The notes under the pieces were generated by a model. The model saw only the letters and a list, made by a program, of their open reading frames with translations, was not told the origin of the DNA and did not search any database. Source: Ignavibacteriaceae bacterium (GTDB lineage: Bacteria > Bacteroidota > Ignavibacteria > Ignavibacteriales > Ignavibacteriaceae). Taken from it: 64,000 nucleotides of DNA. Shown in pieces: positions 1 through 64,000 of the stretch. Position numbers and translations under genes: made by a program. Position 1 is the first letter of the stretch; every line of letters begins with the position of its first letter. The stretch lies in NCBI GenBank assembly GCA_013360295.1, contig JABWCL010000001.1:248001-312000 (forward strand). The letters run 5' to 3'.

Positions 1-991
1 AATTTAACACCTTTTTAGTATCTATAGTATTCATACAATCCAAACGTTCACATTGTTCCCTAGTACAATCCGAACAGTCAATTTCAGGCTCAAAAGTATA
101 ACCTTTGGAAGAGTATGGCCCCCACCTTTTAGTGGATAAAACCCTTATTTTGGAGTAAAATCCGATGGTATTAAGACCCAGCGCTGAGGCGATATGCAAC
201 GGGCCGGTCGAGTTAGCAATTAAGAGGTCAGTACAGGAGATCAGTCCGGCGAACAAATCAAGACTAAGATTACCCTGAACAATGATAGCGCCGGTCCCGG
301 CCGCGACAATTTCACACTGTTTTGATTCTTTTGAAGAGCCTGTAATTATAAGATTACATTCTCCCAGAGCTGATATCTGCCTTGCAAGCTCATTCATTTT
401 TGTAAGAGGCAGATCAACAGAACTTCCTCCGCTGCCAGGATGAATAATTATGTTTTTCTTCCCTTTATTCGCTCCGGCTTTTAACAGAATCTCTCTTGCA
501 GCACTCTTCACGTTTTCAGGGACACTGAGCGTAACCGGCTCGCTTCTGGATATCTCTGCCGGACTAAATTCACTGCTTAGCATACTGAGATTATACTCAA
601 GTTCGTGTTTTTCCACCTTACTGCGGTGATCATAAATTTTGTGAGTATACAAGAAGGAGTAGAGGCGGTATCCGTTCCCGGTTATTTTTCTGAACCCGGC
701 TGCTTTCATTATAAAAGCTAGCCTGAATTCCGAAGAAACGACAAAAACATTATCAAATGTTTTTCCTTTTAGTAGACGGATATTCCCGGCAATATCAATC
801 TTTGAGCCTGACTTCCTGATTTCTATGACTTCATCAATCTCCGGACAGAGCCGAACAACAGGAGCAGCATAAGTATCACACATAAAACTGATTTGTGCCT
901 CACCAAAATGCTTCTTCAGCAGCTTCGCCATCGGGAGCGTTAAGACAACATCCCCTATCCGGTCTGATCTTACGATGAGGAATTTTTTCAT
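1..991 (-). CDS. Family 9 glycosyltransferase (heptosyltransferase-like), partial
   Basis: The frame is open from an ATG at 989-991 to the left edge, giving about 330 residues without a stop, so the C-terminus is missing. The N-terminus reads MKKFLIVRSDRIGDVVLTLP, the nucleotide-sugar transferase start typical of ADP-heptose:LPS heptosyltransferases (GT9). Further in are a HPGSGG-type motif and a STGPLHIA motif, which in this GT-B family lie in the C-terminal, donor-binding half. Several Cys residues near the visible end (CSDCTREQCERLDC) are also common in GT9 proteins. The start overlaps the stop of the upstream glycosylase gene as ATGA, so the two are probably translationally coupled. A role in lipopolysaccharide or surface glycan synthesis is inferred from the family; the exact sugar cannot be told. 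Confidence 0.88.
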   Translation of the reverse strand, partial: MKKFLIVRSDRIGDVVLTLPMAKLLKKHFGEAQISFMCDTYAAPVVRLCPEIDEVIEIRKSGSKIDIAGNIRLLKGKTFDNVFVVSSEFRLAFIMKAAGFRKITGNGYRLYSFLYTHKIYDHRSKVEKHELEYNLSMLSSEFSPAEISRSEPVTLSVPENVKSAAREILLKAGANKGKKNIIIHPGSGGSSVDLPLTKMNELARQISALGECNLIITGSSKESKQCEIVAAGTGAIIVQGNLSLDLFAGLISCTDLLIANSTGPLHIASALGLNTIGFYSKIRVLSTKRWGPYSSKGYTFEPEIDCSDCTREQCERLDCMNTIDTKKVLN

Positions 992-1617
992 TTGTGTTTC
1001 GAAACGAATTGGTTATCGCGGATGAAATAGCGCCACTCGAGGTGAGTGCCCTTTCGGATACCGATTCTCTCCGAGCGCCCGATTTTCATTCTTCCGGAGA
1101 ATAATCCGGATTCAGCAATAAATATTTTTTCTCCCATTAAGTTAAGTCCGTTATGCTTCCGGTTAACCTTCATTGCCTGACATACTTTACCGGGGCCGTC
1201 AGTTAATCCACGTAGTGCTGAATCCATACTCAGATTTTTTAAGCCCCGATTAGCGGCCATCTGTTTGATCCCCGTTACCGGCTCAATCGACCTGATAAGC
1301 ACAGCTTCCCCTGTCCCCTCACACCCGGTCACAACATTCATACAATCATACATGCCGTATATCAGATACACATAAATTACGCCGCCTTCCTGAAACATTA
1401 CTCTGTTCCGCTTGCTTATCCCTCGGTATGAGTGGCTAGCTTCATCGTTCTGTCTGTATGCTTCGACTTCCGTTATCATGCCGGAATAAAATACTTTCCC
1501 TGCCTGATGAACAATAATTTTCCCAAGAAGGTCTTTAGCGACAGCGGTAGCCTTCCGTATGTAAAAATCCGCAGGAAGTTTTCTAAGACTCTGTTTTAAT
1601 GTGGTAAATTGGTCCAA
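988..1617 (-). CDS. mpg: 3-methyladenine DNA glycosylase (AAG/MPG family)
   Basis: This 209-residue protein matches the AAG family of base-excision glycosylases, which remove alkylated purines by base flipping. The catalytic glutamate is in TEVEAY (about E52), followed by DEASHSYRG, RNRVMF and the YVYLIYGMYDCMNVV core, all in family order. Length is normal for the bacterial family. It is the next-to-last gene of a minus-strand run and overlaps the following glycosyltransferase by four bases. A stand-alone alkylation repair role in the cytoplasm is expected. The gene has no functional link to its glycan neighbours that I can see; the coupling is probably operon organisation only. Confidence 0.93.
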   Translation of the reverse strand: MDQFTTLKQSLRKLPADFYIRKATAVAKDLLGKIIVHQAGKVFYSGMITEVEAYRQNDEASHSYRGISKRNRVMFQEGGVIYVYLIYGMYDCMNVVTGCEGTGEAVLIRSIEPVTGIKQMAANRGLKNLSMDSALRGLTDGPGKVCQAMKVNRKHNGLNLMGEKIFIAESGLFSGRMKIGRSERIGIRKGTHLEWRYFIRDNQFVSKHK

Positions 1618-1637
1618 GATGTGTGATTATTTTATAA

Positions 1638-2327
1638 TCAGGTCCCGGTCAGTTTATTAGAGAGTGCCTGGATCTTTGAAGTGAATTCATCCGTTTTTTC
1701 AGGAAATTTCCTGATCAGCTTTTTATACATCTTGATTGCTTCGGGATAGTTAGACTGCGATTCGTATATCTGTGCCAGTGTCTCGGATATTATTTCAGCA
1801 CCTTTAAATTCAAAGTTGTCTTCGGTGGTATCTGCAGGCGGCTTTGTATCCGCGGGAGGTGAAATCTTCGCTTTCGAAATCCTTTCAGCGAGCTCTTCCA
1901 GATTCGGAAGTTTTACTCCCCGGGCCTGTACCAGCGGCTGTTTTTGCACTGAGTTTATTTCCTCTTCAACAAAAGTAGTTCTTTTATTGATTTCAAAAGG
2001 CTGCTTATGTTTTTTTATACTGTCTAATTCAGTGAGGTAAAACTGCAGTGTTTCAGGAGAATAAATCATTTCACTTCCTATCCTGAATGCTTTTTCAGCA
2101 TCAGCATATTTGCCCAGCCTGGAAAAACACTTGCCAAGAATAAAATACGGTGTCGGAGAGTGGGGGTAATGTTTAAGGCCTTCCAATACAATGGAAAGCG
2201 CTTTTTCGACGTTGTTATGATTTAACTCCGTGTCCGCCTGCCGGACGAACAACGGAGTTTTTTTATCATATTTATAAATCAGTTCAACTTTATCGACAAA
2301 CTTATCCGTTTGCAGATTGTTGTTCAC
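1638..2327 (-). CDS. Tetratricopeptide repeat protein
   Basis: The 229-residue product has clear TPR-like helices at the N-terminus (roughly residues 22-95, with NVEKALSIVLEGLKHYP and GKYADAEKAFRIGSEM) and one more at the C-terminus (about 185-215, with IYESQSNYPEAIKMYKKLIRKFP). Between them is a Pro/Lys-rich, probably flexible stretch that includes two copies of PPADT. There is no signal peptide, so it is likely cytoplasmic. It lies 3 bases downstream of the glycosyltransferase gene, and may be a scaffold for the same pathway, but that is inference. The C-terminal motif in which repeated pairs end in IRKFPE resembles TPR proteins commonly found beside glycan genes in Bacteroidota. Confidence 0.8.
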   Translation of the reverse strand: MNNNLQTDKFVDKVELIYKYDKKTPLFVRQADTELNHNNVEKALSIVLEGLKHYPHSPTPYFILGKCFSRLGKYADAEKAFRIGSEMIYSPETLQFYLTELDSIKKHKQPFEINKRTTFVEEEINSVQKQPLVQARGVKLPNLEELAERISKAKISPPADTKPPADTTEDNFEFKGAEIISETLAQIYESQSNYPEAIKMYKKLIRKFPEKTDEFTSKIQALSNKLTGT

Positions 2328-2330
2328 AAT

Positions 2331-3785
2331 TTAAGCTTTCTTCGAAAAAGCGTGCCGGATTGACGTAAATGAGACGAAGAAAAATCCGGTGAAGAATAAT
2401 ATCTGGAACGGTATAGCGGAAAGCTCCATAAAGTAAATCGAAGATAAAATACCGATGAAGCAGTAAATCGCAAGGATCAGCTCAACTATAACCGATGCTT
2501 CTATTTTCCTGTTTATATATTTATTGGAATCCCATTTATCCTTCTGGTCAACGATTTTGAATTTCGGTGTGCGGACGAACTCGCTCTTTCTGGAAAGCAA
2601 ACCTTCTATGACCGCCCGGGAATTATTGACAGCAAAGCCCATACTGCCTGCCATAAATAACGGGAACAGAACTATCTTTTTTCTCCAATCGGTTCGGATA
2701 TCTTTCTGTGAGTAAAGATAGAACAGGAATGAACTCACAAACGCGAGAACAAACAATGAAAGTATAGCGAAATATGCCTCGTGTGATCCGCTGTTTTTAA
2801 TAAAAATAAGCGGAACGTTCATTATAGCAGCGAGCAGAATAAACGGGAAAACCAGATTATTTGTAAGGTGAAAAGTTGACTGCAGTTTAACCTTGAGTGG
2901 AAGTTTTGATCTCCATACAAGCGGTAAAATTTTCTTAGCAGTTTCAACAGCGCCTTTAGTCCACCTGAACTGCTGGGCTTTAAGAGCGTTGATTTCGGAC
3001 GGAAGCTCAGCGGGAGAAATAATATCTCTGAGGAATACAAAGCGCCATCCGTTCAGCTGTGCACGGTAGCTCAGATCAAGGTCTTCTGTTAGTGTATCTG
3101 AGTGCCAGTTACCGGCGTCCTCGATGCACGATTTCCGCCATACACCGCCCGTTCCGTTGAAGTTAATAAAGTACCCAGCTTTATTACGGATGTTCTGCTC
3201 GATAACGAAATGTCCGTCGAGTGCAAGCGCCTGTGTTTTGGTCAGAATGGAATAATCACCATTGAGGTGCTCCCACCTGGTCTGGACCATACCTACTTTA
3301 TCATCACTAAAAAATGGAAGGGTCTTAACGAGAAAATCTTTCTGAGGGACAAAATCCGCGTCGAAGATGGCAATATACTCACCCTTCGCGAGGCGCATCC
3401 CTTCTTTCAGAGCGCCGGCTTTGAATCCTTCGCGGCTGCCTCTTCTGATGTGGTGAATATCAAATCCTTCTTTTTTCTTTTGCTCAACCAGGGCATGAAC
3501 TATGTTAACGGTTTCGTCGGTTGAATCGTCAAGTACCTGAATTTCGAATTTATCTTTTGGATATTCGATCTCGCAGACGGAGTTTATTAGTCTTTCGACA
3601 ACGTAAAGTTCGTTGTAAAGCGGAAGTTGAATTGTAACGATCCCGTCGGGGACCTTAGCTTCTTTTGGTTCGTGATTAAAATGCTTATATTTTTTATAAT
3701 AATAGATCATAATTAGCCCGTGCATACCAAATATAAAAAGTATGGACAGGGACACGAAATAAGAAACTAATACTAGTTCTTCCAT
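2331..3785 (-). CDS. Processive family 2 glycosyltransferase, membrane-bound
   Basis: This 484-residue protein has the layout of cellulose-synthase-like GT2 enzymes. One N-terminal membrane segment (about 6-28) precedes a GT-A domain with QVLDDSTD (about 87), the metal-binding FDADF (about 143), the TEDLDLSYR acceptor motif (about 235) and QQFRW, the QxxRW signature of processive enzymes (about 272). Four or so hydrophobic segments follow between 300 and 480. Such proteins polymerise or transfer sugars from nucleotide donors at the inner face of the cytoplasmic membrane. The closest familiar relatives are glucomannan/mannan synthase-like bacterial GT2s, but the product is not determinable here. 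It sits between an LptE-like gene and a TPR gene, so an envelope polysaccharide role is likely. Confidence 0.88.
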   Translation of the reverse strand: MEELVLVSYFVSLSILFIFGMHGLIMIYYYKKYKHFNHEPKEAKVPDGIVTIQLPLYNELYVVERLINSVCEIEYPKDKFEIQVLDDSTDETVNIVHALVEQKKKEGFDIHHIRRGSREGFKAGALKEGMRLAKGEYIAIFDADFVPQKDFLVKTLPFFSDDKVGMVQTRWEHLNGDYSILTKTQALALDGHFVIEQNIRNKAGYFINFNGTGGVWRKSCIEDAGNWHSDTLTEDLDLSYRAQLNGWRFVFLRDIISPAELPSEINALKAQQFRWTKGAVETAKKILPLVWRSKLPLKVKLQSTFHLTNNLVFPFILLAAIMNVPLIFIKNSGSHEAYFAILSLFVLAFVSSFLFYLYSQKDIRTDWRKKIVLFPLFMAGSMGFAVNNSRAVIEGLLSRKSEFVRTPKFKIVDQKDKWDSNKYINRKIEASVIVELILAIYCFIGILSSIYFMELSAIPFQILFFTGFFFVSFTSIRHAFSKKA

Positions 3786-3812
3786 TATATTCCTAAAATG
3801 TTAATAAAAAAA

Positions 3813-4352
3813 TCACCAACCTGAGACGGTTTCTAATAAAATATCATCCGTTATTCTGTCAACGGCTGTTTCAATTCCTTTTGTTCGTTCGGCAAGGCCT
3901 CCGCCGGAGGCGTAATCACCGTAATTCGAAAATTGTCTTTCAAAGATCACTTTTTTCTTTACCAGGTCTCTGTATACAACCTGGACAGTTATACTGACTT
4001 TCCTGCTCGCGAGTGTTTCACCTCCGGTCACTACTGCCGGGAGGTCGCTGAATGATACTATTGCTGTTTCAAGTATTGCGTCAGCGTTAGTTCTGTCGCT
4101 GATAGCAAGATTGTTATCATTAATAAACTTTTGAGTAAGCTGAGTGTTGAACAATTCTCTCAGCCCGCCTTCACTTGAACCGCTTCTGTCCTCAGTAAAC
4201 GGTATCGCAATCGTTTTCAGATGAGGCGGTACAGACGCTCCGGAGAAAGAATAAGGACACCCGGAACAGCCTGTAAAATTAAACAAATAATAGGTAAAAA
4301 ACAATCCATAAAACCAGCGGGATTGTACTATCGTTTTGAGATTACCAATCAT
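3813..4352 (-). CDS. LptE-like LPS-assembly lipoprotein
   Basis: The 179-residue product starts with a hydrophobic segment (about 13-27) ending in FTGC, a somewhat atypical lipobox, followed by CPYSFSGASVPPHLKTIAIP. The pattern YSFSG...P.H.KTIAIP...N/D and a later TQKFINDNNL segment is typical of the LptE family that plugs the LptD translocon in the outer membrane. The start lies inside the 3' end of the sigma-54 regulator (11-base overlap), an arrangement I recall as common in Bacteroidota. The overlap supports this ATG and translational coupling. It probably helps place LPS in the outer leaflet. Confidence 0.82.
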   Translation of the reverse strand: MIGNLKTIVQSRWFYGLFFTYYLFNFTGCSGCPYSFSGASVPPHLKTIAIPFTEDRSGSSEGGLRELFNTQLTQKFINDNNLAISDRTNADAILETAIVSFSDLPAVVTGGETLASRKVSITVQVVYRDLVKKKVIFERQFSNYGDYASGGGLAERTKGIETAVDRITDDILLETVSGW

Positions 4353-5454
4353 ATATTTCGTATTCCTTGATCTTTCTATAGAGGGTCCTCTCGCTAATAT
4401 CCAAAAGCCTTGAAGCTTTCCGTTTATTTCCCCTTGCCTTGGTTAAAGCAGCGATTATTGCGTTCTTTTCAGCATCTTTTACGGACAACCCGGAAGTCAG
4501 GACCTTCTCTTCATTAACAAAAACTTTGGGTGAATATCCCTGTAAAATTGCTTTGATTTCGAGAATATCTTTCTTTAATTCAAACAGCGCACGGTAAATA
4601 AATTCATTCTGTGCATCCTGAGGATTTTTTCCCAGCGCCATCGGAAGATTGCGCTGCTTTTCCTCAGCAGGTTCCTGAATCCGCAGAAGCGACATAATCA
4701 GTTCTTTACTCAGAAATATGTCCCTGTTCAGGGTTACTGCGCTTTCTATGGTATTTTTTAACTCTCTCACGTTCCCCGGCCACGGATAATCAAGCAGCAC
4801 ATCCATTACCTCCGATGTCATCCTTGGTATCCTGATGTTATTTTCCTGGCAGATTTTCTTCATAAAGTGATCTACCAGAACATCAATATCAATTTTTCGT
4901 TTCCTGAGCGGAGGTATATTCAGGGTCACTGCCTTCAAACGGAAATAGAGATCCTGCCTGAATTTCTTTTTCTCGACCTGCTCCTGCAAGTCTTTATTAG
5001 TTGCCGCGATAAAACGAACGTCAACTTTCGTAACTGTTTCTGCGCCCAGAACCATAAATTCCTGGAGTTCTATCGCACGAAGGAGTTTTACCTGAGTAAC
5101 CAGGGGCATCTCCGCGATTTCATCGAGGAAGAGTGTACCTTTATCGGCAAGTTCAAAATATCCCTTTCTGGAATCAACTGCCCCCGTAAATGAACCTTTT
5201 TTATGTCCGAAAAGTTCGCTCTCGAGAATACCCTCAGGAATTGCTCCGCAATTAACACTTACGAGTTGGCGCGACGAGCGATGGCTCGAGTTATGTATAG
5301 CGCGAGCGAACACCTCTTTCCCCACACCGCTCTCACCAAATATAAGAACTGAAATATCGGTAGGGGCTACCTGCATAATAACCTCAATTATCTCCCGTAT
5401 CTCACGGGACTTTGCGATTATTCCGTTTTCTTTCTGAAATTGTTCGATTGTCAT
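4342..5454 (-). CDS. Sigma-54-dependent transcriptional activator (AAA+ and Fis HTH, no receiver)
   Basis: The 370-residue protein begins almost directly with the AAA+ domain: Walker A GESGVGKE near residue 40, the sigma-54 contact loop GSFTGA near 95 (first-position variant of GAFTGA is normal), Walker B LFLDEIAEMP and the arginine-finger region. A Fis-type helix-turn-helix closes the protein (about 325-368, KRKASRLLDISERTLYRKI). No receiver, GAF or PAS domain precedes the AAA+ module, so activity must be set by concentration, a partner or constitutively. It overlaps the LptE-like gene and follows ruvA closely. The targets cannot be read from this window; envelope genes are a plausible guess because of the conserved pairing with lptE. 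Confidence 0.92.
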   Translation of the reverse strand: MTIEQFQKENGIIAKSREIREIIEVIMQVAPTDISVLIFGESGVGKEVFARAIHNSSHRSSRQLVSVNCGAIPEGILESELFGHKKGSFTGAVDSRKGYFELADKGTLFLDEIAEMPLVTQVKLLRAIELQEFMVLGAETVTKVDVRFIAATNKDLQEQVEKKKFRQDLYFRLKAVTLNIPPLRKRKIDIDVLVDHFMKKICQENNIRIPRMTSEVMDVLLDYPWPGNVRELKNTIESAVTLNRDIFLSKELIMSLLRIQEPAEEKQRNLPMALGKNPQDAQNEFIYRALFELKKDILEIKAILQGYSPKVFVNEEKVLTSGLSVKDAEKNAIIAALTKARGNKRKASRLLDISERTLYRKIKEYEIYDW

Positions 5455-5481
5455 TGAAATAAAAATATTTAATCAGAAAAT

Positions 5482-6060
5482 TTACGAAAATGCTTTCTTT
5501 ATTGCAGATTTAACAAGTTCTTCAAGTGAAATATCCGGGGAGGCTTCCAGGGCCTCCCTCACACTCTTTTCTGCAATCTTAGCACCATAGCCGAGTGATA
5601 TCAAAGCTTTTATCGCCTCGCTCCGGATTCCGCCGCCGGAGACCACTCCTTCAATCTCGATCCGGTCAACCTTACCTCTGAGTTCGAGAATGATCCTTTC
5701 CGCAGTCTTCCTCCCCACACCCGGTACACCAGTAAGTCTGTCATAGTTCCCTGTTGAGATAGTTGACTGTAGATCAGATGCCTGAATCCCGGATAAGATT
5801 CCAAGCGCTAGTTTGGGTCCGATCCCGTTAATGGTAATCAACAATTCGAACATCTGAAGTTCCTGCTTATCAATGAAGCCAAATAGTTGAATTGCATCTT
5901 CTTTAACATTCGTATAAATAAAAAGCTCTGTTTCAGAATTTCCGCTTAGCTTCTCCAGAGAATTAGCTGAGACTGAAACCTTGTACCCTACTCCGCCTGT
6001 ATCAATTATGAGGGTGGTTCCTTCTATATATAATATTTTTCCTCTGAGGTATCCTATCAC
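5482..6060 (-). CDS. ruvA: Holliday junction branch migration protein RuvA
   Basis: The 192-residue sequence shows the RuvA plan: an N-terminal OB fold (MIGYLRGKILYIEG...), paired helix-hairpin-helix elements around residues 70-130 (LLITINGIGPKLALGIL and LTGVPGVGRKTAERIILEL), and a C-terminal domain III (about 145-190) that contacts RuvB. RuvA tetramers hold the four-way junction while RuvB drives branch migration. The start overlaps the stop of ruvC by four bases, as expected for a ruvC-ruvA operon. No ruvB is present in the window. Confidence 0.97.
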   Translation of the reverse strand: MIGYLRGKILYIEGTTLIIDTGGVGYKVSVSANSLEKLSGNSETELFIYTNVKEDAIQLFGFIDKQELQMFELLITINGIGPKLALGILSGIQASDLQSTISTGNYDRLTGVPGVGRKTAERIILELRGKVDRIEIEGVVSGGGIRSEAIKALISLGYGAKIAEKSVREALEASPDISLEELVKSAIKKAFS

Positions 6061-6590
6061 TTTATTACTCTCTCCGGATTGTTTTCGATGAATTTTTTCC
6101 AGCTCTTTTTACCGGAAACGTTTTTGATGAGCCTGCCTGAATGACAAACAGCCACGGCTAGCGCGTCCGATTCATCAAGTTTTAACTTGTTGTTCAAAAA
6201 AAGGATTTTTTTTACCATATAAGCCACCTGCTCTTTCGAAGCTGACCCAACGCCTGTTATCGCCTTTTTCACTTCACGAGGGGCGTATTCGGAAGGATAC
6301 AGACCGTGATGCATACCGGCAAGAATCGAAACTCCCCTGGCATAACCTATCTTCAATGTTGACTGAACATTCTTTCCGTAGAATGCGGTCTCGATCGCTA
6401 ATTCATCAGGACGATATTTTTTAATTATCTGATACAACTCTGAGTAAATTTTTTCGAGCCGCGGGGGTATTGTGGCAAGTTTATTTAACTGGATTACCCC
6501 GGAGCAGATCAATCTGTGTTCACCGCCGCTGAAATCAATTATTCCATAACCGGTTCTGATTGTTCCGGGGTCAATTCCTATTATTGTCAT
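6057..6590 (-). CDS. ruvC: Holliday junction resolvase RuvC
   Basis: The 177-residue protein has the RNase H-like resolvase motifs in order: D7 in GIDPGTIRTGYG, the glutamate in LAIETAFYGKNVQST (about 66), and the paired acidic residues in DESDALAVAVCH (about 139-142). It nicks Holliday junctions held by RuvAB. It is separated from recJ by about 70 bases and overlaps ruvA by four bases, forming a recombination-repair run with recJ. Confidence 0.97.
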   Translation of the reverse strand: MTIIGIDPGTIRTGYGIIDFSGGEHRLICSGVIQLNKLATIPPRLEKIYSELYQIIKKYRPDELAIETAFYGKNVQSTLKIGYARGVSILAGMHHGLYPSEYAPREVKKAITGVGSASKEQVAYMVKKILFLNNKLKLDESDALAVAVCHSGRLIKNVSGKKSWKKFIENNPERVIK

Positions 6591-6661
6591 TAGTCAGTTT
6601 TATAAAGAATAAAACACTAATTTAGAAAATTTCCCTGATATCTGGCACTCTTAAAAGAGTA

Positions 6662-8371
6662 TTATCCGGGAAACCTGATATCTTTAATCTTTAATTGAGC
6701 AAAGCTCCTGCTGTAGTTAGAAGCAATATCAATTGTGAATGCCAGATCAAACACTCTCTCACCTTTGAAAATCCGGCGGTAATACTCAGGCATATTGAAA
6801 CCGACTGCGTCAAAAACCTTATCAGTCCCCTTCTGTGCCACAGTCATAATAAGGTGCTTTTCCTTGATAAGCCTGGGATTGTCTTTAACAGTCACATTTT
6901 CAAGCCAGAATGTCGGGCGCATATTCGCGGGACCGAAGGGAGCGAACTGCTCGATCAGCCTCATGAATTTTGGAGTAAGATCTTCAAAGCTGATCTTAGC
7001 GTCAACATCAATGGTTGGAGAAGTATCAGAACCGTTTAGCTTTCCGGAGACGATATCATTAAACTTTTTTCTGAATTCGTCAACTTTATCAAGTTCAACC
7101 GCTAACCCGGCAGCAGCCTCGTGCCCCCCAAAGTGCAGCAGAAGGTCTTCACACTCTTTCAGAGCTTCATAGATATTGAATTTCGAAATGCTTCTTGCGG
7201 AACCCTTCGCTACCCCGTCTATCGTAGTCAGCATTATGGTTGGCTTATAATATTTTTCGACAAGCCTGGAAGCTACTATGCCGATCACGCCGGGATGCCA
7301 TTCATTGTTATGCAGAACGAGAGTATCAGGAATATTATCACCGTATTCGGAGTCAAGCATATTCACGGCACGGGTGAGCGTGTCCTCATCTATCTTTCGA
7401 CGCTGGCGATTCTCCTCTTCCAGTATTGACGCGAGTTCGCGTGCTTTGGCATTATCTTCGGTAATCAGAAGTTCGACAGCTGTCTTTGCGTCGCTCATCC
7501 TCCCTACTGCATTAATCCTGGGAGCGATTGTAAATACAACCTGTCCGGAAGTCATTTTTCCGGGTTCAAGCCGGGCGTTTTCAATCAGGGCTCTGATTCC
7601 GGGCCTGGGTGAATTGTTAATCTGGGCAAGCCCCTCCTTCACTAGGATCCTGTTCTCATCAACGAGCGGAACAATGTCGGCTGCACCGGCGAGTGCTACA
7701 AGATCCAGGTATTCCATCGGATATTCTTTTTTTCCGATCCTTTTGCAAATACCCTGAACTAACTTGAAGGCAACCCCGGCCCCTGAGAGATACTTAAACG
7801 GATATTCACACCCCGGCTTTAACGGATCCAATACAGCCAGTGCGTCAGGAAGAACTTCCTTTGGCTGATGATGATCACAAATGATCACCTGCAGGCCTTT
7901 TGAATTGGCGTAAGCTGTTTCTTCAACCGCAGTTATTCCGCAGTCAACAGTAATGAGGAGCGAAGCACCGGTAGAAACTGCGTAATCAATGCCGCTAATC
8001 GAAACACCGTATCCTTCTTTCAGCCTGTTGGGAATATAATAATCCACATTAGCATCCATCCGCTTAAAAAAAAGATAAAGTAACGAAGTGGAGCAGGTTC
8101 CATCAACATCATAGTCTCCGTAAACCAGTATTTTTTCTTTGGAAGTTATTGCGTCGATAATGCGCATTGTGGCGGTCTCCATCCCGGACATCAGGAAAGG
8201 ATCGTGAAGATCTTCAAGTGTCGGACGGAAAAAGACACGCGCTTCCTGGTAGGATCTGACATTGCGTAAAAACAATATCTTCCCTATTACCGGAGGCACG
8301 TGCAGCAATTCGGCCAGTTCGGCCGACTTTTGCTCATCGGGTAGTGATCTGAGGTCCCATATTTTCTGCAT
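6662..8371 (-). CDS. recJ: Single-stranded-DNA-specific exonuclease RecJ
   Basis: The 569-residue protein has the DHH phosphoesterase motifs VYGDYDVDGTCS (about residue 80-90), an acidic VTVDCGI, and ICDHHQP (about 165-170), then the DHHA1 domain with GGHEAAAG (about 410) and a C-terminal OB-like region. These are the motifs of RecJ, the 5'-3' single-strand exonuclease acting in RecF-pathway recombination and mismatch repair. Length is typical. The start is about 30 bases after the mature 3' end of the RNase P RNA on the same strand, with no terminator visible between, so the two may share a transcript. Confidence 0.96.
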   Translation of the reverse strand: MQKIWDLRSLPDEQKSAELAELLHVPPVIGKILFLRNVRSYQEARVFFRPTLEDLHDPFLMSGMETATMRIIDAITSKEKILVYGDYDVDGTCSTSLLYLFFKRMDANVDYYIPNRLKEGYGVSISGIDYAVSTGASLLITVDCGITAVEETAYANSKGLQVIICDHHQPKEVLPDALAVLDPLKPGCEYPFKYLSGAGVAFKLVQGICKRIGKKEYPMEYLDLVALAGAADIVPLVDENRILVKEGLAQINNSPRPGIRALIENARLEPGKMTSGQVVFTIAPRINAVGRMSDAKTAVELLITEDNAKARELASILEEENRQRRKIDEDTLTRAVNMLDSEYGDNIPDTLVLHNNEWHPGVIGIVASRLVEKYYKPTIMLTTIDGVAKGSARSISKFNIYEALKECEDLLLHFGGHEAAAGLAVELDKVDEFRKKFNDIVSGKLNGSDTSPTIDVDAKISFEDLTPKFMRLIEQFAPFGPANMRPTFWLENVTVKDNPRLIKEKHLIMTVAQKGTDKVFDAVGFNMPEYYRRIFKGERVFDLAFTIDIASNYSRSFAQLKIKDIRFPG

Positions 8372-8401
8372 ATTACTCTATGGAATCCATCAGGAACCAA
8401 A

Positions 8402-8804
8402 CTCAGAAATACATAAGCCGAATTCTGTATCCTTGCGGAGAGCAGTTATTTATCTAAAGCAAGTTATTAACTTACTTCCAGCGGTCTACCCGGAACCAGA
8501 GTGCGGATAGCACCTGCCAAAAGGCTGATTCCTGCTTGACCTTGCACCGGATGGGGTTTGCCTGCCTGAAGCATATGCTCCAGCCGTAATGGCTGTATTG
8601 TTACCAAGACAGGGGCCGGCTCTTACCCGGCCTTTTCACCCTTACCATATCTCTATGGCGGTATGTTTCTGTGGCACTTTCCATAGTTGTTAGATTACTC
8701 AAAACAACTTCCGGGAATTACCCGGCATCCTATCCTAAGGTGTTCGGACTTTCCTCTAAATCGTATGAATTAGCAACTGCTGTAAACCTGCGTATTTGTT
8801 CCTG
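8402..8804 (-). ncRNA. rnpB: RNase P RNA, class A
   Basis: Read on the minus strand, the block GAGGAAAGTCCGAACACC (about 8748-8765) is the hallmark 5' conserved region of bacterial RNase P RNA, followed by an AGGGTGAAAAGGCC-like core, a GCAGGCAAACCCC segment, and near the 3' end CAGAATTCGGCTTA, the conserved CR-V/P2 region. The outermost bases (AAATAC near 8795 and GTATTT near 8409) can pair as P1. The roughly 400-base length fits class A. The ends are estimated from P1 pairing, so they may be off by several bases. It is the catalytic RNA that trims tRNA 5' ends. Confidence 0.93.
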
Positions 8805-8901
8805 ATGTTATTTTATGATTTGTTACTAAATAATTATTAATTGTCGCAATATAATAAAATTCACAGATTATATTCTTCTATTTCTGGTTGCTGTTTACGG
8901 C

Positions 8902-8930
8902 AAAAAAAAATGCCGGCATAAACCGGCATT
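8902..8930 (-). terminator. Intrinsic terminator after the zinc-ribbon gene
   Basis: On the minus strand, AATGCCGG pairs with CCGGCATT around a short loop and is followed by nine T residues. It lies 20 bases after the stop of the zinc-ribbon protein gene and upstream of rnpB, so it should separate the Nif3/zinc-ribbon transcript from rnpB. Confidence 0.85.
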
Positions 8931-8950
8931 GTAATAATCGGGGAAGGTTA

Positions 8951-9682
8951 TTATCCTTCTTTTACAATTTCCTCAGCGATCTCATTTGAAACGAGGATCC
9001 TTCCGCAGTACTCACAATTGAAAAGGCGATTGTTTTTCCTTATTTCCAATTGTCTCTGCGGGGGCACAATATTATGGCAGCCTGAGCAGGCTGATCTTTT
9101 GATAGTGGCAACGGCTTTTCCGTTCTTTGCTTTTCTGATCCTCAGATAAGCTGTAAGATCAGGTTTCCGGACCTGTGATTCAATTTTTTCGCGCTGTTCT
9201 CTTTTCTTCACTTCTTCCTTCTCGGTCGATTTGATGATCTGTTTCAGATCTGCCTGTTTATTTTCGAGATCAGCTACCAGTTCTTCAAGTTCAGGTTTGA
9301 CTTCGTTTATCTCTCTGTCAAGTTTCTGGTTGTTGACTTTGATCGATTCAATTTCCATTTCAAGTTTTTTAATCTGAACTTCGGTCTGGTCAATCTCTTT
9401 ATTCAGGGCGTCATATTCCCTGTTATTTTTTACGGAGAACAACTGACTCTTGAACTTTTTCTGGTTTTCAAGATACCTCTCGATTTCCGATTCATCTTTC
9501 TGCTGTTTTTCCTGAGCTTCTTTTATCTCAAGTTCTTTGCTTTCCACGGCATTCTGAAGCGTCTTGATCCTGTTTTCGAGTTCTCTGACCATCAATGGCA
9601 GGTCGCCTCTTGATGCTTCAAGTTCATCTAATTCGTCGTCAATGAGCTGAAGCCTGTACAGTGTTTTTAATCTGTTTTCCAA
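8951..9682 (-). CDS. Coiled-coil protein with C4 zinc ribbon (COG1579-like)
   Basis: The 243-residue protein is a long antiparallel coiled coil (about residues 10-175, rich in Glu/Lys/Gln heptads) followed by a C-terminal zinc ribbon with SACSGCHNIVPPQ and FNCEYCGRIL, i.e. two CxxC pairs. This is the family usually annotated as zinc ribbon domain protein, COG1579, whose members are thought to bind nucleic acid or ribosome-related partners; the precise function is not settled. It starts 3 bases after the Nif3-like gene, a pairing that is very widespread in bacteria, which suggests a shared but unknown role. Confidence 0.9.
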   Translation of the reverse strand: MENRLKTLYRLQLIDDELDELEASRGDLPLMVRELENRIKTLQNAVESKELEIKEAQEKQQKDESEIERYLENQKKFKSQLFSVKNNREYDALNKEIDQTEVQIKKLEMEIESIKVNNQKLDREINEVKPELEELVADLENKQADLKQIIKSTEKEEVKKREQREKIESQVRKPDLTAYLRIRKAKNGKAVATIKRSACSGCHNIVPPQRQLEIRKNNRLFNCEYCGRILVSNEIAEEIVKEG

Positions 9683-9685
9683 TGT

Positions 9686-10801
9686 TTATTCCTTATATGT
9701 GTAATAAAAAACCGGATTTGCATTCCTCGGAAAAATCTCAATCGGGATTCCCGCTGTTTCTGAATGCTTTAAAATTTCTTTTTTGAGTTGTCCAAGTATA
9801 TGGGATTCTGTTTCATAGTGTCCCGCGTCAATGAGCAGGATATTGTCCCTGGCATCTAAAAAATTGTGGTATCTGATATCGGCGGTAATAAATACGTCAG
9901 CTCCGCACGCCGCTGCCTTGCGCGAATATTCTTCCCCGGCTCCGCCACAAACTGCAATACGTTTAACTCTCTCTTTCGTAATGGCTGAGTACCTCAGGCA
10001 AGGAATGTTCAGGGCTTTTGAGACCATTTTTAAGAACTCCCGTACATCGGTATCTTCGGAGAGTTCTCCGATTGCACCGGCGCCGAAGTTCTCGTGAGAA
10101 TTTTCGAGTTTATAAATATCGAATGCAGGCTGCTCATAGGGGTGACTTGCCAGGAGAGCGTTTATAATTTTCGTACGGTCCCACTCATTAAAAATTATTT
10201 CTAACCGTACTTCCTCAACATTTTCAAAATTACCTTTCGTTCCGATGACTGGGTTGCTCCCTTCATCACCCCTGAAAGTTCCGGTTCCTTCTGAGAAAAA
10301 CGAACATTCACTGTACGAACCAATAATCCCGCCGCCGGCATTGAAAATGGCGTCAGACACTTTTTGAAGAGATTCTTTGGGTACAAATACAACTAGTTTA
10401 TTCCTTTTGGTGGGCGCGGGTTCGAGGAAACGGATATTATGGAGTCCGATCATTTCAGCGAGTGAAAAACTCACTCCGCCTCTGGCGTAATCAAGGTTTG
10501 TGTGATAGCTGTAAACTGACAGGTCATTTACTAAAGCGGTTCTAACCAGAGCGGGGATACCGGGGGCAGACGTATTTATTTTTCGAAGAGGGTGAAATAA
10601 AAGAGGATGATGAGTAATAATTAAGTTGAGCTTTTTTTCGAGAGCGTAACTAAGCACCTCGGGGGTAATATCAAAAGCGAGAAGAATCCCCATTAACCGG
10701 GCGGTTGGATCACCTACCTGAAGTCCGGGATTATCTCGCTCCCACGCAATTCCTGGCGGGGCCCATCTATCTAAAAGGCAACTTATATCGTTAATCTTCA
10801 T
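9686..10801 (-). CDS. Nif3-like dinuclear metal-centre protein with inserted PII-like domain
   Basis: The 371-residue protein has the Nif3 metal ligands ITHHPLLF (about residue 63) and DAGHYETE (about 325), and an extra domain between about 130 and 235 (KLVVFVPKESLQKVSDAIF... GGGIIGSYSECSF) that matches the YqfO/CutA-like insertion of long Nif3 proteins. The family forms toroidal hexamers with two metals per subunit; hydrolase activity (GTP cyclohydrolase I type 2) has been proposed for some members but is not general. Immediately upstream of its ATG is a terminator-like hairpin, leaving little room for a leader. Confidence 0.92.
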   Translation of the reverse strand: MKINDISCLLDRWAPPGIAWERDNPGLQVGDPTARLMGILLAFDITPEVLSYALEKKLNLIITHHPLLFHPLRKINTSAPGIPALVRTALVNDLSVYSYHTNLDYARGGVSFSLAEMIGLHNIRFLEPAPTKRNKLVVFVPKESLQKVSDAIFNAGGGIIGSYSECSFFSEGTGTFRGDEGSNPVIGTKGNFENVEEVRLEIIFNEWDRTKIINALLASHPYEQPAFDIYKLENSHENFGAGAIGELSEDTDVREFLKMVSKALNIPCLRYSAITKERVKRIAVCGGAGEEYSRKAAACGADVFITADIRYHNFLDARDNILLIDAGHYETESHILGQLKKEILKHSETAGIPIEIFPRNANPVFYYTYKE

Positions 10802-10804
10802 AAA

Positions 10805-10836
10805 TAAAAAAATGCACTCCCGGTAAGAAGTGCATT
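10805..10836 (-). terminator. Intrinsic terminator/attenuator abutting the Nif3 start codon
   Basis: On the minus strand AATGCACT pairs with AGTGCATT (8 bp) around a ten-base loop and is followed by a run of seven T residues, then ATTTATG, where ATG is the Nif3 start. It lies about 120 bases downstream of ispG and may end that transcript, but its position also makes it a candidate attenuator for the Nif3/zinc-ribbon pair. Confidence 0.75.
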
Positions 10837-10954
10837 AAATAAACTTAATCCTTTAATCCCTTACAACAAAGGGATAATGATAATATGTAATAAATTCTAT
10901 CGTTTCGCATCAATAAAACAAAAATAATATTTTTATGGGAAATATCAAAAAAAA

Positions 10955-12913
10955 TTACTCAGTTTTTTCGTCTCCGATTTCCACCGGTTCTACCCATTTA
11001 TCATCTTCCCGGATAAGCTGAATCAATTCATCCACGGCTTCTTCGGTTATTACATTTCTCTTTACTACGTCTTTCCCCCGGTAAAGAGTAATTTTGCCAG
11101 GACCTGAACCAACGTAACCGTAATCCGCATCAGCCATTTCTCCCGGACCGTTAACTATGCACCCCATTATAGCTATCTTTACTCCCTTAAGATGCTCCGT
11201 CCGCTTTCTGATCTTATTTGTAGTTTCGACAAGATCAAATAAAGTCCTTCCACAGGATGGGCAAGCAATATATTCCGTCTTGGAAATTCTGACTCGCGCA
11301 GCCTGCAAAATTCCGAACGAAATCCTGTTAACATCTTTTTTGGATATCCCCTCACCCGTCAACCACACTCCGTCACCGAAACCGTCAATAAACAATGCGC
11401 CAAAGTCAGTGGCAGAATAAAGCTGGAACTGGTCAAAAGTTAAATTGGGGTAGTCTCTTTTAATTATTGCCGGATTCCTTAAACCTTTCTTCTCCATTTC
11501 AAAGAAGAATCTCCTCTGCTCGGCCATTCCGTGGTCGTTGGAAGTAACGATTACCGGTATTATAGTACGATCCTCCCTCATCAGGTCAAGAACATCGCTA
11601 CCGGTTTCCGCCGCATCAAATATGACAAAATTAAAGAATGCGGAGTTTTCATTGTTCCCTCTGTACTCTTCCGGAGTATAAAGAGGAAATGCGTTTACTT
11701 TATTCTCAAGTGTCAGCCATTTAGAATAATCATACACCGGCCTGAGTGCATTCGGTATATCAAATTGAATTTCACCTTTACCGAGGTAAAGAAAATCGGC
11801 AGCTATATCCTGCATATACCACTTGTCTGTCTCCGCATTGTAAAAGTAGCCGATCTGTTCAAGTTGTACCGGAGAGGAAATAATTTCATCTCTGAAATCA
11901 GAAAATACTCTCGGTACGTTTCCCGCGCCAATACCGATTCCTTCATTAGTCACTCTCCTGTTATAGCTGAAAGGATCAATTGGAGAAGTTTCGATCTCGG
12001 GGATATTACGATGATCTGCGCGATCACGGTACCTATTGGCAAGTGCGATCGCAACCGGCGCTTCAAATTCAGGTTCTTCAGTTAATGATACTCTGATCGT
12101 GTCACCGATACCGTCTTCGAGTAAAGCGCCAATACCGACGGCCGACTTAATCCTCCCGTCTTCCCCGTCGCCGGCTTCCGTCACACCAAGATGAAGAGGG
12201 TAGTTCATACCTTCTGCTTCCATTTTATAAATGAGCAGGCGGTAAGCCTGAACCATTACCTGGGTGTTGCTCGCTTTCATAGATAAGACAACATCCTTAA
12301 AACCGTTATCTTCACAGATCCTTACGAATTCAAGCGCGGACTCAACCATACCAACCGGTGAATCACCATACCTGCTCATTATTCTGTCACTTAACGACCC
12401 GTGATTTGTCCCGATCCTGATAACTGTTCCATATTCCTTACAAATTTTAACAAGCGGAGTGAAACGCTCGCGAATCCTCTCCAGTTCTTCCTGGTAAGAC
12501 TTGTCATCATACTCAATAAACTCAAATTTTTTTTTGTCAACATAGTTCCCTGGATTCACTCTCACCTTCTCAACTACTCTCGCCGCAAACTCCGCCGCGT
12601 TTGGAGTAAAATGAATGTCAGCAACCAGCGGAACATTATACCCCCTGCTCCGCAGTTCCTTTTTTATTTCTTCTAAGTTTTTGGCTTCGTTAATACTTGG
12701 AGCCGTAATCCTTACATATTCACATCCAGCCTCCACCATTCTGATAGTCTGTTCAACCGTTGCTTTTGTATCCATTGTGTCTGTGGTAGTCATTGACTGT
12801 ATCCTTATCGGGTAATCACCTCCCATAGGGACACCCCCGATATTGACCACTCTCGTTTTGTAACGGGAGTATCTGGTAAGGCTGTTGCAATATCTTTTTA
12901 TATCTTCAAACAT
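10955..12913 (-). CDS. ispG: 4-hydroxy-3-methylbut-2-enyl diphosphate synthase, long form
   Basis: The 652-residue protein is the three-domain IspG/GcpE found in Bacteroidota, Chlorobi and plants, longer than the 370-residue E. coli type. The N-terminal TIM barrel starts with RVVNIGGVPMGGDYPIRIQSM; a large insert occupies about residues 290-540; the C-terminal reductase-like domain carries the 4Fe-4S ligands CPSCGRTLFD (about 551-554) and CIVNGPGEMADADYGYVG (about 585, with the Glu as fourth ligand). It reductively opens methylerythritol cyclodiphosphate in the MEP isoprenoid pathway. The pathway partner dxr is also in this window at 49.2 kb. Confidence 0.96.
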   Translation of the reverse strand: MFEDIKRYCNSLTRYSRYKTRVVNIGGVPMGGDYPIRIQSMTTTDTMDTKATVEQTIRMVEAGCEYVRITAPSINEAKNLEEIKKELRSRGYNVPLVADIHFTPNAAEFAARVVEKVRVNPGNYVDKKKFEFIEYDDKSYQEELERIRERFTPLVKICKEYGTVIRIGTNHGSLSDRIMSRYGDSPVGMVESALEFVRICEDNGFKDVVLSMKASNTQVMVQAYRLLIYKMEAEGMNYPLHLGVTEAGDGEDGRIKSAVGIGALLEDGIGDTIRVSLTEEPEFEAPVAIALANRYRDRADHRNIPEIETSPIDPFSYNRRVTNEGIGIGAGNVPRVFSDFRDEIISSPVQLEQIGYFYNAETDKWYMQDIAADFLYLGKGEIQFDIPNALRPVYDYSKWLTLENKVNAFPLYTPEEYRGNNENSAFFNFVIFDAAETGSDVLDLMREDRTIIPVIVTSNDHGMAEQRRFFFEMEKKGLRNPAIIKRDYPNLTFDQFQLYSATDFGALFIDGFGDGVWLTGEGISKKDVNRISFGILQAARVRISKTEYIACPSCGRTLFDLVETTNKIRKRTEHLKGVKIAIMGCIVNGPGEMADADYGYVGSGPGKITLYRGKDVVKRNVITEEAVDELIQLIREDDKWVEPVEIGDEKTE

Positions 12914-12920
12914 TTTTTTC

Positions 12921-13436
12921 TCATTTTAACATTGAAATCAAAGCATTCATAAAAACCGGGGAAGACGGAGCGTCTTTACCTGTAAGAATTCTGCCCTGGA
13001 TTACAAATGCTTTATCTGAATAATCTATTTTCCCGTTGATAAGTTCCTGTTTATAGGATGGATGACAGGCTGCCTCACCTTCGGAGAGTACACCGGCAGA
13101 TACAAGAAGAACCGGCGCGGCACAAATCGCCGCGAGAAATTTGCCAGCGTTGTTAAATCCCGAAATTAACCGGAGTAAGGCATCATCCCGAAAGTGGTTT
13201 TTCACACCCTGACCGCCTATCAGCAGTAAGGCATTAAAATTCGACGGTTTCACATTCTCAATTAAGACGTCCGGTTTCACCACGAGTCCGTCATCTCCGC
13301 GGCAGAATCCCGGTGCGGAGGCGAATACAAAAGTCCTGAATCCTTGCCCGATAAGAGACGCACGCGCAGTCCTGTATTCAGTGCTGCTGAAACCACTGCT
13401 CGCCAAAAATATCAGGACACTGCCCGGCTGTTTCAT
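12921..13436 (-). CDS. DJ-1/PfpI family protein
   Basis: The 171-residue protein has the flavodoxin-like DJ-1 fold: an N-terminal strand with an acidic residue (E20), LLLIGGQGVK before the elbow, and the nucleophile C105 in the AAICAAPVLL elbow followed by a His in CHPSYKQ. Members act as chaperones, deglycase/glyoxalase-like enzymes or amidases; the sequence alone does not choose. It lies 7 bases before ispG, so it is probably cotranscribed with it. Confidence 0.87.
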   Translation of the reverse strand: MKQPGSVLIFLASSGFSSTEYRTARASLIGQGFRTFVFASAPGFCRGDDGLVVKPDVLIENVKPSNFNALLLIGGQGVKNHFRDDALLRLISGFNNAGKFLAAICAAPVLLVSAGVLSEGEAACHPSYKQELINGKIDYSDKAFVIQGRILTGKDAPSSPVFMNALISMLK

Positions 13437-13460
13437 TCCTCTACAATATTGGATTTAGAT

Positions 13461-14432
13461 TTACTGTATGGTCAGAACTTTTTCCAGACAGATCAGCGCT
13501 TCCTGCGGTTTAATAAAAACTTTTTCAGTACCCTTAATTGCGTTGATAAAATTCTTGAGTTCGAGGATCAGCGGCTCCTGTTTATACAACGGATAGTTAA
13601 TGATCTTTCCGGCAGTGATTTTCCCCGCGCCAAAAAATGCTTCAGTTATTTCGGATGCGTATTTTTCGTAATCACCGTTTTCAAAAAACAACACTTCCTG
13701 GTTGTAATAATCACCCAGGATCATCCCCTCATCACCGTATATTTCAATTATTCGCATTCTCCGTGGTGAGATCCAACTGAATTCGGAAGATGCCAGGATA
13801 CCGTTATCCAGCCTCATCAGAGCCTTTGCGTATATCTCCTGCTTCTTAAGTTTTAAAACATCAGACTTCACGCTCTCGATGATCCCTTTGCCAAGATAAT
13901 GAATGATATCTATATCGTGGACAGCAAGGTCAATTAAGACTCCTTCAATATTGCCCAGAAGCCTCTTCGGGACCGGGCCTACTCTCTGAGTATTTATGAT
14001 ATATATATTGCTTAAGAGTTTGTTGTCAATGAATTCCTTAATTTTGGTAATAACAGGATTGAAGCGTTCGATATGTCCTACTGTGAAAACCGTGCCGGCT
14101 TTCTCAGCAGCGGCAATTATTTCCTGGGCCTCAGTATATGAATGGGAAATTGGTTTTTCAACCATTACGTTATGTCCGGTATTGAGGAAATCAATAGCGA
14201 TTTCTTTGTGAGAGACAGGGGGAGTCGCCACGATAACTCCGTCAGTTTTTTCATTCCGGATCAGATCTTTATAATCAGTATAACATTTCGAAATGAAGTA
14301 TTCTTTTTTTGCAATGTTAAGATTCTCTTCGTTCGAATCAACTGCAATAATTTCAGAAATATCAGGGAATGAACTTAAAACCCTTAAATGATTCCTCCCC
14401 ATAACACCGGTACCAATAACTGCGATTTTCAT
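13461..14432 (-). CDS. Gfo/Idh/MocA family oxidoreductase
   Basis: The 323-residue protein has an N-terminal Rossmann fold with VIGTGVMGRNHL (GxGxxG at about 7-12), the EKPISHS motif with the conserved catalytic-region Lys (about 94), HIERFNP at about 120, and the C-terminal alpha/beta domain with the DLAVHDIDIIHYL segment typical of the family. It uses NAD(P) to oxidise or reduce a sugar or sugar-like substrate; the HxxRFNP and AVHDID pattern resembles members that act on UDP-N-acetyl sugars or inositol, but I cannot fix the substrate. It precedes the DJ-1 gene on the same strand with a 24-base gap. Confidence 0.88.
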   Translation of the reverse strand: MKIAVIGTGVMGRNHLRVLSSFPDISEIIAVDSNEENLNIAKKEYFISKCYTDYKDLIRNEKTDGVIVATPPVSHKEIAIDFLNTGHNVMVEKPISHSYTEAQEIIAAAEKAGTVFTVGHIERFNPVITKIKEFIDNKLLSNIYIINTQRVGPVPKRLLGNIEGVLIDLAVHDIDIIHYLGKGIIESVKSDVLKLKKQEIYAKALMRLDNGILASSEFSWISPRRMRIIEIYGDEGMILGDYYNQEVLFFENGDYEKYASEITEAFFGAGKITAGKIINYPLYKQEPLILELKNFINAIKGTEKVFIKPQEALICLEKVLTIQ

Positions 14433-14660
14433 AATGTGAAATTAATTAGATGATTAAAAAAATGAGACTGAAAGTATCCAAACTGATTAAAAAAATAAAA
14501 CAAAAAAGTAAATTCGTTCATACAAAAATAATACACACGGAAATAAAACACTCCTGTTTCAGTCATACTAATACCCTCCCCCTTTACATCCCTTCCCTAA
14601 AAACTACTCCTCCATCCCACAAATGCCGCCGGTAATGAACCTGATACTGTCACTGAAAAA

Positions 14661-16043
14661 TCAAAGCAGTTTTCCGCTTAAAAGCATCAGGGCAACCCCA
14701 AAATAGATAAGAAGGCCTGTGACATCCACAAGTGTCGCCACAAAAGGCGCGGAGGAAGTCGCCGGATCAAACCCGAGTTTCTTCAAAGCCAGAGGGAGGG
14801 CTGAACCAACAAGAGTCCCCAGTGTTACAACTCCTACTAAAGCGAACGATACAGCCAGTCCGATCAGGTACCAGTATTCTCCATAAGCAGCATGAGTCAT
14901 CTGGCCGAACCCAACTCGGACAAAACCGAGCACCGCAAGGATCGAACCGAGTATTAGTCCGGAAAAAAATTCTCTTCTAACCACGAACCACCAGTCAGCC
15001 ACCCTGATTTCGCCAAGAGACAGGGCACGTATCACAAGTGTTGATGCCTGTGAACCCGAATTACCTCCGCTCGCGATGATCAGCGGAACAAACAATGCCA
15101 ACACCACCGCTTTTGCAATTTCGTGTTCAAAAAATCCCATCGCAGTAGCTGTGAACATTTCTCCGATAAAAAGAATACTCAGCCAGCCTGCCCTTTTCTG
15201 CACCATTCCGAAGAGTGAAATCGTCGAATAGGGTTCCTCCAAGGCTTCACTACCGCCAAGTTTCTGGATATCTTCAGTTGCCTCTTCTTCAGCCACATCA
15301 AGTACGTCATCAATCGTAACAATTCCCATCAGAATACCTGTGTTGTCAGTAACCGGCAGCACTGTCCTGTCATAGTCTTTAAAGACCTGCACTGCTGTTT
15401 CCTGGTCATCCGTCGCGATAAGATGGATAAAGTTTCCATCCATCAGTTCGCTCAGTTTTTTATCAAGAGGTGAGAGTAGGATTTCCCTTATCCTGATATC
15501 ATCAATAAGCTTTCCCTTGTCATCCACAATATAAATTACGTTAAGAGTCTCGCTGTCTTTTCCGTACTTCCTGATATTAGCAAGAACATCCTCCACTGTG
15601 AGGTCCTCGCGTATGGAAATATAGTCAGGGGTCATTAGCCTTCCGATCGTGTTTTCCTTGTATCCAAGAAGTTTATTCGCGATAGAGCGCTCATCGGGGG
15701 AAAGCATCATAAGCATCTGTTTGGTTACCGGCGCGGGGAGTTCTTCAAGCAGTGCGGTACGATCATCAGGGGCCATTTCGTTAAGAATTCCAGCTACCTC
15801 TTCTTTCGCAAGAGATTTCATAAGCGATATCTGAACGTCCACATCGAGATACTCAAAGGTATCGGTGGCAATATCTTTAGATAAAAGCCGGAAAACCACC
15901 GCCTGGTCTTTTTCCGAGGGTATGTCAGTGATCAGGTCTGCCAGGTCTGCGGGTGAATAGTCTGACAGAACTTCTCGAAGTGTGGCTAAATTTCTATTTA
16001 CAATGAGATCTTCGATCTCGGGGAATAATAAGTTACCTAACAT
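14661..16043 (-). CDS. mgtE: Magnesium transporter MgtE
   Basis: The 460-residue protein has the MgtE layout: an N-domain of short helical repeats (about 1-130, with ADLADLITDIP and MAPDDRTALLEEL), two CBS domains (about 135-260, ending DVLDVAEEEATEDIQKLGG), a plug helix and five C-terminal membrane segments with the pore sequence PLIIASGGNSGSQASTLVIRAL. The cytosolic domains sense Mg2+ and gate the channel. I looked for an M-box riboswitch in the 160 AT-rich bases before the start and did not find one. Confidence 0.96.
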   Translation of the reverse strand: MLGNLLFPEIEDLIVNRNLATLREVLSDYSPADLADLITDIPSEKDQAVVFRLLSKDIATDTFEYLDVDVQISLMKSLAKEEVAGILNEMAPDDRTALLEELPAPVTKQMLMMLSPDERSIANKLLGYKENTIGRLMTPDYISIREDLTVEDVLANIRKYGKDSETLNVIYIVDDKGKLIDDIRIREILLSPLDKKLSELMDGNFIHLIATDDQETAVQVFKDYDRTVLPVTDNTGILMGIVTIDDVLDVAEEEATEDIQKLGGSEALEEPYSTISLFGMVQKRAGWLSILFIGEMFTATAMGFFEHEIAKAVVLALFVPLIIASGGNSGSQASTLVIRALSLGEIRVADWWFVVRREFFSGLILGSILAVLGFVRVGFGQMTHAAYGEYWYLIGLAVSFALVGVVTLGTLVGSALPLALKKLGFDPATSSAPFVATLVDVTGLLIYFGVALMLLSGKLL

Positions 16044-16151
16044 CCGGAACTCCCTCTATAACGGGATTAAATTTTTACATTGGAACTATTTCAACCAAAT
16101 TTGAATTAAAAAACTATATACTTATAATAATATATTATTTTAATCTGAATT

Positions 16152-16179
16152 TTGAAAATATCAGAAAAAGCATTATATT
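16152..16179 (+). promoter_or_regulatory. Candidate sigma-70-type promoter for tRNA-Lys
   Basis: TTGAAA at 16152-16157 and TATATT at 16174-16179 are 16 bases apart and end 25 bases before the tRNA. The region is AT-rich, so this is a modest match only. Confidence 0.35.
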
Positions 16180-16204
16180 AAAAAGCTAATTTTGAAAATT
16201 TCAA

Positions 16205-16276
16205 GGGCGCGTAGCTCAGGGGTAGAGCATTTGCCTTTTAAGCAAAGGGTCGGTGGTTCGAGCCCACCCGCGCTCA
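16205..16276 (+). tRNA. tRNA-Lys (anticodon TTT)
   Basis: The 72-base sequence folds as a full cloverleaf: acceptor GGGCGCG with CGCGCTC (one G-T pair), D-stem GCTC/GAGC, anticodon stem TTTGC/GCAAA around the loop CTTTTAA with anticodon TTT, and T-stem GGTGG/CCACC with loop TTCGAGC. The discriminator is A and no CCA is encoded. It is followed within three bases by a terminator-like hairpin, and it heads an array in which its sequence is partly duplicated twice. Confidence 0.96.
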
Positions 16277-16278
16277 CA

Positions 16279-16302
16279 AATCCCACGAAGAGTGGGATTT
16301 TT
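16279..16302 (+). terminator. Hairpin with T-run after tRNA-Lys
   Basis: AATCCCAC pairs with GTGGGATT (8 bp) around GAAGA and is followed by TTT. It is the first of three identical copies in the array and probably ends the tRNA transcript. Confidence 0.75.
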
Positions 16303-16326
16303 ACTTTTAAAGTGAAAGAAAGCAAA

Positions 16327-16581
16327 ATGCATTTCGTTTATATTCTCAGAAATCCTCAGGGTAAGCATTACATCGGCGAAACTGAAAACCTTGAGAGAAG
16401 GATTATAGAACACAACAAAGATAACGGCCACTTTACAGGCTTCAATGGTCCTTGGGAAATTATTGTTTCCCATTTTTGTACTGACAGAAGTGAAGCTAGA
16501 AGACTTGAAAGAAAACTTAAAAGTTTCAAGAATCCCGGCTACGCAATCAAGTACTTATCTGAATTGAGGACTCAAGGGTAG
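16327..16581 (+). CDS. Small GIY-YIG nuclease-domain protein, copy 1
   Basis: The 84-residue product is a single GIY-YIG domain: FVYILRN (GIY equivalent), KHYIGET (YIG), the conserved Arg in LERRIIEHN, and the C-terminal glutamate region SEARRLERKLKSF. It resembles the stand-alone GIY-YIG (YhbQ/UvrC-N-like) proteins of unknown role. I chose this ATG because a longer frame starting at 16192 would translate straight through the tRNA. The last codons and the TAG stop lie inside sequence homologous to the tRNA D-arm, so the gene is fused to a tRNA copy. A nuclease role is expected from the motifs; the target is not known. Confidence 0.85.
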   Translation: MHFVYILRNPQGKHYIGETENLERRIIEHNKDNGHFTGFNGPWEIIVSHFCTDRSEARRLERKLKSFKNPGYAIKYLSELRTQG

Positions 16582-16631
16582 AGCATCCCGATTTATCGGG
16601 AGGGTCGGTGGTTCGAGCCCACCCGCGCTCA
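16566..16631 (+). pseudogene. Broken tRNA-Lys copy, first
   Basis: From CTCAAGGGTAGAGCAT onward it follows the intact tRNA: D-arm, GGGTC variable region, complete T-arm and 3' acceptor strand CGCGCTCA. The anticodon arm is replaced by the palindrome TCCCGATTTATCGGGA, which gives a loop of the wrong size and no usable anticodon, and the 5' acceptor strand is lost into GIY-YIG 1. It cannot be a normal tRNA. Confidence 0.88.
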
Positions 16632-16633
16632 CA

Positions 16634-16657
16634 AATCCCACGAAGAGTGGGATTTTT
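16634..16657 (+). terminator. Hairpin with T-run, array copy 2
   Basis: This is an exact copy of the hairpin after tRNA-Lys (8 bp stem, GAAGA loop, T-run). It would terminate a transcript covering GIY-YIG 1. Confidence 0.72.
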
Positions 16658-16681
16658 ACTTTTAAAAAGAAAGTTAGCATA

Positions 16682-16936
16682 ATGCATTTTGTTTATATCC
16701 TTAGAAATTCTCAGGGCAAACATTCCATCGGCGAAACCGAAGACCTCCAGAGAAGGATCGTAGAACACAATAAAGATAATGGCCACTTTACCGGCTTTAA
16801 TGGTCCCTGGGAAATTATTGCATCCCATTCTTGTTCTGACAAAAGTGAAGCCAGAAGACTTGAAAAAAAACTTAAAAGTTTCAAGAATCCCGGCTATGCT
16901 ATCAAGTACTTATCCGAATTGCGTGCTCAGGGATAG
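16682..16936 (+). CDS. Small GIY-YIG nuclease-domain protein, copy 2 (altered YIG motif)
   Basis: The 84-residue product aligns end to end with copy 1 and differs at about a dozen positions. The GIY-equivalent VYI, the Arg in LQRRIVEHN and the SEARRLEKKLKSF region are kept, but the YIG motif reads HSIGE instead of HYIGE: the tyrosine that is normally part of the catalytic site is Ser. The nuclease may therefore be weak or inactive. As in copy 1, the C-terminal LRAQG and the TAG stop are encoded in tRNA D-arm-like sequence. Confidence 0.82.
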   Translation: MHFVYILRNSQGKHSIGETEDLQRRIVEHNKDNGHFTGFNGPWEIIASHSCSDKSEARRLEKKLKSFKNPGYAIKYLSELRAQG

Positions 16937-16986
16937 AGCATCCCGATTTATCGGGAGGGTCGGTGGTTCGAGCCCACCCGCGCTCA
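16921..16986 (+). pseudogene. Broken tRNA-Lys copy, second
   Basis: GCGTGCTCAGGGATAGAGC matches the tRNA from inside the acceptor strand through the D-arm with one deletion and one change. The anticodon arm is again TCCCGATTTATCGGGA, while the T-arm and CGCGCTCA are intact. It ends the array before the shared hairpin. Confidence 0.88.
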
Positions 16987-16988
16987 CA

Positions 16989-17012
16989 AATCCCACGAAG
17001 AGTGGGATTTTT
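16989..17012 (+). terminator. Hairpin with T-run, array copy 3
   Basis: This is the third identical hairpin, closing the array. The stem is symmetric, so it could also act on the convergent alpha-amylase transcript, although the T-run on the minus strand is short. Confidence 0.7.
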
Positions 17013-17066
17013 CATTTTAAAGAAGTTGGATTATATAGCCCCTAACGACTACGTTTATACCTTTGA

Positions 17067-18440
17067 TTATTTCTTCATTATCAGATAAGCGTATTCTGAC
17101 AGTCTGATGGTATCAGTGAAAGTGATCACTTCCCCGGTAAATACATTTGTCCAGGTTGTGTTTGTTAAAGCCGGCGGAACGGAGTATGTAACATTGTAGT
17201 TTCTCGTATTTACCATCGTTAATACCTGCAGTGAATCATACATTTTCCTGAAACAATTAACTTCGCTCCCGGGGAAAGGCTCAAGCATTCCTTTCTTCAA
17301 CGCATCTGATGAATTGTAAAAATTTAATATTCTTTTATACTCAGCCAGCATATCCGGGTTCAGCGACCAGTTGATGGGTGCATTAGAAAAAAATGGAACT
17401 TTCTCAGTCACTCCAACTTCCTGGCTTCCATATACTAAAGGCACGCCCCCCAGATATGCTGCAATAACCGCTGCAGCAAGAGCCCCCTTTTTACCGTTAA
17501 AAATAGTCATTGGAGTTGCATCCCAGGCTGACTCATCGTGGTTGGTGGTAAAGCGGAGTTTTCTCTTTCCTGCCGGCACCTTGCTGTATTCCTGGTTATG
17601 AGTAATAAAAAGATTTGCCGAACTATAGTTATTCCTGAAAACATTTTTCATTGTTCCGTAAAAGTCCCAGCTGAAATTCATCTGGAAACCAGCGGAGAAA
17701 TGATCGCTTCTTGCTCCTTCAGCCAGAAATATTAGCTTCCTCCCTTCCAGGGCGTTTAATTCAGATAATGCTTCAAGCCAGAAATCATTGGGAACATAAT
17801 CCGCTGCATCACACCTGAAACCGTCAATATTTGCATTGGTCACCCACCATTTCATCGCGTCAATCATAGCTCTTCGCATATTCCTGTTATCATAATTCAG
17901 TTCCGCTACATCAGCCCAGTTTGTACCCGGCGGACTTATAATATTTCCGTTTCCGTCCTTTGTATACCAGTTACTGCTGTCCATCCATTTGTTGTCCCAG
18001 GAAGTATGATTCGTGACCCAATCAAGAATCACTGCCATATCTCTTTTGTGTGCGCCTTCCACAAGTTCACGAAGGTCGGTAATCGTTCCATATTCTGAAC
18101 CCACCGAGGTGAAGTCACTTATGCAATATGGTGAGTTGACTGATCTTAACTTTCCAACCGGGTACACAGGCATCACCCACACAACATTCACTCCGAGTGC
18201 TTTAATGGCATCAAGCCTTGCATTCACTCCCCGCAACTTCCCTTCAGCGCTGAAAGCTCGTATGTTGACCTCATACATTATGATATTTTCGGTTGATGGG
18301 ACATTAGCGAATGGCGTACCGGATTCAGCACCGGGAGGGACTGTGGCTGGATTATTCTTATCTTCGCATGAGACGAAGAAAATGGCAGCACAAAAAATCA
18401 GCATCGTTAAAAACAGATCTTCGATTTTTCTCAGTTTCAC
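17067..18440 (-). CDS. Exported alpha-amylase family (GH13) lipoprotein
   Basis: The 457-residue protein begins with a lipoprotein signal: a hydrophobic stretch ending FFVSC, with the Cys near residue 25. The GH13 barrel motifs follow in order: DWVTNHTSW (region I), GFRCDAADYVP with the nucleophile Asp (about 209), FLAEGA with the acid/base Glu (about 238) and FTTNHDES with the third Asp (about 301). The C-terminal beta domain is present. It should cleave or transfer alpha-glucosidic bonds outside the cytoplasm; the exact specificity is not readable. It is monocistronic, bordered by the tRNA array and a long intergenic region. Confidence 0.92.
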   Translation of the reverse strand: MKLRKIEDLFLTMLIFCAAIFFVSCEDKNNPATVPPGAESGTPFANVPSTENIIMYEVNIRAFSAEGKLRGVNARLDAIKALGVNVVWVMPVYPVGKLRSVNSPYCISDFTSVGSEYGTITDLRELVEGAHKRDMAVILDWVTNHTSWDNKWMDSSNWYTKDGNGNIISPPGTNWADVAELNYDNRNMRRAMIDAMKWWVTNANIDGFRCDAADYVPNDFWLEALSELNALEGRKLIFLAEGARSDHFSAGFQMNFSWDFYGTMKNVFRNNYSSANLFITHNQEYSKVPAGKRKLRFTTNHDESAWDATPMTIFNGKKGALAAAVIAAYLGGVPLVYGSQEVGVTEKVPFFSNAPINWSLNPDMLAEYKRILNFYNSSDALKKGMLEPFPGSEVNCFRKMYDSLQVLTMVNTRNYNVTYSVPPALTNTTWTNVFTGEVITFTDTIRLSEYAYLIMKK

Positions 18441-18979
18441 AGCAGAGCATTCCTTAGTATGGATACAATATGAGTTGCTAATATAAGGTTATTAAACTTC
18501 ACCCGAATGAGCATAAAGATATTTTTTTGAGGGCGGGTACCAGGCATATTTTGTCAGAAGCAAATATCAGAACTTCTTTTAATCAACTGCTTTCCCCTTC
18601 TGCCGACTTCACCAGGAAAGTAACATTTCCCCGCTGAATTCAGGAAAACTTTATTTTTGTGACCAGGCAGAAAATATTTCACGGAAATCGAATAAAAAAG
18701 TGATAATTTTACAATTAATTTGTTCCTTCTTATTAAACCAAATGAACTTCTAAGTGGTCAAATAAGATATAATTTATTCTAATTCCTTTAAGACAGTGAT
18801 CCTATCCTCTTTAATACTGCCGAAGGATAAGTTCATCTCCGTGCCAGGATTTCAGGCGCGGGAATATTATAATGAATGCCTTCTGCCACAGCCCGGATTT
18901 GCCTTCACGGCGGCAACCCGATCCGCGCTCTTTATCCATCCGAATACGAACTCACTATTCTCAAACAATATCATAAACA
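18441..18979. other. Intergenic region without a recognised gene
   Basis: This stretch separates two divergently transcribed genes and should hold both promoters. I see no tRNA, riboswitch core or credible reading frame: the one 64-codon frame at its right end has no recognisable motif and overlaps the next start. Confidence 0.6.
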
Positions 18980-20926
18980 ATGAAAAATAAAATACGAATA
19001 ACTTCCCAGTTCATTTTCCTGGGTCTCGTTCTCTATGTCGCCATCCGGCCGGTCTTCGATAAAGCATACTTAGCAGATTTTGAAAAATATTGCCCTTTCG
19101 GGGGTATTGCCTCCTTCTTCAGTAAACTGAACCAGGATACTATGGCTTGCAATATGAGTGAGACTCAGTTAATGCTGGGACTTGGCTTGCTGCTCGGCGC
19201 AGGACTTATTGGCAAACTGTTCTGCAGTTATGTGTGCCCTATCGGAACCGTATCGGAATGGATTGGCCGTCTGGGAGATAAACTAAAAATCAGAAGAGAC
19301 GTCCCCGAAAAATTGGACCGTCCTCTCAGGATCCTAAAGTATGCTCTTCTATTCATCACTATCTACCTCACAATGACCACAAGCGAGCTTTTCTGTAAGG
19401 AGTACGATCCTTATTTCGCAGTTGTGAATCTCTTTAATAACACGGATATAAACCTTATTTATGCTATCACTGCTCTGGCAGTGACGGTTCTTGGCGCTCT
19501 CTTTCTGCGTTTGTTCTGGTGTAAATACCTATGCCCGCTTGGTGCAATGAGCAATATATTTCTTAACGTACCCGCCGCGGGGCTCGTAGTTCTCGTTTAT
19601 TTTACAGCGAATTTTTTCGGAGCGGAGCTGAATCTCGTTTGGCTTCTCGGCGGACTGGTACTGGTTGGAATGCTGAATGAGGTGATTTTCAAAAAATCCT
19701 TGTGGCTTCCTTTCCCGAAGATCCGGCGTAAAGAAGAAACTTGTACTGATTGTAATTTCTGTGATGACAAATGTCCGATGGCGATTAATATTTCAAAAGA
19801 AAAAGTAGTACGAAATATTGACTGCCACCTCTGTACAGACTGTGTTTACTCCTGCCCTCACAGAAACATATTATCAGTAAATGAGAAAAAAGGATTTAAA
19901 TATCTTGCCCCAGCTGCACTCGCTGTTCTGATTATCGCTTCTTTCGGTATGGCAAGTTTTTATGAACTCGCAACTATCTCTGAAAAATGGGGTGAACCAA
20001 AAAATCAGCTCTCAACCTATACACAGTCAGGAGTGAAAAATATCAAGTGTTACGGCAGTTCTATGGCATTGAAAGGTCAGGTTGAAAACATTGAAGGTAT
20101 CTACGGGCTTGATACGTATGCAAAAAGCCACACTGTTACGCTTTATTATGATCCATCAGTAATTTCGGAAAAGAAAGTTAAGAAATCTCTCTTCACACCA
20201 ATTAAAATGGAAGTGAACAAGATAAAGGATCCCGCACTGGATTCTGTGCAGGTTCTGAAAATTGGTATCTTTGGAATGTTTGACCTGATTGATTTCAATA
20301 ATCTTTTTTATTCCTTCAGGGAACAGTCAGCGATATTCGGATTTGAAACACACTATGGCGAACCTGTCGTAACTTATGTTTTTTATAATCCTGCGAAGAT
20401 TAACCCCGCAAAAATAAAAGCTCAGATTGAAAAAGAAGAGATCATCGCTAAGAAACCCAAGGGCGATGAAAAGATTGAACTGGACTTTACAGCAGAAGAT
20501 GAGGGAGAGGTTCAGGGGAAAATTTCTCTTCCTGAATACAAGAAAAGAATCTTCCGTCTTTATGACAGGATGTTTAACGATTACAAAACATACAATCGCG
20601 AACAGCTCTCTGTATTTGTTTTCAAAATGCCGGAGGCAGGTGTCCCCGCTCTTAGGAGATACCTGGGATCACTCGCGAGCCATCTCTCAGCGGATGAAGG
20701 TATCGTCAGGCTCTCGACACGTTATGACGGTTCACCGCACGCGTACATCTATTTCGACCCCTCTCAGACGAAAGTAGAATCAATTAAAGCGGCACTTGTA
20801 AAGCCCAAGCTTACAATTTTCGTATCGGAAACCGAAACCAAGGACATTGAGAATCCTTATAAGATCAAACCTGAGGGAACAGTAGTAAGTGCATCGTCAC
20901 TAGACCTGGACGCAGAGACAGACTAG
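18980..20926 (+). CDS. NapH/CcoG-like membrane 4Fe-4S protein with C-terminal HMA-like repeats
   Basis: The 648-residue protein has membrane segments in the first 240 residues with two CxxxCP pairs (FCSYVCPIG, WCKYLCPLG) as in NapH/MauN/PceC-type proteins, then a two-cluster ferredoxin module (CTDCNFCDDKCP and CHLCTDCVYSCP, about 252-296) and one more membrane segment (about 310-330). After that come three copies of a small alpha/beta unit (about 350-415, 420-490 and 540-615) whose VTLYYDPS, VTYVFYNPAKI and AYIYFDPSQT strands resemble heavy-metal-associated (HMA) folds without CxxC metal ligands. Electron transfer across or along the membrane is expected. The C-terminal extension is unusual. 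Confidence 0.82.
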   Translation: MKNKIRITSQFIFLGLVLYVAIRPVFDKAYLADFEKYCPFGGIASFFSKLNQDTMACNMSETQLMLGLGLLLGAGLIGKLFCSYVCPIGTVSEWIGRLGDKLKIRRDVPEKLDRPLRILKYALLFITIYLTMTTSELFCKEYDPYFAVVNLFNNTDINLIYAITALAVTVLGALFLRLFWCKYLCPLGAMSNIFLNVPAAGLVVLVYFTANFFGAELNLVWLLGGLVLVGMLNEVIFKKSLWLPFPKIRRKEETCTDCNFCDDKCPMAINISKEKVVRNIDCHLCTDCVYSCPHRNILSVNEKKGFKYLAPAALAVLIIASFGMASFYELATISEKWGEPKNQLSTYTQSGVKNIKCYGSSMALKGQVENIEGIYGLDTYAKSHTVTLYYDPSVISEKKVKKSLFTPIKMEVNKIKDPALDSVQVLKIGIFGMFDLIDFNNLFYSFREQSAIFGFETHYGEPVVTYVFYNPAKINPAKIKAQIEKEEIIAKKPKGDEKIELDFTAEDEGEVQGKISLPEYKKRIFRLYDRMFNDYKTYNREQLSVFVFKMPEAGVPALRRYLGSLASHLSADEGIVRLSTRYDGSPHAYIYFDPSQTKVESIKAALVKPKLTIFVSETETKDIENPYKIKPEGTVVSASSLDLDAETD

Positions 20927-21267
20927 ATTGTTAAGAGAGGCTGTATTATAACTTAAGATGATACAGCCTCACTTTATCCCGTATCATGCGCTGGCACATA
21001 CGGTAAAATGTGTTTTATCAATTTTAGTGCATTATCAGACTTTTTCAACTACTTTATGATATAGATTATAAAACAGGCAAATATTGCTTCGACAAAATTA
21101 GCGGGGCATTGGAAGGATTGGAACTGTTATACACATAATAAAAACACCCACGGAATCATCCTAAAAGCAGAGATGACAATCCGTGTTTGTAAATCCAAAC
21201 ATTCCCCTACCGGCAGGAACAGTGTATCTACAGGTTAACTAAAAAAAATACCTGCGAAAATTACCTG
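20927..21267. other. Intergenic region between convergent genes with a hairpin
   Basis: No gene is apparent. It contains one clear hairpin near its left end (20937-20970); the remainder is AT-rich and featureless to my reading. Confidence 0.6.
20937..20970 (+). terminator. Hairpin terminator after the NapH-like gene
   Basis: GAGGCTGTAT pairs with ATACAGCCTC (10 bp) around a 14-base loop, 11 bases after the stop. The following sequence ACTTTATCC is only weakly T-rich. Confidence 0.55.
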
Positions 21268-24200
21268 CTATAAAGAAATATCAGAGTCCGTCAGTGTCAT
21301 TAATTCTTCATCTGTGTAACTGAGAAGAGAAGAAATCCTTCCTTCCTGATTCGTAATAATTTCCATAAGAACATTTCTTGCGGTTCTCGCATTTCCAAAA
21401 TTTTGGTCCCTGCGGCTGTATATACCCTGGTATTTTTCTTCCAGTTTTTTCAATCCCGTCTGGCTGAATTTGTAACCGTTTGCGGCCGCCATACCCGTCG
21501 TTATTTTAACCAGTTGCTCAGAATTATAGTCTTCAAAAGTAAAAATGTTTGTAAAACGGGAAGTTAATCCGGGATTGGATTCCATAAATGCCTGCATCTC
21601 CCGGGTATAACCGGCAACAATGACAATGAACTGCCCCTTAAAGTCTTCCATCCGCTTCAACAGAGTATCAATTGCTTCCTGACCGAAATCATTCGATCCT
21701 CTTGCGAGCGTATATGCTTCATCTATGAAGAGAGTTCCGCCAATTGCCTTTTTTATTATTTCATCAGTCTTTATTGCTGTCTGGCCGGAGTACCCCGCAA
21801 CTAATTGCGCACGATCAACTTCAACCAGTTGACCGCGTTCGAGAATTCCAAGTTCTTTGAATAGGCTGCTTATCAGCCTGGCAACGGTAGTTTTTCCAGT
21901 CCCCGGATTTCCGAGGAAAACCGAATGGAGGGGTTTCTGTATTACCTGCATCCCGCGCTCTTTTCGCACCTGCGCGATCTTAAGGCTATTAACTAATCTG
22001 TCAACTTCATTTTTTACGGAGTCAAGGCCCGTTAGGCTTTGCAGTTCGCTCATCAGGGACTGAAGTCTGTCAGCGTCCCCCGATACTTTTTGTTCACCCG
22101 GTGATTGCTTCTTGGGAAGTATTTCCTCAAGATCCTTTAATGTTATCGTTGATTTCATTTCCTCAGATAATTCACCCGGAGGTGTATCGCTGAGACGTAA
22201 GTTCCTTGACCTCATTACCGATTCGAAAGTATTTCTCACCAACCGCGCATTTCCGAAATTCTTGTCCCGGTTGCGGTACAGGTCATTAAAATACCTCATT
22301 AATTGATTCCGGGCATTCTCGTCCAGTTTGACGTTATTGCTTTTCGACATCCGGTCAAAAATTTCCATCAATTCATCGGGACTATAATCCTCGAAAGTAA
22401 ATACCTTTGTGAAACGTGATTTCAAACCTGGGTTGCTTTCCAGGAATGATTTCATCTCCTCGGTATAACCTGCCGCGATAACAATAAATTTACCCCTCTC
22501 ATCTTCCATCCGTTTCAGCAAAACATCAATTGCCTCCTGGCCAAAATCAGAACCTCCGTCTTTCTTGACTAAAGTATAGGCTTCGTCAATGAATAGCGTC
22601 CCGCCCATTGCTTTATTGATCATTGCGGTTGTTTTCTGCGCTGTTTCACCTACGTGAACCGCCACTAATCCCTGACGTTCGGTTTCCACCAGTTGGCCGC
22701 CGGGCAAAATTCCCAAAGCTGAATAGATCTTGCTAATGATGCGGGCGACTGTGGTTTTACCGGTTCCCGGATTACCAAGGAATAATATGTGTGAAGAAAA
22801 TTTACTGCTCAGGTCTTCGCCTGAATCGCGGTAAAATTTGGCGAGTTTAATGAGTTCGGTGACATCACGTTTAACCGAGGAAAGCCCTGTAAGTTTGTTA
22901 ACTTCGGCATTCGCTTCCTGGAGCAGTTCTTCGTTTAAGGGGACCTGGAATCTCTTTTTATCGTCCACTGATGAAAATATTTCAGAAATATCATCCTGGA
23001 TTATTGTAGTTAGTTTTTCTTTTGTACGCTCGTGCTTTGCTAATTTCAGGTACCGTTTACTGACCTGCATTTTTGCGTCTTCGAAAACTTTTCTCACGGT
23101 CCTTGCGTTGCCGAAGTTTTTATCTCTTGCCCGGTATAACTTTGTAAACTCTTTGAACAATAATTTTTCGGCATCCCCGGTAACCCGGTAATCTTCATCG
23201 ATTACCATTTTCTGGAATATTTTCATCATTTCATCCGGAGTATAATCTTCAAACGAGAAGTTATGTGTAAACCTTGACTTCAGTCCCGGATTGGCCTCGA
23301 GAAAATCCTTCATCTCATCCGGGTACCCGGCAGCAATAACAAAAAATTCTCCTTTTCTGTCTTCCATACGTTTAAGGAGAACATCTATTGCTTCCTGCCC
23401 GAAATCGTTGCTCTGGCCTTTTTTTACAAGAGTATAGGCTTCATCTATAAAGAGCACGTTTCCCAGCGCGTCTTCAATTATCTTCTCCGTCTTCTGGGCT
23501 GTTTCGCCTACATACTGACCTACCAATGCTGCTCTGTCAACTTCAATGACCTCTCCTTTGGGCAGTAGCCCCATCCCTTTAAATATTTTCCCCATTAAAC
23601 GGGCAACTGTTGTCTTCCCTGTTCCCGGATTTCCAAGGAATACCGCGTGTACGCTAATTTTATCCTGAGCCTTTAATCCAAGCTGCTTGCGCTCGTTCAT
23701 TACTTCCAGATAATCCACAAGCTCTCTTACACTTTCCTTCACCGCTGTCAGGCCAATTATTGAATTGAGTTCTTCAAATACTTCAGCGAAATTAACGGGG
23801 GCATCGGCTTTGGTTTCTGATACTTCTTCAGCTTCTGAGAAATAAGTGTCCTCATCTGCAAGTGTAAAATTCCGTGTAAAAACCCTGGACCTGTTTATGA
23901 AAAATTCAAGTCGTGCAATTCCTTTTGTCCATAGCGGATTCTTACATGTTTCAACAAACTCAGATAAAGTATACATCTCCCAATCCTTGGGGATAGTAGA
24001 GGAAACCGTGGACTGATGAATGATCTCATCATCCAGGAACCAGGCATAAAAACAATTGTGAGGGGTGTCTGCTTTGTTATAATTTAAATTTTTTAGTAAA
24101 AGATTAACACCAATGCTGGGACGGGATTTAAAGTTAACCTGCGACAAATTTTTATCGCTGGCATTCTGCGCGTCTTCAGTTGCGTTGAATAGGCCGACTT

Positions 24201-25053
24201 TAACAACTTCAACAAATTCATTGGGATGCCTCTCAAGAATGTCGTGGGTCTGGGTTTTGTCCCTTATAAATTCACTCTTTGTAAACTCTTCTTTTTTATC
24301 AGCTGTTTTCTTAAACGCTTCGCAAAGTTCCTGGTACCGCTCATTACTTTTAAGAAAGTTCTCATTTGCCTTGAGTTTATCTTTTAACAAGGCAATCTGA
24401 TTCATCCTGTACATCGATTCAAGCTGCAGAAGATGAACTTCGGGTTCATAAGGCCCAGGTACGTTCAACAGAGTGTTCGCGGTAAGAAGTGAGAACCAGT
24501 ATTCCTTCTGAAGAAGCGCTTCTCTGGCAAGGGCAAGAGATTCTTTTTTAACTGTTTCGTCGAACCCTTTGATGATTTTTTTTGCGGTATTAAAATATTT
24601 TCGCAATCCCTTCCAGTTAGGATTTGCATTATTATCAATCATTAAGCAGAGTTCATAAAAGCTGACAGCACGATCGACCTCGCCGATACTGGTAAGCGAT
24701 TTTGCCTTATTTAAGTATGTCCAGGCGAGTAATTCCTTTTGTTTGCCCTCGGTCATATTAAAATCGTAAATGGCGGCCTCAAAACTGCTTAACCTCATCT
24801 GCACATACCCGCGGTACATTTGCGTCAGCAGGCTCTGACCGCTTAATTGTTTGGAAATGTCAAGGTATTTCTGCGCTTTGTCCGGATCACCATTTTCAAG
24901 GCTGGCCCATGAATAGCATACAGCGGCGTCGGCGCTGTCCCGATGTTCCTGGATTAATTTTTCCGCGATAGGTAATGCAAGCCTGAAACGGCCTTTCAGA
25001 AGGTGATCGAAGGCTTCCTGCTGTAATGTACTGAAGGTAAAGGAATCAGCCAT
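21268..25053 (-). CDS. TPR protein with three tandem CbxX/SpoVK-type AAA+ domains
   Basis: The 1261-residue protein has TPR-like helices at residues 10-170, a middle region of unknown fold (about 280-410) and three AAA+ modules. Each module has an NPGTGKTTVAR Walker A (near 476, 759 and 1049), a LFIDEAYTL Walker B, and an SRFT arginine-finger motif (LKSRFT, LKSRFT, LTSRFT), so all three look able to bind and hydrolyse ATP. The modules belong to the CbxX/CfqX/SpoVK group (CbbX rubisco activase relatives). It has no signal peptide. It ends a minus-strand run that starts with the receiver-PP2C phosphatase, and follows the 85-residue gene by 3 bases. Its client is unknown; a remodelling role governed by the neighbouring partner switch is my inference. 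Confidence 0.9.
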   Translation of the reverse strand: MADSFTFSTLQQEAFDHLLKGRFRLALPIAEKLIQEHRDSADAAVCYSWASLENGDPDKAQKYLDISKQLSGQSLLTQMYRGYVQMRLSSFEAAIYDFNMTEGKQKELLAWTYLNKAKSLTSIGEVDRAVSFYELCLMIDNNANPNWKGLRKYFNTAKKIIKGFDETVKKESLALAREALLQKEYWFSLLTANTLLNVPGPYEPEVHLLQLESMYRMNQIALLKDKLKANENFLKSNERYQELCEAFKKTADKKEEFTKSEFIRDKTQTHDILERHPNEFVEVVKVGLFNATEDAQNASDKNLSQVNFKSRPSIGVNLLLKNLNYNKADTPHNCFYAWFLDDEIIHQSTVSSTIPKDWEMYTLSEFVETCKNPLWTKGIARLEFFINRSRVFTRNFTLADEDTYFSEAEEVSETKADAPVNFAEVFEELNSIIGLTAVKESVRELVDYLEVMNERKQLGLKAQDKISVHAVFLGNPGTGKTTVARLMGKIFKGMGLLPKGEVIEVDRAALVGQYVGETAQKTEKIIEDALGNVLFIDEAYTLVKKGQSNDFGQEAIDVLLKRMEDRKGEFFVIAAGYPDEMKDFLEANPGLKSRFTHNFSFEDYTPDEMMKIFQKMVIDEDYRVTGDAEKLLFKEFTKLYRARDKNFGNARTVRKVFEDAKMQVSKRYLKLAKHERTKEKLTTIIQDDISEIFSSVDDKKRFQVPLNEELLQEANAEVNKLTGLSSVKRDVTELIKLAKFYRDSGEDLSSKFSSHILFLGNPGTGKTTVARIISKIYSALGILPGGQLVETERQGLVAVHVGETAQKTTAMINKAMGGTLFIDEAYTLVKKDGGSDFGQEAIDVLLKRMEDERGKFIVIAAGYTEEMKSFLESNPGLKSRFTKVFTFEDYSPDELMEIFDRMSKSNNVKLDENARNQLMRYFNDLYRNRDKNFGNARLVRNTFESVMRSRNLRLSDTPPGELSEEMKSTITLKDLEEILPKKQSPGEQKVSGDADRLQSLMSELQSLTGLDSVKNEVDRLVNSLKIAQVRKERGMQVIQKPLHSVFLGNPGTGKTTVARLISSLFKELGILERGQLVEVDRAQLVAGYSGQTAIKTDEIIKKAIGGTLFIDEAYTLARGSNDFGQEAIDTLLKRMEDFKGQFIVIVAGYTREMQAFMESNPGLTSRFTNIFTFEDYNSEQLVKITTGMAAANGYKFSQTGLKKLEEKYQGIYSRRDQNFGNARTARNVLMEIITNQEGRISSLLSYTDEELMTLTDSDISL

Positions 25054-25055
25054 AG

Positions 25056-25313
25056 TTATTCTATGTTTCGGAGAGTATCCATCAATTCTTTGTATTTAAG
25101 AAGTTTCTTCTGAGCTTTATCCCCCATTCGCGAGATCCTTACCGCGGTTTTCAGAAGCTTTTCGTAGGCTTCGGTAAGCTTCATATATTCGACAAGCACA
25201 GCCAGGGAGTTATTTTCTCCTTTCTCAGGATACTTTTTTGCCTCTGCGAGCTTCTCGAAATGCTCCGTAAATACGGCTTCATTTTCATCAAGTGTCATTT
25301 TCTCGTTTGCCAT
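25056..25313 (-). CDS. Small helical protein in the Sia-like cluster
   Basis: The 85-residue product is almost wholly helical and charged, with no signal peptide or metal motif. The C-terminal half, around YEKLLKTAVRISRMGDKAQK, resembles the signalling-helix linker seen between receiver and cyclase domains in diguanylate and adenylate cyclases, here without any output domain. It sits 7 bases after the SiaC-like gene and 3 bases before the AAA+ gene, so translation is probably coupled. It may be an adaptor between SiaC-like protein and the AAA+ protein, but this is inference. Confidence 0.75.
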   Translation of the reverse strand: MANEKMTLDENEAVFTEHFEKLAEAKKYPEKGENNSLAVLVEYMKLTEAYEKLLKTAVRISRMGDKAQKKLLKYKELMDTLRNIE

Positions 25314-25320
25314 AGCTTTC

Positions 25321-25695
25321 TCACACTGAAATAATATTGAAGGGGAAACTTACATCTTCTTTTATTTCCTGCCCCATTTCCATAATGTCTTCATCGTCTT
25401 CCTTATGGTACCAGTTGATTTCCACTTTCCCGCCGCCTTTATGGTAGTTCTCAAGTTTGTCAACCATATCTGAAAGATATTTGATGGAACTGGAATTCAG
25501 ATAATCTATTTTAACGTTCAGATTCAAATTCCCTGTCACCTCGAGAAAATAAGTCTGTATCCAGGTTATCAGCGGACGGAAAAACTCCGCCGTATTTTCA
25601 GGGTATGAGGAACCGGTTAGGTCCAATATGCCCGTTGAAGAATCAAAACTAACACCTAATGTGTTTTTTGTTTTTGCTAAAGTTAAATTATCCAT
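25321..25695 (-). CDS. SiaC-like protein (DUF1987)
   Basis: The 124-residue protein has the DUF1987 pattern: GILDLTGSSYPENTAEFFRPLITWIQTYF, then a VKIDYLNSSSIKYLSDMVDKLE segment and a VEINWYHKEDDEDIMEMGQEI acidic tail. In Pseudomonas, SiaC is phosphorylated on a Thr in the equivalent loop and, when dephosphorylated, binds and activates the cyclase SiaD. Here the loop reads NSSSIKY, so Ser would be the site. It overlaps the SiaB-like kinase gene by 8 bases, and the phosphatase gene lies just upstream. Confidence 0.87.
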   Translation of the reverse strand: MDNLTLAKTKNTLGVSFDSSTGILDLTGSSYPENTAEFFRPLITWIQTYFLEVTGNLNLNVKIDYLNSSSIKYLSDMVDKLENYHKGGGKVEINWYHKEDDEDIMEMGQEIKEDVSFPFNIISV

Positions 25696-26245
25696 TATCT
25701 GTTGTTCTCCGAATAATTGCTTGTAAGGTTACGTAAATTTTGTTTTCCTGATAATTAATAGTAAACCGGACCGGGTTCTTGGTTTTACGAATAATTTCCA
25801 GAATACCGATTCCACCACCCTTGGAATCTTCCGGAGATTCGGTCCTCAGTTTCTGTTTGTAGAGGGCTTTCAATTCCTCGGCATTCAGTGAATTGTAATA
25901 GTTGATTTTTTCGGTGAGCTTATCTAATTGCTGAGGTAAAATCATATTCACTGAGGTTAAAAGTATTTCGGAGTCATTAATTGCCAGGCGGTAACTGCCT
26001 TTTCCCACAGCTACCTTATCATCTAATTCTTCTCTTTCAGCAGAGTAAAATCCCATATTCTGAAGTAATTCGTTCGAGCAAAACATTACAATCTTTAACT
26101 CTTGCGGAGTCAAGACCTGCTCAAATGAATTTAACAAATGTTCGGTGAATTTTACAAGTAACTTATTATCACAGATTCCTTCGTACTCATATAAGATCTC
26201 TTCAGATCTTTTCCAGGGAGGATCGTTTTCTTGTGGTTCTGTCAT
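25688..26245 (-). CDS. SiaB-like protein kinase (DUF6272)
   Basis: The 185-residue protein matches the SiaB family of GHKL-type Ser/Thr kinases: FCSNELLQNMGFYSAER as the N-box-like helix, a mid-region (LTSVNMILPQQLDKLTEKINYYNSL) typical of the family, and SKGGGIGILEIIRKT as the ATP-lid glycine motif. By family it should phosphorylate the SiaC-like protein. The gene ends inside the SiaC-like start (8-base overlap) and starts 7 bases after the receiver-PP2C gene. Confidence 0.85.
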   Translation of the reverse strand: MTEPQENDPPWKRSEEILYEYEGICDNKLLVKFTEHLLNSFEQVLTPQELKIVMFCSNELLQNMGFYSAEREELDDKVAVGKGSYRLAINDSEILLTSVNMILPQQLDKLTEKINYYNSLNAEELKALYKQKLRTESPEDSKGGGIGILEIIRKTKNPVRFTINYQENKIYVTLQAIIRRTTDNG

Positions 26246-26252
26246 TAATTTC

Positions 26253-27431
26253 TCAATTATTGATTATTCCGATGATGGTAATATCATCGAGTTGTGGCTC
26301 CTTATCCATATGCCTTTTATGTGCTTCACCTAGACGGGATTTCTGCTCATCGGCATGCATCCCCTGTATCTGGAGCAACAGTTCCCTGAATTGCCTGGTA
26401 CCGAATTTTTCGTTATTTGCATTAAGCTGATCTATGAATCCGTCAGTAAAAAGATAAAATGACTTTATTTCACTCAGGTTTAGCGTGTAAGTCTGGTAGT
26501 CCAACTTTTTCTTATTGTCACCAATGGATTTGTGGTCACCCTTGATCTCATTGAATCCTTGTTCCGTGAAATAGAATAAAGGCCTGTTTGCTCCTGAGTA
26601 GGTCAGGATACCTGTTTCAGTATTCAAGATGCAAATAGTGATATCCATTCCATCCAGAGTCTCGCTTCCCTTATCCTTATTCAGTTCATCAGCGATCCCC
26701 TGATCCAGGGCCCTTAGTATCTCTCCCGGATCCAGGATGCGCTCTGAGTAAATAATTTCATTGAGCAGCGTATTTCCGATGAGAGACATGAATGCGCCAG
26801 GTACTCCGTGGCCGGTGCAATCAGCAGCCGCAACAATTTTAATATTTCCGGTTTCACCGCACCAATAGAAATCACCGCTGACAATATCTTTAGGCTGGTA
26901 TATCAGAAAACTGTTAGGAAAAAGCTGCCTGAAACGTTGCAGGTCCGGAAGTATAGCGGTCTGGATTCTCTTTGCGTAGTTAATGCTGTCAGTGATGTAA
27001 GTATTCCGTTCAGATAACTGCCTGTTTTGTTTAATCAGATCTGCTCTTGCCTGCAGGAGTTCCAATTGGTTCTTTACCCTTGCAAGTACAACGGGAGGGC
27101 TAATCGGTTTCGGCAAGAAATCAACTGCCCCTAATTCGAGTCCCATAGTTTCGTCTTCAACCGAATTCTTTGCGGTAATGAAAATTACAGGAATATCTTT
27201 TGTCTTGGGATCAGCTTTAAGCCGGCGGCAGACCTCAAACCCATCCATTCCCGGCATCATAATGTCCAATAATATCAGATCCGGAACGTTGGGGCCGGCA
27301 ACTAATTTGAGAGCTTTCTCGCCATTGAGGGCAACACTTTTTTTATAAGAATGAAGGATACTGCCAAGTATATCTATATTTTCGGGAGCATCATCAACGA
27401 TGAGGATTCTGTAATCTTGCTGATTTTCCAT
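26253..27431 (-). CDS. Response regulator with PP2C-type (SpoIIE/RsbU) phosphatase
   Basis: The 392-residue protein has an N-terminal receiver (about 8-125; phosphoacceptor Asp in LILLDIMMPGMDG; Lys in FLPKPISP), a coiled-coil linker (about 125-165) and a PP2C domain (about 190-392) with the metal-binding Asp in VAAADCTGHGVPGAFMS and LFTDGFIDQ. It should dephosphorylate the SiaC-like protein when the receiver is phosphorylated, the role filled by SiaA in Pseudomonas, though SiaA has a membrane sensor instead of a receiver. It is the first gene of the cluster and has a 240-base gap upstream. Confidence 0.92.
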   Translation of the reverse strand: MENQQDYRILIVDDAPENIDILGSILHSYKKSVALNGEKALKLVAGPNVPDLILLDIMMPGMDGFEVCRRLKADPKTKDIPVIFITAKNSVEDETMGLELGAVDFLPKPISPPVVLARVKNQLELLQARADLIKQNRQLSERNTYITDSINYAKRIQTAILPDLQRFRQLFPNSFLIYQPKDIVSGDFYWCGETGNIKIVAAADCTGHGVPGAFMSLIGNTLLNEIIYSERILDPGEILRALDQGIADELNKDKGSETLDGMDITICILNTETGILTYSGANRPLFYFTEQGFNEIKGDHKSIGDNKKKLDYQTYTLNLSEIKSFYLFTDGFIDQLNANNEKFGTRQFRELLLQIQGMHADEQKSRLGEAHKRHMDKEPQLDDITIIGIINN

Positions 27432-27673
27432 TTTTATCTGTCAAAGAATAAATCTGTTATATTTAATCAGATACAAATTCCGAATAAAGGTTGAAGTTAA
27501 AATTAATTAATGAACAAATATACCATTATTAATTTGCATTCTCACCATTAGACTAAATCTGAATCTATGATACTGTAAAAAAATGTTATTATGTAATCCC
27601 ATACTAATCAATTGGTTAGGATTGTATAATAAATCTATATACCCAAAGCGAAATAGATATATCCTGTTATGTA

Positions 27674-28054
27674 CTATTTCAAAATTTTATTTACTAAAGC
27701 TTTGATTACTTCCGCCTCAAAAGGTTTCGTAATATAGTCCTCGGCCCCCAATTCAAATCCTTTAATAAAACTGCCGGCATCGCTTTTTGCAGTAACGAAT
27801 ATAACCGGTATACTTGCCGTTGCAGAATCCGACTTTAATCGCCGTGCAACTTCCAGGCCGTCTATACCGGGCATAATTATGTCCAAAAGGATTAAATCAA
27901 TCTTACCGCTGCCGGAATTTATTATTTCCAGTGCTTTCTCGCCGCTTGTTGCCACTTTTAACTGATATTCAGACAACAACTCACCTAATATGGCAATGTT
28001 TTCAGGCGCGTCGTCTACTATTAAAATTGTCTTTGATTGAAGGTTACTGTTCAT
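27674..28054 (-). CDS. Single-domain response regulator
   Basis: The 126-residue protein is one receiver domain with acidic pocket DDAPE, phosphoacceptor Asp in LILLDIIMPGIDG and Lys in YITKPFE. It is closely similar to the receiver of the neighbouring PP2C protein (both start with ILIVDDAPENI or ILILVDDAPENI-type sequence and share LSEYQ or LHSYKKSVA motifs). No output domain is present. It lies between the large hybrid kinase and the phosphatase, so it may carry phosphate from one to the other. Confidence 0.92.
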   Translation of the reverse strand: MNSNLQSKTILIVDDAPENIAILGELLSEYQLKVATSGEKALEIINSGSGKIDLILLDIIMPGIDGLEVARRLKSDSATASIPVIFVTAKSDAGSFIKGFELGAEDYITKPFEAEVIKALVNKILK

Positions 28055-28141
28055 TTGGATGCCTTGAATATTTAATTATAATTTTATGATTCATACCGTA
28101 AATCACTAAAGAGTCAATAGAATATAATGAATCCTGAATTT

Positions 28142-31100
28142 TTATTTATCTATTGAAATGCCCAAATCGTTACTTAATATCATAAGTTGTTCCAGCGCTT
28201 CATCAAACTGGTATGATTTGATGCTCCTCGTCATTGCCTCAAGTTTCTCACGGATATTGCCCACGCCCGGCATTTCGTTTATCTCATCTATCTTTACAGT
28301 CGCATCTATGTCATTATCCTCAAGCAACAGGCGCAATTCCTTTACATGTACAGTAACCTTGCCCATATCAAGCTCTGAAAAATCATCCACTTTTATCGCG
28401 CTGTCAAACTGTTTCTTCCATTCACCTATCTCCCTCAATACATCAAGCAACTTTTCGTCAAAATCCTTTACGAGTTTTTCAAAATTCTCCGCTTTATCTT
28501 TCTTCAGTTCTGCTTCAAGCGCTGCCGCTGTCCGGTGCAGTTCCACCGCTCCGAGATTACCCGCTACTCCCTTGACTGTATGTGCCAGACGCACTGAGAG
28601 CTCTTTTTCTCCCTTATGAACTGCGGTCTTTATCTGTTCAACCGCGTTGATGTTATTCTCGAAAAACTTCTTGAGAAGTTCCATATACAGTTTCTTATTT
28701 CCGCCTACCCGTATAAGACCGTTTTTTATATCAATAGTTAAGAACTCCGGAAGTTCTGTTTCCGCAACTGCTTCCTGCCTCGGCTTTGGAACCTTGATCT
28801 TTTCCCGTTCACCCGGCTTTATCCACTTCACCAAAGCGCCGAATACTTCATCCGGATCGATTGGCTTGGTGACAAAGTCCATCATACCTACGGCAAGACA
28901 TTTTTCTTTTATACCCATCATTGCATCCGCCGTCATTGCCACTACAGGAAGTGTGTCATAGTCGTGATTTTTTCTTATCTCAATAGTTGCCGTATAACCA
29001 TCCATCACTGGCATCTGCAGGTCCATAAGCACGATATCATATTTCGAAGGAACCCCGGAAGCGAACACTTTCTCAATACATTCCTGCCCGTTGCCTGCGA
29101 TCTCGACAACAAAGCCGGCGCTTTCGAAAAGTTCTGAGGCAACCTGCTGATTGATTTCATTATCTTCCGCTATAAGGATACGTGCCCCTTTTATTTTTTC
29201 CAGTGCCTCAGAGTGTTTCATTCCTCTTTCAGCACGTGCTCGTTTTGTGCGGATTTCTTTTCCAAACACTTCCATAATGGTGTCAAAAAGGGTTGAATAT
29301 GATACCGGCTTTGTCAGAAACGCCTTAATTCCGATTTGCTTCGCTTTATCTGCAACTTCCTCCCTGCCGAATGCAGTTATCATCACAATCGTAGGTACCT
29401 GGATATTGAGTTTGTGAAGTATTATATCCGAGGTCTCAAGTCCGTCCATTTCCGGCATTTTCCAGTCCATAATAACTAAGTCATATGGCGGCTGAGGATT
29501 TGACCGCAAAAGATCGATAGCAGCCTGCCCGGAAGTAACTGTTGTTACGTTGAACGAAAATGTCTCAAGGGCTTCTTTCAATATTTCCAGGGAAGTTTGA
29601 TTATCATCAACAGCCAGAATATTCAATCCTCTGAGGTCAAGTGCCGGGACGTATTCATTCCGTTTCTGCTCTGCCTGTATGTCTAAAAGCGCTGTAAAGT
29701 AAAACGTGCTTCCCTTGCCGTATTCACTCTCAAGCCAAACCTCGCCCCCCATCAGTTGTGCCAGCGATTTGGAAATCGCAAGCCCCAATCCGGTGCCGCC
29801 GTACTTCCGCGTCGTCGAACTGTCTGCCTGGCTGAATGACTGAAACATCTTCGCCTGTTGTTCCGGTGTCAGTCCGATACCTGTATCTCTTACTGAAAAT
29901 CGTATCTTTACTTTATTACCGATAATTTCATGGACATCAGCACTTACAACAATCTCTCCCTTTTCCGTAAACTTCACCGCGTTGCTGCAATAATTTATTA
30001 TTATCTGCCCAACTCGCAGAGGTTCACCAACAAGATTTAACGGAACATCTTTCGCTATATGTATACTGAACTCGAGACCCTTGTCCTGTGCCTTTTGTGA
30101 AACCAGATTTGAAACCGTATCCATCACACCTTCCAGGTCAAATTCGGTATGCTCGATGTTGAGTCTTCCCGCCTCGATTTTGGAAAAGTCGAGTATATCG
30201 TTAATTATGCCTAACAGCGCCTGGGCTGACCGTTCAATCTTCATGAGGTAATCAAGTTGTTTGGCGTCCAGGTCTGTTTTCAGAGCAAGGTGCGACAACC
30301 CGATAATTGCATTCATCGGCGTACGAATTTCGTGGCTCATTGTCGCCAGAAACTGACTCTTTGCCAAAGTTGCGGCATCTGCCTGTTCCTTTGCTTCTGC
30401 AAGCTCCAACTGGATTTTCTTCAGGTCAGTGATATCCCATACCAGTCCCGTTGATACAAGCGGCTGGCCTTTATCATCATAAGTATATTTCCCGATCGAC
30501 ATTATGTGCCGAACCTCGTGCCCCGGTTTAATTATCCTGAAGTTTGTCTGGTAATCTGTGATCCTGTTTTCAAGGGTGTGTTGCATAACGGCTGCAATGC
30601 CGGGTACGTCATCGGGATGGAGGTATGTAAACCACTGCCCCATAGTCCCGTCAAGTTGGACATCTTCAAGTCCATACAGTTTCACTGTATTTTCATCGGC
30701 GTCCAGTTTGTTTTCTGTAGGATAGTATTTCCACGTACCCATTTTCGCTGCTTCGAGCGCTAAATTAAGGCTCTGCTTTGCCTCAAGGATTTCTTCCTGG
30801 ATCCGCTTCATATCGGTAATATTATAGAAACTTGCGATGGCAACTGTCTTACCCATATACTCAAAGGGTATCATCGACATTATCGCCCAAAAACGGATTG
30901 CCATATCCACCCTCTTCATTCGCACTTCGAAATTAGAGACCCTGCCTTTAGTTTTATATTTGTTATAAAAATCATCTCTGATCTGGGGGGTGGCAAACAG
31001 CGTATTAGTATCAAGTGAGAACGCCTGATCCAATTCGACTCCGAATAGATTACAGAACGACTGGTTTACCAGCAGAGGTTTCGCGGTTTCAGGATCTACG

Positions 31101-34100
31101 ATCGCCAGTCCCACAGGGGCGGAAGCTATAACATTATAAAGGTTCTCCTGGGTTTCTTTTATTTTTAATTCCGCCCTCTTTCGCTCCGTAATGTCCATAA
31201 GCCAGCCAAGAATTCCGGACTCGCCGAAATAATTGAATGGAAGATAAGTGACTAGGATTTCCCTTATTTCCTTTTCCGCGTTGTACATCTGCAACTCGTA
31301 GTTTTCAACTATCTCACCCTTAGAGAGTCTTTTGATAATTGAATCACGCTCGGAAATATTAACATAAATATCAGGAGCAGACTGGCCTACGTCCAAGCCA
31401 AAAAACTGCTTGAAGCGCGGATTTACATAACGGAATACACCCTTCGTGGAAAAAGCTATGGCAATAGGGCTTTTTTCCAGTATATAATTCATCTGTCTTC
31501 GCGATTCTAATATTTCAGCTTCATTTTTCTTCCTCTCGGTAATATCTGAGAAACTGATTACCGATCCGATTATCTCATCTCCCCGTTTTATGGGAGTTGC
31601 TGAATATTCTACGGGAAAACTAGTCCCGTCCTTTTTCCAAAGTACTTCGTTATCAATCCGGTAACTCTGCCCGGTCGTCAACGAAAGATACATCGGGCAT
31701 TTTTCAATCGGGTAATCACTACCGTCTGCGTAATGATGATGGAATAAACCGTGGGACTTGTTTCCCATTATCTCCTCTCTACTGAAACCCAACAATGCTT
31801 CAACAGCAGGATTGATGAATGTTATGTATCCATTCCGGTCAGTTCCAAAAATGCCTTCACCGACTGAGTGAAGGAGCGAGCGGCTGCGTTCTTCGGCATC
31901 TGCTAACGCCGCTTCAGCGTTCTTGATCTCAGTTATATCGAAGCGTATAGACAGATATTCGGTGGGCTTGCCATTATCTCCGATTATCGGGGCAATTACC
32001 GCGTCGACCCAGTAGGTAGAACCGTCCTTTGCCTTGTTCCTTAACTGTCCGCGCCATACATTTCCGCTCCCGATTGTTTTCCACATTCCTTTAAAAAATT
32101 CTTTTGTATGATACCCCGAGTTAACGATACGGTGGTTTTTTCCGATGAGTTCTTCCCTGCTGAATTTGGAAATACGGCAAAACTCATCATTAACTTCAGT
32201 AATGGTTCCTGTAAGGTCGGATACGGATACGATGGCACAAGTGTTGAGGGCCAGATTTTGCGAAGTTAATTTTGCATTAAGTGAATTAACTTTCTCAAGT
32301 GTTTCCGCTAGCGATTTTGTTCTTTCTTCAACCTTTAATTCAAGGTTTTTATTAAGCTCGAGTATTCTTTGTTCTGATTTCTTCAGTTCCACCTGCGCGA
32401 GTGTTGCATCCTGTGCAAGGTTTATCGCTGCGGACCTTTGAGAATGAAGGGCAGAGATGGCATTTGTTAAAGCCTCCTTTTCTCTGGTAAGTGTATTACG
32501 ATATTTGGATATAATAGTTTGCTCCGCACCAATTTTCGCAAAGAATTCCGCACTTATAACAAGATAATCTAGGAAGTCCTTGAGCTTTTCTTCGGAAATG
32601 ATCGGAACTTCCCTGATGGCTGCCAGATATTCCGATTCATTAAAACCAACATTCTGTGCTTGTTCCCGGAAGAATTCAAGATCAGGTTGTTCCAGAAAAA
32701 ACTGACCCACAAAAAGATTCGCAATCTGCTTCTCACCCAACATAATTGGCGAGGCCGCATCCGTCAATCCATTCATGCAACGGTAAATAGAGAACCGGTT
32801 ACCTGATTTCAACTGAACAGCCATTGCAGTATCACTCTCTTTACACCGCTCACAGGTGGTATTATTAACTCTGTGATAATGAGTACAGGCTTTCTGCCAG
32901 TTTGCCCCGATAAACACCTCCCCGTCCAAATCAATTATCGCTGAGGCAATACCCGCTGTTTTACAATAGCTATCAAGCAATACCTGCATTTTTTCTTTAT
33001 CAAATATACTCTCCAATTTTAATTCAGGCTCCTCATCCCAACTCCGGGATTCGTCAGATGTAGGAGTAACTGATGCTTTCTCAACAGGCGTTTCCTCACT
33101 TTCGAGAGAGTAGGCCTCCCCGCGTCCCAATTCCTTCAGAAGAGCATTGATCTCCGTCTTTAGCTCTATCATCCTGTTTTCCCTGGCACTCATCAATTCC
33201 ATAAATATTTCAATTTCCCGCAATTGCTTTTTTAACTGCTCATTGCTCCGCAGTAGCGCTTCTTCCGCTGCTTTCCTTTTCGTGATATCAGTATGCGTTC
33301 CTACAACGCGAATGGATGTTCCGTCTTCATCTTTTTCCACAACAAGACCACGGTCAAGAACCCAAAACTGGGTGCCGTCTTTCTTGATTCCGATATATTC
33401 TACTTCGTAACCGGTACCACTCATCAATGCAATCATTACAGCGCTTGCGGCATCATCTTTTGTCAATGGATGTCGCAGCGCGTACCATTTATCAACAGTG
33501 GCTGGGAATTCGTCAGGTTGATAACCGAAAAGCTCATACATACGTTCGCTGAAATAAACCTGATTTTTCCTCACAAACCAGTCAAATATTCCGTCATTGG
33601 TCGCCTGAAATGCAAATTTGAATCTGTGTGTGACTTCCCTCAGCTCGTTTTCCTTAGTTGAAATTGTTTCCATCATTTGGTTAAATGACTGAGCCAGGGC
33701 GCCAATTTCATCTTTTGACTCAATTGAGATCGGCTGAAGTACCTTGGTAGACGAGATATTATCGACCTGCTTAGAAAAACTCTGAATTGGTTTAGAAATG
33801 TGCCTGGCAAGGGAAACAGTAACCAGAATAAGGAGCAGGAGCGAACTACCGCCGATTATAAATGACATTAGTCTGCGATCACGGATAAAATCAAGCATCT
33901 CACTCTCGCGTACGGAAATGCTTATGCTCCACCCCGTTCTGGGAATTGGATGATAATAAGCCCACAATACTTCACCCGGCTCATCATCAATCCTTAAAAT
34001 AAACTTCCCCGATTCTCCGGCGATCATTTTTCTCCCCTGGGTATGCTGGTCCTCAGCATTTACCGAAGAACCCGTAATTGTCAGAATATTATCGCGTAAT

Positions 34101-34780
34101 ATTCTTTTCTTGCTGGGATGATAAATATACTGGCCCTTATCGGAAACTATAACGAAGTTAAACGTTTTATAATAGGTGGTGTCAACTAATTTTTTAAATT
34201 TTGTCAGGTCAATTCTCACGCTTGCCACACCGATGAATTTATCATTTTTAAGGATGGGAACTGAAACACGCGTGCATAACATTTGGGATTCACGATCCAG
34301 GAAAGGTTCCTCCCAAAAGGGCTTCTTAGTCTGCTTGGTAATCTGATACCAATGCTCAATAGGGTTAGAGTAATCAATTAAATCCGATAATTCGGCATGA
34401 GTAGCTTTCCCATTCTGCATTGTTACTGAGTATAAGCGTGGTGAACCGTTATGGTATTCCTTTTCAAATGCAAAGCGGCTGCCAAGGATGAGATGACTCT
34501 TTCCCGGATCTGTCTCCAGGTAAGAATATGCCTCTTCTTCTGAAACAAAATCTGAAAGCGAGACATAATCCGCTCCGCTGACTGCAGCCTGTTCAATAGA
34601 TTTGAGTTGTTCGTTTATTTTAAGTGACAATTCCCTTACGTACATCGACATGTAACGATCAAGGTTTTTGATCTCATTATCAAAAGTGACTTTTTCGTTG
34701 AGGATGAAGTAAATCAGGTAGCTTATAAAGATGGGGACAAGGATGAAAAGGAGTATCCGGTATTTAATGTTCAGCTGCAT
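28142..34780 (-). CDS. Giant hybrid histidine kinase (dCache, HAMP, six PAS, PocR, HisKA, two REC, Hpt)
   Basis: The 2212-residue protein has N- and C-flanking membrane segments (about 7-27 and 305-325) around a periplasmic dCache-like domain, a HAMP (about 325-380), a PAS (about 385-505), a PocR-type domain with [15 protein letters not shown] (about 640), a coiled coil, and five further PAS domains (about 840-1475). The kinase core has [13 protein letters not shown] with the phosphoacceptor His (about 1483) and a HATPase domain with NYCSNAVKF (about 1600). Two receivers follow (Asp in [12 protein letters not shown] and [12 protein letters not shown]) and an Hpt domain with [12 protein letters not shown] (about 2063). 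Everything for a phosphorelay is present. The PocR domain and its Cys cluster suggest a redox, metal or small-molecule input; the ligand is unknown. Confidence 0.93.
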
Positions 34781-35034
34781 AATAGAATCATTACGCTAAT
34801 ATGTTAAGTGCTTTCATACTATTTTTCTAACCTCTGCAACGTAATATTGAAGGTAATATAGGAGTTCCAACTTCATTGCTGTTTTATGCACCAAACATGA
34901 ATATAATTACGATCTGTAAAGTGAATAATTTATATATATAAATATACGTTATTTTTCAATACGAATGCTTTGTTATAACATAATTTGCGTAATTTTCAGA
35001 ATAATAAATATCTTTTTATTCGAAAGGAAATCCT

Positions 35035-35448
35035 ATGGCACTGATTACGTGGGATGATACCCTCAGCGTAAACATCAAAAAAATTGATGAACAGCATAAG
35101 AAACTTATAGGTTTGCTTAATTCCCTATACGACGCAATGCTCACAGGAAAGAGCAAAGAAACACTTGGCACTGTCCTTAATGAATTGGTAAATTATACTG
35201 TGTACCATTTTACCACCGAGGAGGAATATATGTTAAAATATGATTTCCCCGCGGATAAGTACGAGTTCCACGTTAAAGAGCATAATGAGTTCAAAGCAAA
35301 AGCAGCTGACCTTGTTTCCCGGTTTGAGACCAGTTCGGCAATCCTTTCACTTGAGGTATTTAATTATCTTCGCGACTGGGTCAAAAATCACGTAATGGAT
35401 ACTGACAAGCAGTATCAGGATTTTTTAAATCAGCAAGGTGTGTTCTAA
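35035..35448 (+). CDS. Bacteriohemerythrin
   Basis: The 137-residue protein has the di-iron ligand set of the family: H21 in DEQHKKL, H58 and E62 in VYHFTTEEEY, H79 and H83 in FHVKEHNEF, and the C-terminal NHVMDTDKQY. It should bind O2 reversibly in the cytoplasm for storage or sensing. An AAGGA-type sequence precedes the ATG at 35035, supporting the start. It is divergent from the hybrid kinase. Confidence 0.93.
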   Translation: MALITWDDTLSVNIKKIDEQHKKLIGLLNSLYDAMLTGKSKETLGTVLNELVNYTVYHFTTEEEYMLKYDFPADKYEFHVKEHNEFKAKAADLVSRFETSSAILSLEVFNYLRDWVKNHVMDTDKQYQDFLNQQGVF

Positions 35449-35748
35449 TCTTTTGACTATAAGCCGGTATACTCTTACTAATAAGTAAAGTTTAATTTCT
35501 TAAGTCGTGATTATACCCGGAGTTGTGAAGTTCAAAACATTCCAGCAATCTATTAGCTTAGTTTTGTCAGATTAAGTGAATAAAGTCATATTCACAAATC
35601 CGGATATATGTTATTCATATGTTACGAATCAGGCTGGTAAAGTAAATGACGGTCTAATGTCTAAAAACATATGAATCTACGGGTCTGCATTGATTCAGAC
35701 ATAACACCCCCCTGATATTGATTAAAGGGAAAGCCCGGTAAAACAAAT
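35449..35748. other. Intergenic region with a hairpin at its right end
   Basis: No gene is seen in these 300 bases. CCCGGTAAA and TTTACCGGG at 35734-35742 and 35748-35756 form a 9 bp hairpin that includes the stop codon of the rhodanese gene. Confidence 0.6.
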
Positions 35749-35756
35749 TTACCGGG
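35734..35756 (-). terminator. Hairpin at the end of the rhodanese gene
   Basis: CCCGGTAAA pairs with TTTACCGGG around a five-base loop. On the minus strand it is followed by CTTTCCCTTT, a weak T-run, so termination is probable but not certain. The stem overlaps the rhodanese stop codon. Confidence 0.5.
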
Positions 35757-36129
35757 AAGAAAAATTCCAGTTTGAAATTCCACCCGTTAAATTTGCCACA
35801 TTAAATCCTGCTTTTTTAAGCCGGAGGGCTGCGCTTACGCTTCTGTTTCCGCTCGCGCAGTAACAGATGATCTCCCTGTTTCTGAACTTTTCAAGCTCAC
35901 TTAACCTTGCGGAAATTTCGTGTAAGGGAATATGAATCGAGGAAGGTATTGACTGAACCTTTCTCTCGCCGGAAGTGCGGACATCCAGCAAAATACTTCC
36001 CGCTTTTACTCTTTCCTTTACCTCACCCGATGAGTAATTGTTGACTGATCGCGCCAGGAGCTTCTTCCTTAAGACTACCAGTGCAATAAGCCCTATGAAG
36101 ATATAAAGAATTATCTGTTCGGTTGCCAA
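35749..36129 (-). CDS. Membrane-anchored rhodanese-like protein
   Basis: The 126-residue protein has one N-terminal membrane segment (about 5-20) and a rhodanese domain with LLDVRTSGE and the active-site loop YCASGNRS (nucleophile C91). Single-domain rhodaneses transfer sulfane sulfur. It follows the thioredoxin gene by 29 bases, and the pair is probably a small sulfur/redox operon. The topology, with the domain after a short N-terminal anchor, may place it at either face of the membrane. Confidence 0.86.
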   Translation of the reverse strand: MATEQIILYIFIGLIALVVLRKKLLARSVNNYSSGEVKERVKAGSILLDVRTSGERKVQSIPSSIHIPLHEISARLSELEKFRNREIICYCASGNRSVSAALRLKKAGFNVANLTGGISNWNFSSR

Positions 36130-36158
36130 TAATGTACCCTATTATTAGTAAATATTAG

Positions 36159-36524
36159 TTAATTAGCCTTTACGTTGAGCAGGTTATCGTTAATAATCCT
36201 CTGAAGTTCGTTCTTAGGGAGTGCTCCCGCAGCCATCATCGGTTGTCCCTCTTTAGGTATGAAGAGCAATGAAGGAATTGACCGAATTCCAAACACGGCT
36301 GAAAGCTCCTGTTCATTATCAGTATTAACTTTATAAAAATCAATCTTTCCTTTCATTTCCTCGGATAACTCTTCGATTATCGGGGCTACCATCCGGCACG
36401 GCGCGCACCAGGGAGCCCAAAAATCAACTACTGCAGGCAATTCACCGCTGAACTTCCATTCAGTATTTTTTTCATAATCAAAAACTTTTTCAATAAATGT
36501 TTCTTTTGTTAATTCAATAGCCAC
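36159..36524 (-). CDS. Thioredoxin
   Basis: The 121-residue protein has the thioredoxin active site WCAPC (C40, C43) in FWAPWCAPCRMVAPIIEEL, a typical IPSLLFIPKEG segment and standard length. Alanine replaces the usual Gly in the CGPC motif. It probably reduces disulfides in the cytoplasm and may serve the rhodanese next to it. Confidence 0.92.
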   Translation of the reverse strand: MAIELTKETFIEKVFDYEKNTEWKFSGELPAVVDFWAPWCAPCRMVAPIIEELSEEMKGKIDFYKVNTDNEQELSAVFGIRSIPSLLFIPKEGQPMMAAGALPKNELQRIINDNLLNVKAN

Positions 36525-36943
36525 AATTTTTCCTTTATACTTTAATAATTAATTAATTTCTCACTGGTTAATCGGCGGAATACCCTGGATTAGAGATTTT
36601 CCGGTATTATTTAAGATATTTAATCGTGTGATGCAAATAGTCTCTTTTGGATTCAAATATCCATTATTCTCTGGGAATTTGTAGATTTTTCTCAAACCGG
36701 ATACAGCAGATCCATTAGTCCTCCCGGGCGAGAGAACTGATGACAGCTATTTAGCCCGATGTTACAACTTATTTATGGTCTAAGCGTAATAATACCTTAA
36801 GAGGAAGCCAAAAATTTTCAGAACCTCCAGTAGTACCAGGTTGTAAGTTACTTTAAACCACGAAGCAAGGATTTCAACTTTTATTAACTATATCGACGAT
36901 AAACTTTTGACCCAGCCGGGCGAAAATGTACGTTAAGGCAGGC
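36525..36943. other. Intergenic region without a recognised gene
   Basis: About 420 bases separate the thioredoxin gene from the CHAD protein, both minus strand. I find no tRNA, terminator with a T-run or open frame with recognisable sequence; it probably carries the thioredoxin promoter. Confidence 0.55.
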
Positions 36944-37870
36944 TCAGAATTTTGGTTTAAATTCACGGGAAGAATACTTCTTTAATTTGCGGTATATATC
37001 CAGCCTATACCTGTAAGGCGTAAGCTGATATACAGTATCAGCCGCGGCAAATGCCTTATTTATTCTGTTCTCAATTTTGCTGTTAATTCTTTTAACTATT
37101 CTTCCGTAAGCAGCAGAATCTTTATAGTGAGGTGTCAGCATTGAAATATAGTGCGGAATTGTGAACAGGTCGTGGATATCACCCAGGAGGTCAGAAAGCT
37201 TTTTAAAGTCCCTGATTAATCCTGAAAAATCTGTCCGTGAAGCAGGCCTGAGGATGCTGATAATATGATAAATATCCTTAGTCCTTTTCCTCAGATCATG
37301 TAAATGATGAACATCCCGACTGACTTTAGAAACTGCCAGCAGCTTCCTCGCCCTGAGATAGAGTTCGTGCAATCCCCTCACGAGCATTCTGATGTCCTTC
37401 TTCGAAAACTCCCACTCCCTTATAAGATTCCTGTAAACGATGATAAGTTTTTTATATCGCTCCACCAGTTCATCGTGCGGCGGGTCAAGACTGATCTTTT
37501 CCTTTTCAAGTTCGATGGTTGCGAGCACTTCCTGAAGAAATAGAATAGTTGAGGATCGTGATGAAGTCGCCAGCAACTGAAGCAAAGCTTTCTCAAGCAC
37601 CACGATTTCCCGCTGACTGGTGGAAAGGTTTTTGATATGTCTGAGAAAATTATTCTGTGAACTGAATATAACGCCGTCCACTTCATACTTCACAAATCTG
37701 AGGAGAGCCCTGAGGAATTTTATCCGCTTTCGTGTGTTATGGATTACAATTTCATCGGGGTTGGAATGGACAATCAATTCTTCCAGGCCATCGTTGCAAA
37801 TCTCTATGCCGATCCTTCTCAGTTCTTCGTGGATATCAAAAGCCTGAAGCTCAAGTTTTGTAATGATCAT
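36944..37870 (-). CDS. CHAD domain protein
   Basis: The 308-residue protein is helical with the CHAD pattern: HNTRKRIKFLRALLRFV (conserved H...RK..K.LR), a second LHDLRKRTKDIYHIISIL and many basic residues on helices. CHAD proteins bind polyphosphate and often sit with polyphosphate metabolism genes. No ppk, ppx or CYTH partner is visible nearby, so the physiological link is not shown here. It is monocistronic and divergent from the next gene. Confidence 0.88.
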   Translation of the reverse strand: MIITKLELQAFDIHEELRRIGIEICNDGLEELIVHSNPDEIVIHNTRKRIKFLRALLRFVKYEVDGVIFSSQNNFLRHIKNLSTSQREIVVLEKALLQLLATSSRSSTILFLQEVLATIELEKEKISLDPPHDELVERYKKLIIVYRNLIREWEFSKKDIRMLVRGLHELYLRARKLLAVSKVSRDVHHLHDLRKRTKDIYHIISILRPASRTDFSGLIRDFKKLSDLLGDIHDLFTIPHYISMLTPHYKDSAAYGRIVKRINSKIENRINKAFAAADTVYQLTPYRYRLDIYRKLKKYSSREFKPKF

Positions 37871-38026
37871 ATTTGAAATTTATCAATAAATTCAGGAAAT
37901 TGCCAGAGTAAACAAATTAAATTTGGTTAGGGGTATTAAAAATGGAGTCTATGCCATATATTATTTTCGGAATATTAGTTTTATTTTTTATTATTTTACT
38001 GAACATAAAATTTATTTACCTAAAAG

Positions 38027-40621
38027 ATGTCGAACGCGATTAAAACACTGGCTCATGTTAAGTCAAACAGGCTTTTTGATGGAGTGCCTGAATCAGATCT
38101 GAAATTTGGCGTAGGCCATAAATCACTGAGGGTAATTCCTGAGGGCGATATTATCTATCAGACCGGAGATTCTGCCGATCTAGTCTATCTGATCCTTGAC
38201 GGTGTGATTAAGATGAAATTTAATGCCGCTATTGACGGTCAGCGGATCTTCGAAAAAATGAAAGATGATTTTTTCGGTGAAAAGGAATTTCTTGACAACA
38301 CTGTCAGAACTTCCTCTGCCGTAGCCAACACAACCTGTCACGTTCTTACACTGCAAAGAAAAGAAATCAATGATCTTATCGCTCGTAACAGGTCAATTCT
38401 GAACAACCTTCAGGGAATATCACTCGCCAAGTCTTCCGCGACTACAGACTCAGAACAAAGCTTGATTTCACCTGAACTTGATGACCTGCTTAAGTCCACC
38501 GGAAGTGAGCTTGACCCATTCAGTAAAACACGAGAAAGTTTTAAGGTAACCGGAGAATTCTCTCCTGACGCTTTCACATCTGATTTCGACTCAAAAAAGA
38601 CCGGAGAATTTGTAGCGAAAGAAATTAATTTTGCTGATACTTTTGAATCTCAGTCTCCCTTTACACCGGAACAGGAACCTGCACCAGGTGACACACTTGA
38701 AAGTGAAGGAAACGAGACCTATACTTTTAAGATGGACGATGACATTTATGAACAGGTAAGAAAACTTGAGATTCCGGATGACTTCGTCCCCGGATCAGAA
38801 CAGGAAGAGGAAGCTGAACAGTCTTTCTCTTTCGATGACTTAGCTGAAGAACCAGATGAGCCTGCAGCCTCTTTCTCAGGATTTAGCGAGACCGCAGAGT
38901 CCACTCCATCCGGTGATATTTCACAGGAAGAATCGACTTTTTCCTGGGACTTCGCCGAAGATACTGAAGAATCTGAAGAAAAACTTTCTCCTGAAACTCC
39001 GGCAACCCAGGAACCTTCCTCCATTCAGCAGCCTTCCGGTTCTGAGCCGTTCAAATTTAACTGGGATCAGATAGAAGATTTACAAGTTCAGGATAGTGCA
39101 CTTGGGCAAACATCAGATAACGAAGCCGGTGAAGGCTGGAATTTCTCAGATATGAGTGAAAATGAAACCGGCAGTCAGGAAGCAAAAGGTGAAGACGATT
39201 CTTTCTTCAATAGTTTTATCGGAGATGAAGAGGAAACTCACGAGCATATTGCTCCCGATAGTCTTGCTGATGATATTACAACAATGCCGGAAAGAATTTC
39301 CTGGAAAAATTCTCAGGTTGACCTCACTCATCAAGCACAAACACCAATTCCGCTTATCCCTGGCGAGCATTTTACTCCTTCTTCTCACGATCTTGTAAAA
39401 GTTCCTTCTCCTCCAAAACCTGACGAAGTACAGTTTCGCCTTACCAGCGAACAGTTAAGACTTATTGTAAGCGCCGCGGAAGAAATTAATTCTAACATAA
39501 AAATTGATGAGGTTCTCAAATCCATTGTGTCTATTGCCTCTCAGTTAACCGGCGCGGACAGAGGTACACTTTATATTGTAGATACTGAACGCGGCGAAAT
39601 ATGGTCTAAAGTTATACGCGGTGAAAATATTGAAGAGATTCGCCTACGCATTGGTCAGGGGCTTTCCGGTTGGGTCGCACAAACGGGAGATATCGTAAAT
39701 ATTAAAGATGCCCATTCTGACGAGCGTTTCGATCCGAATATGGATAAGATTACAGGGTATGTGACGCGGTCTGTACTCTGCTTCCCTATAATCAATAAAG
39801 CTAATGAAGTTGTGGCTGTACTGCAGCTGCTCAACAGCAAAAAAGGATTCTTCGATGAGATGGATGAATCCTTCCTGGCTGCTATGTCTTTATTTATCGC
39901 GATTACTCTTGAAAATGCCGAACTGGTTGAACAGATCGTCAGAACAGATCGTCTGACGTCTCTTGGAAAGGTTGCTAATTTCATTATTTCTGATATCAAA
40001 AAACCGATCCTTACTTCTAAACAGCTTCTGGAACATTTAAAGAAGAAATCTAATCTTCAGTCCGATGTCAGGCAGGCTGTAAATTTAATAAGCGACCAGG
40101 TAGGGATGGTTTCTGATCTGATAGTTACTGTTCTGAATTACAGCCAGGGTAAGACCATTCTGAATAAGAAAATTATTTCGGGAATCAAGGTTGTAGACGA
40201 AATTATTTTCCTTCTCGGCGAGTATCTTGGAATGAGAGGAATAAAAGTGATCAGAAATTACGGACAGGACTCACTCCTGAACGTTGATAAAAAAGAACTT
40301 TACCAGGCTATGCTTCAATTGGCCAAGAACGCGTGTGACGCTATGCCGGGAGGCGGTAACCTGACAATCGATGCTGCCCTTGACGCTGAAAATGACACCT
40401 TCAATATTTCCGTTACGGATACAGGACTGGGAGTTCCGGGAAGCCTGCAGGAAAAAATCTTTGAACCATTTATGTGCCACGGTAAAAAGCACGGTGTCGG
40501 GCTTGGACTTTCAATCGCCGAGAAGATAGTGAAAGAACACGGCGGAAAAATTACGCTAATGAGTGAAGTAGGCGAAGGAGCAACTTTCACAATTTCACTT
40601 CCTGTTGTTAAAGGCGCCTGA
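38027..40621 (+). CDS. Cyclic-nucleotide-binding, GAF and HATPase protein lacking the phosphoacceptor His
   Basis: The 864-residue protein starts with a CRP-like cyclic-nucleotide-binding domain (about 10-125), then a long Glu/Ser/Pro-rich stretch (about 130-470) with no predicted fold. A GAF domain (about 480-640) with ADRGTLYIVD and a GQGLSGWVAQTG motif follows. The kinase-like part has a four-helix segment SLGKVANFIISDIKKPI where a histidine kinase would have AHEIRNP: the His-Glu pair is Ser-Asp. The HATPase domain is intact, with N-box LAKNACDAMP, DTGLGVP and GVGLGLSIAEKIV. It can probably bind ATP but not autophosphorylate on His. It may be a sensor or a regulatory pseudokinase. Confidence 0.85.
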   Translation: MSNAIKTLAHVKSNRLFDGVPESDLKFGVGHKSLRVIPEGDIIYQTGDSADLVYLILDGVIKMKFNAAIDGQRIFEKMKDDFFGEKEFLDNTVRTSSAVANTTCHVLTLQRKEINDLIARNRSILNNLQGISLAKSSATTDSEQSLISPELDDLLKSTGSELDPFSKTRESFKVTGEFSPDAFTSDFDSKKTGEFVAKEINFADTFESQSPFTPEQEPAPGDTLESEGNETYTFKMDDDIYEQVRKLEIPDDFVPGSEQEEEAEQSFSFDDLAEEPDEPAASFSGFSETAESTPSGDISQEESTFSWDFAEDTEESEEKLSPETPATQEPSSIQQPSGSEPFKFNWDQIEDLQVQDSALGQTSDNEAGEGWNFSDMSENETGSQEAKGEDDSFFNSFIGDEEETHEHIAPDSLADDITTMPERISWKNSQVDLTHQAQTPIPLIPGEHFTPSSHDLVKVPSPPKPDEVQFRLTSEQLRLIVSAAEEINSNIKIDEVLKSIVSIASQLTGADRGTLYIVDTERGEIWSKVIRGENIEEIRLRIGQGLSGWVAQTGDIVNIKDAHSDERFDPNMDKITGYVTRSVLCFPIINKANEVVAVLQLLNSKKGFFDEMDESFLAAMSLFIAITLENAELVEQIVRTDRLTSLGKVANFIISDIKKPILTSKQLLEHLKKKSNLQSDVRQAVNLISDQVGMVSDLIVTVLNYSQGKTILNKKIISGIKVVDEIIFLLGEYLGMRGIKVIRNYGQDSLLNVDKKELYQAMLQLAKNACDAMPGGGNLTIDAALDAENDTFNISVTDTGLGVPGSLQEKIFEPFMCHGKKHGVGLGLSIAEKIVKEHGGKITLMSEVGEGATFTISLPVVKGA

Positions 40622-40642
40622 TTCTTATCTCTCTCCTCAGGG

Positions 40643-41575
40643 ATGAATAAATATAACCTCGTAACAATTCTCGGACCCACTGCCTCGGGTAAAACAGGAC
40701 TCGCGGCAGTAGTTGCATCCGGGATCAGCGGAACGATACTCTCAGCAGATTCGCGACAGGTTTATAAGCGGCTGAACATCGGAACAGGAAAAGACTACGA
40801 GAGTTACATCGTTAACGGAATAAACATCCCTTTTTGCCTTATTGATATCATATCCCCTCTCGAGGAATATAATCTTTTCTCATTCATAAAAGATTTTACA
40901 GTGTGCTATTTGTCGGTGATTTCTGAGAAAAGGTTTCCTATTATGGTCGGAGGAAGCGGACTTTACCTTTCAGCCATAATTCAGAATTATCATCCGCCTG
41001 TTACGGACTTCAACAAAGAGCGTCTGAGTCAATTGAATGAGTTGGATGACACTGCACTTAGAGCTGTTTTATTGAATCTGAATCCTTCACTCCATAACAC
41101 CACCGACCTCTTAAACAGAGAGAGAATGATCACCGCCATAATGATAAACGAAGCAGGAAATTCATCATTAAAGCCTGCTGTCAGTTTCAATTCCCTCAAT
41201 TTTCTTATTGATCCCGGCAAAGAAACAGGAGATACACTTATTAAGCACCGTCTGGAACTGAGATTAAAATCAGGAATGATAGAGGAAGTCGAACTATTAA
41301 TGAAAGATATTCCACGCGAAAAGTTATTCTATTTCGGGCTTGAGTATCGCTACCTGAGTGAATTCCTTTTGGGAGAGTTAACCTATAACGATATGTTTCA
41401 GAAATTATTATCAGCTATCAGAAATCTTGCGAAAAGACAGCGAACCTGGTTCAGGAAAATGGAAAAAGAAGGTGTGGAACTATTCAGGGTAAACAGGAAT
41501 GAACCTGACCGGATTTTAAGTATTATTGAAGAAAAAAGAAAAGCCGGCAGTTTCGCTCAGAACCTGCCGGCTTGA
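40643..41575 (+). CDS. miaA: tRNA dimethylallyltransferase
   Basis: The 310-residue protein has the P-loop GPTASGKT (11-18), the SADSRQVYKRLNIGTGK motif, the GGSGLYLSAI segment and the C-terminal RNLAKRQRTWFRK tRNA-binding motif. It adds a dimethylallyl group to A37 of UNN-reading tRNAs. The start lies 20 bases after the upstream pseudokinase gene. The 3' end of the coding region contains a terminator stem for the convergent anti-sigma gene. Confidence 0.95.
   Translation: MNKYNLVTILGPTASGKTGLAAVVASGISGTILSADSRQVYKRLNIGTGKDYESYIVNGINIPFCLIDIISPLEEYNLFSFIKDFTVCYLSVISEKRFPIMVGGSGLYLSAIIQNYHPPVTDFNKERLSQLNELDDTALRAVLLNLNPSLHNTTDLLNRERMITAIMINEAGNSSLKPAVSFNSLNFLIDPGKETGDTLIKHRLELRLKSGMIEEVELLMKDIPREKLFYFGLEYRYLSEFLLGELTYNDMFQKLLSAIRNLAKRQRTWFRKMEKEGVELFRVNRNEPDRILSIIEEKRKAGSFAQNLPA
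41531..41573 (-). terminator. Intrinsic terminator for the anti-sigma gene, embedded in miaA
   Basis: AAGCCGGCAG pairs with CTGCCGGCTT (10 bp) at 41541-41550 and 41564-41573. Read on the minus strand it is followed by TTCTTTTTTC, a good T-run. It lies 25 bases beyond the anti-sigma stop and inside the last codons of miaA. On the plus strand the stem is followed by GAAAAATT, so it is not a good terminator for miaA. Confidence 0.75.
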
Positions 41576-41597
41576 AAAATTCCGGATCAGCGGAAAA

Positions 41598-42992
41598 CTA
41601 TTTTTTTGCTCCGGGCATTAAATACTCACCCCTTAAAATCACATCATTGCTGGGATTTTTTGAATCATCTACCGCTTGTTTAGTTACCAGGAATTCGGTA
41701 ACAGGGTTCTGTGATATATCGGGCATATTAAAAATCCTGACGAATTCATAATCGAGTTTTTCATTTTCGGGTGTATTCAGAGGTACATTCCTTCCGCCAA
41801 TAACAACCCAGGCTTTATATACTTTCTGCTCGTTACCCTGTATCTCAGGCATAGATCCAAGTTGAATATAACCGCGCTGTTCTTCGTCGCTGTAAATGAT
41901 CTTGCCAAAACTTCCGGGGTATTTCGGTGTACCGCTTAGCAGATATATCTTAGTTTCTTTTTTCGATAGGAGAAGCATAACATCCCTGTCAACAGATGCT
42001 GTGTTTGCTATCTCTCCCCTTATAACACTGATTGACTCCTTCTGTAACTTTTCTAACTGTTCAAGGCGCTGATTAAATGTGTAATACAAGTACCCCACCC
42101 CGGCGATAATCAGCAGAATCAGCAGATAGAATATTACTGGTGATACACCGCCTCTCTTCTGGATGATTATGGGTTGGTCAGTTTGTGCTTCTTCATCAGG
42201 TTGACGGGAGGCAGATTGTTCTTCGAATACTTTAGCAGGGGTTTCTGTACCGGCGACACTGCCGTCACTCTGGAGTGTCAGATCCACGCTTTGTAGTTCT
42301 TGCTGTCCGCCCATATCAATAACAAATTCATCTTGTGGGGATGTAGCAGCAGGTTGATCCGTTACAACCGGTGCAACTTCTGCAACAGGTTCATCCGGAA
42401 TGCTTAAATGCATTCCCGTGTCCGTGCTCTGGGTTTCAGCTTCAGGCGCAAGGTTAAGATGCAACTCTCCCGGAATCTGGCTCTCAAGTTCTTCCTGTTC
42501 TGTTGAGTAATGTTCACGGTCGGGTATGGTCTGGTTTACTCTGCGTTTAACCTGCGTAGATTGCGAAGGCCTTGACTGATCCGGTGTCCTTCGCGGTGAC
42601 TGAGCCTGATTGTCAGTTTCCTGCTTAATGTGAGGCGCGCTTCCAGGAACACGGTCCTGAGCACGTACAGGCATTTGAGGCGCCTGACCGCCGTACACCC
42701 CGGTCTTGGTAATCACCTTAGCAGGCACTGTCTTCTTATCCTGAACTTTTTCCGACTTTAATTTATACAATGTCCGTGCTACTCGGTCTTTGACGGATGC
42801 CTGAGGCGATTCGATGTTCAGGAATGAAGGCAATAAAGCTGTGAGATTCTGCAATTCGCCCAGCTCCTGCCACGGAAAGTCTCCGCCGGCCTCGATGTAT
42901 TCCACCATGCTCACGAAGTCTTCTTTATCGAGGCAGCCTAAAGAAAATGGATAAATAAAATTCTGGAAATCTTTTTGATTGTCAGCCATCAC
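41598..42992 (-). CDS. RskA-type anti-sigma factor
   Basis: The 464-residue protein has an N-terminal helical region (about 10-95) with the anti-sigma N-terminal pattern (LGCLDKEDFVSMVEYIEAG...W), a long Gln/Pro/Thr-rich linker (about 100-275), one membrane segment (about 281-304, VSPVIFYLLILLIIAGVGYLYY) and a C-terminal RskA-like domain (about 330-460, with KVYKAWVVIGGRNVPLN). By analogy with RskA it holds its partner sigma factor at the membrane until cleaved. It overlaps the ECF sigma gene by 4 bases. The linker is longer than usual. Confidence 0.84.
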   Translation of the reverse strand: MMADNQKDFQNFIYPFSLGCLDKEDFVSMVEYIEAGGDFPWQELGELQNLTALLPSFLNIESPQASVKDRVARTLYKLKSEKVQDKKTVPAKVITKTGVYGGQAPQMPVRAQDRVPGSAPHIKQETDNQAQSPRRTPDQSRPSQSTQVKRRVNQTIPDREHYSTEQEELESQIPGELHLNLAPEAETQSTDTGMHLSIPDEPVAEVAPVVTDQPAATSPQDEFVIDMGGQQELQSVDLTLQSDGSVAGTETPAKVFEEQSASRQPDEEAQTDQPIIIQKRGGVSPVIFYLLILLIIAGVGYLYYTFNQRLEQLEKLQKESISVIRGEIANTASVDRDVMLLLSKKETKIYLLSGTPKYPGSFGKIIYSDEEQRGYIQLGSMPEIQGNEQKVYKAWVVIGGRNVPLNTPENEKLDYEFVRIFNMPDISQNPVTEFLVTKQAVDDSKNPSNDVILRGEYLMPGAKK

Positions 42993-43582
42993 TCACCCCC
43001 TCTTAATAAGTATTCTTTAAGGTTCACTAAAGCAATCTTTATTTTTGACTTCACTGTCTGAACCGGAATATTCAGCTTCGACGCAATTTCATTCTGCGTC
43101 AGGCCCTCATAAAAAGCGAGATAGATTACATATTGCTGCGCGTCCGTCAGCTTATGAAGCGTTTCTTCGATATTCCCCTTAATACTCATCGCGGTCTTAA
43201 GGTCAAGTTCATCAATATCGGGAGAGAGTCGCGGAAGTATAAAATAATTCTCGTAATCAGATGAGTACTCATATTTTTCGGCCGATGCGCCTTTCATTCT
43301 TCTGGCTGTATCAACTGCTTTATTTCTCGCGAGAGTTACAAGCCAGCAGTACGCGTTGTTAGTGCGTTCGTCAAAGGCTTTAATCTTCTGCCAAATAATA
43401 ACAAATACATCTACTAGCACCTGTTCGGCAGCAGCCTGGTCACCCACTATTTTTTTTACTAAAGTATATAGCAGGGGTGAATAGCGGTTATACAAAGCTT
43501 CAAGGGCGCGGGAGTCGCGCGCGGTGATTCTTCGCAGTAAATCCGCGTCGGATAGGTCTGTGTAGTTAATAGACAATGTCAA
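42989..43582 (-). CDS. ECF sigma factor (SigK-like)
   Basis: The 197-residue protein has sigma region 2 (ALEALYNRYSPLLYTLV...), the linker and region 4 (about 140-190, YEGLTQNEIASKLNIPVQTVKSKIKIAL) and the length of an ECF factor of the RpoE/SigK group. It is coupled (4-base overlap) to the RskA-type anti-sigma gene downstream, the standard arrangement. The signal is not known; envelope or oxidative stress is the usual theme for the type. Confidence 0.93.
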   Translation of the reverse strand: MTLSINYTDLSDADLLRRITARDSRALEALYNRYSPLLYTLVKKIVGDQAAAEQVLVDVFVIIWQKIKAFDERTNNAYCWLVTLARNKAVDTARRMKGASAEKYEYSSDYENYFILPRLSPDIDELDLKTAMSIKGNIEETLHKLTDAQQYVIYLAFYEGLTQNEIASKLNIPVQTVKSKIKIALVNLKEYLLRGGE

Positions 43583-43632
43583 CTCACTTTTTTATTACAA
43601 AAGTATTACTAAAAATGTTAAAAATCAATTAT

Positions 43633-44922
43633 TTAACTCACTTTACTCAAAGACTCGTACGCGGCCCGGAGTGTTGATTCCAGATGTTCGCCGGTATGGG
43701 CCGTTGAAATGAAGTACGCTTCAAACTGAGCCGGGGGCAAATAAATGCCCCTGTTCAGCATTTCATGGAAAAATTTACCATAGAGAGCTGTATCTGATTT
43801 AACTGCTGAAGTAAAATCCCTAACCGGTTCATTAGTAAAGAAGAGACATACCATTGAGCCGATTCTGTTTATTGTGTAATTGAGATCCAGCTTTTTCAAA
43901 ACATCCATCAGACCCTCTTCAAGTGCCTTTCCCTTTTCTTCTAATTCCGCATAGATGCCGGGATTGTTTTTTATATGGGTCAGCGCGGCTAACCCCGCTG
44001 AGAGAGCCAGGGGATTACCTGATAATGTACCTGCCTGATAGACCGGACCGGCCGGCGCCACAACAGACATTATCTCCTTCTTCCCCCCGAAAGCGCCTAC
44101 AGGCATTCCGCCTCCTATAACCTTTCCGAATGTTGAGAGATCAGGTACTATATTAAATACTCCCTGCGCACCGGATTGGCTTAACCTGAAGCCTGTCATA
44201 ACTTCATCAAAGATCAGAACAATCCCCTCATCAGTACACAATTTCCTCAACCCGTTCATAAAATCAGGTTCCGGGATCACAACCCCCATGTTACCCACGA
44301 CCGGTTCAATAATCACGGCCGCAATATCGCCCTTGTTTGCTTCTACAAGTGATTTGACTGAGCTAAGGTCATTATAATGTGCGACAAGGGTATCTTTGGC
44401 GTTTCCTTCGGTAACTCCGGGACTGCTCGGAACTCCGAGAGTCAGGGCGCCGGATCCGGCTTTGATGAGAAAATAGTCGGCGTGGCCATGATAACAGCCT
44501 TCGAACTTGATGATTTTTTCACGTTTAGTATATCCTCGCGCCGCTCTGACAGCACTCATAGTGGCTTCAGTACCACTGTTAACCATTCGGACCATCTCTA
44601 CTGAAGGCACAAGTGATGTGATCATCCTGGCCATATCTACTTCAACTGAAGTCGGAGCTCCAAAGCTAATTCCGGTTGCCAGCGCTTTTTTGATCGCTTC
44701 TGTTATGAACGGAGGATTATGACCAAAGATGTGCGGCCCCCAGCTTCCAATATAATCGATATAAGTGTTCCCGTCAACATCTGTCATCTCTGCACCTGAA
44801 CCCGAACTAAAAAAGACAGGGCTGCCTCCGACAGATTTAAAGGCTCTCACAGGGGAGTTCACTCCTCCGGGAATCAACCCCTTAGCTTCTTCAAATAATT
44901 TATCGCTATTAATTCTGATCAT
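43633..44922 (-). CDS. hemL: Glutamate-1-semialdehyde 2,1-aminomutase
   Basis: The 429-residue protein is a PLP class III aminotransferase-fold enzyme with LIPGGVNSPVRAFK at the N-terminus, FEGCYHGHADYFL, VIIEPVVGNMG, LIFDEVMTGFR, and the PLP Lys in STFGKVIGGGMPVGAFGG (about K265). The N-terminal motif and length fit HemL rather than an omega-aminotransferase. It makes 5-aminolevulinate in the C5 pathway to haem. Confidence 0.96.
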   Translation of the reverse strand: MIRINSDKLFEEAKGLIPGGVNSPVRAFKSVGGSPVFFSSGSGAEMTDVDGNTYIDYIGSWGPHIFGHNPPFITEAIKKALATGISFGAPTSVEVDMARMITSLVPSVEMVRMVNSGTEATMSAVRAARGYTKREKIIKFEGCYHGHADYFLIKAGSGALTLGVPSSPGVTEGNAKDTLVAHYNDLSSVKSLVEANKGDIAAVIIEPVVGNMGVVIPEPDFMNGLRKLCTDEGIVLIFDEVMTGFRLSQSGAQGVFNIVPDLSTFGKVIGGGMPVGAFGGKKEIMSVVAPAGPVYQAGTLSGNPLALSAGLAALTHIKNNPGIYAELEEKGKALEEGLMDVLKKLDLNYTINRIGSMVCLFFTNEPVRDFTSAVKSDTALYGKFFHEMLNRGIYLPPAQFEAYFISTAHTGEHLESTLRAAYESLSKVS

Positions 44923-44961
44923 ATTTAATCTGTTTATTACTCTTTGTAAATCTAAAAGTAT

Positions 44962-45210
44962 TTATTTAGTTCTTACCTTAAAACCGCGGTATGTGTCGAA
45001 TTTCGAACTATAAAAAACTATATTAAAATTCGCGTCCCTTAAGGTGCCTCCGCTTGGATATAAATAAAAATCTGAGACTTCATCAGTTTTTGCATTCGAC
45101 AGTACGCCCGATCTTGTATAGAACCTGACCCTGTAAAAACCGAGTTTATATTCAGCATCATCAAGCTGCTTCAGCAAATTTTCTTCACTGAAAATGAGAA
45201 TATCATTCAT
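44962..45210 (-). CDS. Small conserved-looking protein of unknown function, overlapping proS
   Basis: The 82-residue product has no signal peptide and no family that I recognise. It is rich in aromatic residues and has a beta-like layout (FYRVRFYTRSG, DFYLYPSGG, NIVFYSSKFDTYRGFKV). Its start lies 8 bases inside the 3' end of proS, and hemL follows after 39 bases; the overlap points to translational coupling to proS. Codon use is like its neighbours. I cannot assign a function. Confidence 0.65.
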   Translation of the reverse strand: MNDILIFSEENLLKQLDDAEYKLGFYRVRFYTRSGVLSNAKTDEVSDFYLYPSGGTLRDANFNIVFYSSKFDTYRGFKVRTK

Positions 45211-46906
45211 CAGCTTTTTCCAAAAGTTTATTCAGAAATTCTTTATCCAGATTAACCAATTCCGCATCCATGCGCTCACCGGTCTTTCTTATCTTAACTT
45301 CAACTTGTCCCACTGCGAGTTTTTTCTCTCCCACTATTATCTGAACCGGCATACCCAGAAGGTCAGCGTCTTTGAACTTGAAACCCGCCTGAGCATCTTC
45401 CCGGTCATCGAAAAGGACATCAAAACCTAACCTCTTCATCTGATCGTATAACTTCAGTGCGGCTTCAGCAAGGTGAGGCTTTTTCATATTTAACCCGATG
45501 AGGTGTATCTGGTATGGAGCAAGCAGCTTGTTCCATATAATTCCATTCTCATCGTGATTTTGTTCAATATAGCAAGCCATCACCCTTTCGACACCAATAC
45601 CATAACTTCCCATAATTATAGGTTTCTCCGCGCCGTGTTCGTCGAGGAATAAAGCTTTCATGGACTCAGAGTATTTGGTCCCCAATTTGAAAATATGTCC
45701 CAGTTCAATTGCCTTGAACACTCCCAGGGGTGCACCGCACTTAGTGCAGGATTCACCGCTTTCGACAATTCTGAGGTCAGCATATTCAATATCATTAACG
45801 TCACGTTTCAGATCGATGCCGCCTGTATGATAATCATTTTTATTGGCGCCGCTGAAAAGCATATTCCGGTCTAGCAAAAGATTATCAGCGATAATTCTTC
45901 CCTTAAAGCCAACAGGCCCGATTGAGCCGGCGTCTGCTCCCGTAATTTCCTTAAGTTCATCCGGATGACCGGGGCGGACCGCAACACCTACCGCCTTCTC
46001 AAGTTTAGTTTCATTAACTTCGTCGTTCCCCTGCATCAGAACGAGCACCGGGCCTTTCTCAGTGATGTATACTCTCGACTTCGCGCATTCCGTTTCGTTT
46101 ATTTTCAGGAATTCGCATAATTCATCTATACTTTTTACACCCGGTGTGGAAATATCATAACAGGCTTTTTCCTCTTCGTATCTCGGTAAAGTAGTAACAT
46201 TTGAAGCCGCTACCTCAACATTTGCCGCGTATCCGCATTTTTCGCAATGAGCAACTGTATCTTCTCCGGCCTCAGAAGCAACCATAAATTCTTCACTTCC
46301 GCTTCCTCCCATAGCCCCTGAGGATGCTCCGACGATGAAGAACTTAAGCCCGCATCTTTCAAAAATACGTCTGTATGCTTTGTCGTGCAATTCATACGAG
46401 GCATCCAACCCCTCGGGGCTGGAGTCAAATGAATAGGAATCCTTCATCAGAAATTGCCTGCCGCGGAGCACGCCGCTTTTAGGACGCGGTTCGTTCCTGA
46501 ACTTAGTCTGGATCTGGTACCAAATCTGGGGCATATCCTTATAGGACTGAACTGTCCTTCTCGCGTGGTAAGTCATTATTTCTTCATGAGTTGGAGCAAG
46601 CACATAATCCCGGTTCTTTATCTGGAAAAGAATATCCCCGAAAGCCTCAACCCTGCCGGTCTCCTCCCATATCTCTTTTGGATTGAGTGCGGGGAGGTGG
46701 AATTCCTGTCCGCCTATCGCATCCATTTCTTCTCTGATAATTTCTGTTACCTTCTTCATTACTCTGTATCCCAAAGGGAGCACAGAATAAATACCTGCTC
46801 CCACAGGACGTATCATGGCTGCTCTGAGCATCAGGATGTGGCTCGCCACGACAGCATCATTAGGCACTTCTTTGAGTGTAGGTATATAAGCTCTGCTTAA
46901 TCGCAT
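45203..46906 (-). CDS. proS: Prolyl-tRNA synthetase
   Basis: The 567-residue protein has class II motifs (GAGIYSVLPLGYRVMKK motif-1 region; APTHEEIMTYHARRTV; QIQTKFRNEPRPKSGVLRGRQFLMKDSYSF as motif 2), a YbaK-like INS editing domain (about 220-385), motif 3 around MGSYGIGVERVMA and a C-terminal anticodon-binding domain. The large INS insertion is typical of the bacterial-type ProS. It attaches proline to tRNA-Pro. Confidence 0.96.
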   Translation of the reverse strand: MRLSRAYIPTLKEVPNDAVVASHILMLRAAMIRPVGAGIYSVLPLGYRVMKKVTEIIREEMDAIGGQEFHLPALNPKEIWEETGRVEAFGDILFQIKNRDYVLAPTHEEIMTYHARRTVQSYKDMPQIWYQIQTKFRNEPRPKSGVLRGRQFLMKDSYSFDSSPEGLDASYELHDKAYRRIFERCGLKFFIVGASSGAMGGSGSEEFMVASEAGEDTVAHCEKCGYAANVEVAASNVTTLPRYEEEKACYDISTPGVKSIDELCEFLKINETECAKSRVYITEKGPVLVLMQGNDEVNETKLEKAVGVAVRPGHPDELKEITGADAGSIGPVGFKGRIIADNLLLDRNMLFSGANKNDYHTGGIDLKRDVNDIEYADLRIVESGESCTKCGAPLGVFKAIELGHIFKLGTKYSESMKALFLDEHGAEKPIIMGSYGIGVERVMACYIEQNHDENGIIWNKLLAPYQIHLIGLNMKKPHLAEAALKLYDQMKRLGFDVLFDDREDAQAGFKFKDADLLGMPVQIIVGEKKLAVGQVEVKIRKTGERMDAELVNLDKEFLNKLLEKADE

Positions 46907-47039
46907 TTTTTACCGGTCTCTAAAATTTAATAATAAACCAAGAAAGATAACACTTCCTGCCCTTTATAACAATTAAGAGAAAATTTTTGTATTTTGTTTA
47001 CTCACTGAAAAAGTTTATTCACATTAACCGGATTGATAG

Positions 47040-47510
47040 ATGCAGACCCTTCTAACAATATTATTTCTCTTTTTTTATATAACCACTTACGCTGGTGATA
47101 CACTCAGCGCAAACCGTGTCCCGTTTGATCCGACAAGGGATCCCTTCGTCGATCTTAAACAAGCGGTCGCCGAAGCAAAAAAAGAAAATAAGAATATACT
47201 GCTGGATGTCGGAGGAGAATGGTGCATCTGGTGCCATCGGATTGATGAGTTCATTACGAATGATAAAGAGATAAAAGAGGGCTTTGAGAGTGCTTTTGTA
47301 ATCCTGAAGGTGAACTTCAGCAAAGAAAACAAGAACGAAAAATTCCTTTCACAGTACCCAAAAATCCCGGGTTATCCTCACTTTTTCATTCTTGACAAAA
47401 ACGGAAAATTTCTGGAGTCACAGGATACCGGCGAGCTGGAAAGCGGGAAATCCTACAGCAAACAAAAATTCCTCGAATTTGTGAATAAATGGAAAAACAA
47501 AAAGAGGTAA
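47040..47510 (+). CDS. Exported thioredoxin-like protein (thioredoxin_7/DUF255-like)
   Basis: The 156-residue protein has an N-terminal signal peptide (about 1-18) and a thioredoxin fold with GGEWCIWCHRIDEF (C62, C65) and a cis-Pro region in PKIPGYPHFFILDKNGKF. The WC-x-x-C followed by H is the DUF255/thioredoxin_7 pattern. It is likely a periplasmic disulfide reductase or a redox partner of the envelope. The gene stands alone on the plus strand. Confidence 0.85.
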   Translation: MQTLLTILFLFFYITTYAGDTLSANRVPFDPTRDPFVDLKQAVAEAKKENKNILLDVGGEWCIWCHRIDEFITNDKEIKEGFESAFVILKVNFSKENKNEKFLSQYPKIPGYPHFFILDKNGKFLESQDTGELESGKSYSKQKFLEFVNKWKNKKR

Positions 47511-47535
47511 AATAAGGCTGAAGGACTTTCCAAAG

Positions 47536-48495
47536 TTACGACCTGTTTTTCCTGAATAAGCGGAGGGGGTTTGATATAATAACAACAGAAGAAATTATAA
47601 TGACTGTCGCAGTGATTATCCGGGAGTTTAATTCTTCACCCGCAAAGAGCCACCCAAGAAATACGGCTACGATTGGGTTAACGTAAGCGTACGTGGCTGT
47701 TTTTGCTGAACCCACAGTATCAAGCAGCCAGATGTACGCAGTGTAAGAGATCATTGAGCCGAACAAAAACAGGTAGACGAAAGCGCCAACTAACTTAGCG
47801 GAGATGCCATCAGGATTGAACTTGAATGCGTCTCCGGTTATCACACTGAAAAGAAGCAGAAGTACACCTCCGCCAATCATCTGCATTGCTGCTGCAGTAA
47901 ATTTGGATTCCGGAGCATCAATCTTTCTTGAGTAAACAGACCCGACTGCCCATAGGAACGTTGCCAGCATCAGGGCTCCTACTCCCGCCAGACTAATATT
48001 TTCCCCGCCTCCCTCGAACGGAGAAATCAGGTAATACATACCAAGAAACCCAACCAGCACTCCGAGAATTGTCCTCAGCGTTGGCTTTTCACCCTCCGGG
48101 AGTATCCAGTTAAGAATCACAAACCAGATCGGTACCGCAGAGATAAGAAGCGCGGTTACCCCTGAAGGAACAAATTGCTGCGCATAGACAACTCCGCCGT
48201 TTCCACCCAGGAGGAGCAGCCCCCCGGTAATGAAAGCACTCTTCCAGTGCCTGAATACGATTTTCTCGCTGGAATTCTTTCGGCTGAAATAATATAAAAT
48301 GCAACCGGCGGTTGTAAAGCGGGAAGCAGCCATCAGAAATGGAGGGAGCGTGGCTATCGCAAACTTAATAGCCATATATGTAGAACCCCAAATGAGGTAT
48401 AAGGCAGCGAACGCGCTGACGATTTTTGCGGTCTGGGTTTTGATAGAATTCTCAGTTTGTTTCCGCACAAATATAAGAGAATTTAACGTTTCCAT
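47536..48495 (-). CDS. EamA/DMT-family transporter
   Basis: The 319-residue protein has ten hydrophobic segments in two EamA repeats (about 30-160 and 170-310), with LYLIWGSTYMAIKFAIATLPPF at the N-terminal repeat and PEGEKPTLRTILGVLVGFLG at the connecting region; this resembles the YedA/RhaT group of drug/metabolite exporters. The substrate is not readable. The start may be internal, because the first 25 residues are charged and unusual for the family. Confidence 0.88.
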   Translation of the reverse strand: METLNSLIFVRKQTENSIKTQTAKIVSAFAALYLIWGSTYMAIKFAIATLPPFLMAASRFTTAGCILYYFSRKNSSEKIVFRHWKSAFITGGLLLLGGNGGVVYAQQFVPSGVTALLISAVPIWFVILNWILPEGEKPTLRTILGVLVGFLGMYYLISPFEGGGENISLAGVGALMLATFLWAVGSVYSRKIDAPESKFTAAAMQMIGGGVLLLLFSVITGDAFKFNPDGISAKLVGAFVYLFLFGSMISYTAYIWLLDTVGSAKTATYAYVNPIVAVFLGWLFAGEELNSRIITATVIIISSVVIISNPLRLFRKNRS

Positions 48496-48725
48496 AATAA
48501 ATCCAGAATATTAAAGCAATCGCACGACTTTTTTAACAGTGACTGGCCACCACGTTAAATCGCAGACTTTCACAAAATCTTTATCGCATCACACCCCGAC
48601 AGCAGATATCAAATTGGATGCAATCCGGATGAATTGGTGAACCAATTTTGCCCTTATATTGTTAAATTATCAAAAGAATATTTCGGTATATTAAAAGTTT
48701 ATTTTCTAATAAAATCTCAGGAAAG

Positions 48726-49220
48726 ATGCAGTTCTACCCCATTTTATTTGTGTTACACGTATTGTTTGCGGTTATCTGGCTGGCTGATATCCCGGCAAAT
48801 TTTTTTCTTACCAGGTTCATTGAAAAGAATAAAAACAAAGCCGGTTACAGGAAGCTTATTTACTCCTGGTTGAAGCTGATTAATTTTTCCGGTATGGCTG
48901 GAATGGGCGGCGTATTGCTTACCGGTATCATCCTCACAATTGTTCTCCCCTATTACGAATTTTTCCAGTTTGACGGCAACCACTGGTTGACCACGAAACA
49001 AATTATCTCATTAATTATCATATTCATAGTTGCGTTTAACATAATTCCAATCGGAAAAAAGATCAGGCTCGGCATTGAGAATGAGCTTGAATCAGATTCT
49101 CCGATTAATGAAGAACTCGTGAAGAGCGCTGCTAAAATTACGAGTCTCGCTAAAGTGGTGAGTGTCCTTGTTTTACTCAATTTTCTGCTGGCTATCACCC
49201 GCAGATTTATGATGGGATAA
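48726..49220 (+). CDS. Integral membrane protein (DUF2269-like)
   Basis: The 164-residue protein has four hydrophobic helices (about 6-22, 50-75, 90-110 and 135-155) and an LHVLFAVIWLADIPANFFLTRF start like the DUF2269/CopD-related helical family. His, Asp and Trp residues in helix 1 might bind haem or metal, but I cannot show it. It lies 7 bases before dxr on the same strand, so it may be in the same transcript. Confidence 0.7.
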   Translation: MQFYPILFVLHVLFAVIWLADIPANFFLTRFIEKNKNKAGYRKLIYSWLKLINFSGMAGMGGVLLTGIILTIVLPYYEFFQFDGNHWLTTKQIISLIIIFIVAFNIIPIGKKIRLGIENELESDSPINEELVKSAAKITSLAKVVSVLVLLNFLLAITRRFMMG

Positions 49221-49227
49221 TTAACTA

Positions 49228-50391
49228 ATGAAGAGTTTAGCGATTTTTGGTTCCAGCGGTTCAATTGGTTTGAGTACGCTTGAAGTGGTTAGAAAATACC
49301 CTGATCGGTTCAGAGTCGAGATTCTTACTGTTAACTCAAACACCCAAATTCTGGAATCTCAGATCAAAGAATTTAACCCCTCCCTGGTCGTAATAAGAGA
49401 CCCTGAAAAAGCGAGGGAGTTCAGGCGACTTGCCGGTTACAGGTGTGAAGTTATGTCCGGCGATGAAGGGTTGATTGCCGCCTCGAGTGGAGGCGAATAT
49501 GATATCTTTGTCGGAGCAATGGTCGGTTTCGCGGGTTTACCGCCAACTATCGAAGCAATCAAAAGGAGTAAGCGTATCGCCCTTGCTAACAAGGAAACCC
49601 TCGTAGTTGCCGGAGAAATTGTGATTGACCTGAGTAAAAAATATGATACAGAAATACTGCCGGTGGACTCTGAACACAGCGCCATCTTTCAGTGCCTCAC
49701 TGGTGAGGAAATTAAAGAGGTTAGCAAGCTTATTCTGACCGCGTCAGGCGGACCATTCTTTAACCGTTCAATTGATGAGCTTAGCAACGTTTCAATAGCA
49801 GATGCGCTGAATCATCCTACCTGGAAAATGGGCAATAAGATTACAATAGATTCAGCATCGCTGATGAACAAAGGCCTCGAAATTATTGAAGCTCACTGGC
49901 TCTTTAACCTGCCAAAGGAAAAGATAGATGTCGTTGTCCATCCGCAGTCGATCATACATTCGATGGTTGAGTTTGTGGACGGGTCAATTAAGGCTCAATT
50001 AAGCGTGCCGGATATGAAGATCCCTATACAGTACGCTCTCACTTACCCTGAGAGACTGCCGGCAGAGTATGTTAAAACAAATTTTCCTTCAATCGGAACA
50101 ATGACTTTCTTCCTTCCTAATATGGAAAAATTCAGATGCCTCAGGCTGGCTTACGATGTGATGGAAACAGGCGGTACTGCCCCCTGTATTCTTAACGCGG
50201 CTAATGAGGTCGCGGTAAACAGATTTTTAAATGGTGAGATCACTTTTACACAGATCCCCGAACTGATAGAAGAAACTTTACAAAATATAGAAATTACCCC
50301 TAAACCTACTCTTGAAGAAATTCTTGATTGTGATAAGCAATCTCGTGCATTTTCTGAAAGTTTGAATATTCAGGAGAAAATGAATGTCTGA
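49228..50391 (+). CDS. dxr: 1-deoxy-D-xylulose 5-phosphate reductoisomerase
   Basis: The 387-residue protein has the NADPH motif FGSSGSIGLSTLEVV (8-20), the ALANKETLVVAG segment (about 115), VDSEHSAIFQ (about 147, metal ligands) and the SIIHSMVEFVDGS motif (about 240). It makes MEP in isoprenoid synthesis and partners with IspG. It ends 8 bases inside rseP, so they are coupled. Confidence 0.97.
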   Translation: MKSLAIFGSSGSIGLSTLEVVRKYPDRFRVEILTVNSNTQILESQIKEFNPSLVVIRDPEKAREFRRLAGYRCEVMSGDEGLIAASSGGEYDIFVGAMVGFAGLPPTIEAIKRSKRIALANKETLVVAGEIVIDLSKKYDTEILPVDSEHSAIFQCLTGEEIKEVSKLILTASGGPFFNRSIDELSNVSIADALNHPTWKMGNKITIDSASLMNKGLEIIEAHWLFNLPKEKIDVVVHPQSIIHSMVEFVDGSIKAQLSVPDMKIPIQYALTYPERLPAEYVKTNFPSIGTMTFFLPNMEKFRCLRLAYDVMETGGTAPCILNAANEVAVNRFLNGEITFTQIPELIEETLQNIEITPKPTLEEILDCDKQSRAFSESLNIQEKMNV

Positions 50392-51742
50392 AGTAATTTA
50401 TTTTATAATAACAATAGCCATACTTGTATTTGTTCACGAGTTCGGTCATTTCGCCGCGGCAAAACTTAGCGGAATGAGAGTTGACGCCTTTGCAATAGGA
50501 TTCGGTTACCGTTTGTTTGGCTTCAACAAAAAGACCGGATTCTCTTTTGGTGAACTCCCGAAGAATTTCCAGGGAGATGGATTCACGGATTACCGTTTGT
50601 GCCTTCTTCCTCTGGGCGGATATGTTAAAATCGCCGGAATGATTGATGAAAGCCTTGATACAAAATTTGTGGCATCTGAACCGCAGCCATATGAATTCCG
50701 GTCAAAATCAACAATAAAAAAAGTATTTGTGATCACAGCCGGCGTTTTAATGAACTTCCTTCTTGCGCTTGGCATTTTCTGGGGTAATAACTACTTCACC
50801 GGCAAGCAGTACAGCCTGACCACTACCGTCGGCTACATTGAAGCCGGTAGCAAGGCCGATTCCGCGGGTTTTAGGGTTAACGACAAAATACTCGAGATAA
50901 ATGGCAAGAAAGTTACTTACTGGGAAGATATAAAAACTTCCATCTTCGTTGCAAATATGGGCCTCGACCTTAACGTAAAACTGCTTAGAGATGGTCAGGA
51001 AATGAATCTGAAGGTACCAAGAAACCTTCTCCCGCCTGATGAATCGAGGGGTTTGTTTCTTGTGAGTGAGAACATACGTCCGCTTATACAGGACGTCCTC
51101 GGAAATACACGTGCTGATTCCGCCGGGGTAAAACCGGGAGACGTTTTACTGGCTATTAACAGCACTCCTGTTTTCTCAACACAACAGACCATAAGTACAA
51201 TCTCAGGGTACAAGGAAACCCCTATAGATATTTCCCTTCTGAGAGCGCAGGATACAGTAAGTCTTGCAATTACTCCTAACAAAGAAGGTAAAATAGGTAT
51301 TATGCTGGGCGGTTACGCCTACCTTGGACCTACTGAACGGGTAACTTACGGAATCCTTACATCGCTTTATTACGGGTTCACCGATGCTGCAAATATGGCG
51401 GGCCTGACTTTTGTAATGATAAAGCGGGTAATTACCGGTGATGTTGAATTCGGAAAAGCATTTGGCGGACCGATTAAAATCGCGCAGTTCGCGGCCAAAT
51501 CCGCTGACTCGGGACTATCAACTTTTATTATGTTCCTTGGCCTGTTGAGCCTCAGCCTTGCTCTGCTTAATATTCTTCCGTTCCCTGTACTGGACGGCGG
51601 ACACCTTGTAATGATTCTTATCGAAGCGATAATGAAACGAGAAATTCCCGTTAAAGTTAAGATCGCGATTCAGAACGCCGGATTTGTACTCCTGCTTCTG
51701 CTTATGGTTTTTATACTGTATCACGATTTCTTAGGACTTTAA
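50384..51742 (+). CDS. rseP: Site-2 intramembrane zinc metalloprotease RseP
   Basis: The 452-residue protein has the zinc motif HEFGH at residues 18-22 in the first membrane helix, two PDZ domains (about 130-215 and 215-300), and the second zinc motif with the Asp in PVLDGGH (about 400) in a late helix. It should cleave membrane-bound anti-sigma factors. The RskA-type anti-sigma factor 8 kb upstream is a possible substrate, but this is inference. Confidence 0.95.
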   Translation: MSEVIYFIITIAILVFVHEFGHFAAAKLSGMRVDAFAIGFGYRLFGFNKKTGFSFGELPKNFQGDGFTDYRLCLLPLGGYVKIAGMIDESLDTKFVASEPQPYEFRSKSTIKKVFVITAGVLMNFLLALGIFWGNNYFTGKQYSLTTTVGYIEAGSKADSAGFRVNDKILEINGKKVTYWEDIKTSIFVANMGLDLNVKLLRDGQEMNLKVPRNLLPPDESRGLFLVSENIRPLIQDVLGNTRADSAGVKPGDVLLAINSTPVFSTQQTISTISGYKETPIDISLLRAQDTVSLAITPNKEGKIGIMLGGYAYLGPTERVTYGILTSLYYGFTDAANMAGLTFVMIKRVITGDVEFGKAFGGPIKIAQFAAKSADSGLSTFIMFLGLLSLSLALLNILPFPVLDGGHLVMILIEAIMKREIPVKVKIAIQNAGFVLLLLLMVFILYHDFLGL

Positions 51743-51749
51743 AATTATA

Positions 51750-51775
51750 AGCCCCGCGATGAACGGGGCTTTTTT
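51750..51775 (+). terminator. Intrinsic terminator after rseP
   Basis: AGCCCCG pairs with CGGGGCT around a seven-base loop, followed by TTTTT, seven bases after the rseP stop. Confidence 0.88.
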
Positions 51776-51807
51776 ATTTAGAATTGTGCCTTTAACAGAG
51801 CGTCAGA

Positions 51808-52527
51808 TCAGTTAAACAATTCCTCAATATTTTCATAGGCGGTGTGCATTGCTTCTACCGCTTCATCAGTGGCTTTAGGATCTCCATTAGCTGCAACTGC
51901 TTTAAGATTCTTACATCTGGCAATTAGAAGATTTACTTTCTCATAAAAAACTTCCTTTTTTGCTTCTACTTTCTTTGAGAGTTTGCCCTTAAGAATTGCT
52001 TCTGATTTTTCAATAAGTTCATCACTTATCTTCAGAATCATATCGTACTTCTTGTTAGGAAGATAATCGTGATAAAGAACGTACAGGCTCTGGTGGAATA
52101 AATCAACTTCTTTCATAAGCGGACGGATAATTCTAACAAGCATTTCATAATCCGCGTGGAGCTTTTCGGCTTTCAGCAGAAGATCGGCGTCATCCTTACC
52201 TTCGCAAGCCGCCTTAAAGGCATCGACACTTTTCTTAAATTCGAGTATTCCCGTATCCCACTTTTCCTGCTTCTCACGCAGGATACCAGGAAGTTTGGCA
52301 TTATATACTCCGTTCGCTAATTCTAATACTTCCGGCAAAAAGTGCCGCAGCTTTGCGTAATCTTTTTCAGGATAAGCCTCGTGCCAAATCGGGAAAATAA
52401 CTTCGTGCATTTTTTCAAGCGCGGGGACATTACTAGATATTTCTTCTTTGGAAACGTCCTGAGCCCACGCCATATTTGCTCCTGTGAAAAATAGAGCAAT
52501 TGACAAAAAGAGTTGAAACCTTTTCAT
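51808..52527 (-). CDS. Exported helical protein of unknown function
   Basis: The 239-residue protein has a signal peptide (about 1-22, cleavage after AWAQ) and is otherwise mainly helical, with no metal-binding cluster and no haem CxxCH. The helices carry paired His/Tyr (FHQSLYVLYHDY) and many acidic/basic residues, suggesting a four-helix-bundle fold. I do not recognise the family. It is the last gene of the surface-protein run on the minus strand. Confidence 0.75.
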   Translation of the reverse strand: MKRFQLFLSIALFFTGANMAWAQDVSKEEISSNVPALEKMHEVIFPIWHEAYPEKDYAKLRHFLPEVLELANGVYNAKLPGILREKQEKWDTGILEFKKSVDAFKAACEGKDDADLLLKAEKLHADYEMLVRIIRPLMKEVDLFHQSLYVLYHDYLPNKKYDMILKISDELIEKSEAILKGKLSKKVEAKKEVFYEKVNLLIARCKNLKAVAANGDPKATDEAVEAMHTAYENIEELFN

Positions 52528-52613
52528 TGTAGTCCTTTCAGTTTTAATACAATAATTGATTTTTTATTCGTGTTTAAATCACTTTAATTTAAGTTTGTGA
52601 AGCCTTTTCAATA

Positions 52614-54839
52614 TCAAGGTAACATAACATCATTCGGACCTGTCCTCAGGCGGTTTAGAGTGCGAACTAATTCCGCTCTGAGTTTATCCGGAGTATCCTG
52701 TTTTGCGACAAGAGGCTCCAGGGCTGTCATTATTTCAAATCGCCTGTTCGACAGATTAAACCATCCCAACGCTTCGGAGCAATGAACTCGCAACTCCAGG
52801 GGTTGATTAACATCAAGAACCAACTTAACAATTTGCGGGATTACCTGATGGAATTTATAATTACGGAATGTCCTTGCCTCCGAAAGACGGCTTCTCAGTT
52901 TCAGAGTGTCACTGTATAAGTGTACCAGCAGTTCATCATAGACCCAGATCTTTGTCCTCTCAACAGAAAACTTAAAAGCATCCAGCATCTTCTTATTACG
53001 GATGTAATCTGGATACTTCTTCATTTCCTGCTCAAACACCTCGGCGCTCTTCTCAATATCAAGAAACTTCATCGATTCTCTGAGTTGATAAGACACTCTG
53101 TCTGATTCATCATTGATGAGTTGATTTGCCATCGGTCTTATTAATGATGTATCCCCTGTCTCACCCATAAACTCGGCGGATTTCCTGCGGATAAATTCGT
53201 AAGGATCGTTCACGGATTTTCTCAGGAGCGGAACAAAATTTTTATCATTTATATCACCTATCATTTTCACTATCGTGGTCCTGGCCTCAAACGATTGTTC
53301 CTTATCATACAGAGCCAATAATTCATCAGAAAAACCGTTCCCTTTTATCTCCTTCAACCGCCTTAACGCAAGCGAACGCAAAACAGGGTATTGGGATTTA
53401 TACAACTGCCTCCACAGCTTTTCATTTTTTCTCAGCTCATCACGAAGAAGGTAATTAAAGTTTAATCCTTCCTTATTGGCAAATCTGAAAGTAGGATCAC
53501 CAATGATGTGTGTTTCCAGATTATTGATTTCCCTGAGCCTTAAACCGGTTCTTACGCTGTAATTGAACAACCCGATTAGCTCATCCGCGTATTTATCCTG
53601 GAGACAGTTAACGGCATTTCCCTCTCCGTTGATGACTCCGTTATCTCCGAATACATATTCACCAGCAACATACTCGTTCTGATGAAATGAAGCATTGAAG
53701 CACTGATCAAACATTATGTATTTAGGGGCTGGTTTCATCGACCTGATATCCTGCAGATAAATATCCAGGCGGTAATTCATAACTGAGTCAGCGGCTATTA
53801 CTGAATCTACAAATGCGCCTTCAAACCAGGAATCAGGGACATCAAATTCACTTTTAAAGTACTCGATGGTTTTGGCGACATCCTGTTTGCGGTCCCTCGC
53901 GGATCTGACTTTGCTTCTTAAATAGAGTTTAACTGATTCAATATTTTCCTGGGTATTCTGCGGAATTGGATAACTTGACAGCAGCTGCATATCGTCTGAG
54001 CCGTGTGCGTGGAATATCGCCAGGTCGAGATCAGGATCCTGAAGCCGTGTCATCACGATATCTTTGATATCATTTGACATAGTGTGATTCCAGTACTCAA
54101 ATCTTCCGGGCCCCCTGAATAATTGAGGGAATAACTCGCTTAATAGAATCCTCTCATCGGCCCAGGAACTGAGTGATTCAGAATGATATCCGTGACCGGT
54201 ATATATGAATGCTTTATCAATCGGTTCAGGATTTTTCTTCTGCTTCACCACTTTACTAAGGTATCTGCTGATCGCGGCGTATTTACCTGCGGCATCTCCG
54301 GATGGAATAATTCTTCCTGAATATATTTCCTTGTGGATTCTCTGAGGGGATTCAGGTGCCAGGCTGTAATAGTGACATAGTGTATTGACTGTATCCCTGC
54401 CAAGATTATTAAAGATAAGATCAAAGTCCTCGTAGAACCTGTCAGAGGGGCACGCGGAACGAAACCAGGGATATCTTTCTTCATCCAGTTTGAACGCGCT
54501 GGTCATATGCTGCGCGTTTCTGATCATAGGAATGGGAATATCACCGACAAATACCGCGCCCTCAAGTGATGGCTTTCCCGAATACAGTTTTTTTAATTCA
54601 TCACGGATTATACGGGGATCCTGCCAGTCGGAAATCAGGATAAATGCGGAAAGTGAATCGTCTTCAACCGATTTTTTGTACGCCATTACCTCGGTTTCAC
54701 ATTGGGCGAAAGTCTTGTTATCAACTACTATCGCAAATGATGTCTTAAAACTCTTGGCGGGTTTGATTATCTTTATTTCCTGGGCGTTCAGGAGAAGAGG
54801 ATTAATTAAAAGAAAAAGTATAAGGATGAAATATTTCAT
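52614..54839 (-). CDS. Exported C25-like (gingipain-fold) peptidase with HEAT repeats
   Basis: The 741-residue protein has a signal peptide (about 1-18). The caspase-like domain includes GAVFVGDIPIPMIR, a His in AIFHAHGSDD (about 277), a Cys in IMFDQCFNASFH (about 378) and HIIGDPTFRF (about 450), the order seen in peptidase family C25. From about 480 to 735 helical HEAT-like repeats follow (RSLALRRLKEI, VKMIGDINDKNFVPLLRKSVND, LRVHCSEALGWF). Catalysis is probable but not proven, as the catalytic dyad is inferred. No YPNPFNP-type sorting domain is present at the C-terminus. Confidence 0.75.
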   Translation of the reverse strand: MKYFILILFLLINPLLLNAQEIKIIKPAKSFKTSFAIVVDNKTFAQCETEVMAYKKSVEDDSLSAFILISDWQDPRIIRDELKKLYSGKPSLEGAVFVGDIPIPMIRNAQHMTSAFKLDEERYPWFRSACPSDRFYEDFDLIFNNLGRDTVNTLCHYYSLAPESPQRIHKEIYSGRIIPSGDAAGKYAAISRYLSKVVKQKKNPEPIDKAFIYTGHGYHSESLSSWADERILLSELFPQLFRGPGRFEYWNHTMSNDIKDIVMTRLQDPDLDLAIFHAHGSDDMQLLSSYPIPQNTQENIESVKLYLRSKVRSARDRKQDVAKTIEYFKSEFDVPDSWFEGAFVDSVIAADSVMNYRLDIYLQDIRSMKPAPKYIMFDQCFNASFHQNEYVAGEYVFGDNGVINGEGNAVNCLQDKYADELIGLFNYSVRTGLRLREINNLETHIIGDPTFRFANKEGLNFNYLLRDELRKNEKLWRQLYKSQYPVLRSLALRRLKEIKGNGFSDELLALYDKEQSFEARTTIVKMIGDINDKNFVPLLRKSVNDPYEFIRRKSAEFMGETGDTSLIRPMANQLINDESDRVSYQLRESMKFLDIEKSAEVFEQEMKKYPDYIRNKKMLDAFKFSVERTKIWVYDELLVHLYSDTLKLRSRLSEARTFRNYKFHQVIPQIVKLVLDVNQPLELRVHCSEALGWFNLSNRRFEIMTALEPLVAKQDTPDKLRAELVRTLNRLRTGPNDVMLP

Positions 54840-54855
54840 TAGGTTTTTGGTCCTG

Positions 54856-57081
54856 TTACTGTATATAAATCATTTTTTTAACTGACATTTTACCCCCGCT
54901 GCGTAATTTGTAAAAGTATACGCCGCTGCTCAACCGGTATAAAGCCGGATTAAATTTAACCGAGTGGCTTCCTGCACTCTTATATTCATTAAACAAGACG
55001 GCTGCTTCATTACCAAGGAGATCGTAAATACCAAGCGATACGATTCCAGGCGAAGAAAGAGTGAAACTGATATTGGTTTCGGGATTAAAAGGGTTCGGAT
55101 AATTCTGGGCCAGTTCGAACCCTGATGGATTCATAACAAATTCATCGATTCCGGAAACAATTTCCGGTCCGGCAAGGATCATACCGTCAGAAGTACCAAA
55201 GAACAGCCTTCCGTCACTATTCATACCTGAACTATAATACATATATATTTCTCTGTATGTTGTATCAGCCACCCAGGATAATCCACCGTTAACCGCTTTA
55301 ACAATTGTACCGTCAAAGCAGCCGATGTATCCGAGCGTATCACTATAAAAAGTAATGGTATAAAAGGAAGAATCTATACCGGTCAATCCGTGATCAACAT
55401 AACTCCAGGACTGCCCCTTATCGCTTGTATAGGCAATAAACGGTATTCCCACGGCATAGGCTTTTGATTCACCGAACTTAACAACGCTTTCAAAATCTTT
55501 CGTGGCGAACCCATCGGGGAAGCCAGTCTGAGTAGCCTGCGCCCAGGTCGTTCCTCCGTCAGTAGTCGAAAGGAGCCATCTGTCCGGACCAAGCACCGAT
55601 ACATGGTTTGCGTCGAAAGCGACCATATTTCCGGATATATAACCGGGGCCGGTACCCGTCCAATTCTGAACCCAGGTTTCACCGCCGTCTGTAGTTTTAA
55701 AAATAAAGTAGTTTGCATAGTCATCAAGGCTCATCCAGGCGTAACCTGTCTGAGAATCACCAAAAGTGATCCCGCCAACTTTATTCCTGGAATTAAAAAC
55801 AACAGGTTCGAGGACAGTCCGCCACGTGAGTCCCGCGTCTGTTGTTTTGACGATATGCCTGTTCTCTTTATGCACAAAACCAGTGGTTTCATCCAGAAAA
55901 GTCAAGGCATAAGCATTGTTCGCTCCGGTTGAAGAGCGCCTTGACCAGGTTTTACCTTTATCTGAGGAGAAATAAAAATCACCGCCGGATGTGACTGCAA
56001 AACCATTATTTCCCTTAAAATCAACGCCGTAAAGGGCGGCAGCCGTTTTATACGGAAAGCCTGTCCAGTTCGCGCCGAAGTCGGTTGATTTCAGTATTCT
56101 TCCGCTTGATCCGAAAGCAAGAATTGTATCACCGAAGCCTGAGATAGCCTGTAAGCCGACGGGATAATCTGCCGTGGAACTCGACCACGTACTGCCTCCA
56201 TCAGTTGTATTAACAATGAACACTCTGCTAAAGCCGTTGTTCCCTACCCCAATTCCGTTCTGCGAATCCTTAAAATATCCTTCCTTAATTCTGTCGTATT
56301 TGTTAAATGTAAGTGACCCGCTTACCTTAGTCCAGGTTTTTCCTGTATCAACAGACTTATAGATCGGCGTGGGTATTCCTCCGAATTCCTGCCCTTCGCC
56401 CATAGTGACAACAGTCTGCAGATCGAGCCAATGAACAGACCTTTGCATCCCGAAGAAACCATCGTTTATGGTCCCTGCAAGAGTCCAGGTCTGTCCTGAA
56501 TTTTTCGATATTTTTTGTATATTATTCCTGTTCCCCACCACCATTCCCTGTGCGCCTGTAAAAGACATATCGTACCAGCGCCTGTCAACAGTACTAACAA
56601 GAGAGTCAACTACCGCCCAGTTACTGCCTCCGTCTGTCGTCTTAAAAAGGTAAATATTCCTTAATGCACCTGCCGAAATAAAACCGGTATTTTCATCGGT
56701 GAAATACAAAATATCCATAAGAGAAAATGTTACAAAGGGACGTACATTTCCGAAAATTGTTTCGGTCCAGGTAGCTCCTCCATCTGTCGTCTTTAATACA
56801 GAACCGCTGATGCTTCCAACCCAACCTGTATTATCATTCACGAAAAACACTTTGTTCAGGTCTTTGGTAACTCCTGAATTCTGAAGCGCCCAGGTATTGC
56901 CTCCGTCACTTGTTTTGTAAATCGCACCTTCATTACCAACCATCCATCCGGTCGAAGCATTTACAAAATACATATCGCGCATAAATTCTTTTATATCCGG
57001 TTCGAGCATAACCGTTAATTGCTGCGATTGCATAGATTGAAATAAAAATAATAGAAAAAAGATTATATATCTGATTTTCAT
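54856..57081 (-). CDS. Exported YCF48/BNR-repeat protein with type IX sorting domain
   Basis: The 741-residue protein has a signal peptide (about 1-20) and about ten YCF48/BNR-like repeats, seen as recurring TTDGG..W, KSVDTGKTW and STDFGANW motifs. The C-terminus (about 655-741) carries the type IX secretion sorting domain with NYPNPFNPETNISF, IYDLLGNEA and VKKMIYIQ. It should be secreted across the outer membrane and perhaps anchored. YCF48 proteins in this group have no settled role; photosystem II assembly function belongs to cyanobacterial members only. Confidence 0.9.
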   Translation of the reverse strand: MKIRYIIFFLLFLFQSMQSQQLTVMLEPDIKEFMRDMYFVNASTGWMVGNEGAIYKTSDGGNTWALQNSGVTKDLNKVFFVNDNTGWVGSISGSVLKTTDGGATWTETIFGNVRPFVTFSLMDILYFTDENTGFISAGALRNIYLFKTTDGGSNWAVVDSLVSTVDRRWYDMSFTGAQGMVVGNRNNIQKISKNSGQTWTLAGTINDGFFGMQRSVHWLDLQTVVTMGEGQEFGGIPTPIYKSVDTGKTWTKVSGSLTFNKYDRIKEGYFKDSQNGIGVGNNGFSRVFIVNTTDGGSTWSSSTADYPVGLQAISGFGDTILAFGSSGRILKSTDFGANWTGFPYKTAAALYGVDFKGNNGFAVTSGGDFYFSSDKGKTWSRRSSTGANNAYALTFLDETTGFVHKENRHIVKTTDAGLTWRTVLEPVVFNSRNKVGGITFGDSQTGYAWMSLDDYANYFIFKTTDGGETWVQNWTGTGPGYISGNMVAFDANHVSVLGPDRWLLSTTDGGTTWAQATQTGFPDGFATKDFESVVKFGESKAYAVGIPFIAYTSDKGQSWSYVDHGLTGIDSSFYTITFYSDTLGYIGCFDGTIVKAVNGGLSWVADTTYREIYMYYSSGMNSDGRLFFGTSDGMILAGPEIVSGIDEFVMNPSGFELAQNYPNPFNPETNISFTLSSPGIVSLGIYDLLGNEAAVLFNEYKSAGSHSVKFNPALYRLSSGVYFYKLRSGGKMSVKKMIYIQ

Positions 57082-57089
57082 GGAAGCCT

Positions 57090-58586
57090 CTATATACCTA
57101 ATGAATAACTTAAATTAAAATAAAAATTACTGTTTCCTCCGGAGAAATATGTTCTGTCCGGAATAATCCCCGTGTACCCGATTTCAGGAATAATATAGTC
57201 GTGACGCCCTGCTTTAATCTTACTTTCAAAACGTATTCCGATAATACTGATATCAGTAATCAGTTTTTTGATCTCACTCATTCGAAAGGCCAGGTAATCT
57301 CCTGAGACTGTTCCGATGGTCATTCTGTCTTCAGCGGATAAATCCTGTATATAATAAACCGAACCGCCAAACTCAATTATATCTGATATACGACAATATG
57401 TGCCCAACTCCGCGCCCAATCTGTAAAAGTTATGTCCAAAAGAAATATCGCTGAAATGATCTGTAAATGAAAAATTTATTTTATCCAATGATATTAATGG
57501 ATAAATTTTAATAGCACCGGAGAGCCTGTACTCATATGATATCCGGGAGTAGTACCTTTCATTATCCGCCCTGGAGTACATAACGTTTCTCTCTGCTGCC
57601 CTGCTCCATCCGAGTTCATTAGAATAACCGAACACCAGGTTCATTGCACCTGATTCGCCAACAAGTATCCTCGAATTAAGTGAAACATCATCTGATACAC
57701 CACGTATATACCCGGCAAGCCGCGGATCCAGCGCGTCATCTTTCTGGATACGCTTAGTGATCTGCCCCTTATAGCCAACACCAATTTTCACTGATTCACT
57801 TAACGACAGGTCCATCCCTGCACTTGCTCCGTAGATATTAATATACTGGAACCGCGTTTCGGTTTTCGATCTAATCACCGATGGAAGATCGAATCCGCTG
57901 AACTTCAATAAAACGGTTTCCTGCGTAAGTCCCCCCTCATCCTCTCTGTAACTGATGGTTTCGTTTAGATCACCAATCAGAATGCCGCCACGTACCTTCA
58001 GCCAGCCAAAAAAGCCGTAACTACCTGAGAGATCGAATCTTACATCACGATGCTCGGAAACCGGGCGGGGGGTTAGCTGTTTTAATCCTTCATCCACCAG
58101 GTAAGCAAGAGACGCGTGTATATTATCGGTAGTGTTGAACTGATAATTGTACTCACCCTGCATTTGGATGCCGTTGAATCTGGCGCTGCCTGTGGTACTG
58201 TCTCCGAGTAATACAGGACTGAATCCCATATTATCACGGACAAACACCCAGTTCCACTGTTCTCTGATATTCTTAAAAACTTTAAATTCTCCGGAAAACG
58301 ACTGCGCCTCGTCAATCACCTTAAAACCTTTGAAACCCAGTACTGCGTTATGAGTTTTGGCGGGTTCGGTAAAGCCGCGGAATTCACCGGATCGTGAACT
58401 ATAGGCAGAGAAGATCGAAAAATGCTCACTCGTGTGCGGGATGTATTTCCCCCTCCCTACACTATTAATGGGATTAAATATATCCAGGTTGAAGAGATAA
58501 GGATCCTCCGCCTGTGCCTGAAGGATATTAGCAGACAGAATAATGAAAAGTAGAGCCTGCCTGAACATTTTCGTTAATTGATGCAT
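57090..58586 (-). CDS. Outer-membrane beta-barrel protein, perhaps DUF6850-like
   Basis: The 498-residue protein has a signal peptide (about 1-26) and then alternating beta-strands with aromatic girdle residues, ending in YFNLSYSLGI, as in outer-membrane barrels. I recall DUF6850 barrels near DUF4876 genes in Bacteroidota and the context fits, but I cannot confirm the family from memory. It lies 26 bases after the DUF4876-like gene. Confidence 0.65.
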   Translation of the reverse strand: MHQLTKMFRQALLFIILSANILQAQAEDPYLFNLDIFNPINSVGRGKYIPHTSEHFSIFSAYSSRSGEFRGFTEPAKTHNAVLGFKGFKVIDEAQSFSGEFKVFKNIREQWNWVFVRDNMGFSPVLLGDSTTGSARFNGIQMQGEYNYQFNTTDNIHASLAYLVDEGLKQLTPRPVSEHRDVRFDLSGSYGFFGWLKVRGGILIGDLNETISYREDEGGLTQETVLLKFSGFDLPSVIRSKTETRFQYINIYGASAGMDLSLSESVKIGVGYKGQITKRIQKDDALDPRLAGYIRGVSDDVSLNSRILVGESGAMNLVFGYSNELGWSRAAERNVMYSRADNERYYSRISYEYRLSGAIKIYPLISLDKINFSFTDHFSDISFGHNFYRLGAELGTYCRISDIIEFGGSVYYIQDLSAEDRMTIGTVSGDYLAFRMSEIKKLITDISIIGIRFESKIKAGRHDYIIPEIGYTGIIPDRTYFSGGNSNFYFNLSYSLGI

Positions 58587-58612
58587 ATCCGGGTCACATA
58601 GCTAATTAATTA

Positions 58613-59788
58613 TCAATGATGCCCGCCGGGAGTCGGACCCGGAATAATTTCGAAATCGAATGATGAGTTATTCTCGTCCCTCAGAATTATTCTGGGCGTT
58701 GAAGTAACCTTCTTTCTCTCCATTGACTTGCCGGTGTAAAACTGAATTCCTCCGGCTGAGCCTGCATCAAGTCCCGGGTTAACAGTTTTCAGGTCCAGCC
58801 TGGTAGGGTCTTTCATATATTCAACGGCATCAAGAACCGCGGAGTATGGAATTAAAAATTCATCATTATAAGGGATCAGCGAATCAGCAGGAAATTTCGC
58901 GATTGCCAAAGCACCTTTCTCTCCTCCGATCAGCCAGTCATTCCCTGAATCCTGGTATATCCGGATCATATTTGGGATTCCGGGATTATCAATATCAGGA
59001 GCATCGTCTTTATAAAACTCAAAGGCAGATGCTGATAGGTCAACGCTTGAAGAGGCATTAATTCTATGGTCGATCGCATCTTCCGCACAAACAAAAAATT
59101 CTCCCGGTTGTATCGGGTATTCGTTTCCTGAACCAGGGAACATCCATATACTCTTAGAGTGAACATAAAGCGGATCATCGCGATAATTCAATCCGAGATA
59201 GGAACTTGAATATATGACAGCGACGATTATTCCGTCAAGATAGATGACAGAATCCGACTGATTATAAACTTCAAGATATTTATCGTGATAATACAATCCG
59301 GCCCCCGGAGGGCCACAGGCATAAATTTCGCTAATCACGAGCGGTGTCACTCCAGCCTGAACGTCCAGACGTATTAGAATCGGCGTATTATCCCCGGCGA
59401 TGAGTTCGATATTTCGTACTTCTTTATTTACAAGTTTGTATCCGGAGGCTGAAGTCCCTGATATACTTTCCATTTCACTTTCGGACATTATCCTTTCAAC
59501 ACTGAGCAGATATTTGCCCGATAATAATCCGGCAGCGGAGACAATACCGTTAGAATCAGCTGTAAACCTATATGTATTACCCAGCGCAGGGGACTGCAAA
59601 AAAACATTCGCGCTGCGAACGTTATCTGTACCGAATAGTGCCGTCATAAAGTTACTTTTATCCTTAATTTGCAGGGTAAAAGTCGTCTGTCTTTCAGCTA
59701 CAGCCGGCATATCATTATCGGTTAGCATCGAGCAGGACGGAAAGCTTATGAGTAATAACAGAAGCAGGTATTTATATGTTCTTTTCAA
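58613..59788 (-). CDS. DUF4876-like lipoprotein
   Basis: The 391-residue protein has a lipobox (FPSC, Cys 19), an N-terminal beta-rich part, and a region around VISEIYACGPPGAGLYYHDKY with the DUF4876 pattern. It also includes LEVYNQSDSVIYLDG, which resembles lamin-tail beta strands. It is the second gene of a TonB-receptor/DUF4876/barrel set. It probably lies at the outer membrane and helps the receptor's substrate handling; the substrate is not known. Confidence 0.8.
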   Translation of the reverse strand: MKRTYKYLLLLLLISFPSCSMLTDNDMPAVAERQTTFTLQIKDKSNFMTALFGTDNVRSANVFLQSPALGNTYRFTADSNGIVSAAGLLSGKYLLSVERIMSESEMESISGTSASGYKLVNKEVRNIELIAGDNTPILIRLDVQAGVTPLVISEIYACGPPGAGLYYHDKYLEVYNQSDSVIYLDGIIVAVIYSSSYLGLNYRDDPLYVHSKSIWMFPGSGNEYPIQPGEFFVCAEDAIDHRINASSSVDLSASAFEFYKDDAPDIDNPGIPNMIRIYQDSGNDWLIGGEKGALAIAKFPADSLIPYNDEFLIPYSAVLDAVEYMKDPTRLDLKTVNPGLDAGSAGGIQFYTGKSMERKKVTSTPRIILRDENNSSFDFEIIPGPTPGGHH

Positions 59789-59804
59789 TTTCTAATCCTC
59801 ATTA

Positions 59805-62474
59805 TCATAGATCAATCATCGTGTTAAAATCCAGTCCGTAAAAAATCCCGGGGTTCCTTCTTTCATAACTTGGAGAAGCGGCTGAACTGCGCTGAATTCT
59901 GTAAAGCGGGCGGTTATTAAAAAAGTTGTTAACGTAAAAAGAGATAACGGCTCCCTTCCATAAAGACTTGCTGACTTTAAGATTGACGAGCCATTTATTC
60001 GGCCTATCCTCCTCAAGTAATTCAAAACCCTGCAGGTGCCGTGTCATCGCGGAGTAGGCTGCGTCAGGCCGCTGCTCTTCGGGAATGCTGACTAGCCCTT
60101 TTGTCACGCTGTAGTAGCCTGTCGCGAGTGTATCATCGTAGCCGTTCCTGCCGTCAATATCCATCGGTTTTTGCTGTATATGCAGAGTGAGCCACATTCC
60201 GAGCTCTTTTGACTGTATTTCAAATCTATAGTTGATTAAAACTTCTTTATTGTACGACTCATAATCCTTATACATCGGGATGACTTCCTCATTCAGCGCC
60301 GCAACAAACCGGGAAGAGCTGAAGTAATAGCCGTCTTTACTTCCGGCTACAGTGTGCATATATGAAGCGTCCAATTTAATTACGGTATTAATAACAGGAA
60401 TACGCTTAGTCCCCATACTCAGTTCTATTCCTTTCACATCAAGATATCCCTTATTTCCGTATCGGGTGTATGTATCGAGATAGTACCTTGTAATCAATGA
60501 ACCGGTATCTGCAGGCCAGTAAGGGAAAGAGCGCTTATAATAATAGTTTGGCTGACTCACAGATTCAAACATATCTTTTGAAGAGTTAAGATACCCCGTT
60601 ACGGTAAACCCAAAGAAATCCCACTGCTGGTCGAGGCTTACTTCATACTTCTTTTGAGTATACCCCTTGATGCTCCTGTTCGCCTGTTCCCTTATGAAAG
60701 TGGATATCAGTGAGAAATTACTGTCAGGATACTGCGGATTTACCACAGAAACAGTATCCACGACATCATAGTATCTCTCCTGAGCGTATATCATCCCCAT
60801 CGGCGGCGATTTTGCGGTAACGCCGTAGCCAAGACGGAGTTGTGTATTTTCAGTAAGGCTGACAGACATTGCTATCCTCGGATTGAGGAAGCTTCCGTTC
60901 TGCGATTTAATAAAGTCTTTTTTCCCGGCTAACCCGCCAAAATCAATACCGGAAGGTTTAAATATTTCATAACGCAAACCCGCTGAAAAAGTAAACGGAA
61001 GGATTATGTTCCCGGTGACCCTGTCTTCCAAATATAAACTGAGGATAGGATAATCGGGAATCATATCATATCTTCTGAGCCGTGGCGTGGTCACAGAAAC
61101 TGATGGAGGAAATAACGGATCAAAGATGATCCCTTCCCCCTTATTAAAATCATTCCGGTAGGTTATGCCGAATAATACATTATGAAGCGGAGAGGCAACA
61201 TAGAACCTGGTCAGGTAGTTCAGGTCACCGTAGAGATTCCACACATCTCCCCTGATATTCTTCTTGCCGAGATACGAACCAAAAACGATCCTTCCCTCCT
61301 GAGTACCCTCCGTGAGCCTCGTGGAGAGGACAAGGTTGTCACGGGAGACCAATCGCTGATCGTACGAATTCTGATAAGTATAACCGACTGACAGTTTAAG
61401 ATTGATCTTGTCCAGTTCATTCAACATTATAAAATGATCACCGGAATATTTCACATTAATATCACGATTGTACCACGCCTCACGAAGCGCGTAACCCGGT
61501 TTTTCTTTATATTCATCAAATGCACGCGTGAAGTAAAAAACGTTTTTTGTGGCGTACTCATCCGCGGCTTTTTCAAGTGAAGACTGAAGTGCGATCCTCG
61601 TATAGCCGTCCTGCTCTATCCTGATATCCCTGCTTGAGGAAGCAACATTCAGATTAGTATTCATTACCCACGATCCTAATCCGAATCCTGCGCTCAGGTT
61701 CGATTCATACAACTGAGGATTATATTTCATTTTCAGTTTCGGAGTTTCAACAGATGACTTTGTCTTGACGATAAGAATACCATCGGTCAGATCACCGTAT
61801 TGAACTGAAGGTATACCGCGAATCACTTCTACTTCTTTAATATTCTCTGCAGGAATTGCTCTCAGGTCTATTCCACTGTTAGCCGAAGACTGCCCTATAC
61901 CAATCTGCATATTGGCATTGTTAGTAATGGGAATTCCATCAAGGATAATCTGCGTCCCAATCGGATCACCGTTTCGAATTTCGGCTTTTTCTGTACTGTT
62001 AAGAGTAGGGTTTGTAGTCTCAACTCCGGGAGTAAGCTTTAGGACATCATTAAGGCTGCTTGCCTGAATGTGTTCTATCTCGCCGGCGGAGATGCTGGTC
62101 TTGGTTTCGGGAGTATTCTGGAGAAAATCATTCTTCGCGACAACTTCTATTGAACCGATTAAAAAGCTTGTTGTCTTAAGCACAAAGTCATTTTTACGGG
62201 TTGCCCCTCTCCTTATCTGAACCTGTGCAGTAAACTTTTCACATCCGACATAGGTTACTTCGATAGTATACTTTCCCTCTTTTGCCTGCAGTTTATACTT
62301 TCCGCGTATGTCGGATATTGTACCAGTATTAATTTCCCTCAGGCGGACAGTTGCAAAGGAAAGCAATTCTCCCTGGTCACTGGTTAATGTACCTTCCAGC
62401 GTACCGAGGCTGCTCTGTGCGAAAAGGTTTGTGCCGATTAAAAAGAAAAGTATATAAAGTAACTGTATGCGCAT
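59805..62474 (-). CDS. TonB-dependent receptor with carboxypeptidase-like N-terminal domain
   Basis: The 889-residue protein has a signal peptide (about 1-19), a CarboxypepD_reg-like domain (about 24-105, GTLEGTLTSDQGELLSFATV), a TonB plug (about 115-235, with SLNDVLKLTPGVET and IILDGIPITNNA) and a 22-stranded barrel ending in FYGLDFNTMIDL. It imports a substrate energised by TonB. No SusD-like gene follows, so this is not a typical polysaccharide locus. A strong hairpin precedes its start. Confidence 0.93.
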   Translation of the reverse strand: MRIQLLYILFFLIGTNLFAQSSLGTLEGTLTSDQGELLSFATVRLREINTGTISDIRGKYKLQAKEGKYTIEVTYVGCEKFTAQVQIRRGATRKNDFVLKTTSFLIGSIEVVAKNDFLQNTPETKTSISAGEIEHIQASSLNDVLKLTPGVETTNPTLNSTEKAEIRNGDPIGTQIILDGIPITNNANMQIGIGQSSANSGIDLRAIPAENIKEVEVIRGIPSVQYGDLTDGILIVKTKSSVETPKLKMKYNPQLYESNLSAGFGLGSWVMNTNLNVASSSRDIRIEQDGYTRIALQSSLEKAADEYATKNVFYFTRAFDEYKEKPGYALREAWYNRDINVKYSGDHFIMLNELDKINLKLSVGYTYQNSYDQRLVSRDNLVLSTRLTEGTQEGRIVFGSYLGKKNIRGDVWNLYGDLNYLTRFYVASPLHNVLFGITYRNDFNKGEGIIFDPLFPPSVSVTTPRLRRYDMIPDYPILSLYLEDRVTGNIILPFTFSAGLRYEIFKPSGIDFGGLAGKKDFIKSQNGSFLNPRIAMSVSLTENTQLRLGYGVTAKSPPMGMIYAQERYYDVVDTVSVVNPQYPDSNFSLISTFIREQANRSIKGYTQKKYEVSLDQQWDFFGFTVTGYLNSSKDMFESVSQPNYYYKRSFPYWPADTGSLITRYYLDTYTRYGNKGYLDVKGIELSMGTKRIPVINTVIKLDASYMHTVAGSKDGYYFSSSRFVAALNEEVIPMYKDYESYNKEVLINYRFEIQSKELGMWLTLHIQQKPMDIDGRNGYDDTLATGYYSVTKGLVSIPEEQRPDAAYSAMTRHLQGFELLEEDRPNKWLVNLKVSKSLWKGAVISFYVNNFFNNRPLYRIQRSSAASPSYERRNPGIFYGLDFNTMIDL

Positions 62475-62485
62475 TAATTAAAGTG

Positions 62486-62522
62486 AACCGCTCCCTGCCC
62501 TTAAGTGCAGCGGGGAGCGGTT
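62486..62522 (-). terminator. Strong hairpin between the YCF48 gene and the TonB receptor start
   Basis: AACCGCTCCC pairs with GGGAGCGGTT (10 bp), extended by inner CTGC/GCAG with a bulge. On the minus strand it is followed by CACTTTAATTAATG, with only a short T-run, 11 bases before the TonB receptor ATG. It may end the YCF48 transcript, or regulate the receptor. Confidence 0.5.
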
Positions 62523-62557
62523 GAAAAATTATGAAATTAAATACTGATCAATAGATA

Positions 62558-64000
62558 CTATTTAATCAGATTCAGTTTCCTGGTCTGAGAGAACTTTCCG
62601 GCATCCATACGGTAGAAATAAGTACCGGAGGAGAGGCCTTCAGCATCAAATTGTATGTAATATTTACCTTGCAAGTGAGGAGCAGAAACGATTGTTCTCA
62701 CCTCGTTTCCAAGGACATCGTACAATTTAATTGTAACGTCAGATGGTGTCCCGACTTCATAGAATATCTTCGTTGAAGGATTGAACGGGTTTGGATAATT
62801 CTGTCCGAGTCCAAAACTCATCCCTGCAACAGGATCCAGCTCAACAACGTTTGAGTATGATGAAGTACCATCATAATCAATCTGTTTGATCCGGTAAGCT
62901 GTTTTGACCGTCAGCAGTTGGTTATCCGTAAATGCATAGCTGTTTCTTTCCAGAGAGTTTCCGGCTCCGTCAATAAAAGCTATCGCGCTCCATTGACCAT
63001 CACCAATACTTCTCTGGACTTCAAATCCGCGGTTATTGGTTTCGGAAGCTGTTGTCCATTTCAGTGAAGCCTTGCCATCAACTATAGAAGCCGAAAATGA
63101 AGTCAGCTCAACAGGTATGATTGATGACCATTTATTAACTAAAACGGTTCCACCGGTACCGGCTGCCCAGAGGTACCTGTCAATCTTTGTCGCGTAGAAA
63201 ATTCCGTTGAAAGATGTCGGGAAAGGCTGAACCCAGGTGTTTCCGCCATCAGTCGTCCGAGACATAGTACCATTCTGATCAAGGAGCCAGAATGTAGTAG
63301 TATCTTCAAAAACGACGCCATAGTTGGAAATTGTATGATTTGCCGGAGGTGTATAAGCTGTCCAGGTAAATCCTCCGTCGGTTGTCCTGGCAACAAAATT
63401 CGCCGAACTGGAGTAACCAACGATCACACCGTGGTTTTCATTATAGAAACTGAGCCCGAAATAATTTCCCGGAATATTAGTCGTCAATGCAGTCCAGTTA
63501 GCGCCGCCATCCGTAGTCATATATGCTTTAGCACTTCCGCCGACAGTAATAACTTTATTGGCATTAAAAAGGTGCATCGCGTAAATTGCAGTAGTACCGT
63601 GCGGGGATGCAAGACTATCCCAACTTGTTCCGCCATTAGTTGTCTTAATTATTCTGCCGGAATTAGTAACGGCAAAACCAGTCAGAGTATCGGCAAAGGC
63701 AACTTCGTTGATGGCAGTTGTCCCGAATAATGGCTGTGATAACCATTCCCAGGTAGTTCCCGCATCGGTAGTTTTATAAATACGGTTCCTTCCGGTACTT
63801 ACGAACCAGGTGCTTGCTGAAGGCATACTTAAACCGTAAGCGAGGAACTTAAAGTTAGCACCCATATCAGACCAGGTCGCACCACCATCAGTAGTCTTAA
63901 AGATCAGCCCGAGAGAATCTGCAGTAGTAGAAGAACCGCCAAGTAAGTATCCAAGGTCTTCCGTTACAAATTTGACTCTTCTGAAAGTTTTCTGAGTAAT
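62558..64000 (-). CDS. YCF48-repeat protein with type IX sorting domain, partial
   Basis: The frame is open to the right edge; 480 residues are visible, and the start is off the window. An internal Met at 63865 is not the true start, since the upstream codons read through (FVTEDLGYLLGG...TTDGGATW) without a stop. The visible part has YCF48-like repeats (KTTDAGTTW, KTTNGGTSW), a fibronectin-like stretch (ELTSFSASIVDGKASLKWTT) and a type IX sorting domain with NYPNPFNPSTKIFYEV and LYDVLGNEV, ending in TRKLNLIK. Confidence 0.9.
   Translation of the reverse strand: MTQKTFRRVKFVTEDLGYLLGGSSTTADSLGLIFKTTDGGATWSDMGANFKFLAYGLSMPSASTWFVSTGRNRIYKTTDAGTTWEWLSQPLFGTTAINEVAFADTLTGFAVTNSGRIIKTTNGGTSWDSLASPHGTTAIYAMHLFNANKVITVGGSAKAYMTTDGGANWTALTTNIPGNYFGLSFYNENHGVIVGYSSSANFVARTTDGGFTWTAYTPPANHTISNYGVVFEDTTTFWLLDQNGTMSRTTDGGNTWVQPFPTSFNGIFYATKIDRYLWAAGTGGTVLVNKWSSIIPVELTSFSASIVDGKASLKWTTASETNNRGFEVQRSIGDGQWSAIAFIDGAGNSLERNSYAFTDNQLLTVKTAYRIKQIDYDGTSSYSNVVELDPVAGMSFGLGQNYPNPFNPSTKIFYEVGTPSDVTIKLYDVLGNEVRTIVSAPHLQGKYYIQFDAEGLSSGTYFYRMDAGKFSQTRKLNLIK

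Follow-up and report, generated by a model that had tools for sequence, protein, structure and literature searches.

Within the window, by which is meant the whole 64-kb stretch of DNA that was analyzed, an intact tRNA-Lys gene is followed by two units of 355 nucleotides (nt), each composed of a GIY-YIG gene, a broken copy of the tRNA-Lys gene and a terminator-like hairpin, all in the forward orientation; this arrangement, which had been described in an initial annotation, was confirmed using ARAGORN, Rfam, Pfam and repeat analysis. The intact gene (anticodon TTT, positions 16205-16277, called by ARAGORN and matched by Rfam RF00005 tRNA at 69.7 bits) is followed by the first hairpin (16278-16305; fold z -5.53), which looks like the tRNA-Lys gene's own terminator and which recurs at the end of each unit (16633-16660 and 16988-17015), with AAATCCCACGAAGAGTGGGATTT and its following Ts occurring three times in the array. 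Gene A (16327-16581) starts at an internal ATG of a longer frame, encodes 84 amino acids (aa) that include the conserved catalytic residues, and ends inside broken copy A, where the TAG of the D-arm supplies its stop codon. Gene B (16682-16936) also encodes 84 aa, is 87% identical to A, and carries a serine in place of the tyrosine of the YIG motif. Copy A is made up of an inner segment (part of the D-arm, to tRNA nt 26; 16571-16585) and an outer segment that runs from nt 44 to the 3' end and is identical to the intact tRNA (16602-16632); copy B is built in the same manner (16926-16940 and 16957-16987), its inner segment lying inside an ARAGORN call of 'tRNA-???' at 16917-16987. Repeat analysis identified a direct repeat of 300 nt at a spacing of 355 (89% identity), as well as a 67-nt segment present three times at spacings of 355 and 355 (97-100% identity to the reference copy). 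A chance origin of the array was ruled out by this analysis and by the number of palindromes found (two, versus 0.02 expected).

Those palindromes are the main feature of the broken copies, and one that was absent from the initial annotation. In both copies the anticodon arm (nt 27-43) has been exchanged for the 16-nt palindrome TCCCGATTTATCGGGA (16586-16601 in copy A, located by pattern search and boundary analysis, and 16941-16956 in copy B, by pattern search), which is flanked by tRNA-Lys sequence up to nt 26 and again from nt 44, with few differences in the inner part. The pattern TCCCGA-N2..8-TCGGGA occurs nowhere else in the window. The palindrome is identical in the two units even though their genes differ at 21 of 49.7 synonymous sites. 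At nonsynonymous sites the genes differ at 12 of 202.3 (dS 0.62, dN 0.06), and the nuclease is, judging from these substitutions, under purifying selection.

Both proteins match the GIY-YIG family PF01541 (E 1e-17 for A and 7e-15 for B). Across 118 aligned domains, residues Y5, Y15, G17, R25, H29 and E61 are nearly invariant, and the change of Tyr15 to Ser in gene B is the sole change at that residue. An AlphaFold model computed from an alignment of 13 sequences (mean pLDDT 90.0) found as its top Foldseek match the UPF0213 protein BH0048 (E 2.6e-4), the only match below 0.001, followed by Slx1 chains (E 6.2e-3 to 1.1e-2) and by the N-terminal domain of UvrC (E 0.3). The protein is a bare single domain of about 85 aa, with a fold nearest to UPF0213, and leaves no space for a second DNA-binding domain. 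UPF0213 and other stand-alone GIY-YIG proteins (1zg2, 1ywl) resemble the array protein in size, in sequence (E 5.6e-6) and in fold (E 2.6e-4); the solved members are named as hypothetical proteins in structure listings, which contain no mention of tRNA genes.

The genome that contains the window has 42 tRNA matches and six PF01541 matches, of which two are the array genes and one is a stand-alone gene with no tRNA in the surrounding 3.2 kb. The closest named relative is an uncultured Ignavibacterium metagenome-assembled genome (MAG; L011; 81-82% protein identity). Matches to protein A at E 1e-3 were found in 51 of 59 genomes; among 198 genomes from the phylum (presumably GTDB Bacteroidota), 131 had matches to a 15-row profile. 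Both counts include the genome of the window, and nuclease matches were counted whatever their neighborhood. The initial annotation had proposed that stand-alone GIY-YIG genes beside tRNAs may be common in this group and that the tRNA is kept functional; among 92 places in other genomes with a match to protein A down to E 9.7e-8 (80 regions and 12 more), 77 do have an intact tRNA on the same strand within 500 nt of the GIY domain, upstream of it in 58 cases and downstream in 19. In none of the 92 is the nearest tRNA on the opposite strand. One of the remaining 15 has a tRNA within 1000 nt, and 14 are without a tRNA call, eight of these having less than 500 nt of contig on one side. From a figure of about 42 tRNAs in 4.4 Mb, the adjacency expected by chance is estimated to be well below 1%.

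The tRNA-adjacent genes span many isotypes and often occur as tandem units together with a broken copy of the adjoining tRNA; more than one GIY domain is present in 18 of the first 80 loci, and in two of these 18 (L086 and L110) the domains lie on opposite strands. A further 20 regions chosen from the profile matches gave a similar picture: 18 contain a same-strand tRNA, in each case no more than 250 nt from the GIY domain and with isotypes that include Ala, Leu, Pro, Arg, Val, Asp, Met and Ser, and 16 of those 18 have a hairpin of at least 6 bp in the broken copy. At four loci from outside the phylum (L015, L018, L021 and L022, excluded from the 92), tRNAs also lie near small GIY genes, with no clear broken copy visible by eye.

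Two orders of parts are found. At 3'-type loci an intact tRNA is followed by the nuclease gene and then by a 3' part of the tRNA, and at 5'-type loci a 5' part of the tRNA is followed by the nuclease gene and then by the intact tRNA; in four of the latter (L128, L106, L120 and L097, by eye) the tRNA part on the nuclease side stops at the anticodon loop. Relative to 62 downstream broken copies, the nuclease stop codon lies inside the copy in 30 cases and within 15 nt before it in 15 more. The outer end of the copy equals the local tRNA exactly in 29 copies, and of 178 comparisons of these with the same isotype from other genomes only 34 gave a match. Of the 62 downstream copies, 49 do not match the 3' end of the local tRNA exactly over 26 nt, and none matches another genome instead.

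When 30 nt on the nuclease side are included, 77 of 96 distinct broken copies contain a perfect hairpin of at least 6 bp; in 40 rounds of block-shuffling the number averaged 8.8 and never exceeded 15. Because native tRNA arms form hairpins too, this raw count is not clean: in a control using the same test, hairpins at 6, 7 and 8 bp were found in 38, 18 and 3 of 97 intact tRNAs, versus 59, 50 and 26 of 96 copies. Position is thus the better test, and it is the exact exchange of an arm, not the raw hairpin count, that carries the argument. Boundary mapping was used for this purpose, with 93 rows that include some repeats within arrays and six native arms. The interval between nt 26 and 44 (26|44) recurs in copies of tRNA-Lys, Val, Ala, Pro, Ser(tga) and one Met; 49|58 is used in Asp copies, with L229 differing; Asn copies use 37|48 or 24|35; 58|62 is found in other Met copies and in one Asn copy; and palindromes are inserted at 21|22 in Arg and at 14|15 in Leu. 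Scattered boundaries belong mainly to Ser, Cys and several Met copies, together with some from Asn.

A search for the exact 26|44 exchange examined 140 loci (117 of them with a tRNA call) and found, at 26 loci, an insert of at least 12 nt lying between tRNA sequence that breaks off after nt 26 and tRNA sequence that resumes at nt 44. Twenty of the 27 distinct inserts are palindromic over their whole length (stem of at least 6, no more than 2 nt outside), and the other seven were, by reading, two native arms (L088 and L127) and five mixed or imperfect sequences. The letters of the palindrome at the same tRNA position differ between genomes. The top junctions of this search (left 50-55, right 63-68) were rejected as evidence, for they simply contain the native T-loop.

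On a nuclease tree of 118 domains, built from 72 columns and with 58 of its 104 inner branches left open, the tRNA label (isotype and side) changes 41 times, versus a mean of 91.3 after shuffling, and none of 200 shuffles reached so low a value; near-copies inflate this clustering. Nuclease clades, as far as this tree can tell, follow tRNA isotype. One starred set of five contains mixed Val, Met and Lys members, and it is therefore probable that nuclease lineages have switched from one tRNA to a similar one.

The number of matches varies among members of the same genus (16 in G002 versus none in G030; three in the genome of the window, G000, versus none in G001). At the tRNA-Lys gene orthologous to that of the window, downstream of a gene that we take, from its translation, to be MgtE-like, G001 has a 100% identical tRNA followed by a different terminator and no GIY gene; the left flank alone is shared in this comparison, with a relative of the right-hand gene being found on another contig. 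The same locus is empty as well in G008, contains a broken copy and a divergent nuclease with an in-frame stop in G003, and retains palindrome-bearing tRNA scraps without a nuclease in G007. The tRNA-Asp locus carries five nuclease units in G002 and is empty in the congener G030, whose tRNA is identical; here both flanks are conserved (71% and 67% identity), and the distance from the tRNA to the right flank is about 312 nt in G030 versus about 2.6 kb in G002, which corresponds to the array and roughly 1 kb more. No 9-mer of tRNA-Asp was found in the G030 gap. Two additional relics were recognized: G017 has three stops in the nuclease frame and retains a Lys copy whose anticodon arm contains TCCCGATTAATCGGGA, and the genome of the window has, on the minus strand directly upstream of an intact tRNA-Asn, a 5'-type remnant without a nuclease (L254; G000:C72, about 149141-149260) that consists of nt 1-13, TCCCGATGCATCGGGA and approximately nt 28-38. 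The initial annotation had named conservation of the array in all relatives by ordinary vertical inheritance, with neither empty nor other insertion sites, as the observation that would count against its reading; since insertion sites at many other isotypes and orthologous empty sites (tRNA-Lys in G001 and G008, tRNA-Asp in G030) both exist, the relatives do not show that pattern.

The array is probably a selfish, homing-type element of tRNA genes that would spread through nuclease cutting and repair. Comparison of the genomes shows how the loci are built, that palindromes are exchanged at recurring positions, that nuclease clades go with tRNA isotype, that the nuclease is under purifying selection, and that empty sites and relics exist; from these we infer the cutting, the target site, the repair-driven spread and the role of the palindrome. 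The unit would comprise a bare single-domain GIY-YIG endonuclease gene and a duplicated part of its tRNA gene, with one tRNA copy kept intact, allowing the host to survive, and with one arm or loop of the other copy, often exactly the anticodon arm, swapped for a palindrome. The region of the tRNA gene recognized by the nuclease would surround the arm that the duplicate subsequently loses; a break there would be repaired from a cassette-bearing chromosome, by which means the gene would reach empty tRNA loci; the palindrome would render the duplicate uncuttable; and tandem units would arise through recombination between the tRNA repeats. Such a cycle of cutting, repair, tandem growth, decay and loss would explain the empty sites, relics and arrays, and recurring tRNA positions are what one would predict for a palindrome that abolishes the target in the duplicate. 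The proposal of the initial annotation that the nuclease takes the place of an integrase went too far, and this route of cutting and repair fits better. A more general statement is offered with less conviction, as a tentative one: that widespread minimal mobile elements exist in the phylum, in which a bare UPF0213/Slx1-like nuclease gene would invade tRNA genes isotype by isotype and trade one hairpin arm of the tRNA duplicate for the hairpin of a dispersed palindrome, so that the duplicate would be uncuttable and the intact copy would keep the host alive.

The weak point of the homing view lies in the intact tRNA, which does not differ between occupied and empty genomes. The loss of a catalytic tyrosine from gene B also counts against this view, as do the places with no tRNA call, the scattered boundaries of some isotypes and the downstream copies that lack the exact 26-nt match. 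Because the intact tRNA is the same in occupied and empty congeners, at tRNA-Lys and at tRNA-Asp, the donor should be cleavable too, and sequence alone cannot protect it. The distribution of the cassette may reflect either horizontal spread or repeated loss. The family looks like a selfish one whose members enter tRNA genes yet leave them alive, and two marks of a homing gene are found in it: a GIY-YIG domain with catalytic residues, and an empty orthologous allele in relatives (with the left flank only for Lys, and both flanks for Asp).

The closest functional parallel is SegB of phages T4 and T6, a free-standing GIY-YIG homing endonuclease of the tRNA region (PMC13096335; PMC2988022). T6 SegB cleaves within tRNA genes and gives rise to arrays in which tRNA and truncated segB are repeated in tandem (PMC13096335), and the best reading is that the array would work in a similar way. 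Both systems place a GIY-YIG gene beside tRNAs, both contain tandem repeats of tRNA and nuclease, and both raise the question of how a donor avoids cutting itself (PMC13096335). The published T6 motif RAWTSGAAC (PMC13096335) reads GTTCSAWTY on the other strand and by reading corresponds to the tRNA T-loop, where some Met and Asn copies of the present family carry their palindrome (58|62). The array family differs from SegB in residing in bacterial chromosomes instead of phages, in having one domain of about 85 aa, in pairing intact and broken tRNA copies with palindromic exchange of an arm, and in having isotype-linked nuclease clades, whereas no isotype preference is reported for segB (PMC13096335). 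A tblastn search of 50,697 phage records with protein A gave no match at E 1e-3, so that no sequence relation to phage SegB was seen for this protein, and a phage origin was rejected on the same result. The initial annotation knew of no described system. SegB is a close functional parallel; no description of bacterial tRNA-GIY-YIG arrays, or of tRNA copies with an arm exchanged for a palindrome, was found in the titles and opening abstract text of the open-licence PMC papers retrieved. The findings suggest that in much of a bacterial phylum essential tRNA genes have become hosts to a selfish nuclease family that keeps them functional in an unusual manner. They offer a testable case of how a single domain of 85 aa could recognize one tRNA isotype and how hairpins may swap at exact helix borders, and bear on a question raised by phage SegB, namely how an enzyme of this kind spares the locus that encodes it (PMC13096335).

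Hairpin exchange guided by structure deserves to be taken seriously as a rival reading, given that the swap in Lys, Val, Ala and Pro copies respects helix borders and that the same palindromes are dispersed in the genome of the window. Here an Slx1-like, structure-specific nuclease would cut at the bases of extruded hairpins and would mainly move palindromes, with the nuclease gene riding along; a palindrome would take the place of the arm in the tRNA duplicate much as RAYT transposases handle REP-type repeats. REP/RAYT elements provide a precedent, in that dispersed palindromes are tied to a small nuclease gene (the Tyr transposase); the array shares both features with them and differs in encoding only a GIY-YIG protein and in placing the palindrome inside a tRNA copy. 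The TCCCGA..TCGGGA family was found at 27 places in the genome of the window (two being the array), versus none for a reversed control. By eye, eight of 20 palindrome-bearing stretches (L239-L258) lie beside one shared repeat, and in four of the 20 the palindrome sits between CTTCGATA(C/T) and TACTCAG; eight of the 20 show no shared repeat, which counts against the proposal. A stand-alone UPF0213-like GIY gene with no tRNA (L001; G000:C78:38977-39195) lies, by eye, inside a repeat array with CTTCGATAC...TACTCAGCCACC ends on both sides, a palindromic context that would suit hairpin exchange; the slot between CTTCGATA(C/T) and TACTCAG holds a different palindrome there. The Foldseek ranking (UPF0213 first, Slx1 next at E 6.2e-3) and the commonest swap, 26|44, also favor it. 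However, the fold match to Slx1 is weak, Slx1 normally requires Slx4, and other clades swap or insert at positions that are not helix borders (49|58 in Asp, 37|48 in Asn, 21|22 in the D-loop). On balance, we regard hairpin exchange as unlikely.

Still less probable is ordinary local duplication, in which a host GIY-YIG gene near tRNAs would have been inherited vertically and multiplied by unequal crossing-over, with no mobility. Near-identical tandem units in several genomes, and the tracking of the local tRNA by the outer ends of broken copies where these are exact, are what such a process would produce; it is strained by the empty sites and by congeners that have the same tRNA without the cassette, by the strongly variable number of matches among congeners, by nuclease clades that switch among Lys, Val and Met, and by palindromes that occupy one and the same tRNA position but differ in their letters from genome to genome. 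Very improbable, finally, is an RNA-level system in which the nuclease cuts the tRNA or a tRNA-like transcript and the broken copy serves as a decoy or antitoxin RNA, for although clades are isotype-linked and the swap of one stem-loop for another leaves copy B with a cloverleaf-like predicted fold, that of copy A is not a cloverleaf, 5'-type and 3'-type loci duplicate opposite tRNA halves and so have no RNA in common, and we know of no GIY-YIG RNase.

Several other assignments were rejected. Where integrase-type islands and prophages have entered a tRNA gene, an intact tRNA remains together with a broken copy at the end, as in the array; the array unit differs in lacking an integrase, there being no space for one in 355 nt filled by a 255-nt GIY gene, a tRNA copy and a hairpin, and in having a copy that carries a palindrome. 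A mobile group I intron was excluded, given that the tRNA is uninterrupted and that no group I intron is among Rfam matches to E 0.1 in positions 16000-17200; matches to SpF41 and isrB fell below gathering scores and were disregarded. Individual loci show further variation. In a tRNA-Val array of the Ignavibacteriota IGN3 chromosome (L012; CP053447.1, a MAG), the nuclease of the first unit is a C-terminal part only and the last unit has no broken copy after it, and in Ignavibacteriales UBA1304 (L026, by eye) a Met-tRNA 3' fragment and a GIY gene start that is cut off early are followed by sequence that looks like an IS transposase. At two tRNA-Pro loci (L119 and L123), the nuclease ATG immediately follows the called 3' end of the tRNA, and processing of that tRNA would therefore leave a leaderless mRNA.
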